Shown one piece after another: positions 1 through 51,128 of a DNA stretch of 51,128 nucleotides; the stretch's first letter is position 1; every line of letters begins with the position of its first letter. The stretch comes from an uncultured Oscillospiraceae bacterium (GTDB lineage: Bacteria; Bacillota; Clostridia; Oscillospirales; Oscillospiraceae), in assembly GCA_944387075.1 (NCBI GenBank), contig CALXDO010000018.1, positions 1 through 51,128 of the forward strand, written 5' to 3'. The position numbers were made by a program, and so were the translations under genes. Under the pieces are notes generated by a model. The model had not been told where the DNA came from, made no database searches, and worked only from the letters and a program-made list of their open reading frames with translations.

Positions 1-34
1 CCGGCGGCGCCTGGGTTCGATAGTCAATTTTCAT
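1..34 (-). CDS. possible 5' end of a gene running off the window
   Basis: An ATG read on the minus strand at position 34 opens a frame (M-K-I-D-Y-R-T-Q-A-P-P) that is still open at the window edge. A GGTGAT sequence, matching the 3' half of a full Shine-Dalgarno, sits six bases upstream. Only eleven codons are visible, so no function can be assigned. It would be divergent from the small Cys-motif gene at 201. It may equally be chance. Confidence 0.3.
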   Translation of the reverse strand, partial: MKIDYRTQAPP

Positions 35-118
35 GTCAAATCACCATTTTTGTATACATAAAGCTGGGGCGGCCCGACGATACTATGGACATCTAAAATC
101 CGGGCTGCCCCTCCCCTC

Positions 119-148
119 AACTCAACAAAATTTTAATTTTGTTGAGTT
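119..148. repeat. 30-bp perfect inverted repeat, possible operator
   Basis: The arms are 13 bp (AACTCAACAAAAT and its complement) and meet around a four-base AT centre. No run of T follows on either strand, so it is not a typical terminator. It lies 52 bp before the ATG of the small Cys-motif gene, between it and a possible divergent gene. That placement fits an operator or an RNA hairpin in the leader, but this is inference. Confidence 0.55.
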
Positions 149-200
149 TCTAGTTAATTTCAACGGGAGTGTTCCGGAACAAGAATTGGAGGTCAAGACC

Positions 201-395
201 ATGAGTCTCATTCCATGCACTCTCTCCTGTCGGTATCAGACCGATGGTCGGTGTACCCTGTACGCCGCCGGCACACAGCCTGTGCGCAACGCGGCCCAGA
301 ATGGCACCGACCACCCATGCCTAAACTATGTGCCCAAATCCTCAGACCAGCACCGCAATCGCTTGCCGGATGTTGTGCACCTCAATGAGCTGTAA
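201..395 (+). CDS. small Cys-motif protein (64 aa), function unknown
   Basis: The ATG at 201 follows an excellent GGAGG with eight bases of spacing, which argues for a real gene. The protein begins M-S-L-I-P-C and has the pattern C-x3-C-x6-C followed some 26 residues later by another Cys near Y. This resembles a family of very small clostridial proteins with a C-x3-C-x(6)-C...C core, some carrying misleading dehydratase names; four Cys could bind a metal. The last 18 codons overlap the 3' end of radA on the other strand by 54 bp and look less protein-like than the first 46. The frame also continues upstream of 201, but the ribosome binding site favours this start. Function is not known. Confidence 0.6.
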   Translation: MSLIPCTLSCRYQTDGRCTLYAAGTQPVRNAAQNGTDHPCLNYVPKSSDQHRNRLPDVVHLNEL

Positions 396-1703
396 TCCGT
401 CTGGGACGATCAACTTTCCACTGTGCCGCGCTGGGATCAAGCATTTGGTAAATCCCAGCCGCTGCACCTCAGACAGTCTTTGATTTAAGGCGTGCACCGC
501 TCGCAATTCTCCAGTCAAACCAACCTCACCGATGGCGGCCAAATCATATGGCACCGGCTTGTCCCGAAAACTGGATGCCAGAGCGACTATGAGAGCCAAA
601 TCGGCCGCTGGCTCTGTGATACTCAGTCCACCGATGACATTGACATACACATCGCAGTTGGACACCATAAGTCCTCCACGTTTTTCCAGAACTGCGGAGA
701 GCATCATGGCCCGATTGTAATCAAAGCCGTTGCAAGAACGCCGTGAGGTTCCATAGGCCGATGGCGTGAGCAAAGCCTGAATCTCTGCCAGTACCGGACG
801 CACCCCTTCCATGACGCAGGTTACGCAGGAGCCCGGTGTATTCTGGGGGCGTCCGGACAACAAGGCCTCGGAAGGATTGGGCACCTGGGTCAGCCCCTGG
901 TCTCCCATTTCAAATACGCCGATCTCGTTGGTGGCACCGAACCGATTTTTGGCTGCACGGAGAATGCGATAGGAATTGTGCTCCTCCCCTTCAAAGTGAA
1001 GCACACAGTCCACCATATGCTCCAGCACCTTGGGGCCTGCCAAAGAGCCCTCTTTGTTGATGTGGCCCACCACAAAAACCGTAATGCCCAGCCCCTTAGC
1101 CAGATGCATCAAGGTCATGGTGCACTCCTTGACCTGGGCTACGCTGCCCGGGGAGGAATTGGAATCCCCGTTGTACACCGTCTGGATGGAGTCCACGATC
1201 AAAATATCCGGCTTTTGCTCTTCTACGGCTGCTACCACGTCATCCAGGTTGGTTTCCGAGTAGAGATACAATCCCTGCCCGGATATGCCAAGCCGCTGGG
1301 CTCGCAGCTTAATCTGCCGCTCTGATTCCTCTCCTGACACATAGAGTACCGAGGCAAACTGACACAGGCTGCTGCAGATTTGCAGCATGAGCGTGGATTT
1401 ACCAATGCCGGGGGCACCGCCCACCAGCACCAGAGAGCCCTTCACCGCTCCCCCGCCCAGCACCCGATCCAGTTCACTCATTCCTGTTGGAAAACGAAGC
1501 TCATCGGTGGCCTCTACCTCGTTCATAGGACGAGGCTTACGCAGGTTAGAAGTGATACCACCGCTTTTTTTCTTGGTTTCCGCAGCAGCAGCCGGTTGCT
1601 CTACAATGGTGTTCCACGCCCCGCAGGCCATACATCTTCCCTGCCATTTCGGCGTCTCATTGCCGCACTGGGTACAATAGAAAACCGTTTTGTTTTTTAC
1701 CAT
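342..1703 (-). CDS. radA: DNA repair protein RadA/Sms
   Basis: RadA is a RecA-like ATPase and branch-migration helicase that processes recombination intermediates in the cytoplasm. The protein is full length (453 aa). It has an N-terminal four-Cys zinc finger (C10, C13, C24, C27), a Walker A motif GGAPGIGKST at about 95-104, the RadA-specific KNRFG motif at about 252-256 and a C-terminal Lon-protease-like domain without an obvious protease dyad. The start is preceded by AGGAGG. It directly follows the cwlD-like gene (its ATG adjoins that stop codon), so the two are probably co-transcribed. Its 3' end overlaps the small + strand gene by 54 bp. Confidence 0.97.
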   Translation of the reverse strand: MVKNKTVFYCTQCGNETPKWQGRCMACGAWNTIVEQPAAAAETKKKSGGITSNLRKPRPMNEVEATDELRFPTGMSELDRVLGGGAVKGSLVLVGGAPGIGKSTLMLQICSSLCQFASVLYVSGEESERQIKLRAQRLGISGQGLYLYSETNLDDVVAAVEEQKPDILIVDSIQTVYNGDSNSSPGSVAQVKECTMTLMHLAKGLGITVFVVGHINKEGSLAGPKVLEHMVDCVLHFEGEEHNSYRILRAAKNRFGATNEIGVFEMGDQGLTQVPNPSEALLSGRPQNTPGSCVTCVMEGVRPVLAEIQALLTPSAYGTSRRSCNGFDYNRAMMLSAVLEKRGGLMVSNCDVYVNVIGGLSITEPAADLALIVALASSFRDKPVPYDLAAIGEVGLTGELRAVHALNQRLSEVQRLGFTKCLIPARHSGKLIVPDGLQLIEVHNIRQAIAVLV

Positions 1704-2420
1704 TCAGATTCCTCCTGTGGCTTTGTTCATCATTTGTATCTGGTGGAGATATGCCCCTGTGATGGCCAGGGACAGCTGCGTTTGATAGTCGTCCGTGAGC
1801 AGCAACGAGGCCTCTACTCCGTTGCTGAGAAAGCCACACTCCACCAATAGTCCAGGGCAGGAGATGTGCGAAAAGAGATAGAGATCTTCTGATACCTGTT
1901 TGGCCTTTTTGGTGTTTGTCCCATCCACAAAATCTTGCAAGGTCTGCTGTGTATATTCCCCCCATTGTCGTCCCACATCGCCCAGAGTATAAAACACCTG
2001 TGCACCGGACACCGCTGGGTCAGGAAACTGATTTTGATGAATGCTGATGAGCATGGCATTGGGGGTACGGTTCACCAGATCGGCCCGGTAAGCCAAGTCC
2101 GATTGTTTCCGGTTCCCGCTTTCTTCTGCCCCTGGCGTATGCAAGGAGACATCTTCACTACGAGTCAAGACTGTCTCAACCCCATACAATGCCATAACAT
2201 ACTCCATTTTCTTGACAATCTGAAGATTGATGTCACTCTCTCGATGACCAGAAGCCGTGACCGCACCACCGTCTTCCCCTCCGTGTCCAGCATCCAGAAT
2301 CACCACAGGATTTCCATATCCAACCGGAGCGATTGTCGGCACCAATTTGCCCCACCGAGCTAAAAAACAGAGGACTCCTGCGATCACCAGCAAGACAACC
2401 ATCCATGGCTTCATTGCCAT
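1704..2420 (-). CDS. cwlD: N-acetylmuramoyl-L-alanine amidase, CwlD-like
   Basis: Amidase_3-family zinc hydrolase of 238 aa. One N-terminal hydrophobic segment (about residues 6-22) should anchor or export it. The catalytic domain shows LDAGHGGEDGGA (first zinc His), an E-S-D-I-N motif (zinc Glu), S-I-H-Q-N (second zinc His) and L-V-E-C-G-F (catalytic Glu). Size and motifs fit CwlD, which removes side chains from muramic acid so that spore-cortex muramic-delta-lactam can form; the specific CwlD role is inferred. An upstream extension to 2630 is possible in frame but overlaps the nif3-like gene. The start at 2420 has GGGAGGG nine bases before it. Confidence 0.88.
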   Translation of the reverse strand: MAMKPWMVVLLVIAGVLCFLARWGKLVPTIAPVGYGNPVVILDAGHGGEDGGAVTASGHRESDINLQIVKKMEYVMALYGVETVLTRSEDVSLHTPGAEESGNRKQSDLAYRADLVNRTPNAMLISIHQNQFPDPAVSGAQVFYTLGDVGRQWGEYTQQTLQDFVDGTNTKKAKQVSEDLYLFSHISCPGLLVECGFLSNGVEASLLLTDDYQTQLSLAITGAYLHQIQMMNKATGGI

Positions 2421-2463
2421 CCCCCCTTCCCTCCCACCATATGAAAAAAGGGGACAACTCATG

Positions 2464-3258
2464 CTAGATGCAATGGTAGATTTCCCGGTGACGCTGAGAG
2501 ATGACCACCCGCAGGTCCGGAAATGCCCGTTGTAGCCACTGTTGCAACACAGGACACACCACATTCTCTGTGGGATAGTGCCCTGCGTCCAACAAGTTAA
2601 GGCCGTAGGACTTAGCCTCCAGAAATACATCGTATTTCACGTCAGCGGTGACAAAGGTATCACATCCAGATGCCAGGACATCGGAGAGCATACTGCCGCA
2701 GGAGCCGCCGCCCACGGCCACCTTGTGCACCGGCTTGCCACTATCCACCACTCGCACACAGGCAGCGTCCAGCCTCTGTTTTACCAGGGCAGCAAATTCA
2801 TTCACCCCCTGAACCGGAACCAGCCCTACCCGGCCGATGCCATAGGGCCTTCCCTGTTCATCCATGCCGTCCTGGTGAAGCTGTTCCATCCCCGTCAATC
2901 CCAGCTTCTGAGCCAAAGCATCGTTTACTCCCTCTGCCACAGCGTCCAGATTGGTGTGGGCACAGATGGCGGAAATTCCACTTTGCACCATGTCCAAGAG
3001 CATGGCACCGTTTGGGGTGTCGTCGGTAAGCTGCTTGATGCCGTTCCAAATTACCGGGTGGTGAGAGACAATGAGCTGGGCTCCCAGTTCCACCGCCTCC
3101 TGCACCACCGCTGGTGTAATATCCAACGCCACCAGCACACAATCCACTTCTGCGCTGCGCCGTCCTACCAGGAACCCAGCGTTGTCAAACCCCAGCTGAT
3201 ACTGGAATGGGGCCTTGTCCTCTATGACGTTATAGATCTGCGCCACTGTTGTGCTCAT
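2464..3258 (-). CDS. Nif3-like dinuclear metal centre protein (YqfO family)
   Basis: A 264-aa protein of the Nif3/YqfO (DUF34) family. Metal-ligand motifs are visible: S-H-H-P-V-I (about 65-70), A-H-T-N-L-D-A (about 100-106) and a C-terminal D-A-G-H-Y-P-T-E. It lacks the long middle insertion found in B. subtilis YqfO. The family is reported to bind two metals and has been linked to GTP cyclohydrolase-like or metal-chaperone roles, but its true function is unsettled. It overlaps trmK by four bases (ATGA), the same pairing as trmK-yqfO in Bacillus, so the two are translationally coupled. Confidence 0.93.
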   Translation of the reverse strand: MSTTVAQIYNVIEDKAPFQYQLGFDNAGFLVGRRSAEVDCVLVALDITPAVVQEAVELGAQLIVSHHPVIWNGIKQLTDDTPNGAMLLDMVQSGISAICAHTNLDAVAEGVNDALAQKLGLTGMEQLHQDGMDEQGRPYGIGRVGLVPVQGVNEFAALVKQRLDAACVRVVDSGKPVHKVAVGGGSCGSMLSDVLASGCDTFVTADVKYDVFLEAKSYGLNLLDAGHYPTENVVCPVLQQWLQRAFPDLRVVISQRHREIYHCI

Positions 3259-3935
3259 ACCTTCAACTCCTTTTCCATGTCCTCAATTCCGCCCAGAACC
3301 TCTTCCAACTGCTCCATTGTGGACTGATCTGGGTTTGCCGAAGCACGTTGCCCCTCCAGAGCACGGCGCACTTTTCCCTTCATCATGGACAGGTATTCCC
3401 TGCGCAAAGGCTGGGGCCGATTACGCCCTACCCAAAGCTCCGCAGGGGTCATAGGGGAATCCTGTCCACCACGGACCGTGAGAATGGTGTACATCCGGCT
3501 CCCCTCCTGACAGATGGTCTCCTGTTCCACCGTGTATCCGTTCCCCTGTAACCACTGCCGCAAGTCAGGGAAAGACGTCATGGGCTGCAACAGCAAAAGG
3601 GTATTCTCTCGAGTCCAGGGAGCCTGTTCCAAGATGGCAGCAATGGTCTCCCCTCCCATGCCGGCAATAGACACCACGTCCGCCTCTCCGGCTTGAATCC
3701 CGGATAACCCGTCACACAGGCGCAGGGAAACCCGCTCTGCCACTCCATGCTGCTCCACCGTCTCTCGTGCCCGGGATAGTGGGCCCTCCCGCAGGTCCGA
3801 GGCAATGGCGGAGGGGATACGCCCTTCCAGCAGTAGCCATACCGGAAGCAACGCATGGTCTGTGCCCACATCTGCCAAAACAGCCCCCTGAGGCACCTGC
3901 TGTGCGATGGTGTGTAGTCTAGGTGTTAACTCCAT
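3255..3935 (-). CDS. trmK: tRNA (adenine22-N1)-methyltransferase TrmK
   Basis: TrmK methylates A22 in the D-loop of tRNA using SAM. The 226-aa protein has the class I SAM-binding motif V-L-A-D-V-G-T-D-H-A near residue 20, the family motif A-S-D-L-R-E-G-P-L about residue 45, and S-I-A-G-M-G-G-E-T at about 90. A long C-terminal helical region (from about 175) is typical. GGAGG lies before the ATG. It is the first gene of a trmK-nif3-cwlD-radA group and lies 52 bp after the DUF1858 gene, from which a hairpin separates it. Confidence 0.94.
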   Translation of the reverse strand: MELTPRLHTIAQQVPQGAVLADVGTDHALLPVWLLLEGRIPSAIASDLREGPLSRARETVEQHGVAERVSLRLCDGLSGIQAGEADVVSIAGMGGETIAAILEQAPWTRENTLLLLQPMTSFPDLRQWLQGNGYTVEQETICQEGSRMYTILTVRGGQDSPMTPAELWVGRNRPQPLRREYLSMMKGKVRRALEGQRASANPDQSTMEQLEEVLGGIEDMEKELKV

Positions 3936-3952
3936 AATACCTCCAGATAGAC

Positions 3953-3978
3953 GGAAAGAGCGGTTTCCCGCTCTTTCC
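3953..3978 (-). terminator. hairpin after the DUF1858 gene
   Basis: Arms GGAAAGAGCGG and CCGCTCTTTCC (11 bp, perfect) close a four-base loop. On the minus strand it follows the DUF1858 stop by about 10 bp. The trailing T content is low (CTTTCCGTCT), so termination may be partial and let transcription into trmK continue. Confidence 0.6.
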
Positions 3979-3987
3979 CATCATGCA

Positions 3988-4188
3988 TCAATCCGCAATA
4001 TTGGCGTTGATCTGCTCCAGCAGAGCATCCACATCCACGCCGTGCACCATGCAGGCCTGCTCCACGGTTTCGCCACGGGCGGAGGGGCAGCCCAGGCAGT
4101 GCATGCCGATGGAGAGGAAGATGGGAGCGGTGTGAGGGGCGATGTCCAAAATATCGCCAATGATGGTATCCTTTGTAATCTTAGCCAT
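3988..4188 (-). CDS. DUF1858 domain protein
   Basis: A 66-aa single-domain protein of the DUF1858 family, also called the hybrid-cluster-protein-associated redox disulfide domain. The start M-A-K-I-T-K-D-T-I-I-G-D-I-L, the middle G-M-H-C-L-G-C-P with a C-x2-C pair, and a later A-C-M are characteristic. The Cys pair suggests redox or metal chemistry, but no reaction is established for stand-alone members. GGAGG precedes the ATG. A strong sigma-A promoter lies upstream at 4228-4256 and a hairpin just downstream, so it may also be made as a short transcript. Confidence 0.9.
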   Translation of the reverse strand: MAKITKDTIIGDILDIAPHTAPIFLSIGMHCLGCPSARGETVEQACMVHGVDVDALLEQINANIAD

Positions 4189-4227
4189 GTTCTATGACCT
4201 CCTGATCTAGTTTTGTCGAACGCTCTT

Positions 4228-4256
4228 AGTATATCCAACCTTTTGCACTTTTGCAA
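4228..4256 (-). promoter_or_regulatory. sigma-A promoter of the DUF1858 gene
   Basis: On the minus strand TTGCAA (4251-4256) is followed after 17 bp by TATACT (4228-4233). The -35 lies inside CTCTTGCAA, a 9-mer repeated exactly in the promoters at 5503-5531 and 6413-6441. Confidence 0.75.
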
Positions 4257-4273
4257 GAGGCCAGAGAGGAATC

Positions 4274-5470
4274 TCACTGGAATTCCTTTAAAAATGCCTC
4301 CAAGCGATCCATGCCCTTCTGAATGTTCTCCATGGAAGTCGCATAAGACCAGCGCACAAAATTGGGAGCACCAAAGGCGGTACCGGGCACCGTGGCCACC
4401 AGACCATACTTGAGGAATGCCTGAGAGAAGTCATCGCAGGTCTCAATGACCTGACCCCGCACACTGCGGCCAACCAGCTTTTCCATATTCATCATCACAT
4501 AGAAGGCACCTTCGGGCTTGATGCAGCTGACACCCTCTACCTGGTTCATCCGCTCTACCAAGTAGTTCCGCCGTTCTTCAAACGCCTGTCGCATCTCTTC
4601 AATCTTATTCTGAGGACCGTTAAGCGCAGCCTGGGCAGCCGCCTGAGAGATCGTGCAGCAAGAACCGGCACAGTGGCTGAGATAATTGCTCATGACCTTG
4701 ATGACCTCTGGCTCAGCCATAGCGTAACCAATACGCCAACCGGTCATGGCATAGGCCTTGGAAACTCCGTTGATGAGGATGGTACGCTTTTTCACCTCTT
4801 CGCCCAAACTGGCAACGGAAGTAAACTTCAGCCCGTCATAGAGCAAGCAAGCGTAGATCTCATCGGCAATGATATACAGATCCTTCTCCACACACACATC
4901 GGCCAGGGACTGCAATTCCTCTCGGTTGTACACCATGCCGGTGGGGTTGGAGGGATTGTTGAGAATGACGGCTTTCGTCTTATCTGTCACTGCATTTCGC
5001 AGCTGTTGTGCCGTAATCTTAAACCCAGCAGACTCCTGGGCTGTGACGATTACAGGTACACCACCCATCATGCGGATGAGTTCCACATAGCTGACCCAGT
5101 ACGGGGCAGGCAAAATGACTTCATCCCCAGGATTAACCAGGGCACGCAGGGCCAGATACACGCAGTGCTTGGCCCCGCCAGCCACCACAACTTGGGAAGG
5201 CTGATAATCCACCTGGAAATCCGCCTTCATGCGGGCACACACCGCCTCCTTCAGCCCGAGAGTACCAGAAGCGGGAGTATACCGGGTGTTGTTCTCCTCA
5301 ATAGCCCGGATGCCAGCGGCCTTGATTTCGTCCGGTGTGTTAAAGTCCGGCTCACCAGCACCAAATCCAATTACATCAATTCCGTCTGCTTTCATCTGCT
5401 TGGCCAGAGAATCAATGGCCATGGTGCTGGATGCCTGTACCTGAGAGGCAAGAAGCGACAATTCTTTCAA
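4274..5470 (-). CDS. pyridoxal-phosphate aminotransferase class I (AspB/PatA-like)
   Basis: A 398-aa fold-type I aminotransferase, probably aspartate or aromatic/branched amino acid specific. Motifs include G-A-G-E-P-D-F-N-T-P (N-terminal substrate loop), N-N-P-S-N-P-T-G, A-D-E-I-Y (PLP Asp/Tyr), N-G-V-S-K-A-Y-A-M-T-G-W-R (PLP Lys in S-K) and a C-terminal substrate-binding Arg in N-F-V-R. The chosen start is a TTG at 5470 because GGAGG lies seven bases before it. An ATG 18 bp further upstream would swallow the ribosome binding site into the gene. Transcribed alone from 5503-5531. Exact substrate cannot be read from the sequence. Confidence 0.93.
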   Translation of the reverse strand: MKELSLLASQVQASSTMAIDSLAKQMKADGIDVIGFGAGEPDFNTPDEIKAAGIRAIEENNTRYTPASGTLGLKEAVCARMKADFQVDYQPSQVVVAGGAKHCVYLALRALVNPGDEVILPAPYWVSYVELIRMMGGVPVIVTAQESAGFKITAQQLRNAVTDKTKAVILNNPSNPTGMVYNREELQSLADVCVEKDLYIIADEIYACLLYDGLKFTSVASLGEEVKKRTILINGVSKAYAMTGWRIGYAMAEPEVIKVMSNYLSHCAGSCCTISQAAAQAALNGPQNKIEEMRQAFEERRNYLVERMNQVEGVSCIKPEGAFYVMMNMEKLVGRSVRGQVIETCDDFSQAFLKYGLVATVPGTAFGAPNFVRWSYATSMENIQKGMDRLEAFLKEFQ

Positions 5471-5502
5471 GTCAATCCCTCCGTACACTGATTTTATGAC
5501 AC

Positions 5503-5531
5503 ATTATATCGCGTTTCTTGCATAATTGCAA
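5503..5531 (-). promoter_or_regulatory. sigma-A promoter of the aminotransferase gene
   Basis: TTGCAA (5526-5531), 17 bp, TATAAT (5503-5508) on the minus strand. The -35 again sits within CTCTTGCAA. The -10 is perfect and lies about 33 bp before the TTG start. Confidence 0.8.
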
Positions 5532-5588
5532 GAGCGTTTCCAATATACGCTGTTCATTTTGCATGTTCTGATATGACTCACTGCAAAA

Positions 5589-6371
5589 TCATCGTGTGCG
5601 CTTGGTTGTATTTTTGCAGTAGAGAAAGTAGAGACCCTTGACCATCAAATCCCGGTCATACTCGATGGAGTGACAGCAATGGCGGAAGATTTCCGGGGCA
5701 TACTCCCCGGTAGCCACGATGGAGGCCGCAGGTTCCCCCGCTGCGTGCTCCATCTCATCAATGAGACGGTCGATGGAGCCAGCATAGCCGTACACCACAC
5801 CCGCTCTCATAGAGTCCACCGTATTGCGCCCCAGTGGGGTGTCCACTTTTCCCATGGCAATATGGGGCAACTGTGCCCCATGATCTGAAAGGGCCTCCAG
5901 GGCAATGGCCATACCTGGCATGATGGCGCACCCTTCATAGGATGCCTGCCTCATGTAAGAGAAGGACAGGGCCGTTCCTGAGTTAATCACAAGGGACGGG
6001 GATGGATACACGGCCACCGCCGCCACTGCCGAGGCTACAATGTTGCTGCCTAGCTGGTTATGGACATCTGCTCGAATGTTCAGGCCTGTCTTGACCCCCG
6101 GGCCCACCACCATGGCCCGCTTTCCGGTCAACCGCTGAATGGCCCGCACAAAGACATCCGTGATTGGGGGAACTACGCTGGACACAATGGCCCCGTGTAC
6201 CTCCCGAATGTGCCCGCCGTACAGCTGAAACACACCCATTAAATCCAAGGCACAGCGGTCCTCGCTGTATCTGCGCTCAGTTTCCAGCTCTGAGCGGAAT
6301 CGGATGTCCCCATTCTCCTCAAACAGTGCGATGGTGACGTGTATGTTGCTAATGGCCACAGCCAAGATCAA
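5589..6371 (-). CDS. degenerate CoaX-family protein (type III pantothenate kinase-like), probably inactive
   Basis: A 260-aa protein that follows the CoaX fold from end to end. The C-terminal half is well kept: Y-E-G-C-A-I-M-P-G, L-E-A-L-S, L-G-R-N-T-V-D-S-M-R-A-G-V-V-Y-G-Y and I-V-A-T-G-E-Y-A-P. The catalytic positions are changed. The first phosphate motif, normally D-x-G-N-T, reads A-I-S-N-I. The GAD motif carrying the general base reads G-S-N. The D-x-G-T-A-T-T motif reads N-S-G-T-A-L-S. All three Asp residues are therefore gone while the frame is intact, which points to a retained pseudoenzyme, for example a regulator or scaffold. The start is a TTG at 6371 with AAAGGGG nine bases upstream; a TTG at 6380 is less well placed. 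It has its own promoter. Compare the type II pantothenate kinase at 43208. Confidence 0.85.
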   Translation of the reverse strand: MILAVAISNIHVTIALFEENGDIRFRSELETERRYSEDRCALDLMGVFQLYGGHIREVHGAIVSSVVPPITDVFVRAIQRLTGKRAMVVGPGVKTGLNIRADVHNQLGSNIVASAVAAVAVYPSPSLVINSGTALSFSYMRQASYEGCAIMPGMAIALEALSDHGAQLPHIAMGKVDTPLGRNTVDSMRAGVVYGYAGSIDRLIDEMEHAAGEPAASIVATGEYAPEIFRHCCHSIEYDRDLMVKGLYFLYCKNTTKRTR

Positions 6372-6412
6372 AGTGCCCAACCCCTTTGTCTACTGAAAAT
6401 ACTATTGCTACC

Positions 6413-6441
6413 ATTATAGCCGTGGAGAAAGGGCATTGCAA
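6413..6441 (-). promoter_or_regulatory. sigma-A promoter of the CoaX-like gene
   Basis: TTGCAA (6436-6441), 17 bp, TATAAT (6413-6418) on the minus strand, about 40 bp before the TTG start and directly after the leuB terminator. The -35 is part of CTCTTGCAA. Confidence 0.8.
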
Positions 6442-6445
6442 GAGC

Positions 6446-6480
6446 AAACCTCCGTCCCTGAAGCTATGGGACGGAGGTTT
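6446..6480 (-). terminator. terminator of the leuCDB operon
   Basis: Perfect 12-bp arms (AAACCTCCGTCC and complement) with an 11-base loop, beginning 8 bp after the leuB stop on the minus strand. A short T-run follows in both directions. Confidence 0.8.
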
Positions 6481-6487
6481 TTCACTC

Positions 6488-7564
6488 TCAGATGTTATCT
6501 CGAATAATTTGTCCCATCTGACGGGTGCCAACGATAGACTCACCGGGCTTAGCAATGTCAGCCGTGCGCCAACCATCTGCCAGAGCTTTGTCCACCGCTC
6601 GCTCCACAGCATCAGCCTCTTGGGCCAGGTGGAAGGAGTAGCGGAACATCATAGCCACGGAGAGAATGGTAGCAATGGGGTTTGCCTTGTCCTGTCCGGC
6701 AATGTCCGGAGCAGAGCCGTGAATGGGCTCGTAGAGGGCTGGGGCGGTATCTCCCATGGAGGCCGATGGGAGCAGCCCAATGGAGCCGGTAATCATGGAG
6801 GCCTCATCGGAGAGGATGTCTCCAAACATGTTCTCCGTCACCACCACATCGAACTGGCCGGGGTCCCGCACCAGCTGCATAGCGCAGTTGTCCACCAGTA
6901 CATCCTCATAGGCCACGTCGGGATATTCCTTTGCCAGACGGTGCATCACAGACCGCCACAGGCGGCTGGTTTCCAGCACGTTGGCTTTGTCCACGCTGGA
7001 CACCTTGTTCCGTCTCAGCCGAGCCATTTCAAAGGCACGGCGGCCAATGCGCTCAATCTCCATTTCAGAATAGGCCATCAGGTCGGTGCACTCGACGCCC
7101 CGATCCGGAGTCTCATAGCGATCCCGCTTGCCAAAGTACACACCGCCGGTCAGTTCCCGCACCATCATCAAATCAATGCCTTTTTCGGCCGTCTCCTTCT
7201 TCAGCGGACAGGCCTCAGCCAGAGCCGGGCGCAGCGCGGCGGGACGCAGGTTTGCATACAGGCCCAAATCCTTGCGAATGGCCAGCAGGGCTGTTTCCGG
7301 ACGCTGCTCAGCGGGCTTGTCACTGCCCCATTTGGGGCCACCCACAGCACCTAGCAGCACTGCGTCACAGCTTTTGCATATCTCGGCAGTACCGTCAGGG
7401 TAACTCTTGCCCACCGCGTCCGTAGCGCAGCCACCCAGCAGCACATCCACATAGATAAAGGTGTGTCCGAACTTCTCCCCCACCCTGTTGATAACACCCA
7501 CCGCTTCATCCACGATCTCTGGGCCGATTCCATCCCCCCGAATGAGAGCAATTTTATAATTCAT
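6488..7564 (-). CDS. leuB: 3-isopropylmalate dehydrogenase
   Basis: LeuB oxidises and decarboxylates 3-isopropylmalate with NAD+, giving 2-oxoisocaproate in leucine synthesis. The 358-aa length is normal. Seen are the N-terminal [18 protein letters not shown] (substrate loop with Tyr), K-A-N-V-L (catalytic Lys), D-N-C-A-M-Q-L-V-R and [10 protein letters not shown] (metal Asp residues), and H-G-S-A-P-D-I-A (NAD loop, NAD-type). It overlaps leuD by four bases (ATGA) and is the last gene of leuC-leuD-leuB. No leuA or ilv gene is in the window. Confidence 0.97.
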
Positions 7565-8046
7565 TTGGCGATCCCCCTCGCTTTGAGAGAATGGAGCAGG
7601 CCGCCGTTTTCAATGATGCCGTTGACAAAGGTGGGGAACGGCGCGGCCTGAAAGGTTTCCCCGGTGGTCTGGTTCTCAATAACCCCGGTGGCAAAGTCCA
7701 CGGTGATGCTGTCCCCAGGAGAAATGCCATCCACAGCCTGGGGGCATTCCATAATGGGAAAACCGATGTTGATGGCGTTGCGGTAGAAGATGCGGGCAAA
7801 GCTCTTGGCGATGACGCATTTCACCCCGCAGGCTTTGATGGCCAGCGGAGCATGCTCTCGGGAAGAGCCGCAGCCGAAGTTGCTGCCGCCCACCACAATG
7901 TCCCCCGGCTCTACTGTGCTGGCAAAGTCGGCGTCGATGTCCTCCATGCAGTGGGAGGCCAAGGACTTCTCGTCTGGGGCGTTGAGGTAACGGGCTGGGA
8001 TAATGACGTCGGTATCCACATTGTCGCCGTATTTATAAATCTTCAT
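7561..8046 (-). CDS. leuD: 3-isopropylmalate dehydratase small subunit
   Basis: LeuD is the swivel-domain subunit that pairs with LeuC to isomerise 2- to 3-isopropylmalate. At 161 aa it is the short clostridial/archaeal type. It shows [16 protein letters not shown] near the N-terminus and [14 protein letters not shown] (substrate-binding loop with SSREHA) at about 53-66. It sits 15 bp after leuC and overlaps leuB by four bases. Confidence 0.97.
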
Positions 8047-8061
8047 TTCATCATCCCTCCC

Positions 8062-9321
8062 TTAAACGGTGGCGGGGTCCGTGACCACGCCGGTGATGGC
8101 AGAAGCCGCTGCCACAGCAGGGCTGGCCAAAATAACCATGGAACTGGTGGGGCCCATGCGGCCTACAAAGTTCCGGTTGGTGGTGGCAATGGCCCACTCA
8201 TTGTCACTGAGTACGCCCATATGTCCGCCCAGGCAAGGGCCGCAGGTGGGGGTGGACACCGCTGCACCAGCCTGGATGAAGTCGGCAATCAGTCCCTCTT
8301 CCATGGCCTGGAGGTAAATCTGCTGGGTGGCGGGGATGACAATGCAGCGTACGCCGTCAGCCACCTTTTTCCCCCGGAGAATGGCGGCAGCCTCCCGTAA
8401 ATCCTTCAATCGGCCATTGGTACAAGAGCCAATAACCACCTGCTGAATGGGCTTGCCTGCCACTTCGTCCACCGGCTTGGTGTTGGAAGGCAGATGAGGC
8501 AGGGCCACCGTGGGACGCAATGTCGACAAATCAATCTCCACCGTACGGGCATACTGGGCATCCTCATCCGCTTGGAACGAGGTCCAGACCCGCTCCACCC
8601 GTCCGTTGAGATAAGCAATGGTCTTTTCATCCACGGGGAAGATTCCGTTTTTGGCTCCCGCCTCAATAGCCATGTTGCAAATGGTAAAGCGGTCGTCCAT
8701 CTCCAGGGAGGTCACGCCGTCCCCGTAGAACTCCAGGGACTGATAGAGTGCCCCATCCACTCCGATCATACCGATGAGGTGGAGCACCACATCCTTGCCG
8801 CTGACATAGGGGGAGAGTTTACCAGTGAGCTTCACCTGGATGGCCTGGGGTACTTTGAACCAAGCCAGACCTGTGGCCATACCGGCCGCCATGTCGGTGG
8901 AGCCCACACCGGTGGAGAAGGCCCCCAGGGCGCCGTATGTACAAGTGTGGGAGTCTGCTCCAATGATGACCTCGCCAGGGGCAGCCAATCCCTTTTCCGG
9001 AATGAGCGCATGCTCAATGCCCATCTGGCCCACGTCATAGAAATGGGTGATCTGGTGTTTGTGGGCAAAGTCCCGGCAAATGGCACACAGCTGCGCGGAC
9101 TTGATGTCCTTGCAAGGGGTGGAGTGGTCCAGCACAATGGCAATTTTATCCTTGTCAAAGACGGTGGACAGTCCCGCCTTCTCAAACTCCTTGATGGCCA
9201 CCGGGGTTGTAATGTCGTTGCCCAGCACCAAATCCAGTTTGCCCTCAATGAGCTGTCCAGCCTGCACCTGGTCCAGGCCGGCAGCCCGGGCCAGAATCTT
9301 CTGCGTCATGGTCATTCCCAC
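8062..9321 (-). CDS. leuC: 3-isopropylmalate dehydratase large subunit
   Basis: LeuC carries the [4Fe-4S] cluster of isopropylmalate isomerase. Cluster Cys residues are visible in G-S-C-T-N-G-R and in C-G-P-C-L-G-G-H, and an [12 protein letters not shown] motif lies about residue 105-120. The start is taken as GTG at 9321: GGAGG is eight bases upstream, and the resulting [10 protein letters not shown] is the usual clostridial N-terminus. An ATG at 9402 would run into the promoter region. The protein has 419 aa. First gene of leuCDB, divergent from a Crp/Fnr regulator that may control it. Confidence 0.96.
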
Positions 9322-9358
9322 GAAACGCACCTCCTCAATCCTCAAGTTTCTTGACCTC

Positions 9359-9364
9359 ATTATG
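9359..9364 (-). promoter_or_regulatory. candidate -10 of the leuCDB promoter, without a good -35
   Basis: CATAAT on the minus strand, about 38 bp before the leuC GTG. No TTGACA-like element lies 16-18 bp upstream. That fits a promoter needing an activator. The dyad at 9386-9401 is centred about 41.5 bp before the start site this -10 would give. Confidence 0.45.
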
Positions 9365-9385
9365 CCAAACTCTCTGGAAAAAGAA

Positions 9386-9401
9386 TGTAACATATGATAC
9401 A
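9386..9401. promoter_or_regulatory. candidate Crp/Fnr-family operator
   Basis: TGTAACATATGATACA is a 16-bp dyad, symmetric at 14 of 16 positions, with TGTA-like outer halves as in Crp-type sites (TGTGA-N6-TCACA). It overlaps the probable -10 of the regulator gene and lies upstream of leuC. Binding by the adjacent regulator is inferred. Confidence 0.5.
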
Positions 9402-9403
9402 AT
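9398..9403 (+). promoter_or_regulatory. candidate -10 of the Crp/Fnr regulator gene
   Basis: TACAAT, 23 bp before the ATG of the regulator. A weak -35 (TGGAAA, 9375-9380) lies 17 bp upstream. The element overlaps the dyad, so binding there should repress the gene. Confidence 0.45.
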
Positions 9404-9426
9404 TCTCAAGAAGTGGAGGTGATCCC

Positions 9427-10032
9427 ATGGCACAGTGGGACATGTTTGCTCAGGGGCAAGTCCCCAAATTATATTCCAAGGGCCAGTTGATTTATATGCA
9501 GGGGGAGATTCCCCGCTTTTTTTACTATCTGGTGTCCGGGTCCGTGCGCAGCTTTCTCAGCAGTCCGGATGGAGATGAACGCATTCTGACCATACATCGA
9601 AGCGGAGATCTGATGGGCGAGGCATCCTTTTTTGACCAATACCCTCGGGTTAGTTCTGCCATGGCCTTGGAGGACAGTCTGGTGGTATCCATTGACCAAC
9701 AGAGGCTGGATCAGATCTTCATGGAGCACCCCCAGTTGGCCCAGCCGTTGCTGCGCTATCTGGCCCGCACCGTGCGTCTGCTTTCCGACCATGTGGACAC
9801 CGCTTCCCTCCCCGCCATTGGGCGTGTGGCCCGGCACTTGCTCACATTGCCCCGAGGAAAGGACAACACTGTGGTGTGCACCCACGAGAGCATCGGGCAG
9901 GCCATCGGCATGAGCCGAATTACCGTCAGCCGGGCCATGAAACAGCTGGGACAACGAGGCTCTATTGAGACAGGGTATGGTGTGGTGCGGATTTTGGACG
10001 AAGGGCTGCTTCAAGTGTTGCAAAACCGATAG
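9427..10032 (+). CDS. Crp/Fnr-family transcription regulator
   Basis: A 201-aa DNA-binding regulator with an N-terminal cyclic-nucleotide-binding-like beta barrel (about 15-115), a dimerisation helix (about 110-140) and a C-terminal Crp-type winged helix. The recognition helix reads G-M-S-R-I-T-V-S-R-A-M-K-Q-L, close to the R-E-T-V-G-R of Crp. There is no N-terminal Cys cluster, so it is not an Fnr-type oxygen sensor; the ligand is unknown. GGAGGTGAT lies before the ATG at 9427. An in-frame ATG 33 bp upstream has no ribosome binding site. It is divergent from leuCDB, 105 bp away, and may regulate that operon and itself. Confidence 0.92.
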   Translation: MAQWDMFAQGQVPKLYSKGQLIYMQGEIPRFFYYLVSGSVRSFLSSPDGDERILTIHRSGDLMGEASFFDQYPRVSSAMALEDSLVVSIDQQRLDQIFMEHPQLAQPLLRYLARTVRLLSDHVDTASLPAIGRVARHLLTLPRGKDNTVVCTHESIGQAIGMSRITVSRAMKQLGQRGSIETGYGVVRILDEGLLQVLQNR

Positions 10033-10038
10033 CGCGGC

Positions 10039-10072
10039 AAGGCCGGGAAGCTAAATTGGGCTTCCCGGCCTT
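10039..10072. terminator. bidirectional terminator
   Basis: Perfect 13-bp arms (AAGGCCGGGAAGC and complement) around an eight-base loop, between the convergent regulator and anti-sigma genes. GC-rich stem; T-tails are short on both sides. Confidence 0.8.
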
Positions 10073-10081
10073 CTCTCATGT

Positions 10082-10876
10082 TCAATCTTCGTAAGGAACC
10101 ATCATTCCCTGTTCAATATCGTATCGGAAGCCGCTGTATTTATTGTACATCGGATAACTCCACGAAAGTAACTTTTCCAGCGGATGCTCTAAGTTATATC
10201 CCGTATACGCAGACTCTACACCTCCATCAGTTACAAGTAAGGATACCCTGATCTGCTTATTTTCAAATTGAAGCTGGAAGTCTACATCGTACGAATCCTC
10301 TCCATTCTCCATGACTCCATGCTCACTAATTCCGATATATCGCATACTCTGTATTCCACCGCACGCTTCCACATCTTCTGCCAATTTTTGATACAAGTCC
10401 CAGGCATCATCCTCGAAATTCTCCATTTTCTCCTCGCTAAAATACCCATCTTCTAACCAGCGCTCGTTTATTCCTTCCACATCAACATAGCCAAAGGCCC
10501 CCTCATAATCTCCATTTATCAGACAGTTGGCGAATTGGTTGGCGATGTACAGCTCCCGCAGGTTTGTGAAGCTTGGGCCTGACCCACTATACTGTCCCCA
10601 TCCCAAGTACCCGATGGGAATCAGCAAGAGAATCACCACAATGGATGCGATCCAGCGGTTGCGAATTTTCTTGAAGCTCTTGGCCGTAGCTTTTCTCTCT
10701 TTTTTCGGCTCCACCACCATCTCCAGCTCTGTGAACTCCTGGACGGCAGTATGCTGCTTTCCACAGCTCTCACACTCCCGCAAGTGCTCCTCCACCGCCT
10801 CCCGGGTGGCCTGGCTGCATAGGTTATCCTCATACAGTGGCAGTAAGTCCTGCACGATGTCACATGGCAGTTTCAT
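10082..10876 (-). CDS. anti-sigma factor with zinc-finger and one membrane segment
   Basis: A 264-aa membrane protein. The N-terminus carries a zinc-finger anti-sigma domain with H-L-R-E-C-E-S-C (H-x3-C-x2-C, residues about 33-40). A basic stretch is followed by one transmembrane helix (about 73-92). The remaining 170 residues would be outside the cell and match no family I recognise. It overlaps the ECF sigma gene by four bases, and GGAGG precedes the ATG. By family logic it holds the sigma factor at the membrane until a signal is sensed by the outer domain. The stimulus is unknown. Confidence 0.85.
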   Translation of the reverse strand: MKLPCDIVQDLLPLYEDNLCSQATREAVEEHLRECESCGKQHTAVQEFTELEMVVEPKKERKATAKSFKKIRNRWIASIVVILLLIPIGYLGWGQYSGSGPSFTNLRELYIANQFANCLINGDYEGAFGYVDVEGINERWLEDGYFSEEKMENFEDDAWDLYQKLAEDVEACGGIQSMRYIGISEHGVMENGEDSYDVDFQLQFENKQIRVSLLVTDGGVESAYTGYNLEHPLEKLLSWSYPMYNKYSGFRYDIEQGMMVPYED

Positions 10877-11361
10877 TTTGACACCTCCTGAACAATTTGT
10901 TGTTTCGCTCGATAGTAGGTCACTCTGGCCCACGCTTCGGATTTTCCATACATCTCTGCAATTTCCTTTAACTTGATCTCCGCATAGGTATGGAGAATAA
11001 ACACGTCCTTGTATGGATCGCTGAGCCGTAACACCGCCTGACGTACACGCAGACGTTCCTCTTCGCCAATCACTTGTTCCTCCGGCGTCGGCCCATGAGA
11101 GGCTGTATCCGCTATTTCTTCCATCGGATACACCCCATAATTTTTCTTTCTTTTGCATTCTTTCAACCACGCATTTTTCCCAATTTGACACAGCCAAGTG
11201 TACAGAGAGCTTCGTCCCTCAAACGTTCCAATATGTAACAAAGCTTTGTAAAACACTTCTTGCAGCAGATCCTCTGCCATGGATTCATCCCGCGTTAAAG
11301 AGAGGAGAAAACGGTATACAGGTCGGCTATATGTTTCATAAATTTCTTGAAATCCAGACAT
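10873..11361 (-). CDS. ECF-type RNA polymerase sigma factor
   Basis: A 162-aa sigma-70 family protein with only regions 2 and 4, as in extracytoplasmic-function sigma factors. Region 2 includes D-L-L-Q-E-V-F-Y-K-A-L (the D-x2-Q-E-x-F core-binding motif) and T-W-L-C-Q-I-G-K-N. Region 4 is a helix-turn-helix with L-K-E-I-A-E-M-Y-G-K-S-E-A-W-A-R-V. Translation is coupled to the anti-sigma gene. Such pairs respond to envelope stress in most Bacillota; the target genes are not evident here. Confidence 0.94.
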   Translation of the reverse strand: MSGFQEIYETYSRPVYRFLLSLTRDESMAEDLLQEVFYKALLHIGTFEGRSSLYTWLCQIGKNAWLKECKRKKNYGVYPMEEIADTASHGPTPEEQVIGEEERLRVRQAVLRLSDPYKDVFILHTYAEIKLKEIAEMYGKSEAWARVTYYRAKQQIVQEVSK

Positions 11362-11396
11362 GTCTACCCCTCCTCCCCCAACATCTATGCGTTCTC

Positions 11397-11425
11397 ATTT
11401 TATCAGAAATCGGCTGGCTTCTCCA
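11397..11425 (-). promoter_or_regulatory. possible promoter of the sigma/anti-sigma pair
   Basis: TGGAGA (11420-11425), 17 bp, TAAAAT (11397-11402) on the minus strand, about 35 bp before the sigma-factor ATG. The -35 matches consensus at four of six positions. No typical ECF promoter (AAC-type -35) was recognised. Confidence 0.35.
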
Positions 11426-11510
11426 GATGGCAGCGCACTCCTTGCATTGGCTCCATATCCACCGGAGCTTGTCCTTCACCCATTAGAGCCTTGGAAACGC
11501 AAAACGTTAC

Positions 11511-11554
11511 AAAAAAACGATGTGCCACAGAAAAATTTTTTCTGCGACACATCG
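11511..11554 (-). terminator. terminator of spoIVA
   Basis: A long stem (CGATGTG... with complement, two mismatches/wobbles, 11518-11554) is followed on the minus strand by seven Ts (11511-11517). It starts 5 bp after the spoIVA stop. Confidence 0.85.
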
Positions 11555-11558
11555 CGCC

Positions 11559-13037
11559 TTATAAAATGATACAAATTAACCCACCGGAGCCTTCGTTGAT
11601 GATCCGCTGCAAGGTGTCCCGCAGCTTCTCTCGGGCATCCTCCGGCATGCGCTTCAGCTTGGCCTGTAGGTCCTCCCCCACCAGTTCGTGGAAGGAACGC
11701 CCAAACATGTTGGAATCCCAAATCTTCCCTGTGTCTCCTTCGAATTGGCGCAGCAGGAAATCCACCATCTCCTCCGACTGCTTTTCTGTGCCCATGATGG
11801 GAGATACCTCGGTTTTGATGTCGGCCCGCATCATATGGATGGATGGCGCGGAAGCTTTCAATCGCACGCCGTACCGGCCACCCTGCTTGACAATCTCTGG
11901 CTCCTCCAGCGTCATCTCCTGGGGATCGGGCATCACAATCCCATAGCCCGTCTCTTCTACCTGGGCCAGTGCCTGCTCCACCTTCTCATATTTTCGCTTC
12001 ATAGAGGCCATCTGCACCAACTGGCCGATGAGATCACCGTCATCGTGAATTTCCAGTCCACAGCGCTGGGACACCGTCTCGTAAAACAAACTGCGGGGCA
12101 GCTCCAGAACCGCCGTTACCACACCGCTTCCCATATCCATACGAGTGATACGGGCAGAGTCAATTTCTTCACGTAGGTCCAGAGCCTCCACCGCCTGCTC
12201 GGTATCCCGCAGCCGCTCCAGTCCACCGGCCTCCTGCCGAATCATGCTGTACAGCTGGCTTTTAATGGGGTGGTCAAACGGCAGCACATCCACCCAGGAA
12301 GGCAGATACAATTCCAGCTGTTTCATGGGAAATTCGTGGAGAACGCCGCTTAGAATCGCCTCCACCGTCTCCTCATCCAGGGTCAGGCAGTTGACCGCCA
12401 GACATGTCACCTGGTATTGCTGGGCAATGTCCGCTTGAATGGCCTGGGCTCGGTCGCTATACGGCTGTGCAGAATTGAGCAGCACCACAAAGGGCTTGCC
12501 CATGGCCTTGAGCTCCTCAATGACCCGCTCCTCCGCCTCCAGATAATCCTCTCGGGGTATATCTGCAATGGACCCGTCGGTGGTAACAACAATGCCAATA
12601 GTAGAGTGATCCGTAATCACCTTTTGGGTGCCCAGCTCTGCGGCCTGTGTCATGGGTATCTCATGGTCCATCCAGGGGGTGGTCACCATCCTGGGCTGAT
12701 CCCCGTCCATTTGGCCCAGGGCGCCGGGTACCATGTAACCCACGCAGTCAATGAGACGCACCGAAAAGGAACTCCCGTCATCCATGGACAGACTCACCGC
12801 GTCCTCGGGAACGAATTTGGGCTCTGCCGTCATCACCACGCGTCCAGAACCACTCTGGGGCAGTTCATCCCGAGCCCGATCCCGGAGATATGTGTTTTGA
12901 ATCTCAGGCAGCACCATCGTCTCCATAAACCGTTTGATAAAGGTGGACTTTCCTGTGCGAACTGGACCCACCACGCCGATGTAAATATCGCCCTGCGTAC
13001 GCTGAGCAATATCCTCATAGAGTTTATTATGATCCAC
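11559..13037 (-). CDS. spoIVA: stage IV sporulation protein A
   Basis: SpoIVA is an ATPase that polymerises on the outer forespore membrane and forms the base of the spore coat. The 492-aa length is that of the family. Its GTPase-like N-terminal domain carries the Walker A motif G-P-V-R-T-G-K-S-T at about 24-32, and the C-terminus ends G-G-L-I-C-I-I-L, a hydrophobic tail like that needed for membrane targeting. It follows sipL, the gene for its partner in clostridia. A sigma-E-type promoter at 13069-13098 and its own terminator make it a separate transcription unit, expected in the mother cell. Confidence 0.97.
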   Translation of the reverse strand: MDHNKLYEDIAQRTQGDIYIGVVGPVRTGKSTFIKRFMETMVLPEIQNTYLRDRARDELPQSGSGRVVMTAEPKFVPEDAVSLSMDDGSSFSVRLIDCVGYMVPGALGQMDGDQPRMVTTPWMDHEIPMTQAAELGTQKVITDHSTIGIVVTTDGSIADIPREDYLEAEERVIEELKAMGKPFVVLLNSAQPYSDRAQAIQADIAQQYQVTCLAVNCLTLDEETVEAILSGVLHEFPMKQLELYLPSWVDVLPFDHPIKSQLYSMIRQEAGGLERLRDTEQAVEALDLREEIDSARITRMDMGSGVVTAVLELPRSLFYETVSQRCGLEIHDDGDLIGQLVQMASMKRKYEKVEQALAQVEETGYGIVMPDPQEMTLEEPEIVKQGGRYGVRLKASAPSIHMMRADIKTEVSPIMGTEKQSEEMVDFLLRQFEGDTGKIWDSNMFGRSFHELVGEDLQAKLKRMPEDAREKLRDTLQRIINEGSGGLICIIL

Positions 13038-13068
13038 TGCAACTCCTCCTCACCGCAAGTTCTCTACA

Positions 13069-13098
13069 TATGTATGGGGATAAGCTATATAATATGCC
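13069..13098 (-). promoter_or_regulatory. sigma-E-type promoter of spoIVA
   Basis: On the minus strand GGCATATT (13091-13098) matches the sigma-E -35 consensus at all eight positions. After exactly 14 bp comes CATACATA (13069-13076), matching the first six of eight -10 positions. It lies about 32 bp before the spoIVA ATG. spoIVA is a sigma-E gene in Bacillus, which supports the call. Confidence 0.75.
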
Positions 13099-13102
13099 AA
13101 TC

Positions 13103-13137
13103 AAAAAACTGGCTGGAGATTCTCCCCAGCCAGTTTT
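13103..13137 (-). terminator. terminator of sipL
   Basis: Perfect 12-bp arms (AAAACTGGCTGG and complement) followed on the minus strand by six Ts. It begins 11 bp after the sipL stop and lies immediately upstream of the spoIVA promoter. Confidence 0.88.
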
Positions 13138-13148
13138 ATCATCTTATC

Positions 13149-14663
13149 TTATACGCGTTTGGTGGGGATGAGTAACACCATACCCTGGGGCACGGTTTCA
13201 GAGGTCAACTCATTGGCCGTGCAAATATCTTGAATCGTAGCTCCACATGCTTTTGCCACATCCCACAGCTGCTCTCCGGCATCCACACGGCGGATGACCA
13301 GAGAGGGGCGGCTGCACGGACCGTCATAGGTTCCGTTGGAGGTCACAGAACTGACACATAACAGTTCTTCTTCTTTGGTAGTCAGCCAGCGAAATTCCAA
13401 TTCAAAACGGAGGTCGATCCCTCCACTCACCGCTGCCGCCGATACGTCTCCCACGGCCCTGCCGTGTACCTCTCTCTCACAGCCCTCCGGTACCTGGTAG
13501 GGACAGGTCACCATAACGCTGTCCGTGGCTCCCCGCAAGGCTCCCTCTTCGTCCAAATACAGCATATGTACCTGGACCTGAGCGGCCAATTCGCTGCCAT
13601 GTTCCCCGTTGCGCTGTGTGACATCCTTGACCACAGCAAAGCTATCCAGGACCTGCTTGACCTCCACCGTAGTCTGATAGAAATGCCGTACCCCCTGGCT
13701 GGTGCCGCCGGTCTCTGCTAAGGTGCACATGGTACAGGGGTTTCGCTGAGCATCCAGCCGGCAGCTGACGCTGTATACGTCGGCCAACAGGGTGACCTCC
13801 CGCTCCACACGAACCACCGCTTGGGCACAGGCCTCCACTGTAACTTCCAATTCCCCATCTCTCAGGCGGCAATCCACACTTTTCAAGCGAACATCTACCT
13901 GGGAGCCCTGATCTCCTGCCTCCTGTTCCACATCCAACACTTGGGAAAAGGGTAGTTCAAAGCAGGTGGAAGAGATCTGATCGTCACACTGGTAAATCAG
14001 ATACAGTTTTACAGACCCCTTCACCACCAGCTTTCTTCCGATCAGCTTTCCCTCCATCACATCAAGTTGAGGGCGACAGAGCAACAGCTGCTGAATCTCA
14101 CCTTTGGACGGAGGCATGCGGATCAGATCGGAGAAAAGGAAGGGCTTTTCCACCACCCCAGAGATCACAATATCTCGAGCTGAAACGAGCCGCTTTTCCA
14201 AGCTCCCCTCCGGTCCACCCTGTACATCACTGGTCAGTTCTCGGGTGCACAACTCATATGCCGTCAGTTCTACCACAATCTCAGCTCGTGCCACTACTTT
14301 TCTGGGGTTCACGGCCCGCGCATCCGCAAAGGTCACATAGGCGCTTGCCTGCACTATGCTGGTACTTCGCAGCGCAGGATGATCCTTGAGACATTGGAAG
14401 GGAATGGCCACCTCCAGCGTTTTTGGTAATTGCTCCCCTTCCGGGATGTAAAACACCGTGGTCTGAATGGTACCCGTCAGACGTACCGTGCCCTCACCAG
14501 GCTCACAATCCCGCACATACACACGTCCTATTGCGGAAACAATACGAGCAATGTCCGGGTATGTGTCCGGCACAATGCTCTCCAGTGTCTCCTCTTGGGT
14601 TACCGCTGCGCTCAATACTTCCCGGTATCCCTCCAGCACCACAGGCTGCAATTGCATATCCAT
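13149..14663 (-). CDS. sipL: SPOCS/DUF3794 and LysM domain protein, SipL-like
   Basis: A 504-aa soluble protein. The N-terminal and central parts resemble DUF3794 (SPOCS) domains, including L-E-S-I-V-P-D-T-Y-P-D-I near the start and I-R-M-P-P-S-K-G-E at about 185. The C-terminal 50 residues form a LysM domain (V-D-A-G-E-Q-L-W-D-V-A-K-A-C-G...). This architecture, directly before spoIVA, is that of C. difficile SipL, which binds SpoIVA through its LysM domain to place the coat. The start at 14663 is set by GGGAGG six bases upstream; an in-frame GTG at 14684 would include that site. Expected to act in the mother cell during sporulation. Confidence 0.9.
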   Translation of the reverse strand: MDMQLQPVVLEGYREVLSAAVTQEETLESIVPDTYPDIARIVSAIGRVYVRDCEPGEGTVRLTGTIQTTVFYIPEGEQLPKTLEVAIPFQCLKDHPALRSTSIVQASAYVTFADARAVNPRKVVARAEIVVELTAYELCTRELTSDVQGGPEGSLEKRLVSARDIVISGVVEKPFLFSDLIRMPPSKGEIQQLLLCRPQLDVMEGKLIGRKLVVKGSVKLYLIYQCDDQISSTCFELPFSQVLDVEQEAGDQGSQVDVRLKSVDCRLRDGELEVTVEACAQAVVRVEREVTLLADVYSVSCRLDAQRNPCTMCTLAETGGTSQGVRHFYQTTVEVKQVLDSFAVVKDVTQRNGEHGSELAAQVQVHMLYLDEEGALRGATDSVMVTCPYQVPEGCEREVHGRAVGDVSAAAVSGGIDLRFELEFRWLTTKEEELLCVSSVTSNGTYDGPCSRPSLVIRRVDAGEQLWDVAKACGATIQDICTANELTSETVPQGMVLLIPTKRV

Positions 14664-14695
14664 AGGCATCCTCCCTTTGTCCACATTCTGGATTA

Positions 14696-14725
14696 TCTAT
14701 ATGAGAGGGGATGACTGGATATTCT
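14696..14725 (-). promoter_or_regulatory. possible sigma-E promoter of sipL
   Basis: AGAATATC (14718-14725), 14 bp, CATATAGA (14696-14703) on the minus strand. The -35 matches the sigma-E consensus at six of eight positions and the -10 keeps the CATA core. It lies about 33 bp before the sipL ATG, the same distance as for spoIVA. Confidence 0.5.
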
Positions 14726-14806
14726 CTCATTCAGAGATCCCGAAGATTCGGCGCATCAGGCCGCATAGAACCTTTGGAAATTTTACAACCACAATTCGCA
14801 TAAATA

Positions 14807-14861
14807 ACAGCCTCTCCTTTCCATGCTGGATTCTAATACAGCATATGAAAGAAGAGGCTGT
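14807..14861 (-). terminator. long terminator hairpin after rsgA
   Basis: Arms of 22-23 bases starting ACAGCCTCT, with a few mismatches and a ten-base loop, lie 16 bp after the rsgA stop on the minus strand. A T-rich stretch (TTATTTAT) follows. It marks the end of the long cdaA-to-rsgA gene run. Confidence 0.75.
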
Positions 14862-14876
14862 CCGGTTCCTCATGGT

Positions 14877-15755
14877 TTATTTTTCCCACTGGGGGCGTGC
14901 CTTTACCTGTTCATACAGGCGCACATAACTTTGGTAGCGGCTTTGCGCGATGGCTCCGTCCTCCACAGCTTGACGCACCGCGCAGTCACGCTCTTTGACG
15001 TGAGCGCAACCCACAAAACGACACTGCTCCAGATAGGGTTGAAACTCCCGGAAGGTACGCTCCAGCTCCTCCTTGGGAATCAGTTCCATCTGCTCCACAT
15101 CGAAGGCGGAGAAGCCAGGAGTATCCGCCACCAGGCCACCACCGACACGAAACAGTTCCACATGGCGAGTGGTATGACGGCCGCGGCCCAGTTTTTCGCT
15201 GACCTGGCCAACCTTCAAACCAAACTGTGGGCACAGGGCGTTGAGGACACTGGACTTACCAACGCCGGAGTTGCCGGTAAACGCAGAGATTTTCCCATCC
15301 AACGCACAAAGCAGCTGATCCAAGCCCGCTCCGGTCTGGGCACTGATGGCAAAGGTCTGAAATCCAGCTTTCCGGTACAGTTTCACCAGCTCTTCCGCCG
15401 GTTCCAGATCACATTTATTGAAGCAGATGATGGGTTGACACCCCTTGTACTCCGCCAAAGCCACCATACGATCAATGAGAAACGGATCGGTAATTGGGAT
15501 CGCGCCGGAGGCCAAAATCACCAGTTGATCCATATTGGCCACCATGGGGCGATGGAACTGATTGGAGCGGGGAAAAACTTCATCCACCATGCCAGTACCA
15601 TCCGGTGTGAGGGTAATATCTACATGATCTCCCACAAGAGGGGTGACTTTTTGGTGACGCAGTTTTCCTCGTCCACGGCACGCCACCGGTTCACAATCCA
15701 CGCCTACATCCACATAATAAAACCCACTGAGCGCTTTTACGATGGTTCCCCTCAT
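14877..15755 (-). CDS. rsgA: ribosome small-subunit biogenesis GTPase RsgA
   Basis: RsgA is a circularly permuted GTPase that checks and matures the 30S subunit. The 292-aa protein has an N-terminal OB fold, then the permuted motifs in the expected order: N-K-C-D (G4, about 112), G-N-S-G-V-G-K-S-S (G1, about 163) and D-T-P-G (G3, about 216), and a C-terminal zinc knuckle with C-R-F-V-G-C-x-H-x5-C. It lies three bases after the PASTA kinase gene, as in Bacillus, where the kinase phosphorylates RsgA. Confidence 0.97.
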   Translation of the reverse strand: MRGTIVKALSGFYYVDVGVDCEPVACRGRGKLRHQKVTPLVGDHVDITLTPDGTGMVDEVFPRSNQFHRPMVANMDQLVILASGAIPITDPFLIDRMVALAEYKGCQPIICFNKCDLEPAEELVKLYRKAGFQTFAISAQTGAGLDQLLCALDGKISAFTGNSGVGKSSVLNALCPQFGLKVGQVSEKLGRGRHTTRHVELFRVGGGLVADTPGFSAFDVEQMELIPKEELERTFREFQPYLEQCRFVGCAHVKERDCAVRQAVEDGAIAQSRYQSYVRLYEQVKARPQWEK

Positions 15756-15758
15756 ACA

Positions 15759-17747
15759 TTAAAACTCCAAGTTGTAGCTTTCCACCGTCTCTCCGTTAAT
15801 GGAGATGGTGACTCGCTTGGTGGTGCCGGGGTTTTGGGTCACCTCACGGGAAAAGTCGCCTTGCTCGTCCGCATTCCAGGACCCATCAAACACCGTGGTG
15901 GAGCCCAACGTCACCTTCAACGTGATAATTCCGGTATAATCACTCAAATCCACGGTGATAGTCTTCTTCACCGGAGCATCTGTGGCAACCACCGGTGGAT
16001 TGGTCACAGGGGGTTGGGTAGCCTCTGGGCCCTTGCTGACCTGAAAATCAATCACCGTTCCTGGGTCCACCTGCGTGTCCTTTGCAATGCTCTGCCAAAT
16101 CACACGGCCCTTGGCATAGTCATCGCTGTAGTATTCCTTAACGCTGCCAACCTTTAGCCCAAGCAGGTCCAACTGAGCCTGCACCTGTTCCAAACTCAGA
16201 CCCACATAGTTTCCAACAGGCACCTTTGATACCTCTTTGCCCTTGCTGATGACGATGGTCACCTCATCCCCCTTTTCCAGGATGGTTCCCTTGGTGGGAG
16301 TGTAGGAGATGACATATCCCTGGTCAATGGTGGGAGAGTACTCATATTTCTGCTCCACCTTCAGCTCCATGTCATCCTGCAACAGAGAGAGGGCCTTACT
16401 GGCCTCCCACCCGGTGACATCCACCATGGTTTTTTCCTCTTCTCCACTGCTGATGTTGACTTTGATGATGGTCTTTCCATCCTTGACCTTGGTATCCGCC
16501 TCTGGGTTTTGCTGGCAGATCTTCCCTTTTTCATAGTCCTCACTGAATATGGTTTCCCCAATTTCTAACTGGAAATCTCCCAGAATAGATGGGTCTTTTT
16601 CCAGTTCTTCCACCGTATACCCCAGCAGTTCGGGTACGGTATACTCCTTAGCCGGGGCAAAAATGGAACTCTTGATAAAATTAACGAGGAAAATGACAAT
16701 TCCGATTACAAATAACAGAATAGCCGCCACTGCAATAGCAATGGGGGGGGGATTGAACCGGCGGCGTGGCTTATGCTCTCCCTGTTCCTCCTCATCGTCC
16801 AGGTATTCGTCCTCTTCTGTATCACTGCTGTGTGCCATCTCGCGCACATCGTGGGTGGGGATAATCCGAGTTGGCTCTTCTATCTCATCCACACGAATGG
16901 TGTCTGAAGGGATAGCTTGCGGATCCTCCTGGAACTTCTGAATGGCATCCAGCATCTCCTGGGCCGATGCGTACCGATGGTTTGGATTTGGCGCCATGGC
17001 CTTCATCACAATGGCTTCCAGGCCGACCGGAATCTCAGGGTTCAATTCCCGCGGTTGAATGGGGACGGAATTGATGTGCTGAATGGCAACTGAAACCGGT
17101 GTCTCCCCTTCGAAGGGCAAACGACCAGTCAGCATTTCATAGAGCATGACCCCCACAGAATACAGGTCAGACCGTCCGTCAATGATGCTTCCCTTGGCCT
17201 GCTCTGGGGAGATATAGTGCACGGAACCCAAAGCTTCCTGGGTCAAGGTAGCTTGGGAACTGGTCAGTCGTGCAATTCCAAAGTCCGCCACTTTAATACT
17301 TCCATCCCGAAGTACCAAAATGTTATGGGGCTTAATATCACGATGAATGATTCCTCGGCTGTGGGCATGATCCAAGGCCCGCAAAACCTGGGATACAAAA
17401 TGCAGTGCCTCCTGCCACTTCAACGGCGTACCTCTCTTTTGCATATACTGCTTTAAGGTCATTCCGTCTATCAATTCCATGACAATGTAATTTAGACCGT
17501 CACTTTGACAAACGTCGTATACCCCAACAATATTCACATGAGACAGCATGGCAACAGCCTGAGATTCCGCCTGAAAGCGCCGCCGAAAGTCTGCATCATT
17601 GGCCAATTCCGGCTTGAGTATTTTTATGGCTACCAGTCGGTTGAGCCGATGACATCGGGCTTTATACACCACGGCCATTCCGCCAACGCCAATACGCTCT
17701 AAAATCTCATAGCGATTATCGAGCATTTTACCTATGTATTGATCCAT
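15759..17747 (-). CDS. prkC: PASTA-domain Ser/Thr protein kinase
   Basis: A 662-aa membrane kinase that senses cell-wall fragments. Kinase domain about 13-270: G-V-G-G-M-A-V-V-Y (P-loop), K42 in V-A-I-K, H-R-D at 135-137, D-F-G at 155-157 and a Thr-rich activation loop. An acidic linker (310-325) leads to one transmembrane helix (about 335-357) and then three extracellular PASTA repeats (about 369-570). A Pro-rich spacer and a further beta-rich domain of about 80 residues end the protein; this last part is not typical of PrkC. It lies 25 bp downstream of its partner phosphatase and just before rsgA. Confidence 0.95.
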   Translation of the reverse strand: MDQYIGKMLDNRYEILERIGVGGMAVVYKARCHRLNRLVAIKILKPELANDADFRRRFQAESQAVAMLSHVNIVGVYDVCQSDGLNYIVMELIDGMTLKQYMQKRGTPLKWQEALHFVSQVLRALDHAHSRGIIHRDIKPHNILVLRDGSIKVADFGIARLTSSQATLTQEALGSVHYISPEQAKGSIIDGRSDLYSVGVMLYEMLTGRLPFEGETPVSVAIQHINSVPIQPRELNPEIPVGLEAIVMKAMAPNPNHRYASAQEMLDAIQKFQEDPQAIPSDTIRVDEIEEPTRIIPTHDVREMAHSSDTEEDEYLDDEEEQGEHKPRRRFNPPPIAIAVAAILLFVIGIVIFLVNFIKSSIFAPAKEYTVPELLGYTVEELEKDPSILGDFQLEIGETIFSEDYEKGKICQQNPEADTKVKDGKTIIKVNISSGEEEKTMVDVTGWEASKALSLLQDDMELKVEQKYEYSPTIDQGYVISYTPTKGTILEKGDEVTIVISKGKEVSKVPVGNYVGLSLEQVQAQLDLLGLKVGSVKEYYSDDYAKGRVIWQSIAKDTQVDPGTVIDFQVSKGPEATQPPVTNPPVVATDAPVKKTITVDLSDYTGIITLKVTLGSTTVFDGSWNADEQGDFSREVTQNPGTTKRVTISINGETVESYNLEF

Positions 17748-17772
17748 GGTAAATGTTCCTCCTCGTTGTGGT

Positions 17773-18510
17773 TCACAGCTGTGCCATCACGATGGTCACA
17801 TTATCCGGAGCGCCCTGCTCCAGTGTCATGCGCATCATGCTGCGGCATCGCTCCTCCAGTGGTAGCGGTTCCAGCGCCAGCTGAAGCAGTGCCTCATCGG
17901 CCAGTACATTGGAAAGCCCGTCACTACACAGCAGCAACGCATCCCCTGCCTGCAGCACAACATGATAACAATCCGCCAACACTTCACGATCCACGCCGAG
18001 TGCGCGGGTAATCAAATTTTTCTTGGGGTGATTGCGCGCTTCTTCCTGGGAAATCTCCCCACGACTCACCAACAGCTGCACCAGAGAATGGTCATTGGTT
18101 ACTTGGTGAATGGCGTTGTCATGAATGTGATAACATCGACTATCTCCCACATTGATCACATAGGCATCCTGATCCACCAGCAATGCCGCTACCAGCGTGG
18201 TTCCCATGCCATAGTACTGCTCTTCCGAGCGGGAGAGCTGGTGCACTTGGGTGTTGGCGTGGAGGCAAGCGTTCCGAAGCACTTGAGCACAATCCCGCTC
18301 CCCTTGGGGTACTGCCTCCCGGCACAACTCCTCCACAGCCGCAGCAAAGGTTTCCACTGCCACAGCACTGGCCACGTTGCCCGCCCGTGCACCACCCATA
18401 CCGTCACACACAACGGCAACTGCCACATGCTCTCTCAGATGACGTACCGTATAACTATCCTGGTTTTCACTGCGAACCTCACCAACGTCTGTCATTCCAA
18501 ATATATTCAT
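17773..18510 (-). CDS. prpC: PP2C-family protein phosphatase
   Basis: A 245-aa metal-dependent Ser/Thr phosphatase that reverses phosphorylation by the neighbouring PASTA kinase. The PPM metal Asp residues lie in V-C-D-G-M-G-G (about 35), N-V-G-D-S-R (about 117), L-C-S-D-G-L-S-N (about 190) and G-A-P-D-N-V-T near the end. R-S-E-N-Q-D-S at about 13-19 is the usual first motif. It overlaps rlmN by four bases. Confidence 0.96.
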   Translation of the reverse strand: MNIFGMTDVGEVRSENQDSYTVRHLREHVAVAVVCDGMGGARAGNVASAVAVETFAAAVEELCREAVPQGERDCAQVLRNACLHANTQVHQLSRSEEQYYGMGTTLVAALLVDQDAYVINVGDSRCYHIHDNAIHQVTNDHSLVQLLVSRGEISQEEARNHPKKNLITRALGVDREVLADCYHVVLQAGDALLLCSDGLSNVLADEALLQLALEPLPLEERCRSMMRMTLEQGAPDNVTIVMAQL

Positions 18511-19559
18511 AGAGCTTCGTCCTTTCCGGGATGGAGCTGATCCTGTTTCATCTGTTTACGGCGCAGCTGACCGCAAGATGCGTCAATATCACTGCCCAGC
18601 TTGCGACGCACCGTAGCCGTAATTCCCTGAGCCTCCAGTCGCTGCTGAAACTGCCGAACCCGTCGACTGGGCTTCAAGGGAGACTCTTCCACATGGTTGA
18701 GGGGAATCAAATTGACGTGTCCAGGCTGCCCCTTTAACCGTTTGACCAACAAATCTGCTTGAGCGTCGCTATCGTTTATCCCGTCAATCATGGCATACTC
18801 ATAGGAGATCCGACGACCGGTCTGCTCGAAGTAACGACGACAAGTGTCCATGAGTAAATCCACTCCCACGGCCCGATTGACCGGCATAAGGCGGGAGCGG
18901 GTCTCATCATCTGGAGCATGGAGAGAAACGCTTAGCGTTAATTGTAACCCCAACTGGGCCAGTTTGTCAATTTTCTTTACCAAGCCACAGGTGGACAAAG
19001 AAATATGGCGCATACCGATGTTCACGCCATCGGGATAGTTGACCAGATTCAAAAACTTCGTGACGTTGTCAAAATTGTCCAATGGCTCGCCAATTCCCAT
19101 CATCACAATGTTGGAAATCTCTGCTCCACTGTCCAGCTGTGTGAAAATGACCTGATCCAGAATCTCACTGGGCTCCAGGTCCCTCACCTTCCCTCCCAGG
19201 GTAGAAGCGCAGAACACACATCCCATGTTGCACCCTACCTGACAGGATACACACACAGTATTCCCATGCTGATAGCGCATGAGAACCGTCTCCACGCAGT
19301 TTCCATCCCGCAGTCTCCACAGATACTTGATGGTACCGTCCAGTGCAGACTGCTGCTTGCGCTCCACCGTAGGTACCGTGATATAGCTTTGAGTCCGGAG
19401 CGTCTCCCGCAGCGTCTTGGGAAGATTGGTCATCTCATCAAAGGAGGTTACCCCACGGTGAAGCCATTGAAAGATCTGTTTGGCCCGAAAACTGGGCTGG
19501 CCCAGTTCTTTTAGCCACGCCCCTAATTCCTCCGGGAGCATGGATTTGATGTCAAGCAT
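18507..19559 (-). CDS. rlmN: dual-specificity rRNA/tRNA adenine-C2 methyltransferase RlmN
   Basis: A radical-SAM enzyme that methylates A2503 of 23S rRNA and A37 of some tRNAs. The 350-aa protein has the radical SAM motif C-Q-V-G-C-N-M-G-C (C-x3-C-x2-C, about 107-114), the G-I-G-E-P-L motif at about 158, and a C-terminal Cys close to the end (D-A-S-C-G-Q-L-R). The ATG is preceded by AGGAGG. It lies between rsmB and the phosphatase, as in Bacillus. Confidence 0.97.
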   Translation of the reverse strand: MLDIKSMLPEELGAWLKELGQPSFRAKQIFQWLHRGVTSFDEMTNLPKTLRETLRTQSYITVPTVERKQQSALDGTIKYLWRLRDGNCVETVLMRYQHGNTVCVSCQVGCNMGCVFCASTLGGKVRDLEPSEILDQVIFTQLDSGAEISNIVMMGIGEPLDNFDNVTKFLNLVNYPDGVNIGMRHISLSTCGLVKKIDKLAQLGLQLTLSVSLHAPDDETRSRLMPVNRAVGVDLLMDTCRRYFEQTGRRISYEYAMIDGINDSDAQADLLVKRLKGQPGHVNLIPLNHVEESPLKPSRRVRQFQQRLEAQGITATVRRKLGSDIDASCGQLRRKQMKQDQLHPGKDEAL

Positions 19560-19562
19560 GGT

Positions 19563-20888
19563 CTAAGCCTCCTTTTTGCGCAGGCGGGCCACAAAAAACC
19601 CATCTGTATGGTGAATATGCGGCCAGAAGGTCATCATCCCTTCCTGTTGGCCAAAATGGGGCAATTCAAATGTCTCCAGAACAAATTCCGGGTGTTGGTG
19701 CAGAAACCAAGCCACTACATCCTGGTTTTCCTTGGATCTCAGTGTGCAGGTTGCATAGATCATAGTGCCGCCAGGCCGCACATACGCCGCACAGTTGTCC
19801 ACAATCTCCCGCTGTACCTTGGGCAACCCATCCAGAGGTTTGGGATCTTTGTAGCGTATATCCGGCTTTTTCCGAATAATTCCCAACCCGGAGCACGGTA
19901 CATCCACCAAAACAGCGTCGAATCCGTCCACCCAGTCTTCCCTGCGCTGTGCTGCACTTTGCAGCTGCGCTTCCATCATCGTCAAACCTAGGCGACTGAC
20001 TCCGGCTTGCAGCAGTTTGATTTTATGCGGGTGGATGTCACAGGAGATGATTTCTCCTTGATTGTTCATATCCACCCCAGCGGCAAACGACTTTCCACCT
20101 GGAGCCGCGCAGCAGTCCAACACCCGTTGGCCCGGCTTCACCTGGGCAGCTGTGACTGCCAGACGGGCAGCGGCATCCTGAATATAAAAATACCCTTTTT
20201 GATAGGCACTCAAACGCTCCAAATCCCCGGTACCACTCAAAAACAGGCACCTTGGAAGCCACGGATGGGGAGTGACCTCCACCCCGTCCCGCTCCAGTTC
20301 CTCCGTTGCCTGCTCCACCGAGCACAGACAGGTATTCACTTGAGCCGTGGTAGGGGGCTGAGAATTGTCAGCCTCCAGCCACGCCCGCACCCCATCCATA
20401 CCCAGTACCTGGGCGAACTCTTCCACCAGCCACCTGGGGTGACTGGTTTGGATGGAGAGTGTTTCCAAGGTATCCCGCCCCTGGGGCGCAGGCAACGGCA
20501 TATCTCGCAGGATGCCCCGCAGAACTCCGTTGACCATCCCGGCAGCTCTTGGGTTGCGGCAGTGCTTTTTGGTCAGCTGAACCCCTTCATTCACCGCTGC
20601 ACTGGGGGGAATCTTGTCCATATAGAGAATTTGGTAGAGAGAGAGGCGCAAAATGGACAGCACCTTCGGCTCCAGCTTCTGCAAGCCCCCGGTACAGCGG
20701 CGCTCCAGATACCAGTCCAGCGTCATCCTGGTCTGCAACACGCCAAAGCACAGCCGGGTGGCCAGAGCGGCATCCCGGCGATCCAGGGCACTCTCCTTTA
20801 GAACCCGCTTCAAATGTCCTTCCGACCAGGCTCCTTGGCGATCACAGGCCGTCAAGGTCAGCATTGCCGCTTCTCTGGCAGAACCCAT
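19563..20888 (-). CDS. rsmB: 16S rRNA (cytosine967-C5)-methyltransferase RsmB
   Basis: A 441-aa SAM methyltransferase with an N-terminal NusB-like RNA-binding domain (about 1-130) and a C-terminal Rossmann domain. Seen are D-C-C-A-A-P-G-G-K (SAM motif), D-V-P-C-S-G-L-G (catalytic Cys region) and Y-A-T-C-T-L (nucleophile Cys). The start at 20888 has GGAGG seven bases upstream; an in-frame ATG at 20906 lies before that site and is less likely. It is 14 bp downstream of fmt. Confidence 0.96.
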   Translation of the reverse strand: MGSAREAAMLTLTACDRQGAWSEGHLKRVLKESALDRRDAALATRLCFGVLQTRMTLDWYLERRCTGGLQKLEPKVLSILRLSLYQILYMDKIPPSAAVNEGVQLTKKHCRNPRAAGMVNGVLRGILRDMPLPAPQGRDTLETLSIQTSHPRWLVEEFAQVLGMDGVRAWLEADNSQPPTTAQVNTCLCSVEQATEELERDGVEVTPHPWLPRCLFLSGTGDLERLSAYQKGYFYIQDAAARLAVTAAQVKPGQRVLDCCAAPGGKSFAAGVDMNNQGEIISCDIHPHKIKLLQAGVSRLGLTMMEAQLQSAAQRREDWVDGFDAVLVDVPCSGLGIIRKKPDIRYKDPKPLDGLPKVQREIVDNCAAYVRPGGTMIYATCTLRSKENQDVVAWFLHQHPEFVLETFELPHFGQQEGMMTFWPHIHHTDGFFVARLRKKEA

Positions 20889-20902
20889 GGGCTTCCCTCC
20901 TC

Positions 20903-21832
20903 TCAAATCGTCTCATTCTCTTTCAGGGGGTGGCCAAGCAGGAACGCATGAGCCGCCATGGCCGTTTTCCCGTCGGGCTGAAGTTCCAAAATTTCCAGCA
21001 CCGTTCCCTGCCCGCAGGCCACCCACAGCCCACCCTTATCCGCTTTGACGCATGTCCCCGGTGCCTGTTTGGTGGTCTCATCCACCAAAGCAGTGCGCAC
21101 AATTTTACACCGCACTCCGTCCACCATGGCAGTCGCCGCAGGCCAGGGAGTCAGGCCACGCACTTGGTTGTGCAGCTCCAAGGCGGTATGGCTCCAATCC
21201 ATGGGAGAAAGCTCTCGGGAGAGCATGGGAGCGTAACAGGACTGGCTGTCATCCTGGGGGACCGCCACCGCAGTGCCCTGCTCCAGCTGCTCCACCACTT
21301 GAGGCAGCAGTTGCGCCCCAATCTGGGCCAGACGGTCGTGAAGCTGCTGGGCAGACTCATTGAGGTCTATGGGGGTGGACCGGCTGGCCAGCATATCTCC
21401 AGTGTCCAATCCCTCCGCCATATACATGATGGTCACTCCGGTTTCTGTTTCTCCGTTGAGAATAGCCCAATTGATGGGGGCTGCTCCCCGATACTTCGGG
21501 AGCAGAGAGGAGTGAACGTTGATGCAGCCCAGGGGGGGCAGCTGCAAAATGTCCACGGGCAAAATCTTCCCGTAGGCCGCTACCACAATGAGTTGAGGAG
21601 CCAATTCCTTCAGCTGCTCCAACGCACTGCCATCCCGTAGGGTAGCGGGCTGAAACACCGGAATCCCCACCGACTGGGCGTACTCTTTCACTGGAGGCGG
21701 GAGCAGCTTCATCCCCCGATTCTTGGGCTTATCCGGCTGGGTGAACACGCCGCACACTTCATGCCCGCACTCCACCAGCTTACGCAAAGAGGGCACCGCA
21801 AAGTTCGGGGTGCCCATAAAGACGATTCTCAT
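20903..21832 (-). CDS. fmt: methionyl-tRNA formyltransferase
   Basis: Fmt transfers a formyl group from 10-formyl-THF to initiator Met-tRNA. The 309-aa protein starts M-R-I-V-F-M-G-T-P-N-F-A-V and shows N-V-H-S-S-L-L-P-K-Y-R-G-A-A-P-I-N-W (catalytic Asn/His and S-L-L-P loop) and a later D-T-G-D-M-L with the catalytic Asp. The C-terminal OB domain is present. It overlaps def by four bases. folD, which supplies related folate intermediates, is at 34567. Confidence 0.97.
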   Translation of the reverse strand: MRIVFMGTPNFAVPSLRKLVECGHEVCGVFTQPDKPKNRGMKLLPPPVKEYAQSVGIPVFQPATLRDGSALEQLKELAPQLIVVAAYGKILPVDILQLPPLGCINVHSSLLPKYRGAAPINWAILNGETETGVTIMYMAEGLDTGDMLASRSTPIDLNESAQQLHDRLAQIGAQLLPQVVEQLEQGTAVAVPQDDSQSCYAPMLSRELSPMDWSHTALELHNQVRGLTPWPAATAMVDGVRCKIVRTALVDETTKQAPGTCVKADKGGLWVACGQGTVLEILELQPDGKTAMAAHAFLLGHPLKENETI

Positions 21833-22317
21833 GCTTCCTCGTCCTCCATGGCTTCCAATTCTTCCACTGTATACAGGAGGTCAGTGTGCTCCACAAACAG
21901 GTGTCCATCCAAGTGTTCCAACTCATGGCAGAAGCAGCGGGCCACAATCCCCTCGCCGCTGACTTCAAAAAATTCACCATTGCGGTCCTGCGCCCGTACC
22001 GTGGCATGGGCGGGACGGGTTACCACGCCGTACTTTCCAGGCACGGACAGGCAGCCCTCCAGCCCAGTCTGCTCCCCATCGGTGGCAATGATCTGTGGAT
22101 TGACCAGCTCTACCATATGGTCATCAGCGTCCAGAACCACCACCACACGGCGCAAAATGCCAATCTGAGGAGCCGCCAGGCCCACGCCGTTGGCCGAAAC
22201 CAAGGTCTCTTTCATATCATCCAACAGGTCGTGAAGTTTCTGATCAAATTTCTCCACCGGACGGCAAACTTTCTCCAGTGCAGGCTCTCCTTGGGTCAAA
22301 ATCGTTCTCAATGACAT
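21829..22317 (-). CDS. def: peptide deformylase
   Basis: A metal-dependent hydrolase that removes the N-formyl group from new proteins. The 162-aa protein has all three family motifs: G-V-G-L-A-A-P-Q-I-G (about 45), E-G-C-L-S-V-P (about 88, metal Cys) and C-H-E-L-E-H-L-D-G (about 130, H-E-x2-H). It is directly followed by fmt through a four-base overlap, a conserved def-fmt pair. GGAGG lies nine bases before the ATG. Confidence 0.98.
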   Translation of the reverse strand: MSLRTILTQGEPALEKVCRPVEKFDQKLHDLLDDMKETLVSANGVGLAAPQIGILRRVVVVLDADDHMVELVNPQIIATDGEQTGLEGCLSVPGKYGVVTRPAHATVRAQDRNGEFFEVSGEGIVARCFCHELEHLDGHLFVEHTDLLYTVEELEAMEDEEA

Positions 22318-22341
22318 AATATGTGTCCTCCTAGTAACTGA

Positions 22342-24816
22342 TTAATCCTGAGTATTCTGGTCTGCGTAGATGCAGACGTGCCGATTGGCCTTGTCCGTCT
22401 GAGCTTGTCGCACCACATGGGCGACCAATTCCCGCATCTGCCTGGTATTTTGGGTTTGTAAGGTGATCTGATAGCGATAGCGGTTATTCACCTTTACGAC
22501 CCCGGCCGGAGCGGGCCCCAACAGCCGGCACGAAACGTTTTCAAGCACCGACTGATTCAAAATCTGTTCCAAAGCCTGTCGGATGCGCATACACACACGG
22601 AGCACCTCGTGCTCCTCCTCGCTGGTGACATGGAGCACAAAAAAATCTCCAAAGGGCGGGTACTCCCGCAGCTGTCGCATGCGGATCTCCCGTTCGTAAA
22701 ATCCATCATAGTCTTGGCTGGATGCACACTGGATGACCTCGTGTTCCGGGGTGAAGGTCTGGATGATTGCGCGGCCTGTCTTGCCGCCGCGCCCCGCGCG
22801 GCCAACCACTTGGGTTAAAAGGGAGAAGGTACGCTCTCCACCTCGGTAGTCCTCTACATACAGGGTTTGGTCTGCCGCCACAGCACCTACCAGCGTCACA
22901 TTTTCAAAGTTCAGGCCCTTGGCCACCATTTGGGTACCCACCAGCACAGGAATCCGTTCCTCCCGGAACCGGGCCAGGAGTTTTCCATGCCCCTGTGCTC
23001 CGATCACCGTATCCGTATCCATGCGAAGCACTTCGATGTGGGGGAAAAGCCGATGCAGTTCCTCTTCCACTTTTTGAGTTCCAATTCCTGAAAAACTAAA
23101 TAGTCCGCCACATTCCGGGCAGTGCTGGGGCAGCGGCTGGGAATACCCGCAGTAATGACACATCAGCCGTCCATTTGCCTTGTGATAGGTCAGATGCACC
23201 GAACACCTGGGACAGGTGGGGGACTGCCCACACTCCCCACACACCACCAGATTGCTGCTGCCTCTGCGGTTGACAAACAGAATTGCCTGCTCTCCCCGGT
23301 CTATGGTCTCCTGCAAAGCATCCTGCAAAGGCTGGCTGATGACCATGCTGCGCCCTGCCTTGAGTTCCTGTCGCATATCCACCACTGTCACCTGGGGAAG
23401 CTGACGCTCATTGAACCGATGGTTCAGGGTAAAGCAATGATAGGGTCCATTGCGTGCATAATACATCGTCTCTACCGAGGGTGTCGCAGAGCCTAATAAA
23501 AGCAGAGCCGCCTCTTTTGCGCATCGAAACTTGGCCACATCTCTGGCATGATACCTTGGATTTTGTTCCGACTGGTAGGTAGGCTCTTGCTCCTCATCCA
23601 ACACCAATAAAGCCAGTTTGTGCACAGGTGCGAACACGGCGGAGCGAGTTCCCACGACCACCATCGCTTTCCCATCCCGGACCCGCTTCCACTCGTCGTA
23701 CCGTTCCCCAGCGGATAGCGCGCTGTGAAGAATGGCCACCTGATCCCCAAATTGGTGGGTAAATAACTCCATCAGCTGGGGGGTCAAGGAAATTTCCGGC
23801 ACCAATACCATGGCGCCTCTTCCCTGCTCCAAAGCCATATGAATCAGCCGGATGTATACCTGAGTTTTCCCACTTCCGGTCACCCCATAGAGCAGCGCCG
23901 CAGAGGCTGTCTGAGTCTGGATCAGAGCCCACAGCCCATCCACTACCTGCTGTTGCTGCTCATTGAGAACAACTGGGGCAGAGGGTTGGCCCCTCACCGA
24001 TGTGGAAACCGGACGCCGATAGACCTCTTGCTTACACAAAGATAGGATGCCCTGTTTCTCCAGCGAACGCAAGGTAGACATGGACGCTCCCGTAAAATAG
24101 CACAGTTCCTTGGCGGAAACCTCGCCCATTTCTCCTAGCACCTTCACCACCTGGTACTGCAGCGGAGCCCGTTTCTTCCGCCCTGTCACTTGTGCCAATG
24201 CCTCTTCCGGCTCCACGGACAACGAAACCCGTTGTTCCATCTTATCCTTGACCCCGGGGATTCCATCGGCTTTGCGCACGATCACACCTGCCTGCGCAAA
24301 ATAGCGCAGTGCAGGCCATGGATCCGAGGCTCCAAACCCCTGTTGAATTTCTGTGAGCTCCGCTGTCCCAGCATGCGCACACAAAATATCTATCAGGAGC
24401 ACAAATGATTTGTTTTCTCCGGCCAGGTGGTACAACACCTCCCGATCTACGCCTTGCGCTACGCTCCATGTTTCCTTGAGCGAATACCAAAGTCCCGCAG
24501 GCAGCATCACCCGAACGGCTTCGTAAACGGTACAAAAATAGTGTTCCCGCATCCAAAGGGCCAGCTGAATTTCCCTCTGCGTCAGCACAGGCTCCCGATC
24601 CAATACCGTCTGAATCGGCTTTAAGTGGGCCACGTCCTCCTGCTCTCCCAAGGCAAGTACAATTCCGTCACTCAGACGATTTCCTCTGCCAAAGGGAACT
24701 GCCACACGGACTCCCACCTTCACACGCTCCGCCATTTGGTTTGGAACCTGATAGTCAAAAGGTCGATCAATGGAGTAGACGGCCGCCGCTACTGCTATTT
24801 TTGCTGTTTGTGACAA
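22342..24816 (-). CDS. priA: primosomal replication-restart helicase PriA
   Basis: PriA reloads the replicative helicase at stalled forks. The 824-aa protein has an N-terminal DNA-binding domain, a Walker A motif G-V-T-G-S-G-K-T, a D-E-E-Q box, and a zinc-binding region with four C-x2-C pairs around residues 530-570. Helicase motifs V-G-T-Q-M-V-A-K-G and Q-V-V-G-R-A-G-R follow. The start is TTG at 24816, seven bases after GGAGG. In Bacillus coaBC lies between rpoZ and priA; here it does not. Confidence 0.97.
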   Translation of the reverse strand: MSQTAKIAVAAAVYSIDRPFDYQVPNQMAERVKVGVRVAVPFGRGNRLSDGIVLALGEQEDVAHLKPIQTVLDREPVLTQREIQLALWMREHYFCTVYEAVRVMLPAGLWYSLKETWSVAQGVDREVLYHLAGENKSFVLLIDILCAHAGTAELTEIQQGFGASDPWPALRYFAQAGVIVRKADGIPGVKDKMEQRVSLSVEPEEALAQVTGRKKRAPLQYQVVKVLGEMGEVSAKELCYFTGASMSTLRSLEKQGILSLCKQEVYRRPVSTSVRGQPSAPVVLNEQQQQVVDGLWALIQTQTASAALLYGVTGSGKTQVYIRLIHMALEQGRGAMVLVPEISLTPQLMELFTHQFGDQVAILHSALSAGERYDEWKRVRDGKAMVVVGTRSAVFAPVHKLALLVLDEEQEPTYQSEQNPRYHARDVAKFRCAKEAALLLLGSATPSVETMYYARNGPYHCFTLNHRFNERQLPQVTVVDMRQELKAGRSMVISQPLQDALQETIDRGEQAILFVNRRGSSNLVVCGECGQSPTCPRCSVHLTYHKANGRLMCHYCGYSQPLPQHCPECGGLFSFSGIGTQKVEEELHRLFPHIEVLRMDTDTVIGAQGHGKLLARFREERIPVLVGTQMVAKGLNFENVTLVGAVAADQTLYVEDYRGGERTFSLLTQVVGRAGRGGKTGRAIIQTFTPEHEVIQCASSQDYDGFYEREIRMRQLREYPPFGDFFVLHVTSEEEHEVLRVCMRIRQALEQILNQSVLENVSCRLLGPAPAGVVKVNNRYRYQITLQTQNTRQMRELVAHVVRQAQTDKANRHVCIYADQNTQD

Positions 24817-24838
24817 GCCGCCACCTCCTTTGTACCAC

Positions 24839-24873
24839 GACAGGGCAAGCAGTGTGGAACTGCTTGCCCTGTC
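24839..24873 (-). other. strong hairpin between rpoZ and priA
   Basis: Perfect 15-bp arms (GACAGGGCAAGCAGT and complement) with a five-base loop. No T-run follows on the minus strand, so it does not look like a normal terminator. It may stabilise the mRNA end or weaken transcription into priA, or mark where coaBC was lost. Confidence 0.6.
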
Positions 24874-24898
24874 TGCGCAGGCGATCCTGTATGAAAAC

Positions 24899-25099
24899 TT
24901 ATTCCTCGGGCTCCTCCACCTTCAACTCACCACTGGCCACCTCACGCACAGCCAAGGTGACTGCCTTCTCGTTGAGCGGCACACCCGTCTTTTCTGCCTC
25001 ACTGGAAATTTCCCGGGCACGATGTGCCACCACATTGACCAACATATAACGGCTGGGAACATTCTTCAGCAAATCCTTCATAGGGGGATACAATAACAT
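24899..25099 (-). CDS. rpoZ: RNA polymerase omega subunit
   Basis: A 66-aa omega subunit that helps assemble and stabilise RNA polymerase. It starts M-L-L-Y-P-P-M-K-D-L-L, the usual clostridial form, and has R-A-R-E-I and K-A-V-T-L-A-V-R-E-V. The ATG at 25099 has AGGA nine bases upstream; a TTG nine bases earlier would touch the ribosome binding site. It lies between gmk and priA, its conserved place. Confidence 0.93.
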   Translation of the reverse strand: MLLYPPMKDLLKNVPSRYMLVNVVAHRAREISSEAEKTGVPLNEKAVTLAVREVASGELKVEEPEE

Positions 25100-25126
25100 A
25101 ACTTTCAATCCTTTCGTTTCGTTGGG

Positions 25127-25750
25127 TTATTCTTGCGCGCCAATGATGCTGTCGGCAAGGTGAATTCTCTTTTTGACCCGGCATCGCTCTGCCTCTAAAA
25201 TGGCCAAAATCTCGTGAGCTGCGGATACCACGTTGTCATTGACCACTAGATAATCGTATTTGACGCTCTCTCTGCACTCTGCTCGGGATTTCTCCAGACG
25301 CTGGGCAATCACTTCCACACTATCTGTATTTCGATTCCGTAGGCGACGAGACAGTTCCTCCAAGGAAGGGGGAATGATGAAGATTAGTACCGCCTCTGGG
25401 CACTTCTCACGAACCTTGGCCGCTCCTTGTACTTCAATGTCCAACAGCACGTCGATTCCCTGCTGTAAGTAATCCTCAATGATCTTTAGGGACGTTCCAT
25501 AGTAGTTGCCCACATACTCTGCGTATTCCAGCAATTCCCCGTCCCGAATCATCCGTTCGAATTCTTCCCGCGAGACGAAATTATAATTCACACCGTTCTC
25601 CTCGCCAACTCGGGGCTGTCGAGTGGTAAAAGACACGGAAAAATGGATGTCCCTACGGCTGCTGAGCAGCTCCGAAATCACGGTGCTCTTACCTACGCCA
25701 GAGGGACCAGAGAGCACAATCAACTCTCCTCTTGCTTTCTTTTTCATCAT
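25127..25750 (-). CDS. gmk: guanylate kinase
   Basis: Phosphorylates GMP to GDP with ATP. The 207-aa protein has [11 protein letters not shown] (P-loop, about 12-22), S-F-T-T-R-Q-P-R-x-G-E (GMP binding), Y-G-T-S (about 83) and D-I-E-V-Q-G-A. It overlaps the remA-like gene by four bases. Two ATG codons stand in tandem; the second has the better ribosome-binding-site spacing, which would shorten the protein by one residue. Confidence 0.97.
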
Positions 25751-26016
25751 TCTTCCTCCCCCATCTGCCCATCTTCCTGCGGTTGTGTGGTGAAGCGCTG
25801 CTCAATGACATCCGGCATCAGGGAAGACCACACCACATGCCCGCTGTCCATAATCAGCACCGATTTCGTCTTTCGCCCAAAGCTGGCATCAATGAGCATC
25901 CCCCGGTCTCTGGCCTCCTGCCCCAGACGCTTGATGGGAGCAGACTCCGGGCTGACCACTGCCACCACCCTGCGGGCGGACACCACATTGCCGAACCCAA
26001 TGTTGATTAACTGCAC
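25747..26016 (-). CDS. remA: RemA-like DUF370 DNA-binding protein
   Basis: An 89-aa protein of the RemA/DUF370 family. It shows [20 protein letters not shown][16 protein letters not shown] and D-S-G-H-V-V, the conserved core. In Bacillus RemA forms rings, binds DNA and activates matrix and osmoprotection genes; whether it does so here is inferred. The start is GTG, three bases after a GGGGTGAT site. It has the conserved yicC-remA-gmk-rpoZ position. Confidence 0.93.
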
Positions 26017-26052
26017 GCTATCACCCCACCTGTCACATCACATCCGCCATTC

Positions 26053-26940
26053 TCATTCCAGGTTCTGTACCTGCTCGCGTATTTTTTCAATCTCCGCCTT
26101 AATATCCACCACCATACGGGCGATCTCTATGTCATTGCACTTCGAGCCAATGGTGTTGGCCTCCCGGTTGAACTCTTGGATGAGAAAGTCCAGCTTTCGT
26201 CCCACAGCACCGCCTTGACCCAGCATCTCCCGAAGCTGAGAAATATGGCTGCGCAGGCGCACCGTTTCCTCATCTACCGCCACTTTGTCTGCAAAAATGG
26301 CAGCCTCGGTAAGAATCCGACTCTCCTCAATCTGGGTGTTTTGCAGAATTTCCTCCATCTTCGCCGTCAGGCGTGCCCGATACTCTGCCACTGTCTGTGG
26401 AGAACGCTCCTCCACTTTAGAAACCAGCCCTTCAATGGTTTCCACCCGACTGAGAATATCCTGGGCCAACCGCTGTCCTTCCCGTACCCGCATGGAGTCA
26501 AAATCCGTTAGAGCCTGTGCCAGGGCACCCAACAACCACGCCTTCACCTGCTCCTGATCCTGTTCTTTTTTCTCCACGGTCAACACATCGGGAAACCGCG
26601 CCAAGTCGGTGGCATAATAGTTGCCCTTCATCCAACGGCACCCTCCCAGATTGTAAAGCCGTTCCATGGCTTCGATATAGGACTTTGCCAATTCCTCATT
26701 GACCACCACCGTGGTATCATCCTCAGCCAATGCGGATTGCGTCACAAAGACATCCACTTTGCCCCGGGAGATGGAAGCCTGAACCTGCCCTTTCATAGCG
26801 TCCTCGGCGAAGATAAACGCACGAGGCATTTTAATGCCACAGTCCAAATAACGGTTATTTACCGACCGTACTTCAATGGTGAAGGTTCCGCCTTCATAGC
26901 TGCACTCTCCACGCCCATATCCGGTCATGCTCTTTACCAT
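26053..26940 (-). CDS. yicC: YicC-family endoribonuclease
   Basis: A 295-aa member of the YicC/YloC family, for which metal-dependent endoribonuclease activity is known. It starts M-V-K-S-M-T-G-Y-G-R-G and has E-V-R-S-V-N-N-R-Y-L-D early. The C-terminal DUF1732 domain ends with F-L-I-Q-E-F-N-R-E-A-N-T-I-G-S-K. The start at 26940 is chosen because this N-terminus is diagnostic; GAGG lies five bases upstream. An upstream in-frame ATG at 27000 would overlap the membrane protein gene. Confidence 0.95.
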   Translation of the reverse strand: MVKSMTGYGRGECSYEGGTFTIEVRSVNNRYLDCGIKMPRAFIFAEDAMKGQVQASISRGKVDVFVTQSALAEDDTTVVVNEELAKSYIEAMERLYNLGGCRWMKGNYYATDLARFPDVLTVEKKEQDQEQVKAWLLGALAQALTDFDSMRVREGQRLAQDILSRVETIEGLVSKVEERSPQTVAEYRARLTAKMEEILQNTQIEESRILTEAAIFADKVAVDEETVRLRSHISQLREMLGQGGAVGRKLDFLIQEFNREANTIGSKCNDIEIARMVVDIKAEIEKIREQVQNLE

Positions 26941-26947
26941 CCGTACC

Positions 26948-27478
26948 TCAGCCCTTTCTCCAGCTTCTCCCCTTGCCCACACGGGAAAGGTAGGCGACAA
27001 TCAGTCCACTAAAGCCAAAATCATAGAGTAAAAACACCACGTTCCCCAGCAGATAAAGCACCCACAGATGGAAGCGTTCCAGCGGGAGTCCCTCAAGGGC
27101 CACAGTCTTGGTCACCAAAACCACAATGGTGAAGGAAACGTTAAAAAACAGAAGTTTCAACATCATCTCCACAACCTTGCGCCGCAATCCCTCCGTCTTG
27201 GACTTTACTACAGGGTAGAGGCCAAACATGGCTGCATACAGCAAGACACAAAACTTATCCGGAACCAAGAGGAGTCCCAGCACTGATACCGTCGCCCAAC
27301 TCAGCAATCCAGCCGATGTGCCCCCCGCAATTACCACTCCAGCACAGGGCACTCCAGCCAAAGCCACCAGGCCGATGGCTCCGGACGGAGAAATGGCGGA
27401 GCCATATAACAAAATGAGAGATACCGCTCCCAACAATGCCGGATAGGTAATGCTTCGTGCAGATTTGCCAGGCTTCAT
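26948..27478 (-). CDS. hypothetical membrane protein
   Basis: A 176-aa protein I do not recognise. It is mostly hydrophobic, with about five likely membrane segments (roughly 12-30, 34-52, 57-83, 107-125 and 140-165) and a basic C-terminus (R-V-G-K-G-R-S-W-R-K-G). The start at 27478 follows GGGGGA by ten bases; a longer frame to 27553 overlaps the J-domain gene. It lies one base after that gene and seven bases before yicC, so it is part of the long operon-like run. Confidence 0.7.
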   Translation of the reverse strand: MKPGKSARSITYPALLGAVSLILLYGSAISPSGAIGLVALAGVPCAGVVIAGGTSAGLLSWATVSVLGLLLVPDKFCVLLYAAMFGLYPVVKSKTEGLRRKVVEMMLKLLFFNVSFTIVVLVTKTVALEGLPLERFHLWVLYLLGNVVFLLYDFGFSGLIVAYLSRVGKGRSWRKG

Positions 27479-27479
27479 A

Positions 27480-28082
27480 TCAATTACATCCCCCACACAG
27501 ACAGTTGAGACAGAGCATAGTGGTACAACAATCCAGACTATCGCACTGTCCACCGGCCATATTGGTGTTATAACTATATCCCCCGCGCTGCATCATCGAC
27601 AGGGCCTGACGGTATTCCATATTCCCAGGATCCATCTGGCAGGCAATTTGATAATTCTGCCGGGCCTCATCCAGCCAGCCACGACGGTAAGCAATACTTC
27701 CCATCAGGAAGTACCATTCACCATTCTTGGAGGAAATCCCATGCAACAACTGCTCGGCTCCATCCAAATTGCCCATGTTGATATATTGGCGCACTTGGGT
27801 GAAAGAACCGGACCCACCGCTATACTGGCTCTGATAGCCATATGACTGAGAAGAGTACCCCGACTGATAGCCGGACTGGTAACCTCCTCCTCCGCTGCGG
27901 GCCTTGGTGATGGCATCGTAGGCTTCATTGACCTCTTTCATTTTCTCTTCAGCCAAGTCTGCCAAGGGATTGTTCTGGTAATTATCCGGGTGATACTTTC
28001 GTGCCAGTTCCCGGTACGCACGCTTCACTTCGTCATCACTGGCATTGGGGCTAACGCCCAACACCTCATACGGATCTCTCAT
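27480..28082 (-). CDS. J-domain protein with Gly/Tyr/Ser linker and Cys-rich tail
   Basis: A 200-aa DnaJ-like co-chaperone. The J-domain fills residues 1-63 with the H-P-D motif in R-K-Y-H-P-D-N. A low-complexity linker rich in G, Y, S and Q follows (about 66-96), then a TPR-like helical region (about 98-165) and a tail with seven Cys in its last 21 residues. It lacks the DnaJ zinc finger and C-terminal domains. The J-domain should stimulate an Hsp70. The Cys tail may bind metal or form disulfides. Its start overlaps the DUF5685 gene by 17 bp. Confidence 0.88.
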
Positions 28083-28956
28083 TCATGTATCTCCCTTTGT
28101 GTTGCTTTTTTAGGTTCTTCCACCGTCCATCCAGCACTGCACTCTGAACCGCTGGAAGACCAATGTATAAAATGTTTTCTACCACTGCTGACCACGCTCC
28201 CAAATTCAGCAAACCAGCCGCATTGGCGGCCAATCGGATGGAATGGGTACAAGTGGTGTCAACGTACTCCCTTTCCTCTTTTGCCTTGCCATGGAAGCGG
28301 GCATCCAGAGGGTTATACCGGCCACACTTCCGGTCTTCATTCAGGTCATCCCACCCATCCATCAGGTAGACCCATCGTCCTACATGATAAAACAGCTGCT
28401 GTAGAATTCGTCTCTGGGCTTCATTTTTCCAATCTTGTGCGGCTGCGGCTAATATTCCGGCAAATTGGTGGGCCACCTCGTCCAAGCGTGGAGATCTATC
28501 ATCTTCCAGCTGGGTCAATCGTTTTAGTCCTTCCTGAACCTGGGTGTCAAAGTTGGGACAGGCCTGCGCCGCCCTGTGGTAGGACTTTGCAAACCACCGT
28601 CGGACAAACCGGTATGGCAAGCCTGTAAAAACACCGTGATCTCGTACATCATCGTCCACCTTGTGCCAGGTGAGAATCAGGCTCATGTCAGCCGCCTTCT
28701 CCATACCACTACCACCCAGGCAGGCCTTTGGCTTGCGCAATGGGTGGGCCGGGCATCGCTGACAGGTGGTCGTCTGATCGGTCTGACAAGCCTGGAGCAA
28801 AATAGCCAAAAGGGTCAGGTCATAATTCAAGGTAAATCTGGCCCAAAATCCGTGGCGTTTCCCCATCGCGTAGCACAGACCACAATAGGCAGACTGATAC
28901 AACTCCTTCTGCTCCTGCGACAGCCGGTCCAACGCAGGCCTGACATATCCAAACAT
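28066..28956 (-). CDS. DUF5685 family protein
   Basis: A 296-aa soluble, probably all-helical protein of a clostridial family of unknown function. The N-terminus M-F-G-Y-V-R-P and Y-C-G-L-C (C25, C28) are diagnostic. C65, C68 and C79 form a second Cys group. Two Asp-rich motifs stand out: D101-D102-D103-x2-D106 and D200-x2-D203-D204-x2-E207-D208. Their order and spacing recall the two metal motifs of isoprenoid synthases, but no such activity is known. It lies two bases after cdaR and overlaps the J-domain gene, so the three are probably translated from one mRNA. Confidence 0.85.
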
Positions 28957-28958
28957 AA

Positions 28959-30224
28959 TTATGCCCTGTACAGGGAAACGACAATCTTGTAGTCTCTTCC
29001 CACTACATCAATCTGATCGCGTGTCCCTACACTATCCAAATACACATTTGCGGTCACCGTATACTGTCCCGCCGCCTGATTGATGTCTTTCAAATCTGCA
29101 ACGGCACGCACCTTATCTGGGGTGACCGCGTCCAGGAGCTCCTTGCTGCCCCGAATTTCAACCTCCAGCATCTGGGTCAACGGCTTGGCCGCCCAGCCGT
29201 CCGGTGCGGAGACGCATGTGATGTTGGTCACTTCCACCATTTTGCTTTGCAGAGAATCATCCAAGTGAATGGTGACCGTGACTTGAGTTACACCACTGAT
29301 GTTGCTCAATTCGTCTGTGAGGGCGATGTCAAAAACGATCTCGTCTCCATCGTGAACCGTACCCAAATCAATGGTGCCCAACACAATGGAGCCTTCCTTT
29401 ACAATGGCTTCCACTGCTGTTTTGCTGCCTGCCACAGTGAGCGTATCAATGCTCATGGTGTAGTCTACCTGATCCAGTGAGACGCCGCCGCCCTCCACCA
29501 TCTTTACTTCCAATGGGATTTCAGCCGTAGCCAGAATGGAGAAGGTTGTCTGAACGGTATCCACCGAGCACTCCACATCCAGATTCTCGATGACATCGCC
29601 GCTGGCCCCAATGAAACGATATGGGAAATCACCATGCACTGTATCGGTAAGGTTCTCTCCATCCACAACCACTTCGGCATAGGCCACTTGGTTGACCAGC
29701 GAAGCCTGCCCACTGATGGTAATTTTACTGGGGGTAAAGACGAAGTCCTCCTGATCTCCAGCCAGATACCCTTCTGCTGTGGTGCCGATGAACTTGCCTC
29801 GCAGTTCAATTTCCCGTTGCCGGTACTCCGCCACCGTAAAAGTGACATTTCCCGTCTCTCCCCGTTCAAACTGCACCTGATTGGCACTGACATTCGCAGG
29901 AAGCTTTACGGTATAGGCCAGCGTATATTCCCCCGCCTTGTCAATGGAGGACACGTCTACCACCAGAGACACAGAATCCTCGGTGAGTTGGGCCAAGACC
30001 CCAGGCGTAGCCTTTACCGTAATGCTGGCCGTTGGCGTATCACCGGCAATCATCAGGCCACGGCTCTCCAACTGTTCCACCCCCATGAAGGTAATAGGAA
30101 TGTTGTTAATGGGGTTGCTCCGTTGGTTTCCATCCAAAGAAGTCACATAGAACCACATCGCCACTGCGATCACAATGGATAATACCACATAGAGCGCCTT
30201 ACTGTCGAGAATCTTCTTCCCCAT
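28959..30224 (-). CDS. cdaR: YbbR-domain protein, regulator of diadenylate cyclase
   Basis: A 421-aa protein with one N-terminal membrane anchor (about 10-27) and several YbbR repeats outside the cell, each ending in motifs such as P-I-T-F-M-G-V and L-T-V-A-G-S. In other Bacillota CdaR binds CdaA and tunes c-di-AMP synthesis. Its start overlaps cdaA by 26 bp and GGGGG lies before the ATG. glmM, which usually follows cdaR, is not present downstream. Confidence 0.94.
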   Translation of the reverse strand: MGKKILDSKALYVVLSIVIAVAMWFYVTSLDGNQRSNPINNIPITFMGVEQLESRGLMIAGDTPTASITVKATPGVLAQLTEDSVSLVVDVSSIDKAGEYTLAYTVKLPANVSANQVQFERGETGNVTFTVAEYRQREIELRGKFIGTTAEGYLAGDQEDFVFTPSKITISGQASLVNQVAYAEVVVDGENLTDTVHGDFPYRFIGASGDVIENLDVECSVDTVQTTFSILATAEIPLEVKMVEGGGVSLDQVDYTMSIDTLTVAGSKTAVEAIVKEGSIVLGTIDLGTVHDGDEIVFDIALTDELSNISGVTQVTVTIHLDDSLQSKMVEVTNITCVSAPDGWAAKPLTQMLEVEIRGSKELLDAVTPDKVRAVADLKDINQAAGQYTVTANVYLDSVGTRDQIDVVGRDYKIVVSLYRA

Positions 30225-31092
30225 CTGGCTTATCCCCCTTCGTTTGTTTGAACATGTTGGCCAGCCACGCAGTACCTGCGGGCTTGTTTTCTTCCTGCTC
30301 TGGCATCAACTCATTGCGCAGCATCTGCTCCAGAGTAGCAGGGGCCAAGTGCCGCTTAAGCATGCCGTTTATGGCCACGGAGATAGAGCCTGTCTCCTCA
30401 GACACCAGGGCCACAACTGCATCGGAGTTTTCGCTGATGCCGATACCCGCTCGGTGACGCATACCAAGATCCCGGCTGATGTTCACATTTCCGGACATAG
30501 GCAGCATACATCCTGCTCCCACAATGCGGCCATTGCGCACAATCACAGCACCATCATGCAGCGGTGCTTTGTTCCAGAATAGGTTTTTCAGCAGTTCTGC
30601 TGATACGCGGGCATCCAAAGGGGTACCTGTCTTGAGCACATCATCCAGCATGGTCTTCCGCTCAAAGACCATCAGTGCCCCCACTTTGTCCTTGGACATA
30701 GAGGTGTATGCTTCCACGGTTTCCCGAATGGCATATTCTAATTCGTCGTCAATGGTCTCCCGGACAAACATCTCTTTGATCTTTCCGCTGCCCATCTGTT
30801 CCAAAAAGCGGCGAATCTCCGGCTGAAAAATAATGACTAAGGCGATGAATCCCAGTTCGACTGCATTATTGAGCACAAAACGAACCACTTGGAGTTGCAG
30901 CACATTGGCAATTCCCATAGCCAGAATAATCAAAAGAATCGCCTTAACAACCTGGCCCGATCGACTGCGCCGCACAAAGCAAAAGATACGATATACCACA
31001 AAGGCCACTATGGCCATGTCAATGACATCAAATATCCCAATGAGTTTGACATATTCTATTGCCGTGCTCAGAAATTGCTCAACATATTCCAT
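30199..31092 (-). CDS. cdaA: diadenylate cyclase CdaA
   Basis: Makes the second messenger c-di-AMP from two ATP. The 297-aa membrane protein has three N-terminal helices (about 20-85) and a DAC domain with the catalytic D-G-A (in H-D-G-A-V-I-V) and R-H-R (in M-R-H-R-A-G-I-G) motifs. The start at 31092 has GGAGG six bases upstream; a GTG at 31110 precedes that site. A strong promoter lies at 31144-31172. It heads a run of seventeen co-directional genes. Confidence 0.97.
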   Translation of the reverse strand: MEYVEQFLSTAIEYVKLIGIFDVIDMAIVAFVVYRIFCFVRRSRSGQVVKAILLIILAMGIANVLQLQVVRFVLNNAVELGFIALVIIFQPEIRRFLEQMGSGKIKEMFVRETIDDELEYAIRETVEAYTSMSKDKVGALMVFERKTMLDDVLKTGTPLDARVSAELLKNLFWNKAPLHDGAVIVRNGRIVGAGCMLPMSGNVNISRDLGMRHRAGIGISENSDAVVALVSEETGSISVAINGMLKRHLAPATLEQMLRNELMPEQEENKPAGTAWLANMFKQTKGDKPDGEEDSRQ

Positions 31093-31143
31093 TTCTTCGC
31101 CTCCAACCACCTGGCATCAATCAATAGCATGGTTATCTTACGT

Positions 31144-31172
31144 ATTATAGCTCATAAACCGCAGATTGGCAA
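31144..31172 (-). promoter_or_regulatory. sigma-A promoter of cdaA
   Basis: TTGCCA (31167-31172), 17 bp, TATAAT (31144-31149) on the minus strand, about 52 bp before the cdaA start. Perfect -10 and optimal spacing. Probably drives much of the gene run down to rsgA. Confidence 0.75.
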
Positions 31173-31254
31173 GCCAACTGTGGCCAAAACTTCATTCCTC
31201 CCCAAGCATCGTCAAAACACACCGACTCCTCTTCCCTTCTGCCCTCACCTATTG

Positions 31255-31260
31255 TATAAT
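31255..31260 (+). promoter_or_regulatory. possible -10 of the amidohydrolase gene
   Basis: TATAAT 36 bp before the ATG. No convincing -35 lies 16-18 bp upstream, so the promoter may be weak or need a factor. Confidence 0.35.
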
Positions 31261-31296
31261 TTGAGGCATCCGCTAAGCACCAGGAGGTATGACAGA

Positions 31297-32439
31297 ATGT
31301 TAATCCAAAACGCACAAATCTATGATGCAGTACACCCGCATCCTTATGTTGGGGATGTGCTCATTCAAGGCTCCCGCATCCAGGCCGTGGGCCCAAATCT
31401 TGTTACATCCGACAAGGAAGTGATAGATGCCCAAGGCTTGCGCATTTACCCCGGCTTTATTGATGCGCACAGCCATTTGGGACTGGACAACTACGGCATG
31501 GGCTTTGAGGGCCACGACTACAACGAGATGGGAGATATTGTGGCCGCCCATCTGCGTGGCATCGACAGCTTCAATCCCTTGGAGTTGGGTGTGCGCCGCG
31601 CCTTGGAAGGTGGAATCACCACCGTAGGCACTGGCCCGGGCAGCGCCAATGTGCTGGGTGGTACCTTTTTTGCCGTTAAGACCCATGGCAACTGTGTAGA
31701 CGACATGGTGCTCCGTGATCCTGTGGCCATGAAGTGTGCCTTTGGAGAAAACCCCAAGCGGTGCTACCAAAGCAAGGGAAATTCCGCCCGCATGAGCACC
31801 GCCGCCAAACTGCGGGAAATGCTCTTTGCCGCTCAGGACTACATGGCTCGAAAGGAAGCAGCTGGGAATGACCCTCTGAAAAAGCCCAAGTTCGACATGA
31901 AGCTGGAGGCTCTGATTCCTGTTCTTAAGGGGGAAATTCCCCTCAAAGCCCATGCTCACCGGGCCGATGACATCTGCACCGCCATCCGCATTGCCAAGGA
32001 ATTTTCTCTGAACATGACCCTGGAGCACTGCACAGAAGGTCACCTCATCCCCGATGTGGTGGCCCGCTCCGGTTTCCCCGCCGCGGTAGGTCCCACCCTC
32101 ACCAACGCCAGCAAAATTGAGTTGGTCAACAAGACCTTTGAGACACCCGGCGTTCTGGCCAGGGCAGGCGTACAGGTGAGCATCATCACCGACAACCCAG
32201 TTATTCCACAGTCCTACTTGCCGCTATGTGCCGGATTGGCGGTAAAGGCTGGCATGGACCCCTTTGAGGCGTTGAAGGCCATTACCATCCATCCCGCCAA
32301 GCACTTGGGCATTCAAGACCGTGTCGGCTCCCTGGAGCCTGGAAAGGATGCAGATCTCGTTTTGGTAGAAGGAGATCCCATGGTCAGTGACAGTCACATT
32401 CGCGCCGTGTGGGTCAATGGAGAAAAAGTCGTAGGTTAA
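31297..32439 (+). CDS. amidohydrolase-family metal hydrolase
   Basis: A 380-aa protein of the amidohydrolase superfamily. The first metal motif is F-I-D-A-H-S-H-L-G; further ligands are probably the His in K-A-H-A-H-R-A-D-D, in E-H-C-T-E-G-H, and the Asp in I-T-D-N-P-V-I-P. The C-terminal beta domain ends G-K-D-A-D-L-V-L-V-E-G-D-P. It resembles imidazolonepropionase-like cyclic amide or dipeptide hydrolases, but the substrate cannot be told. AGGAGG precedes the ATG at 31297. It stands alone between divergent cdaA and convergent glyA. Confidence 0.9.
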   Translation: MLIQNAQIYDAVHPHPYVGDVLIQGSRIQAVGPNLVTSDKEVIDAQGLRIYPGFIDAHSHLGLDNYGMGFEGHDYNEMGDIVAAHLRGIDSFNPLELGVRRALEGGITTVGTGPGSANVLGGTFFAVKTHGNCVDDMVLRDPVAMKCAFGENPKRCYQSKGNSARMSTAAKLREMLFAAQDYMARKEAAGNDPLKKPKFDMKLEALIPVLKGEIPLKAHAHRADDICTAIRIAKEFSLNMTLEHCTEGHLIPDVVARSGFPAAVGPTLTNASKIELVNKTFETPGVLARAGVQVSIITDNPVIPQSYLPLCAGLAVKAGMDPFEALKAITIHPAKHLGIQDRVGSLEPGKDADLVLVEGDPMVSDSHIRAVWVNGEKVVG

Positions 32440-32442
32440 CAT

Positions 32443-32484
32443 AACATGTGCCTGACAGCTTGGGCTGTCAGGCACATGTTTTAA
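32443..32484. terminator. bidirectional terminator between the amidohydrolase gene and glyA
   Basis: Perfect 17-bp arms (AACATGTGCCTGACAGC and complement) with a four-base loop and a TTTT tail on the + strand. It starts three bases after the amidohydrolase stop and reaches the glyA stop codon. Confidence 0.88.
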
Positions 32485-33731
32485 CGGTAGATGGGGTGAG
32501 CCTGCGTCAGCTGTGCCACACCTTGCCGAATCTCGTCCGCCTTGTTTTCAAAGTCTGTGGCGGCCCACACAATATACTGAGCCACCTGGTCCATATCCGC
32601 AGTGGTAAAGCCACGGCTGGTCACGGCAGGGCTTCCCACCCGGATGCCGCTGGTCTGGAAGGGAGAGCGGGGATCGCCGGGCACCTTATTCTTATTCACG
32701 GTGATCCGCACCTCATCCAAACGACGCTCCAACTCCTTACCGGTGAGCTCTCCCAGATTGCGCAGGTCTACCAGGGCCAAGTGGTTGTCGGTGCCGCCGG
32801 ACACCAGATTCATGCCACGGCTCATAAGGCCCTGAGCCAGCGCCTGAGCATTATCCACCACCTGCTGCTGGTACACCTTGAACTCAGGCTTTAATGCCTC
32901 ACCCAAGGCCACCGCCTTGGCGGCAATGATGTGCATCAGAGGGCCACCCTGGGAACCTGGGAAGATGGCTGAGTTGAACTTCTTTGCCAAATCCTCATCA
33001 TTGGTGAGAATCATGCCCCCACGAGGCCCCCGCAGGGTCTTGTGGGTGGTGGTGGTCACCACATGGGCATAGGGAACCGGAGATGGATGCAGTCCAGCTG
33101 CCACCAGGCCGGCAATGTGAGCCATATCCACCCACAGATAGGCTCCCACCTCATCGGCAATGGCACGGAATCGAGCAAAGTCAATGGTTCTGGGATAAGC
33201 AGACGCTCCCGCTACGATCATCTTGGGCTTGCACTCCCGAGCCACTTTTTCCAACTGGTCATAGTCGATGTAGCCTGTTTCCTCGTTGACGCCGTAGGCC
33301 ACAACATTGAAATACTTGCCGGAAAAGTTCACAGGGCTGCCATGGGTCAGGTGTCCACCGTGGTCCAAATTCATACCAAGCACAGTATCTCCGGGCTGAC
33401 ACAGAGCCATATAGACGGCATAGTTGGCCTGTGCACCCGAATGAGGCTGCACATTGGCAAATTTGGCTCCATACAATTGGCATGCCCGCTGGATGGCCAG
33501 ATTTTCCACCACGTCCACACACTGGCAGCCGCCGTAGTAGCGTTTGCCAGGATACCCTTCTGCATACTTGTTGGTGAGCACGCTGCCTGCCGCCGCCAAA
33601 ACCGTCTCGGAAACGATATTTTCCGAAGCGATGAGCTCAATGTTGTCGCACTGTCTCTGATACTCCGCCTGAATGGCAGCTCCCACCTCAGGGTCCATCT
33701 TGGATACGAAATCCATATACTCTAAAACCAT
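32481..33731 (-). CDS. glyA: serine hydroxymethyltransferase
   Basis: Converts serine and THF to glycine and methylene-THF, using PLP. The 416-aa protein has [12 protein letters not shown] (substrate binding), [13 protein letters not shown] (Asp and His of the PLP pocket), [16 protein letters not shown] (PLP Lys) and [11 protein letters not shown]. It feeds one-carbon units to FolD (34567). Its own promoter lies at 33781-33809; no glycine or other riboswitch is seen in the short leader. Confidence 0.98.
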
Positions 33732-33780
33732 GGTCGTTCCACCTTTCTATCTGGTTTCTATTTAGGTCTACATGTGCCCT

Positions 33781-33809
33781 ATTATATATGCTTTAATTTA
33801 ATAGAGCAA
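33781..33809 (-). promoter_or_regulatory. sigma-A promoter of glyA
   Basis: TTGCTC (33804-33809), 17 bp, TATAAT (33781-33786) on the minus strand, about 50 bp before the glyA ATG. Confidence 0.75.
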
Positions 33810-33851
33810 TAGGCAATCCGTGAAACTTCCATAGCATTTTTCCCAGGCGTA

Positions 33852-33860
33852 TGGTATGAT
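33852..33860 (+). promoter_or_regulatory. extended -10 promoter of nth
   Basis: TGGTATGAT (TGn plus TATGAT) lies 19 bp before the nth ATG. No good -35 is present, as is common for extended -10 promoters. Confidence 0.5.
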
Positions 33861-33879
33861 ATGGCCAGAGGTGATATAC

Positions 33880-34518
33880 ATGAAGACAAAGAAGCAGGTA
33901 CAGGCCATGGTGGACGGACTCAAACAACTCTATCCCGACGGCATCTGCTCCTTACAATACGAGAAGGACTATGAATTGCTGTTTGCCGTGCGGCTCTCCG
34001 CCCAGTGCACCGACGAGCGGGTCAATCAGGTCACTCCCGCCCTTTTTGCCCGGTTCCCAACCCTGGAGGATTTTGCCCAGGCAGATGTAGAAGAGGTAGG
34101 AACATACATCCACTCCTGCGGGTTTTTCCGGGCCAAGAGCCGGGATCTGGTGCTGTGCGCCCAGATGCTCCTGGCGGAACATGGCGGAAAAGTTCCTGGA
34201 ACCATGGAGGAACTGGTTGCTCTTCCCGGCGTAGGGCGAAAAACCGCCAATCTGATTCTGGGTGATGTCTTTCACACCCCCGGCGTGGTAGTGGCTGATA
34301 CCCACTGCATCCGTATTTCCGGACGTCTTGGTCTCACCGACGGCACCAAGGACCCGGTCAAGGTGGAAAAACAGCTGCGGGAAATTCTCCCACCCAAGGA
34401 ATCCAACGACTTCTGCCACCGCTTGGTGCTCCATGGCCGTGCCATCTGCACCGCCCGCCAGGCCAAGTGCGGCATGTGTCCCCTGGCCCCGGTGTGCGAC
34501 TACGCATCCAAACACTGA
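33880..34518 (+). CDS. nth: endonuclease III
   Basis: A bifunctional glycosylase/AP lyase for oxidised pyrimidines. The 212-aa protein shows L-S-A-Q-C-T-D near residue 50, the helix-hairpin-helix L-P-G-V-G-R-K-T-A-N (catalytic Lys in G-R-K-T), V-A-D-T-H (catalytic Asp) and a C-terminal [4Fe-4S] cluster C-x6-C-x2-C-x5-C. The ATG at 33880 follows GAGGTGAT; an ATA-rich extension upstream has no such site. It is monocistronic, ended by the hairpin at 34531. Confidence 0.96.
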   Translation: MKTKKQVQAMVDGLKQLYPDGICSLQYEKDYELLFAVRLSAQCTDERVNQVTPALFARFPTLEDFAQADVEEVGTYIHSCGFFRAKSRDLVLCAQMLLAEHGGKVPGTMEELVALPGVGRKTANLILGDVFHTPGVVVADTHCIRISGRLGLTDGTKDPVKVEKQLREILPPKESNDFCHRLVLHGRAICTARQAKCGMCPLAPVCDYASKH

Positions 34519-34530
34519 ACAAACCATCTC

Positions 34531-34560
34531 CCCCGCTGGAACGCTAAGGCTCCAGCGGGG
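34531..34560. terminator. terminator between nth and folD
   Basis: Arms CCCCGCTGGA and complement (10 bp, perfect) with a ten-base loop that can pair further. It lies 12 bp after the nth stop and 6 bp from the folD stop, so it can serve both convergent genes. Confidence 0.75.
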
Positions 34561-34566
34561 TAGATT

Positions 34567-35406
34567 TCACTTTAGATGATTTTTGGCTGCTGTCAATGTA
34601 TTGAGCATGAGCATGGCTCGGGTCATGGGGCCCACACCACCGGGAACCGGCGTGAGATAGGAGGCCTTGGGTTCCACTTCCTCCACCACCACATCGCCAC
34701 ACAGTTTTCCTTCGGCGTTGCGGTTCATGGCCACGTCGATGACCACCGCCCCCTCTTTCACCATATCCCCTGTGACCAAGCCAACTTTCCCCACCGCCGA
34801 CACCAGAATATCCGCTTCGGCGGCAATCTGCTTCATGTCTGGAGTGCGGGAGTGGCAGACGGTGACAGTGCCGTTGGCATGGAGCAACAGCATGGCCATA
34901 GGCTTGCCCACGATGTTGGATCGCCCCAATACCACGCAACGTTTCCCCGTGGGATCAACACCATATTCCTGGAGTAGTTCCATCACACCGCCGGGCGTGC
35001 ATGGCTGGAAGACAGGCTGTCCGATGGTAAGCTGCCCCACATTATAGGGGTGGAAACAATCCACGTCCTTGCTGGGGTCAATGGTCAGAAGCACCTCTTC
35101 CTCACAAAATCCCTGGGGCAGGGGCAGCTGCACCAAAATCCCGTCAATATCCTCTCGATGGTTCAGTTCACCAATCAGTTCCAGCAGTTCTTGCTGGGTG
35201 CTGCTCTCCGGCAGCGTGTACTCTTCACTGTAATACCCGCACTCCTCGCAGTCTTTGCGCTTGCTGTTGACGTAAACCCGAGATGCAGGATTTCCCCCAA
35301 CAAGAATCACCGCCAGTCCAGGACGACGACACAGCCGGGCCGCCTCTTCCCTGGCTCGTTCTTTCAATTTTTTGGCCAAAGCAAGGCCATCCATTTTAAT
35401 TGCCAT
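34567..35406 (-). CDS. folD: methylene-THF dehydrogenase/methenyl-THF cyclohydrolase
   Basis: Bifunctional enzyme between methylene-THF and 10-formyl-THF. The 279-aa protein has Y-V-N-S-K-R-K (catalytic Tyr and Lys, about 45-51), D-G-I-L-V-Q-L-P-L-P and V-L-G-R-S-N-I-V-G-K-P (NADP loop), and the C-terminal P-V-P-G-G-V-G-P-M-T. Its start overlaps the end of lgt by 11 bp, so it is probably the last gene of an M16-M16-lgt-folD unit. Confidence 0.97.
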   Translation of the reverse strand: MAIKMDGLALAKKLKERAREEAARLCRRPGLAVILVGGNPASRVYVNSKRKDCEECGYYSEEYTLPESSTQQELLELIGELNHREDIDGILVQLPLPQGFCEEEVLLTIDPSKDVDCFHPYNVGQLTIGQPVFQPCTPGGVMELLQEYGVDPTGKRCVVLGRSNIVGKPMAMLLLHANGTVTVCHSRTPDMKQIAAEADILVSAVGKVGLVTGDMVKEGAVVIDVAMNRNAEGKLCGDVVVEEVEPKASYLTPVPGGVGPMTRAMLMLNTLTAAKNHLK

Positions 35407-36319
35407 TGATTTCTTGCTCCTTTTCTTCCTTCTCTAACGGCGGCGTGGCAGTTTTGCCTCTCTTAAACTGAATTGCCATCACAACCAGTGCCACCGCAGC
35501 GGACACAATCCCAACCATTTGGGACGTGCGCAATCCGGTCCCAAAGAAATACAAGCTGTCGGTGCGCATCCCCTCGATGATGGTCCGGCCCACACCATAC
35601 CAGATCACATAGCACAGGAAGATCTGTCCGTCAAATTTCCGTCCCTTACGGGCCAGCAGCACCAGCAGGACCAAACCCAGTACGTTCCACAAAGACTCAT
35701 AGAGGAAGGTGGGGTGCACGCCTACAGTGCCGTCTAAGATGTTCTGGTACATCTCCTGAGACTCTAAAAGTCCCTTGCCCATCAGTTCATTGGCAATGGA
35801 GGCGGAACACATACGCCAAGGCAGCGTAGTCAGTCCGCCGTAGGCCTCCACATTGACAAAATTGCCCCAGCGGCCTATGGCCTGTCCAATCAGCAGACCG
35901 TAGCAACCCACGTCGGCGTAGTTCCAGAACGATTGATGCCGCACTTTACAATAAACCGCCACGGTAATCACCGCCATAATGACACCGCCATAAATAGCCA
36001 TTCCTCCATCCCAGATCGCAATGGCCCGTCCCCAGTTAAAAGAGCCATCCGCATCTACATATTGAGAGAGATAGAAGATCACATAGTATGCTCTAGCCCC
36101 AAGAATGGACAGGGGGACCGCAAAAAAGAGCATGTCCATCAGCTTGTCCCCATCTACGCCGAAGTGCGCCGCCTTTCGATAGCAGCAGAGTGCTGCCAGC
36201 AAAAATCCGCAGGCGATGATGACTCCGTACCAGTATATATCTTTTCCAAATAGCTGAACCGCCACCCGATTCAGGGTAAATTCCAACCCCAGGCCGGGAA
36301 AGGATACGGTGTTGACCAT
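35396..36319 (-). CDS. lgt: prolipoprotein diacylglyceryl transferase
   Basis: Adds diacylglycerol to the lipobox Cys of prolipoproteins. The 307-aa membrane protein has about seven transmembrane helices, the G-A-R-A-Y-Y-V region, W-D-G-G-M-A-I-Y-G-G and the Lgt signature G-R-W-G-N-F-V-N-x-E-A-Y-G. H-P-T-F-L-Y-E-S-L-W-N is also present. The start at 36319 gives the usual N-terminus and has GGAG five bases upstream; a frame open to 36427 overlaps the M16 gene. It lies two bases after that gene. Confidence 0.96.
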   Translation of the reverse strand: MVNTVSFPGLGLEFTLNRVAVQLFGKDIYWYGVIIACGFLLAALCCYRKAAHFGVDGDKLMDMLFFAVPLSILGARAYYVIFYLSQYVDADGSFNWGRAIAIWDGGMAIYGGVIMAVITVAVYCKVRHQSFWNYADVGCYGLLIGQAIGRWGNFVNVEAYGGLTTLPWRMCSASIANELMGKGLLESQEMYQNILDGTVGVHPTFLYESLWNVLGLVLLVLLARKGRKFDGQIFLCYVIWYGVGRTIIEGMRTDSLYFFGTGLRTSQMVGIVSAAVALVVMAIQFKRGKTATPPLEKEEKEQEINGN

Positions 36320-36321
36320 GT

Positions 36322-37617
36322 TTACTCCCACCTTTCCTGTCCAGCGGTTCCCACCGGGCACACCACTGAGAGTGCCACCCGCTCCGGCACACACCACTGC
36401 TCCAGCAGTGTCTTGGCATCCTCCCACTCAATGCTCTGGAAACACTGGGGGAAGTGGAAATAATCCTCGTTGCGGAAATAGTTCTGAGCCAGTTCAATGC
36501 AGGTGTCCTCCAGAGAGTTGAGCCGACGCACCATACTGCCGTATGCCGCTTTTTTCAGTCGGTTCCACAAATTGGGGTCGATTCCGTCCCGGCACAGCCG
36601 CTGGGCCTCCGCCACGACAGCATCCCGCACCGCCCTGGGGTCCCGGCTCTCTCCCCCTGCCATGAGATAGGCACACCCAGGCACCGCCTCATAATCTCCG
36701 CCAAAGTTGCCGTTGATGAGCCCATCTTCATACAACTTTGTATACAGAGGTGCAGAGGAACCAAAGAGCACATCACACACCAGTTCTCCCACCAGCTGCT
36801 GACGCAATTCCTGCCCGGCAGGAGCGGGAATTCCCTTAATTCCCAATTCAAACACCGGCACGGATACCGGCATCTCTCGCTCCACATAGGCGCAGGACAC
36901 AGCGGCGGGCTCCTGCTCTCCCAAATCCACCTGTCCCAGGTGCCCCCTGGTATCCGGTAAAACCTGTTGGGCCAACGCTGTTACTCGCTCCGGGTCCACA
37001 GCCCCAGCCACACACAGGACCATGTTTTCCGGGCAATAGAAGGCCTCGTGGCAGCGGTAGAGCACCTCCGGGGTGATCTGGGCAATGGAAGCCTCACTGC
37101 CCGCCACTCGAACCCGTACCGGGTGATTTTGATACATGGTCTCCATGAGTTGATAGTACACTTCTATGTCCGGATCATCCAAACACATGCGTATTTCCTG
37201 GGCAATGATGCCCTGTTCCTTGTCCACGCTTTCTTTGGTGAAATACGGCGTAGAGACAAAGCTGAGAAGGGTATGCAAATTCTCCTCAAAGCCTCTCGTG
37301 CATTCAAAATAATACCCAGTGATGGCCGCAGCCGTAAAAGCGTTGTCTACTGCTCCATTGGCGGCCATAATCTGCAGTACATTGCCCTCCTCCGAGTCAA
37401 ACATTTTGTGTTCGAGGAAGTGCGCCACACCGGCTGGGGTGTCCACCCAGTGGCCGTCCTCGCTGCGAAAACGCAGGTTCATACCACCGTACCGGGTGGC
37501 AAAAAACGCAAACTGTTTCCCGTATTCTGGACGCACATCCACCAGAATCTCCAGGCCATTGTCCAGCCGTTGGCGGTAGACTTTCTCCCCCAGCAGCGTA
37601 TATTCCCGCAGTTCCAT
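36322..37617 (-). CDS. M16-family zinc peptidase (YmfH-like)
   Basis: A 431-aa pitrilysin-family protein. The inverted zinc motif H-x2-E-H is present as H-F-L-E-H-K-M-F (about 65), with the distal Glu expected in the later E-E-N-L-H-T. It has the two-domain M16B form. No signal peptide is seen, so it is probably cytoplasmic. GGAGG lies ten bases before the ATG at 37617; a GTG nine bases earlier is too close to that site. It is five bases downstream of a second, inactive M16 gene. Substrate unknown. Confidence 0.93.
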   Translation of the reverse strand: MELREYTLLGEKVYRQRLDNGLEILVDVRPEYGKQFAFFATRYGGMNLRFRSEDGHWVDTPAGVAHFLEHKMFDSEEGNVLQIMAANGAVDNAFTAAAITGYYFECTRGFEENLHTLLSFVSTPYFTKESVDKEQGIIAQEIRMCLDDPDIEVYYQLMETMYQNHPVRVRVAGSEASIAQITPEVLYRCHEAFYCPENMVLCVAGAVDPERVTALAQQVLPDTRGHLGQVDLGEQEPAAVSCAYVEREMPVSVPVFELGIKGIPAPAGQELRQQLVGELVCDVLFGSSAPLYTKLYEDGLINGNFGGDYEAVPGCAYLMAGGESRDPRAVRDAVVAEAQRLCRDGIDPNLWNRLKKAAYGSMVRRLNSLEDTCIELAQNYFRNEDYFHFPQCFQSIEWEDAKTLLEQWCVPERVALSVVCPVGTAGQERWE

Positions 37618-37622
37618 GGGCC

Positions 37623-38906
37623 TCACGCCTCCTCTCCTGTCAGATAATAAATGGTGTCCAGGCCCAGAACCTGCGCCACAGCCACCACATCTTCTTTCCT
37701 CACCTGCTCCACCTGTTGGGCCAGATCATCCACCTGCGTGGGATCGCCCCCGGTGAGAGATGTGGTCACACAGTCGTCCTCCATCAACCCCTGGCTGTCC
37801 TTTCGGCTGACCAGCGCGTTGATCACCGAGCGAATGGCCGCTTGCATTTCCTCCTCGGTAAATTCGCCCTGACGGATGGCCTCCAGCTGACTTAAAATCG
37901 CCTCCCTAGCCACGGAGAATTTGGAAAACTCCACCCCAGAGGAGACCACCATCAGCCCCTTGATCTTGTCCAGCAGCGAAGAGGCAAAGTAACAAAGGCT
38001 CATTTTCTCCCGTACGTTGGTAAACAACTTGGAGTGTGCTGTGCCCCCATACAGAGCATTGCACACCAGCAAAGCTGGAAGCTGCGGGTGGTTGACTGCA
38101 ATTCCGCCGGTGCGGAACCCCAGCGCCAGCTTCCCTTGGGTCACATCCAGAACATCGGTCACCTCTCGCACCTGCTCGTGCTCCGGTTTTGCCACCACCT
38201 GACACTCCACCGGGGCCTGTCGGTCTTGGAGTAAGGGGGCAAAGGAACGGGTAATGGCTTGCTCCACCCGATCCAATTCCGCAGAACCGCCATAGTAAAA
38301 CGTGACGTGGCTGTGGGCCAGCAGCGTCTGATAGTGCTGCCACAGTTCTTCCGCTGTCATGGCACGGGCCCGCTGGGCATCTCCCAGCTTGTCCACTGCA
38401 TACCGCTCCTGGCTGCACATTTCCTGCACCAGCCGGAAAATAGACCAACCCCGTTTGTCGTTGATGCGGGCGGCAATGCGGTCGGCCAGATTGGACCCTT
38501 CGCTGGAGACAAACTCAGCGTCAAACACACCGTCCACCGTATACGGGTCTAAAAGAATTTCGCCCACCAGGGCAAGGGCAGGCTCCAGCACCGCCATGCC
38601 ATCCAACGCATAGTGGTCATCAATGAAGCTGCACTGAAAACCTACGCTTTGACTCTCCCCACGCTGCCGCACCGCAGGCCCCAAAGATGCGCCATAGAGT
38701 TCGTCTGTCGCCGCAGACAGGCTTTCAATATTGGGGTGCATTCGGCTGCCCCGATAGAGCACATCCGGAATGAGAGCATAAGCCGTAGCGGTATCTTCCT
38801 GCAACGGCGTGGTCAGAGTGACACTAAACACACCAGTTTTGAATTGCTTGGTCTGAGTCATCACCAACTCAACCCCTTCTGCCAGGGTCTTGTGGAATCG
38901 CTCCAT
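37623..38906 (-). CDS. M16-family peptidase-like protein without zinc motif (YmfF-like)
   Basis: A 427-aa M16-family protein. It has no H-x2-E-H at the position where active members carry it; the region reads L-Y-R-G-S-R-M-H. It therefore resembles the non-catalytic subunit of M16 heterodimers, with the active partner being the next gene. The C-terminal domain motif L-A-L-G-F-R-T-G-G is present. The ATG follows AAGGAGG. First gene of the M16-M16-lgt-folD unit. The pair corresponds to ymfF-ymfH in Bacillus, whose role is unclear. Confidence 0.9.
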   Translation of the reverse strand: MERFHKTLAEGVELVMTQTKQFKTGVFSVTLTTPLQEDTATAYALIPDVLYRGSRMHPNIESLSAATDELYGASLGPAVRQRGESQSVGFQCSFIDDHYALDGMAVLEPALALVGEILLDPYTVDGVFDAEFVSSEGSNLADRIAARINDKRGWSIFRLVQEMCSQERYAVDKLGDAQRARAMTAEELWQHYQTLLAHSHVTFYYGGSAELDRVEQAITRSFAPLLQDRQAPVECQVVAKPEHEQVREVTDVLDVTQGKLALGFRTGGIAVNHPQLPALLVCNALYGGTAHSKLFTNVREKMSLCYFASSLLDKIKGLMVVSSGVEFSKFSVAREAILSQLEAIRQGEFTEEEMQAAIRSVINALVSRKDSQGLMEDDCVTTSLTGGDPTQVDDLAQQVEQVRKEDVVAVAQVLGLDTIYYLTGEEA

Positions 38907-38942
38907 ATGCTTCCTCCTTCAAGGGTTAAAATTATGCTGTAT

Positions 38943-38948
38943 ATTATA
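38943..38948 (-). promoter_or_regulatory. possible -10 of the M16-lgt-folD unit
   Basis: TATAAT on the minus strand, 37 bp before the ATG. The matching -35 (GTGGCA at 17 bp) is poor. Confidence 0.4.
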
Positions 38949-39085
38949 CATCATTTCCCCCTCCTTGCCACCACAAACTTTCCATTCCTATGTTTTTTCC
39001 ACGTTTGCGTCAGATTCCCCAATTTCACGATCATCGCCCCTTGTTTTTTATGGATTTTAATCACTTGCGTGGAAAGTGTTTTCCC

Positions 39086-39114
39086 TTGACAGCACGGTGG
39101 AGTTATGGTATAGT
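39086..39114 (+). promoter_or_regulatory. strong sigma-A promoter of ylxM-ffh
   Basis: TTGACA (39086-39091), 17 bp, TATAGT (39109-39114). The leader that follows holds a small hairpin (AAGCCGC with GCGGTTT) just before the ribosome binding site. Confidence 0.85.
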
Positions 39115-39169
39115 ATCTACTTGTAAAGCTAAGCCGCTTTACAGAAGGCGGTTTGGGGGGTGCATTTCA

Positions 39170-39541
39170 TTGAAAAATCAGGCATACCGCATGGCCATGC
39201 TCTATGATTTTTACGGAGATTTGCTCACCGATCGTCAAAAAGAGTTTTACGACCTCTATTACAATGAGGATTTATCTCTCTCCGAGATTGCTGAAAATTA
39301 CGGCATCTCCCGCCAGGGGGTCCGGGACGTGATTGTGCGTGCAGAGGCCGCCATGGACGAGGTTGAGGAGAAAACTCACCTGATTCGCCGGTTTCACCAA
39401 AGCCAGAAAGAGCTGCTGGCCATTGATGAGGCGGCTGATCGGCTGCTTCAGGCTGTGCATACAGGTTCTTGCACTGCCTCTACTTTGGAGGCAATTGCCC
39501 GAAGCATTAAGGAACACACCGCAAAGCTCAAACAGGAGTAA
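39170..39541 (+). CDS. ylxM: YlxM-family DNA-binding protein, SRP-associated
   Basis: A 123-aa helix-turn-helix protein of the YlxM/p13 family, thought to act with the signal recognition particle. It shows L-Y-D-F-Y-G-D-L-L-T near the start and a sigma-70 region-4-like helix-turn-helix (L-S-L-S-E-I-A-E-N-Y-G-I-S-R-Q-G-V-R-D). The start is taken as TTG at 39170, seven bases after GGGGTG. An ATG eight codons later has no ribosome binding site. It lies three bases before ffh. Confidence 0.92.
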   Translation: MKNQAYRMAMLYDFYGDLLTDRQKEFYDLYYNEDLSLSEIAENYGISRQGVRDVIVRAEAAMDEVEEKTHLIRRFHQSQKELLAIDEAADRLLQAVHTGSCTASTLEAIARSIKEHTAKLKQE

Positions 39542-39544
39542 GCC

Positions 39545-40885
39545 ATGGCATTTGAAAGCTTAACTGAAAAACTTTCTGCCACCTTCCGGCGTCTGCGCGG
39601 CAAGGGTCGTATCAGTGAAGCGGATGTGAAAGCCGCCATGAAAGAGATCAAAATGGCTCTTTTGGAGGCGGACGTCAACTTCAAGGTGGTAAAGAACTTT
39701 GTGGCCTCGGTCACAGAGCGCGCCGTCGGCACCGATGTGCTGGAATCCCTTACCCCCGCCCAGATGATTGTCAAAATTGTCAATGAAGAGTTGACCTCTT
39801 TGATGGGCGGCGGCGATAGCAAGCTGACCATCGCCTCTTCCCCTCCCACCGTGGTGATGTTAGTGGGCTTACAGGGCGCTGGTAAGACGACCAACGGTGC
39901 CAAGCTAGCCGGATTGATGAAAAAACAGGGCAAGCGTCCCTTGTTGGCCGCCTGTGACATCTATCGTCCCGCTGCCATTCGACAGTTGGAAGTGGTGGGA
40001 GAACAGCTGGACATCCCGGTCTTCCAAATGGGCCAAACCAATCCCGTAGACATTGCAAAAGCTGCCGTAGAGCATGCCAAAAAGCACGGCAACGACATGG
40101 TGTTTCTGGATACCGCTGGCCGTCTGCACATTGACGAGCAGCTCATGGACGAACTGAAAGCGGTAAAGGCCGCGGTCCATCCCACCGAGATTCTCTTGGT
40201 GGTAGATGCGATGATCGGTCAGGATGCGGTCAACGCCGCCAAAGCCTTTGATGAGGCCCTGGACATTGATGGCGTCATGCTTACCAAGCTGGACGGCGAC
40301 GCCCGCGGCGGTGCTGCCCTCTCCATTCGCTCCGTCACCGGAAAGCCCATCAAATTCGCTGGTACCGGGGAAAAGCTGGACAACATCGAGGTGTTCCATC
40401 CAGATCGGATGGCCAGCCGCATCTTGGGTATGGGCGACGTGCTCTCTCTCATCGAGAAAGCTGAGCAAAGCCTGGATGCCAAAAAGGCCGCCGAGCAGAT
40501 GGAGCGCTTGCGCAAAAACAAGTTTACTCTGGCCGATTTTTACGATCAGCTGGTGCAGTTCAAGAAGATGGGCTCCATGCAGGACATCGCTGCCATGCTT
40601 CCCGGAATGGGCGGCAAAAAGATGGACTTCAGTGTAGACGAAGCTGGTCTTGCCAAAATTGAGGCCATCATCCAGTCCATGACCCCCTATGAGCGGGAGA
40701 ATCCCTCCGTGCTCAACTCCAGTCGGAAAAAGCGCATCGCCGCTGGCTCCGGAACCCAAGTGGTGGACATCAATCGCCTGCTCAAACAGTTTGACACGAT
40801 CCAGATGCTCACCCGCCAGTTCTCCAACCCCAAAAAGGCCAAAGGCCTGCTCAGCCGGATCAAAGGCATGGGGTTGCCCTTCTAA
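39545..40885 (+). CDS. ffh: signal recognition particle protein Ffh
   Basis: The SRP54-type GTPase that binds signal peptides and 4.5S RNA. The 446-aa protein has the helical N domain (1-95), the G domain with G-L-Q-G-A-G-K-T-T (about 107), D-T-A-G-R (about 190), T-K-L-D-G (about 247), and a C-terminal M domain that is Met-rich ([15 protein letters not shown]). No 4.5S RNA gene is seen in the window. It is in the ylxM-ffh-rpsP-khpA cluster. Confidence 0.98.
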
Positions 40886-40950
40886 GGTTGGTTTCTGTCC
40901 CCCACGGACATTGCCATATACATGCTACATTCTATGGAGGTGAATATACA

Positions 40951-41187
40951 ATGGTTAAGATCAGACTGCGTCGCATGGGCGCCAAGAAGGCTCCCTTCTA
41001 CCGCGTTGTGGTTGCCGATTCCCGCTATCCCCGTGATGGCCGTTTCATCGAGGAGCTGGGCACCTACGATCCCCGTCAGAACCCCGCTGCCGTCAATATT
41101 GATGTGGAGCGTGCTCAGGCTTGGATTAAGACTGGCGCTCAGCCCACCGACACCGTGCGTGACCTGCTGAAGAAGGCTGGCGTGTAA
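40951..41187 (+). CDS. rpsP: 30S ribosomal protein S16
   Basis: A 78-aa ribosomal protein with the signature [13 protein letters not shown]-x-P-F-Y-R. The ATG at 40951 follows GGAGGTGA. Part of ylxM-ffh-rpsP-khpA. Confidence 0.98.
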
Positions 41188-41207
41188 GCGCGCGATTGGA
41201 GGTCCTC

Positions 41208-41438
41208 ATGAAGGAATTGCTCACTTATATTGCCCAAAACCTGGTGGAACACCCGGACCAGGTTTCTGTGACCGAGCACGAGACTCCCGCAGAGACCGTT
41301 TTGGAACTGCGTGTGGCCGCCGAGGACATGGGTAAGGTGATTGGCCGTCAGGGCCGCATCGCCAAGGAAATTCGGGCGCTGATGCGCTCGGTTGCCCAGC
41401 GTCAGGGCAAGAAGGTTTCAGTTGATATTCTCGACTGA
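41208..41438 (+). CDS. khpA: KH-domain RNA-binding protein KhpA
   Basis: A 76-aa single KH-domain protein (YlqC). The G-x2-G loop is in V-I-G-R-Q-G-R-I-A. In other Bacillota KhpA pairs with KhpB/EloR and affects cell shape and mRNA fate. The ATG at 41208 has GGAGG five bases upstream; a TTG at 41196 would lie before it. It is followed within 12 bp by a strong terminator. Confidence 0.94.
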   Translation: MKELLTYIAQNLVEHPDQVSVTEHETPAETVLELRVAAEDMGKVIGRQGRIAKEIRALMRSVAQRQGKKVSVDILD

Positions 41439-41450
41439 CACAGCCGCTGA

Positions 41451-41475
41451 GGCGGGGGCTTGCCCCCGCCTTTTT
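41451..41475 (+). terminator. strong intrinsic terminator between khpA and rimM
   Basis: Arms GGCGGGGGC and GCCCCCGCC (9 bp, perfect) with a tiny loop, then TTTTT. It divides a cluster that is usually one operon, so rimM-trmD are probably expressed by read-through or from a promoter not recognised here. Confidence 0.88.
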
Positions 41476-41505
41476 GATTTCTATTCGCAAGAGGTGAACC
41501 AAATT

Positions 41506-41991
41506 ATGATCCATCCCTATCTGGAATGCGGACAAATTGTCAACACCCACGGCATCCGTGGCGAAGTGAAAATTATCCCTTGGGCCGACAGTGCCGAATT
41601 TCTCTGTCAATTTTCCACTCTCTATATTGATGGCTCCCCCGTCAAGGTACAAAACGCCCGTGTCCACAAAGGAAGTGTCATCGCTCAGCTGGAAGGTGTG
41701 TCCGATGTGAATGCCGCCATGCTGCTGAAAAACAAGGTGGTGCACATCCGCCGCGAGGATGCCAAACTTCCTGAGGGTGCATTCTTTTTGGCCGACATCC
41801 TTGGCCTGGATGTGGTGGATGAAACCGGTGCCAAGTTGGGCACATTGAAAGACATCCTCTCCCCCTCTCGTCAGCAAGTTTATGTGGTGGAAGGGGAGCG
41901 GCAAATCCTCATTCCCGCTGTGCCCGAGTTTATTTTGGAGACCAATGTGGACGGGGGATACATCAAGGTTCGTCTTATTGAGGGGATGTGA
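41506..41991 (+). CDS. rimM: 16S rRNA processing protein RimM
   Basis: A 161-aa ribosome maturation factor that binds S19. The N-terminal barrel starts with G-Q-I-V-N-T-H-G-I-R-G-E-V-K, and the C-terminal PRC-barrel has D-I-L-G-L-D-V-V and I-L-I-P-A-V-P-E-F-I. GAGGTG lies nine bases before the ATG. trmD follows after five bases. Confidence 0.97.
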   Translation: MIHPYLECGQIVNTHGIRGEVKIIPWADSAEFLCQFSTLYIDGSPVKVQNARVHKGSVIAQLEGVSDVNAAMLLKNKVVHIRREDAKLPEGAFFLADILGLDVVDETGAKLGTLKDILSPSRQQVYVVEGERQILIPAVPEFILETNVDGGYIKVRLIEGM

Positions 41992-41996
41992 GAGCC

Positions 41997-43187
41997 ATGT
42001 ATCACATTGATATCATGACTCTCTTCCCCGATACCGTGGGGGACGTATTAAGCGAATCCATTTTGGGCCGTGCTCAGGAACGGGATTACATTCGCATTCT
42101 CACCCATCAAATCCGGGACTACACCAAAAGCAAGCAAAAACAGGTGGATGATTACCCCTATGGCGGCGGTCAGGGAGCGGTTATGCAGGCAGATCCTCTG
42201 TACCAGTGCTGGAACCACATCTGTCAGCAGCATCAAACCAAGCCCCACACCATTTACCTCTCCCCCTGCGGGAAAACCTTCACCCAGGAGGATGCCCGCC
42301 GTCTGGCCCGGGAACACAACCATCTCATTCTGGTGTGCGGCCACTATGAGGGCATTGATCAGCGGTTTATCGACGGCTATGTGGATGAAGAAATCTCCTT
42401 GGGGGATTTTGTGCTTACCGGCGGTGAAATCGCCGCCATGGCTGTGGCGGATGCTGTGTGCCGTCTGATCCCTGGGGTGCTCTCCCACGACGCCTGTTTT
42501 GAAGATGAGAGCCACTGGAATGGGATGCTGGAATATCCCCAGTACTCCCGTCCGGCCCAGTGGCATGGCATGGAAGTACCCGCGGTACTCACCTGTGGAG
42601 ATCATAAAAAGGTGGAACGGTGGCGGCGTAAGCAATCTATCATCCGCACCCGGGACCGCCGCCCCGATTTATACGCCAAACTGGATCTATCCTCTAAGGA
42701 GGACCAGAAACTTCTGTCTGAGATTCAGGCCGAGGAGCTGCAAAAGCCTCTCCCCCTCCCTATCACCTGTACCCCGGCCACCCCAGAAGCATGGAATGAA
42801 ATTTCCTGGCCCCACACCGTCCCGATGCCCCAACATAGTTATGTGGTGTGGCACGGGCCCCAGCCGGCTGCCTGCCTATCCCTCACCCCTTTGGCCGCCG
42901 AGGATGACACGGAAATTCAAGACGGCAAATGGTCTGCCCAAGAACCCAGCGTATGGCTCCAGTTTCACGGCCAAGACCCCACCCTCACCCACACAGATCT
43001 AATGAATCGAGTGCTGTCCTGCGTCCACCATGTGGGTCAGGAACTTGGTTTTTCCTGGGTGCGCACGGCAACGGATAAACGAAACAAACCACAACTGGCC
43101 TACCTAAAAGAGGCGGGATTTCAGTATCGAGGCAACCTTCTGCACGGAAACGCACGTCAGGTGGCTTACGAATTACGCTTAAAATAA
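41997..43187 (+). CDS. trmD: tRNA (guanine37-N1)-methyltransferase TrmD fused to a C-terminal GNAT-like domain
   Basis: TrmD methylates G37 of tRNA to prevent frameshifting. Residues 1-249 are a complete TrmD: Y-G-G-G-Q-G (about 55-60), L-S-P-C-G (trefoil-knot SAM site, 88-92), C-G-H-Y-E-G-I-D (114-121), I-S-L-G-D-F-V-L-T-G-G-E (133-144), and W-R-R-K-Q-S at about 209-214. The family ends near 245-255, but here about 147 more residues follow without a break. Their last third (V-H-H-V-G-Q-E-L-G-F-S-W-V-R, then N-K-P-Q-L-A-Y-L-K-E-A-G-F) resembles the acetyl-CoA-binding half of GNAT acetyltransferases; that match is inferred. The start at 41997 gives the usual M-Y-H-I-D-I-M-T-L-F-P. Confidence 0.94.
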   Translation: MYHIDIMTLFPDTVGDVLSESILGRAQERDYIRILTHQIRDYTKSKQKQVDDYPYGGGQGAVMQADPLYQCWNHICQQHQTKPHTIYLSPCGKTFTQEDARRLAREHNHLILVCGHYEGIDQRFIDGYVDEEISLGDFVLTGGEIAAMAVADAVCRLIPGVLSHDACFEDESHWNGMLEYPQYSRPAQWHGMEVPAVLTCGDHKKVERWRRKQSIIRTRDRRPDLYAKLDLSSKEDQKLLSEIQAEELQKPLPLPITCTPATPEAWNEISWPHTVPMPQHSYVVWHGPQPAACLSLTPLAAEDDTEIQDGKWSAQEPSVWLQFHGQDPTLTHTDLMNRVLSCVHHVGQELGFSWVRTATDKRNKPQLAYLKEAGFQYRGNLLHGNARQVAYELRLK

Positions 43188-43207
43188 GTACCACGGAGGT
43201 ACCCACC

Positions 43208-44023
43208 ATGATTTTGGGAATTGATGCCGGAACCAGCGCCGTTAAATTGGCCGTTCTGGACGGAGACCATATCTGTACTACCCATTATCAACCCAATTGT
43301 GAGACCAGCGCCCACACACTTCAACTGGCTTTGGAGCGTTCTGGTATTACATCGCTTCCTCTCACCCATGTGTCTGTCACTGGGCTAAACGGCTCCCGCT
43401 GCAGGGCCGACTGCCTGGGACTGCCCCAATGCACCGTGTCTGAACTGGATGCCATCGGCTGTGCCGGTTGTTTTCTAACCGGAAAGAACGAAGCCCTGGT
43501 GGTCAATATGGGAACCGGAACCACCTTTGTGCTGGCTCAAGGGGGACAATACACACACTTGGGTGGCACTGGCATCGGCGGCGGCACTCTCATGGGCTTG
43601 GGTCGTGGACTGTTGAGGGTTCAAACCCCGGATGAACTGTTCCAGCTGGCCAACCAGGGTGACATCGGGCAGGTAGATCTACGCATTGGAGATCTGTTTG
43701 CAGGCTCTGAAACCCTGGCCCCCACCCTCACTTCCTCCAATCTGGCCAAGGCATCCCCCACCTCTACTCGAGCCGACTGGGCCGCAGGCTTACTGAACCT
43801 GGTTCTGGAGTGTACCGGCACCATGGCCATGCTGGCCTGTAGTTCCCACCCAGTGTCGGATGTGGTGTTGCTGGGTGCTTTGACCCAACTGCCTCAAGCC
43901 CAGGCCCGTTTTCAGGTCTTTACTCAGTTTTACTCCCCCAACTACCTCATCGCCCCCCATGCCGATTGCGCCACTGCCATCGGCACAGCCCTGCTGGCAA
44001 AGGAGAATCACACATGGATTTGA
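43208..44023 (+). CDS. coaW: type II pantothenate kinase
   Basis: Phosphorylates pantothenate, the first step to CoA. The 271-aa protein fits the staphylococcal/eukaryotic type II family of the ASKHA fold: G-I-D-A-G-T-S-A-V-K (ATP phosphate motif with Asp, about 4-13), E-L-D-A-I (probable catalytic Glu, about 79-83), V-V-N-M-G-T-G-T-T (about 98-106) and L-G-G-T-G-I-G-G-G-T (about 118-127). A residue usually Arg just before that last loop is His here. GGAGG precedes the ATG and the gene overlaps rsmA by 10 bp. It may supply the activity that the CoaX-like protein at 5589 has lost. Confidence 0.88.
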   Translation: MILGIDAGTSAVKLAVLDGDHICTTHYQPNCETSAHTLQLALERSGITSLPLTHVSVTGLNGSRCRADCLGLPQCTVSELDAIGCAGCFLTGKNEALVVNMGTGTTFVLAQGGQYTHLGGTGIGGGTLMGLGRGLLRVQTPDELFQLANQGDIGQVDLRIGDLFAGSETLAPTLTSSNLAKASPTSTRADWAAGLLNLVLECTGTMAMLACSSHPVSDVVLLGALTQLPQAQARFQVFTQFYSPNYLIAPHADCATAIGTALLAKENHTWI

Positions 44024-44871
44024 CCAACTTATCTGACATCAAAGCTCTGCTGGGGCGACATGGATTTCACTTTTCCAAGTCCATGGGCCAGAACTTTCTC
44101 ATCGAGGACTGGGTGCCTCGGGACATCGCCCACAGTGCCCATCTGGACCATACCTGTGGTGTTTTGGAGATTGGCCCTGGCATAGGCCCCCTCACCGTGC
44201 AGCTGGCTCAACAGGCTTCCAAAGTGGTTTCTGTAGAACTAGACCGCTCTCTGCTCCCCATTTTGGCAGAAACCGTGGGGGAATATGGTAACGTGGAAAT
44301 TGTCCCTGGTGACGTGATGAAACTGAACCTTCCTGAGCTGGTGGCTGAGAAATTTCAGGGCCTGACCCCTATGGCCTGCGCTAATCTTCCCTACAACATT
44401 ACCACTCCCGTCATCATCCTTTTGCTGGAAAGCGGCTGTTTCCGACGGGTGACCGTGATGATTCAGCGAGAAGTGGCCAAGCGCATCTGCGCCCATCCTG
44501 GCACCTCGGATTTCGGAGCCTTTTCCTTGTTCTGCCAGTACCACGCCCGATGCGAATATCTCTTTGAGGTGCCGGCACAGTGCTTTATCCCCGCGCCAAA
44601 GGTCACCTCTGCGGTGATCGGCATGACCCTGCGGGACACTCCCCCTGTGGACTGTCCTCCCAAGCAGCTGTTCTCTGTCATTCGTGCCTCCTTTGCCCAG
44701 CGGAGAAAGACCCTGCTCAACGCCCTCTCCTCTGCCTATGGCAGTCAGCTGTCCAAGGATCAGATTCGGGAGATTCTCACCCAGTGCAGCTTCACTGAAA
44801 CTGTGCGAGGTGAACAGCTGGGCCTGGAGGAGTTCTCCCGCCTGGCCCAAACCCTGTACAACCATATGTGA
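44014..44871 (+). CDS. rsmA: 16S rRNA dimethyladenosine transferase RsmA
   Basis: KsgA/RsmA dimethylates A1518 and A1519 of 16S rRNA. The 285-aa protein has S-K-S-M-G-Q-N-F-L near the start, the SAM motif L-E-I-G-P-G-I-G-P-L-T (about 54), and the catalytic N-L-P-Y-N (about 128). The ATG at 44014 follows AAAGGAG. It overlaps the pantothenate kinase gene and ends at a clear terminator. Confidence 0.97.
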   Translation: MDLTNLSDIKALLGRHGFHFSKSMGQNFLIEDWVPRDIAHSAHLDHTCGVLEIGPGIGPLTVQLAQQASKVVSVELDRSLLPILAETVGEYGNVEIVPGDVMKLNLPELVAEKFQGLTPMACANLPYNITTPVIILLLESGCFRRVTVMIQREVAKRICAHPGTSDFGAFSLFCQYHARCEYLFEVPAQCFIPAPKVTSAVIGMTLRDTPPVDCPPKQLFSVIRASFAQRRKTLLNALSSAYGSQLSKDQIREILTQCSFTETVRGEQLGLEEFSRLAQTLYNHM

Positions 44872-44874
44872 CCC

Positions 44875-44920
44875 ATGACAGCCCTTTTCGGCGATATACG
44901 CCTGGAAGGGCTGTCATTTT
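44875..44920 (+). terminator. terminator after rsmA
   Basis: Perfect 12-bp arms (ATGACAGCCCTT and complement) with a 19-base loop and a T-tail (TTTT). Confidence 0.82.
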
Positions 44921-44959
44921 CTCAGCCAAGGCATACACTGGGGTGAAGGAGGTAACATC

Positions 44960-45700
44960 ATGCCTATCATTTATCTATCTCCCTCCACCCAGGAGAGTAA
45001 TCTATACGTCAACGGCGGCAGCGAAGAGGAGTGGATGAACCGCCTTGCCGATGCCATGGTTCCATATTTGGATGCCACTGGCATCCAATACACCCGCAAC
45101 ACCCCTGACATGACCGCAGCATCCTCCATCCGCGCTTCCAATACCGGAAATTACGATCTGCATCTGGCCCTGCACTCCAATGCCTCGCCCCCGGGGCAGG
45201 AGGGACAAAACCGTGGTGTGTTGGTTTTTCACTACCCAGGCAGCATTCAGGGAACTCGGGCCGCTACCATCATGGCCGATCAGCTGCGAGAGATCTACCC
45301 GATTCCTGATCTGGTCCGGGTGGAACCCACCACCAGCATCGGGGAAGTTCGTTTAACCAGAGCCCCTTCCGTATTTTTGGAGCTGGGCTATCACGACAAT
45401 TTGGACGATGCCGTGTGGGTACAAAGCAATTTGGACTTGATCGCCCAAACCATTGTGCGGGCCCTGGCTGAGTACTTTAAAATCCCCTTTCTCACCCCCA
45501 AAGCGCCCCGACAAGGTGTGGTGGATGTCAACTGGGGTTACCTCAATATCCGTTCCCGCCCCTCCCTCTCCGCCCCCGTCATCGCCAAAGCCTACGACGG
45601 AGCCACTCTCACCATTCTCAACCAGTGGCAGGACTGGTACCTGGTGTCCTTGGATGGCACCGAAGGATATGCAAGCGCAGACTTTATCACCTTGGTCTGA
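44960..45700 (+). CDS. N-acetylmuramoyl-L-alanine amidase-like protein with SH3 domain
   Basis: A 246-aa protein with an Amidase_3-like domain (about 1-175) and a C-terminal bacterial SH3 domain (about 185-246, with V-N-W-G-Y-L-N-I-R-S-R-P). Features are Y-L-S-P-S-T-Q at the N-terminus, where most amidases have the first zinc His, then L-H-L-A-L-H-S-N-A (zinc His) and F-L-E-L-G-Y-H-D-N (catalytic Glu). It lacks any signal peptide or membrane segment, like phage endolysins, though no phage genes are nearby. It could be released by lysis or act inside a mother cell. GGAGG lies nine bases before the ATG. Confidence 0.85.
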   Translation: MPIIYLSPSTQESNLYVNGGSEEEWMNRLADAMVPYLDATGIQYTRNTPDMTAASSIRASNTGNYDLHLALHSNASPPGQEGQNRGVLVFHYPGSIQGTRAATIMADQLREIYPIPDLVRVEPTTSIGEVRLTRAPSVFLELGYHDNLDDAVWVQSNLDLIAQTIVRALAEYFKIPFLTPKAPRQGVVDVNWGYLNIRSRPSLSAPVIAKAYDGATLTILNQWQDWYLVSLDGTEGYASADFITLV

Positions 45701-46051
45701 ATCCGAACTTCCCCAGCAATTCATTCCTGTGGAACATGTGTGGATTCCCCTTTCCCACCCCCATCAGGCAATGCCTGCTTGGGGCATCTTGCAATCTCTA
45801 AGTTTACGGCAAGATCACCAATTTTCAGAGGGGCCCATGGACTCCATTTGACCTATTCACAATTATTTCAAAATTTCTTCAAAGATTATCCACTCTCCTA
45901 AATTCAGATATGGTATTCTAACATTGTCAGAAATGACAACTCCTCCCTCTCTCTTTTGAAAACCCTGCCCCCTCCATCCGCCCACGATGGAGAGGGCAAC
46001 TTTTATCTCTTCTGGCTACACAAAAAAATGAGAATTTTTTGGATTCAAGGG
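45701..46051 (+). other. gene-poor stretch before the tRNAs
   Basis: From the amidase stop to the tRNA promoter there is no convincing gene. It holds a small 6-bp hairpin with a GAAA loop (45924-45939) and a terminator-like hairpin (45967-46004). A 60-codon frame (45668-45850) overlaps the amidase end but has a poor ribosome binding site. Confidence 0.5.
45967..46004 (+). terminator. terminator-like hairpin
   Basis: Arms GCCCCCTCCATC and GATGGAGAGGGC pair over 12 bp with one mismatch, loop seven bases, followed after two bases by CTTTT. It lies 267 bp past the amidase stop, so it may end a long 3' tail or an unrecognised small RNA. Confidence 0.5.
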
Positions 46052-46080
46052 TTGACATATATGATTCTCCGTGTTAGAAT
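46052..46080 (+). promoter_or_regulatory. strong sigma-A promoter of the tRNA pair
   Basis: TTGACA (46052-46057), 17 bp, TAGAAT (46075-46080), about 47 bp before the tRNA-Thr. Confidence 0.85.
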
Positions 46081-46127
46081 AAACAAGCTTTTGAGCCTCG
46101 CCTCTGCCAAAAAGGCACGACAGGAAT

Positions 46128-46203
46128 GCTGGTGTAGCTCAGTTGGTAGAGCAGCTGATTCGTAATCAGCAGGTCGCGTGTTCAAGTCACGTCACCAGCT
46201 CCA
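46128..46203 (+). tRNA. tRNA-Thr (anticodon CGT)
   Basis: A complete cloverleaf: seven-base acceptor stem GCTGGTG/CACCAGC, D-arm, anticodon stem GCTGA/TCAGC with loop TTCGTAA (anticodon CGT at 46161-46163), T-arm with TTCAAGT and an encoded CCA. It reads ACG threonine codons. Confidence 0.96.
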
Positions 46204-46214
46204 TAAGTCAATTT

Positions 46215-46291
46215 GCGGCTGTAGCTCAGCTGGATAGAGTGTTTGGCTACGAACCAAAAGGTCGGGGGTTCGAATCCCTCCAGCCGTACCA
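46215..46291 (+). tRNA. tRNA-Arg (anticodon ACG)
   Basis: Cloverleaf with anticodon stem TTTGG/CCAAA and loop CTACGAA (anticodon ACG at 46249-46251), T-loop TTCGAAT and encoded CCA. The first acceptor pair is G1:U72, and the D- and T-stems also hold G:U pairs. ACG is normally deaminated to ICG and reads CGU/CGC/CGA. It lies 11 bases after tRNA-Thr. Confidence 0.95.
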
Positions 46292-46327
46292 AAAGAAAGA
46301 CACGCGTTCAGCGTGTCTTTCTTTTTT
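46291..46327 (+). terminator. terminator of the tRNA pair
   Basis: Arms AAAAGAAAGACACGC and complement (15 bp, perfect), a five-base loop, and a T-run (TTTTTT). Confidence 0.9.
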
Positions 46328-46347
46328 CCCATGCAACATTTTTAGAA

Positions 46348-46376
46348 TTGCGTACACGGTCTATTTCAGGTATAAT
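46348..46376 (+). promoter_or_regulatory. sigma-A promoter of the pyrCFKD operon
   Basis: TTGCGT (46348-46353), 17 bp, TATAAT (46371-46376), 45 bp before the pyrC start. The leader is too short for a PyrR-type attenuator. Confidence 0.75.
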
Positions 46377-46421
46377 AGATCGAATATACAAACGCTACGT
46401 GGTTAAGTAGGAGTGATGAAT

Positions 46422-47702
46422 TTGAAATTACTGGTGAAAGGTGGACATGTGGTTGACCCATCCACCGGACTGGATCAAATCTGTGACGTGCTCGTGGATA
46501 ACGGACGCATTGCTGCCGTGGGGGACGCTCTCCCTGCACCAGAAGAGCACTGCACGGTGCTGGATGCCACCGGCTTGGTGGTGGCTCCCGGCCTAGTAGA
46601 TCTCCACATCCATCTAAGAGAACCTGGATTTGAGGATAAAGAGACCATCGCCACTGGCTGTGCCGCTGCAGCCCGGGGCGGCGTCACCACCGTGGTAGCC
46701 ATGCCCAATACCCGCCCTGCCACCGACTGTCCGGAGATGGTCGCACGGGTAAAGGAAAAGGCAGCCTTGACCGGTGTAACCGTCTATCCTGCTGCAGCGG
46801 TTACTGTGGGCCAGAAGGGCGAGGCACTCACCGATTTTCAAGCCCTCTGGCAAGCGGGAGTGCCCGCCTTGACCGACGATGGAGTTCCCATCCAAAACCT
46901 GGCCCTGCTGCGTCAGGCCATGCAGCAGGCACGCACGCTGGGTCTTCCCATTTTGGACCACTGCGAGGATAAGGATTTGGTGCGCAACTACGCCGTCAAC
47001 GAGGGTGTCGTTTCTCAACAGTTGGGCATTCCCGGCCGTCCGGCTATCGCGGAGGAGCTTCAGGTTATGCGGGATGTGATGCTGTCCAAGGACACAGGAG
47101 CTCGGGTGCACATCTGCCATATCTCCACCGCCGGTACCGTAGACATCATCCGCCGTGCCAAGGCCGAGGGCATATCTGTGACCTGTGAAACCTGCCCCCA
47201 ATACTTCACACTCATTGAGGAAGAGATCCTGCGCCAGGGAGCCATGGCTCGAGTCAATCCTCCCCTGCGCACCGCGTCGGACAGGGATGCCATTTTGGAG
47301 GGCTTGAAAGATGGCACCATTGATGCCATTGTCACAGATCACGCCCCCCACTGCGCCTGGGAAAAAGCTCAGCCTCTGGAGCAGGCCCCCAGTGGTATGG
47401 TGGGCCTGGAGACCTCTCTGGGGCTGGCCCTGACCTACCTCTATCACGCTGGACATATGAGTTTGATGGATGTCATCAACCGTATGAGTACCGCTCCCGC
47501 CGCTTTGCTGCGCCTGCCTAAGGGCACGCTGCAAGTGGGCCAGCACGCCGATCTGGTGATCTTCCACCCGGATGAAGTGTGGACGGTGGATCGGGATGCC
47601 TTTGCCTCCAAGGGGCGAAACACCCCCTTCCACGGCTTCCAGCTCCAGGGCAAAGTGAAATATACCATTTCCATGGGTCAGATTATTTATCAGGAGGATT
47701 GA
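46422..47702 (+). CDS. pyrC: dihydroorotase
   Basis: Cyclises carbamoyl-aspartate to dihydroorotate in pyrimidine synthesis. The 426-aa class I enzyme shows D-L-H-I-H-L-R-E-P-G (metal His pair), P-N-T-R-P near residue 90, H-I-C-H-I-S-T-A-G and the C-terminal V-T-D-H-A-P-H. The start is taken as TTG at 46422: AGGAG is eight bases upstream and it gives M-K-L-L-V-K-G-G. An ATG six bases earlier has only two bases after AGGAG. It heads pyrC-pyrF-pyrK-pyrD. Confidence 0.95.
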   Translation: MKLLVKGGHVVDPSTGLDQICDVLVDNGRIAAVGDALPAPEEHCTVLDATGLVVAPGLVDLHIHLREPGFEDKETIATGCAAAARGGVTTVVAMPNTRPATDCPEMVARVKEKAALTGVTVYPAAAVTVGQKGEALTDFQALWQAGVPALTDDGVPIQNLALLRQAMQQARTLGLPILDHCEDKDLVRNYAVNEGVVSQQLGIPGRPAIAEELQVMRDVMLSKDTGARVHICHISTAGTVDIIRRAKAEGISVTCETCPQYFTLIEEEILRQGAMARVNPPLRTASDRDAILEGLKDGTIDAIVTDHAPHCAWEKAQPLEQAPSGMVGLETSLGLALTYLYHAGHMSLMDVINRMSTAPAALLRLPKGTLQVGQHADLVIFHPDEVWTVDRDAFASKGRNTPFHGFQLQGKVKYTISMGQIIYQED

Positions 47703-47705
47703 GCT

Positions 47706-48629
47706 ATGTCATTCGATATTCTGCAGGAAAAAATCCGAGAGAAAGAAAACCCCACTGTGGCTGGTCTGGATGCCCGCGTGGAGTACATCCCCCCTCACAT
47801 TCTGAACAAGTACACTGACCGTCTGGGGGAAACCCTGGAGGCTGCTGCGGAAGCAGTGCGCGAGTTTGACTGTGGCCTCATAGATGCTCTCTATGACGTT
47901 GTTCCTGCTGTGAAGCCCCAGGCCGCCTACTTTGAGATGCTGGGCTGGCGTGGCATGAAGGTAATGGAAGAGGTGATGGCCTATGCCAAGAGCAAGGGAC
48001 TGTATGTGATCGCCGACATTAAGCGCGGTGACATCGGCACCACCGCCACCGCCTACGCCGAAGGCTGGCTGGGTACCACCCAGGTGGGCAGTGCTGCCCT
48101 GCCCGCCTTTGATGCCGACTGCGTGACCCTCAACGGCTACATGGGTTCGGATGCCATCAACCCCTTCCTCAAGGAGTGCGTGGCCCACAACAAGTCTGCC
48201 TTTGTTCTGGCCAAGACCTCTAACCCCTCCTCCGTGGAGCTTCAAGACATGGTGGCCGGAGATCGTCTGGTGTACACCGTTATGGGTGATCTTATTGAGC
48301 GTTGGGGCAAGGACACCGAGGGCTCCTACGGATACCAGGCCCTGGGTGCCGTTGTGGGTGCCACCCATCCCTCTGTGCTCAAAGAGCTGCGTCGCCGTCT
48401 GCCCAAAACCTTCTTTCTGGTTCCCGGCTATGGTGCCCAGGGCGGCACCGCCGAGGACGTGCGCAATGCCTTCGATGAACTGGGCCACGGTGCCATCATC
48501 AATGCCTCTCGCTCCATTATGTGTGCTTGGAAAAAGACCGGAAACGATGGCGTGGACTATCAGGAAGCTGCCCGTGCCGCTGCTGTCCAAATGCGCGAGG
48601 AACTGAAGGAATGCATCACTGTGCGATAA
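47706..48629 (+). CDS. pyrF: orotidine-5'-phosphate decarboxylase (type 2)
   Basis: Makes UMP from OMP. At 307 aa it belongs to the longer, type 2 family. The active-site motif is A-D-I-K-R-G-D-I-G-T-T-A (about 101-112). It begins F-D-I-L-Q-E-K-I and has G-L-D-A-R near residue 20, and V-P-G-Y-G-A-Q-G-G (phosphate loop) at about 240. GGAGG lies eight bases before the ATG. Confidence 0.96.
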   Translation: MSFDILQEKIREKENPTVAGLDARVEYIPPHILNKYTDRLGETLEAAAEAVREFDCGLIDALYDVVPAVKPQAAYFEMLGWRGMKVMEEVMAYAKSKGLYVIADIKRGDIGTTATAYAEGWLGTTQVGSAALPAFDADCVTLNGYMGSDAINPFLKECVAHNKSAFVLAKTSNPSSVELQDMVAGDRLVYTVMGDLIERWGKDTEGSYGYQALGAVVGATHPSVLKELRRRLPKTFFLVPGYGAQGGTAEDVRNAFDELGHGAIINASRSIMCAWKKTGNDGVDYQEAARAAAVQMREELKECITVR

Positions 48630-48651
48630 CTTGCAAGAGAGGGAGAGCAAT

Positions 48652-49422
48652 ATGATTGTTGAACAGAGCTGCACCATCGTGGAAGCCGTCCGGCTTCCCT
48701 CCGGCGGTGTGTCCATGACCTTTCAAAGCCACGGTATGGCTGCCCAGATCACCCGCCCTGGCCAATTCGTCCACATTCGATGTGGCGAAGGGCTGCTTCT
48801 GCGCCGCCCCATCTCCATTTGCAGCTGGTCTGTGGACGGAGACCTGATCCGTATGGTGTTTGAGGCCCGTGGGGAAGGCACCCAGTGGCTGGCCCAGCGT
48901 CAGGTGGGTGAAAACCTGGACGTGCTGGGTCCCTTGGGCCATGGGTTCCAGATGGAGCCCCGGGGCCGCTATCTGCTGGTGGGCGGCGGCATCGGTGTCC
49001 CTCCCATGCTGGGCTGTGCCAAGCACGCCGGGGAGCACAATACCGCCATTCTCGGCTTCCGCTCCGCCTCCAACGCCATGCTGGTGGAGGAGTTTGCCGC
49101 CTGCTGTGAGCAGGTGCGTGTGGCCACCGATGATGGCAGTATGGGCCACCATGGCTTTGTGGACACTCTGGTTCGTGAGGAGTTGGAACGTAATCCCGGC
49201 TACACCGCTGTGTTGGCCTGTGGCCCCAAGCCCATGCTCCACTCGGTGGCCCAGGCAGCAGAGTCCTTCGGCGTTCCCTGCCAAGTCTCCATGGAAGAGC
49301 GCATGGGCTGCGGCGTAGGTGCTTGTCTGGTATGTGCCTGCAAAGGTTCCGACGGACACCAGAAGCATGTGTGTAAAGATGGACCTGTTTTCAACTCCAA
49401 GGAGGTGTCTTGGGATGACTGA
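48652..49422 (+). CDS. pyrK: dihydroorotate dehydrogenase electron-transfer subunit
   Basis: FAD/[2Fe-2S] subunit that passes electrons from DHOD to NAD+. The 256-aa protein has the FAD motif R-R-P-I-S-I (about 50), G-G-G-I-G-V-P-P-M (NAD loop) and a C-terminal iron-sulfur motif G-C-G-V-G-A-C-L-V-C-A-C...C. The ATG at 48652 follows GAGGGAG. It overlaps pyrD by eight bases, which fits a PyrD-PyrK complex. Confidence 0.96.
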   Translation: MIVEQSCTIVEAVRLPSGGVSMTFQSHGMAAQITRPGQFVHIRCGEGLLLRRPISICSWSVDGDLIRMVFEARGEGTQWLAQRQVGENLDVLGPLGHGFQMEPRGRYLLVGGGIGVPPMLGCAKHAGEHNTAILGFRSASNAMLVEEFAACCEQVRVATDDGSMGHHGFVDTLVREELERNPGYTAVLACGPKPMLHSVAQAAESFGVPCQVSMEERMGCGVGACLVCACKGSDGHQKHVCKDGPVFNSKEVSWDD

Positions 49423-50332
49423 ACCCTGCATGAAGGTGAATTTGGCCGGTGTGGAGCTGAAGAACCCCGTGGTGGTAGCCTCCGGCACCTTTGGCTTTGG
49501 CCGTGAGTACGGCCAGTTCTACAACCTGTCCGAGCTGGGCGGCATCTGCGTCAAGGGCCTCACCGCTCAACGCCGGGAGGGCAATCCCGCCCCTCGCATT
49601 GCAGAAACACCCATGGGAATTCTCAACTCTGTGGGCCTCCAAAACCCCGGTGTGGATGCGTTTATTGCTGAGGAGTTACCTTTCCTGCGCCAGTATGACC
49701 TGAAGGTCATTGCTAACATCTCCGGCAACACACCTGAGGAGTATGGGGAAATGTGCGAAAAACTGTCTGCCGCCGGGGTGGACATGATCGAGGTAAATAT
49801 CTCCTGCCCCAACGTCAAGGCCGGCGGTCTGGCCTATGGTACCAAGCCCGAGTTGGCCGCCGAGGTCACACACATGGCTAAGTCCCACTCTACCGTTCCT
49901 GTGATGGTCAAACTCTCCCCCAATGTCACCGACATCACCGAAATTGCCCGAGCCGTGGCGGATTCCGGCGCTGATGCCCTCTCTCTCATCAATACCCTGC
50001 GGGGCATGCGCATTGACATCAACACCCGGCGTCCCATCTTGAAGATGAACACCGGCGGCTTATCCGGTCCCGCTGTGCTCCCAGTAGCGGTGCGCATGGT
50101 TTGGGAAGTGGCCCAAGCGGTAAAACTGCCTATCTTAGGCATGGGCGGTGTGTCCTCTGCCTCCGACGCTGCTCAGCTGATGCTGGCTGGTGCCCATGCC
50201 GTTGCCGTAGGCACCGCCTGCTTTGTTGATCCCTTTGCTCCCGTGAAGGTTCGGGACGGCCTGAAAGAATTGGCCCGCAACCAAGGTTTGGATTCCATCG
50301 CCCAACTCACCGGCGGTGTGCGCCCCTGGTAA
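49415..50332 (+). CDS. pyrD: dihydroorotate dehydrogenase, class 1B catalytic subunit
   Basis: Oxidises dihydroorotate to orotate with FMN. The 305-aa protein shows N-P-V-V-V-A-S-G-T-F-G-F-G, K-G-L-T, N-S-V-G-L-Q-N-P-G and the catalytic Cys in N-I-S-C-P-N-V-K-A-G-G. G-M-G-G-V-S-S-A-S-D-A (FMN phosphate) lies near the end. The Cys base and the neighbouring pyrK mark class 1B. GGAGG lies nine bases before the ATG. Confidence 0.97.
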   Translation: MTEPCMKVNLAGVELKNPVVVASGTFGFGREYGQFYNLSELGGICVKGLTAQRREGNPAPRIAETPMGILNSVGLQNPGVDAFIAEELPFLRQYDLKVIANISGNTPEEYGEMCEKLSAAGVDMIEVNISCPNVKAGGLAYGTKPELAAEVTHMAKSHSTVPVMVKLSPNVTDITEIARAVADSGADALSLINTLRGMRIDINTRRPILKMNTGGLSGPAVLPVAVRMVWEVAQAVKLPILGMGGVSSASDAAQLMLAGAHAVAVGTACFVDPFAPVKVRDGLKELARNQGLDSIAQLTGGVRPW

Positions 50333-50360
50333 ACGCCCCACGAAAGAAGAGAAGAACGTC

Positions 50361-51128
50361 ATGACCACAATTTATCTCATCCGGCACGCCCAAGCAGAGG
50401 GCAATCTATACCGCCGCTGCCACGGCTGGTACGACGGCTTGCTCACCGCCCTGGGGCGTCGCCAGGTGCAAGCTCTGGCTTCCCGCTTCGAAGGGGTGCA
50501 CATCGACGCAGCCTATTCCAGCGACCTTACCCGCACCATGGAAACCGCCAAAGCCGTCTGTCTCTCCCGTGGGCTGCCGCTTCACACGGACGCGGATTTA
50601 CGGGAAGTCGGTGCTGGTTGTTGGGAGGATCGTACCTGGGGCGATTTACTCCAGGAAGACCCCGAAAGTCTGAAACAGTTTTACATGTGCCACCCCCACT
50701 GGCATGTAGACGGCAGCGAAACATTTCCCGGTGTGCGGGAACGTATGATGTGCGCCATCACCAGCATCGCCTCTGCACATCCCGATCAAACGGTAGCCAT
50801 CTTCTCCCATGGAAGCGCAATCCGAGCTGCCCTGTCCGGGTGGCTGGGCATCCCCTTGGAAGATATGGCTGGCATGCCCTTAGGGGACAACACTTGTGTG
50901 GCCAAGCTGGAAATTCAAGAGGAAAACATCCATATCTGCTATTACAACGATAACAGCCATTTGGGCGACCTTGCCAATCGCATTCACCCAAAAAACAATT
51001 CTGCGCAGGACATGCTGGAGGCCATGCGAGCGAATTCTCTCTCCTTTCGGCCTTTGCAGTTTCCCCAGGAGGAAGCCTTTTACCAGGATACAAGAAAAGA
51101 GGCTTGGATGGCCAGTCACGGTACCATA
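50361..51128 (+). CDS. histidine phosphatase-family protein, 3' end outside the window
   Basis: The frame from ATG 50361 is open for 256 codons to the window edge. The first 200 residues are a phosphoglycerate-mutase-like phosphatase: L-I-R-H-A-Q-A-E-G-N (catalytic His), Y-S-S-D-L-T-R-T-M-E-T-A, L-R-E-V-G-A-G-x-W-E (acid residue) and F-S-H-G-S-A-I-R (second His). After Y-N-D-N-S-H-L it continues with at least 50 residues not needed for this fold, so a second domain may follow, possibly an acetyltransferase; that is a guess. The ribosome binding site is weak (GAAGAGAAG). It lies 28 bp after pyrD. Confidence 0.88.
   Translation, partial: MTTIYLIRHAQAEGNLYRRCHGWYDGLLTALGRRQVQALASRFEGVHIDAAYSSDLTRTMETAKAVCLSRGLPLHTDADLREVGAGCWEDRTWGDLLQEDPESLKQFYMCHPHWHVDGSETFPGVRERMMCAITSIASAHPDQTVAIFSHGSAIRAALSGWLGIPLEDMAGMPLGDNTCVAKLEIQEENIHICYYNDNSHLGDLANRIHPKNNSAQDMLEAMRANSLSFRPLQFPQEEAFYQDTRKEAWMASHGTI

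Follow-up and report, generated by a model that had tools for sequence, protein, structure and literature searches.

A CoaX paralogue lacking the three catalytic aspartates, encoded between leuB and an aminotransferase gene in an Oscillospiraceae bacterium

An uncultured Oscillospiraceae bacterium carries, between leuB and an aminotransferase gene, a gene whose product is, judged from its sequence, a member of the type III pantothenate kinase (CoaX) fold that fails as a pantothenate kinase, i.e., a CoaX pseudoenzyme in a setting not described in the literature retrieved. This protein, called CoaX2 here, is very probably not a kinase, the lack of activity being predicted from the loss of three aspartates. 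We lean toward its being a non-kinase CoaX paralogue kept for a non-catalytic job, probably ligand sensing or scaffolding. By the window we mean the whole stretch of DNA that was analysed (51,128 nucleotides). A literature search, with subscription papers and preprints outside its scope, returned no paper on the CoaX2 subfamily and none joining pantothenate kinase, Oscillospiraceae and leucine biosynthesis.

The CoaX fold and its catalytic positions

The gene and the three codons of interest are the following.

5589..6371, minus strand: gene of the predicted CoaX2 pseudoenzyme, 260 aa, TTG start (Pfam, PDB alignments, predicted structure)
6354..6356, minus strand: codon 6, Ala at the position of the phosphate-1 Asp (aligned with CoaX structures and with genus orthologues)
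6042..6044, minus strand: codon 110, Asn replacing the Asp of the GAD motif, the general base (same alignments)
5982..5984, minus strand: codon 130, Asn replacing the Asp of the DxGTATT motif (same alignments)

The open reading frame spans 5589-6380 on the minus strand, with a further in-frame TTG upstream at 6380; the start adopted, TTG at 6371, lies nine bases after AAAGGGG. The protein matches the Pfam family Pan_kinase (PF03309) with 148.7 bits for a cut-off of 24.7, over residues 2-205 of 260, and passes the NCBIfam subfamily model TIGR00671 'baf' (152 vs. 58.2 bits). Among the best 25 of its 27 NCBIfam matches no equivalog cut-off is reached, the closest being that of NF009855 (180 vs. 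233 bits). Searching the PDB by sequence retrieved seven distinct solved CoaX-type sequences, Bacillus anthracis CoaX (2h3g) coming first with an E-value of 3e-45.

AlphaFold, run on the monomer with 57 sequences, gave a model of mean pLDDT 91.3 and pTM 0.89, and the CoaX fold is thus predicted to be intact. When the model was submitted to Foldseek, ranks 1-22 were all type III pantothenate kinase structures: it superimposes over its full length on B. anthracis CoaX with a TM score of 0.90 (34% identity in the structural alignment) and reaches 0.88 with the Mycobacterium tuberculosis CoaX hexamer (9b78). Weak structural matches to type II pantothenate kinase were also returned, both families belonging to the ASKHA superfamily. 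The sequence-only reading had held that the length and C-terminal motifs of CoaX are retained, and the full-length fold bears this out, most of these motifs and the NT motif being present. In these traits, the protein resembles type III CoaX (PF03309, TIGR00671); it departs from it by the missing aspartates and by adjoining leuB and an aminotransferase gene. Neither Pfam nor the structure revealed a domain besides the CoaX fold, and at its gathering threshold Rfam returned nothing in the window but two tRNAs, hence no candidate for RNA regulation.

The aspartates of the phosphate-1, GAD and DxGTATT motifs are those we take to be the catalytic residues of CoaX. The proposal that all three are replaced was confirmed by alignment to CoaX structures: positions 6, 110 and 130 are gap-free in the four alignments to solved CoaX proteins that were examined, and all four agree in placing Ala, Asn and Asn there, leaving no alternative alignment with an intact set. 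The phosphate-1 motif has moreover Ser for Gly8. Sequencing error is rejected, as six genomes carry the same substitutions. By the three catalytic aspartates that define CoaX as an enzyme, the window protein, with Ala, Asn and Asn, falls outside.

The CoaX2 subfamily, its locus and the constraint on the gene

CoaX2 was delimited by a profile (A1) made from 15 orthologues of the genus, that of the window among them, and searched in 250 genomes of the family. The subfamily is defined here by an A1 score of at least 257 bits, the next proteins reaching at most 253; its signatures lie around HNQLG, [YF]EGC and LGRNT. The window protein scores 492.8 bits against this profile, which contains it. The CoaX2 clade receives moderate support in a quick tree (SH-aLRT 88), with the long-branched canonical CoaX of locus L088 joining next. 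The 42 genomes of the genus include 40 with a PF03309 match and 39 with a CoaX2 orthologue (38 and the window), among which the incomplete one of G023 (196 aa) was included. In G034 the CoaX-type proteins are two of other kinds, without a CoaX2, and PF03309 matches are lacking from G001 and G039. Left out were an N-terminal CoaX2 fragment of G009 (L051), a genome already represented by its full copy (L026), and a match in G024 under the cut-off (L052, E 0.0097). The window gene belongs to this subfamily and is not the CoaX of the genus that adjoins coaBC.

The features surrounding the window gene are listed below.

6413..6441, minus strand: promoter-like site TTGCAA-17-TATAAT, 10/12 consensus matches, recognisable in the six triple-substituted genomes
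6446..6480, no strand assigned: 13-bp inverted repeat, terminator-like, between leuB and coaX2, read from the sequence
6488..7564, minus strand: leuB, isocitrate/isopropylmalate dehydrogenase family (PF00180, 439.7 bits), frequent coaX2 neighbour
7561..8046, minus strand: leuD-like small subunit (PF00694), so named from its domain and its place in the gene order
8062..9402, minus strand: leuC-like large subunit (PF00330), name from domain and order; the true start may be internal
4274..5488, minus strand: class I/II aminotransferase (PF00155, 271.5 bits), frequent downstream neighbour

The minus strand thus reads leuC, leuD, leuB, coaX2, aminotransferase, trmK, nif3, cwlD, radA. The closest NCBIfam model to the aminotransferase is aspartate transaminase, under its cut-off. 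Upstream of leuC lies an ORF of 184 aa (9469-10023), with no Pfam or NCBIfam match, whose relatives are found near leuC in other genomes of the genus. Neighbours were counted on the same strand within 3 kb, with or without an identity floor. At the 38 CoaX2 loci of the genus other than the window, leuB is present in 31 and the aminotransferase in 36; at those of other genera the figures are 19/42 and 29/42; and at 98 loci of other CoaX proteins they are 0/98 for both. These 98 comprise 60 from a named scan, for most of which 5 kb was taken on either side as far as the contig reached, the rest having mostly 1.5 kb flanks, so that misses are possibly overcounted on both sides. Neither gene is near coaX2 in g82 and g37, and g15 has only the aminotransferase, within flanks of 1.5-3 kb. 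The arrangement with leuB upstream and the aminotransferase downstream, as seen in the window, is therefore frequent in CoaX2 and not universal.

A TTGCA[AT]-17-TATAAT site precedes all six triple-substituted orthologues, and a hairpin similar to that of the window lies upstream of the other five. Over 3.5 kb on both strands, seven promoter-like sites were found for 2.8 expected. The hairpin between leuB and coaX2, which is absent from the list of the terminator scan, suggests that coaX2 would be transcribed from its own promoter. Identical hexamers (TTGCAA-17-TATAAT) stand before coaX2 (6413-6441) and before the aminotransferase gene (5503-5531), and a palindrome, CTTGCA-ATTA-TGCAAG, overlaps the first hexamer of the latter site.

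The reading frame is intact in all six triple-substituted orthologues, all starting with TTG, and ATG is the start in the 33 other orthologues of the genus. In the 15 pairs of these six genomes, dN/dS is 0.015-0.047, with a median of about 0.034 (0.037 in a rerun); as dS ranges over 0.31-1.34 and is mostly near or above 1, these ratios are rough, and the closest pair (dS 0.31) gives 0.033. The median is 0.092 among the CoaX2 of the six other genomes bearing a type II kinase, and 0.174 among the remaining 26 full CoaX2 rows of the genus. For the neighbours in the same six genomes, it amounts to 0.026 (leuB), 0.033 (leuD) and 0.024 (leuC), and the values for the aminotransferase (0.061) and trmK (0.082) are both above that of coaX2. 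A pseudogene is ruled out by these ratios and by the occurrence of the same change in six genomes, which upholds the earlier view that an intact frame behind a near-consensus, still recognisable promoter is not a decaying pseudogene. Among 15 proteins of the genus, 93 columns are invariant, and 50 of them fall in residues 89-113 and 147-202 (81 of the 260 positions), two stretches picked after viewing the alignment that contain the GAD-motif region and the NT motif. All these data make it likely that CoaX2 of the window clade is kept for a non-catalytic function.

Aspartate losses, the type II kinase and the CoA pathway

The triple substitution occurs in six genomes of the genus (G000, G002, G003, G005, G016, and G018), two of which are the Pseudoflavonifractor isolates An44 and An85; their orthologues are 91-94% identical and form one clade in the tree. 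Those of the other 33, which are 55-68% identical to the window protein and often occupy the same locus, differ from it in having lost only the third aspartate. This residue is absent from 39/39 orthologues (Asn in 34, Ile in three, His in two), and Asp6, Gly8 and Asp110 are kept in 33/33 outside the window clade. At residue 132, the Gly of DxG in CoaX, 32 of these 33 have Arg (25) or His (7). Such a side chain could replace a cation in the two-aspartate orthologues. Type III pantothenate kinases are reported to need a monovalent cation.

On the stem of the six, 12 positions became fixed for a residue other than the one conserved among their congeners. Four of them lie in or beside the phosphate-1 and GAD motifs (D6A, G8S, T12V, and D110N), and the remaining eight are scattered and mostly mild. 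Asp6, Gly8 and Asp110 are kept in 39, 40 and 42 of the 42 CoaX2 rows of other genera, respectively, and in 17/17 canonical CoaX rows. That the changes struck the catalytic machinery and left the remainder largely as it was would be the mark of a lost catalysis with a retained, here inferred, function.

Aspartate losses are also found beyond the genus, where 10 of the 42 CoaX2 proteins examined lack one Asp: the first is Asn in g75 (two) and g39 (one), and the third is Glu in g37 (two) and g51 (one), Gly in g38 (one) and Val in g69 (three). Glu may be a working substitute at the third position. In a tree with many weak forks, these losses fall in seven separate lineages besides the window stem, counting the genus-wide one. 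The 30 best-scoring canonical CoaX loci of the family, a biased sample, all keep the three residues, and inspection by eye of another 60 loci, taken from the named scan, showed two deviating proteins. One is a copy in L125 with Gly at the GAD-motif Asp; it belongs to the overlapping tandem coaX pairs seen in other Clostridia (L119 4931-6276, L125 4215-5762, and L130 4215-5774). The other, in another Oscillospiraceae genome (L167 5001-5762), has Gly at the GAD-motif position and Asn at the third, and is apparently, from its residues, an independent degenerate copy outside CoaX2.

That a type II pantothenate kinase is encoded in the same window had been proposed, and a family match was indeed found.

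43208..44023, plus strand: member of the type II pantothenate kinase family (Fumble/CoaW), PF03630 67.8 bits vs. cut-off 28.5

This protein belongs to a different family from CoaX. It stays under the cut-off of the NCBIfam equivalog NF009842 (166.4 vs. 234 bits), and its top PDB sequence match is the type II kinase 4m7x. It is assumed from its sequence to be active and is probably the working kinase of the window genome, performing any pantetheine or pantothenate phosphorylation that is left there.

Twelve of the 42 genomes of the genus have a type II kinase. Asp6 and Asp110 are lost in 6/12 CoaX2 carriers with it vs. 0/27 without it; as the six form one clade, this association is one event. 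The 12 kinase-bearing genomes as a single clade are marginally rejected (p-AU 0.04), with at least two changes of state. The idea that the type II kinase removed selection on catalysis, with the expectation that a survey of genomes would link it to the substitutions, is therefore borne out in part. It agrees with the Asp6 and Asp110 losses, the triple change being confined to six genomes that all bear the kinase. The loss of the third Asp does not support it, 27 of the 39 orthologues without this residue sitting in genomes that lack the kinase; in g37, g51, g75 and g39, too, an Asp is changed without a kinase. The type II kinase as a cause fits the last step of the aspartate loss, not the first.

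The rest of the CoA pathway was surveyed in the same genomes. No CoaBC (TIGR00521, E 1e-10) was found in 34/42 genomes, including that of the window, an 88% complete draft, and G003, listed as 100% complete; the search was positive in 14/14 control genomes, among them Lactococcus lactis, so that a split CoaB/CoaC should register. Among genomes of 90% completeness or more and no more than 5% contamination, CoaBC is present in 5/24. The eight positive genomes, that of An85 among them, are exactly those with another CoaX, whose gene lies within about 1 kb of coaBC in 8/8; in G019, this CoaX has Asn at the third Asp. The coaBC-coaX cluster is patchy in the genus (L010, L005, and L046 among the loci), with an ECF transporter component beside it in L010. 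CoaD is present in 40/42 genomes and PanB exceeds its cut-off in a single one, which is not that of the window; type I CoaA exceeds it in 0/42, with weak partial matches in 16/42. As no CoaBC was found in the window genome, phosphopantothenate from a CoaX kinase would have no visible user there.

The absence of CoaBC does not single out CoaX2, since a large part of the family lacks it, genomes with canonical CoaX included: it exceeds the cut-off in 64 of 250 family genomes, with 13 more showing split-type matches of at least 194 bits. In 17 family genomes where CoaX2 is the sole PF03309 protein, neither CoaBC over the cut-off nor its split type was found; five of them (G084, G109, G122, G185, and G241) give weak matches (E 2e-11 to 9e-9), and the four of these that were inspected span a portion of the N-terminal half and resemble other flavoproteins. 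Where a CoaX2 genome has at least two PF03309 copies, CoaBC is present in 17/25 (15 over the cut-off, two of split type).

In 23 genomes of the genus (G006-G013, G021-G024, G026-G029, G032, G033, G035-G038, and G040; 11 of them at least 90% complete), CoaX2 is the only PanK-type protein over the cut-off, no CoaBC was found, and Asp6 and Asp110 are kept. A catalytic role fits there, which counts against the non-kinase reading; judging from the residues kept, these proteins may still be catalytic, perhaps on pantetheine.

Possible roles of CoaX2

The sequence-only reading had considered a regulatory role possible. A close precedent now speaks for it: CoaX of M. tuberculosis was reported to lack kinase activity (PMC7770189), and PMC12288473 describes it as a non-kinase regulator of the depupylation of PanB that responds to pantothenate. 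From its residue losses, the window CoaX2 is predicted to share this lack of activity, and it too would serve another purpose. M. tuberculosis CoaX differs in that it keeps all three aspartates in the alignment to 9b78, where the window protein has none, and, according to the same sources, in lying with panC and panD and acting through Dop and Pup; the bacterial proteasome is, according to PMC4254994, limited to actinobacteria. It is also a trimer of dimers, and the window CoaX2 was predicted as a monomer only. M. tuberculosis CoaX may therefore serve as an analogy for the window protein and not as a sign of membership, an analogy that makes a ligand-responsive non-kinase our best guess.

The mechanism that we propose starts from a CoaX fold predicted to be intact, the loss of all three catalytic aspartates and a gene under strong purifying selection. 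A small ligand (pantothenate, pantetheine, a CoA-like molecule or a nucleotide) would still be bound in the old substrate pocket, and a CoaX2 dimer or higher oligomer would alter the activity or stability of a partner, itself most likely a product of the leu/aminotransferase locus. The pathways to leucine and to pantothenate share ketoisovalerate as a starting compound, so that a link between the two is chemically sensible. That CoaX2 senses a ligand of the CoA pathway and acts on leucine or aminotransferase metabolism is nevertheless put forward tentatively, as one possibility among several. Pairing with a second, active CoaX would not be a general explanation, as none was found in four of the six genomes (that of the window, G002, G003, and G016), G005 and G018 having one.

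In a less probable alternative, CoaX2 would serve LeuB, LeuCD or the aminotransferase as a structural or stabilising subunit, for which the fold and an oligomer surface would suffice without ligand sensing. The recurrence of the order leuB-coaX2-aminotransferase in several genera, and a constraint on coaX2 as strong as that on the leu genes, are consistent with such a subunit. Gene order alone is however no proof of binding, a promoter-like site and a hairpin separate coaX2 from leuB, and the highly conserved substrate-side stretches are not obviously needed by a pure scaffold. CoaX2 could also still be an enzyme, a divergent kinase using other residues, for example in pantetheine salvage without CoaBC. 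The 23 genomes described above favour this, as does a pantetheine-based life proposed in PMC6593275 for gut bacteria without CoaBC, Clostridiales included; the Asn at the third Asp in the CoaX adjoining coaBC of G019 indicates, in addition, that this change alone may be tolerated. The window clade, which carries a type II kinase, is however also without the general base and the phosphate-1 Asp, and in Bacillus subtilis pantetheine use is reported to need CoaA and not CoaX (PMC11487621). A divergent kinase is hence plausible for the two-aspartate relatives and quite unlikely for the window protein.

The Bvg accessory factor of Bordetella is a CoaX homologue, and a transcription-linked accessory role of this kind would accord with the match to the TIGR00671 'baf' subfamily model; the lack of any domain besides the CoaX fold speaks against it, and we hold it to be slightly less probable still. 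The least probable reading is that of a relaxed remnant in slow decay, made redundant by the type II kinase. The loss of three aspartates, the TTG start shared by the six where ATG is used elsewhere in the genus, and the presence of the type II kinase in all six are what it would predict, but it is largely refuted by the selection test, given dN/dS of 0.015-0.047 at dS of 0.31-1.34, intact frames in six genomes and a recognisable promoter.

Returning to a non-kinase paralogue kept for another job, several consequences follow. The broad NCBIfam subfamily model would label such proteins 'type III pantothenate kinase', and pathway reconstructions, as in PMC6593275, take CoaX as the first CoA enzyme; both are very probably wrong for the window clade. 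The question is also raised of which enzyme phosphorylates pantetheine in the 23 genomes that have CoaX2 alone and no detected CoaBC. Natural intermediates exist within the genus, orthologues at one locus having two aspartates or none, in genomes that do or do not carry a type II kinase. Since other genera retain the full three, the route from metabolic kinase to non-enzyme is testable. In its widest and quite speculative form, the proposal would be that of an Oscillospiraceae family of CoaX paralogues, vertically inherited, whose dispensable kinase chemistry was eroded repeatedly and which couples CoA-vitamer status to leucine/ketoisovalerate metabolism, the window clade being its fully non-catalytic end state and, next to that of M. 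tuberculosis, a second metabolic sensor derived from CoaX by independent evolution. If CoaX2 of the window clade does respond to a ligand, it would be a second regulator derived from CoaX and would link leucine to vitamin B5 in gut bacteria.
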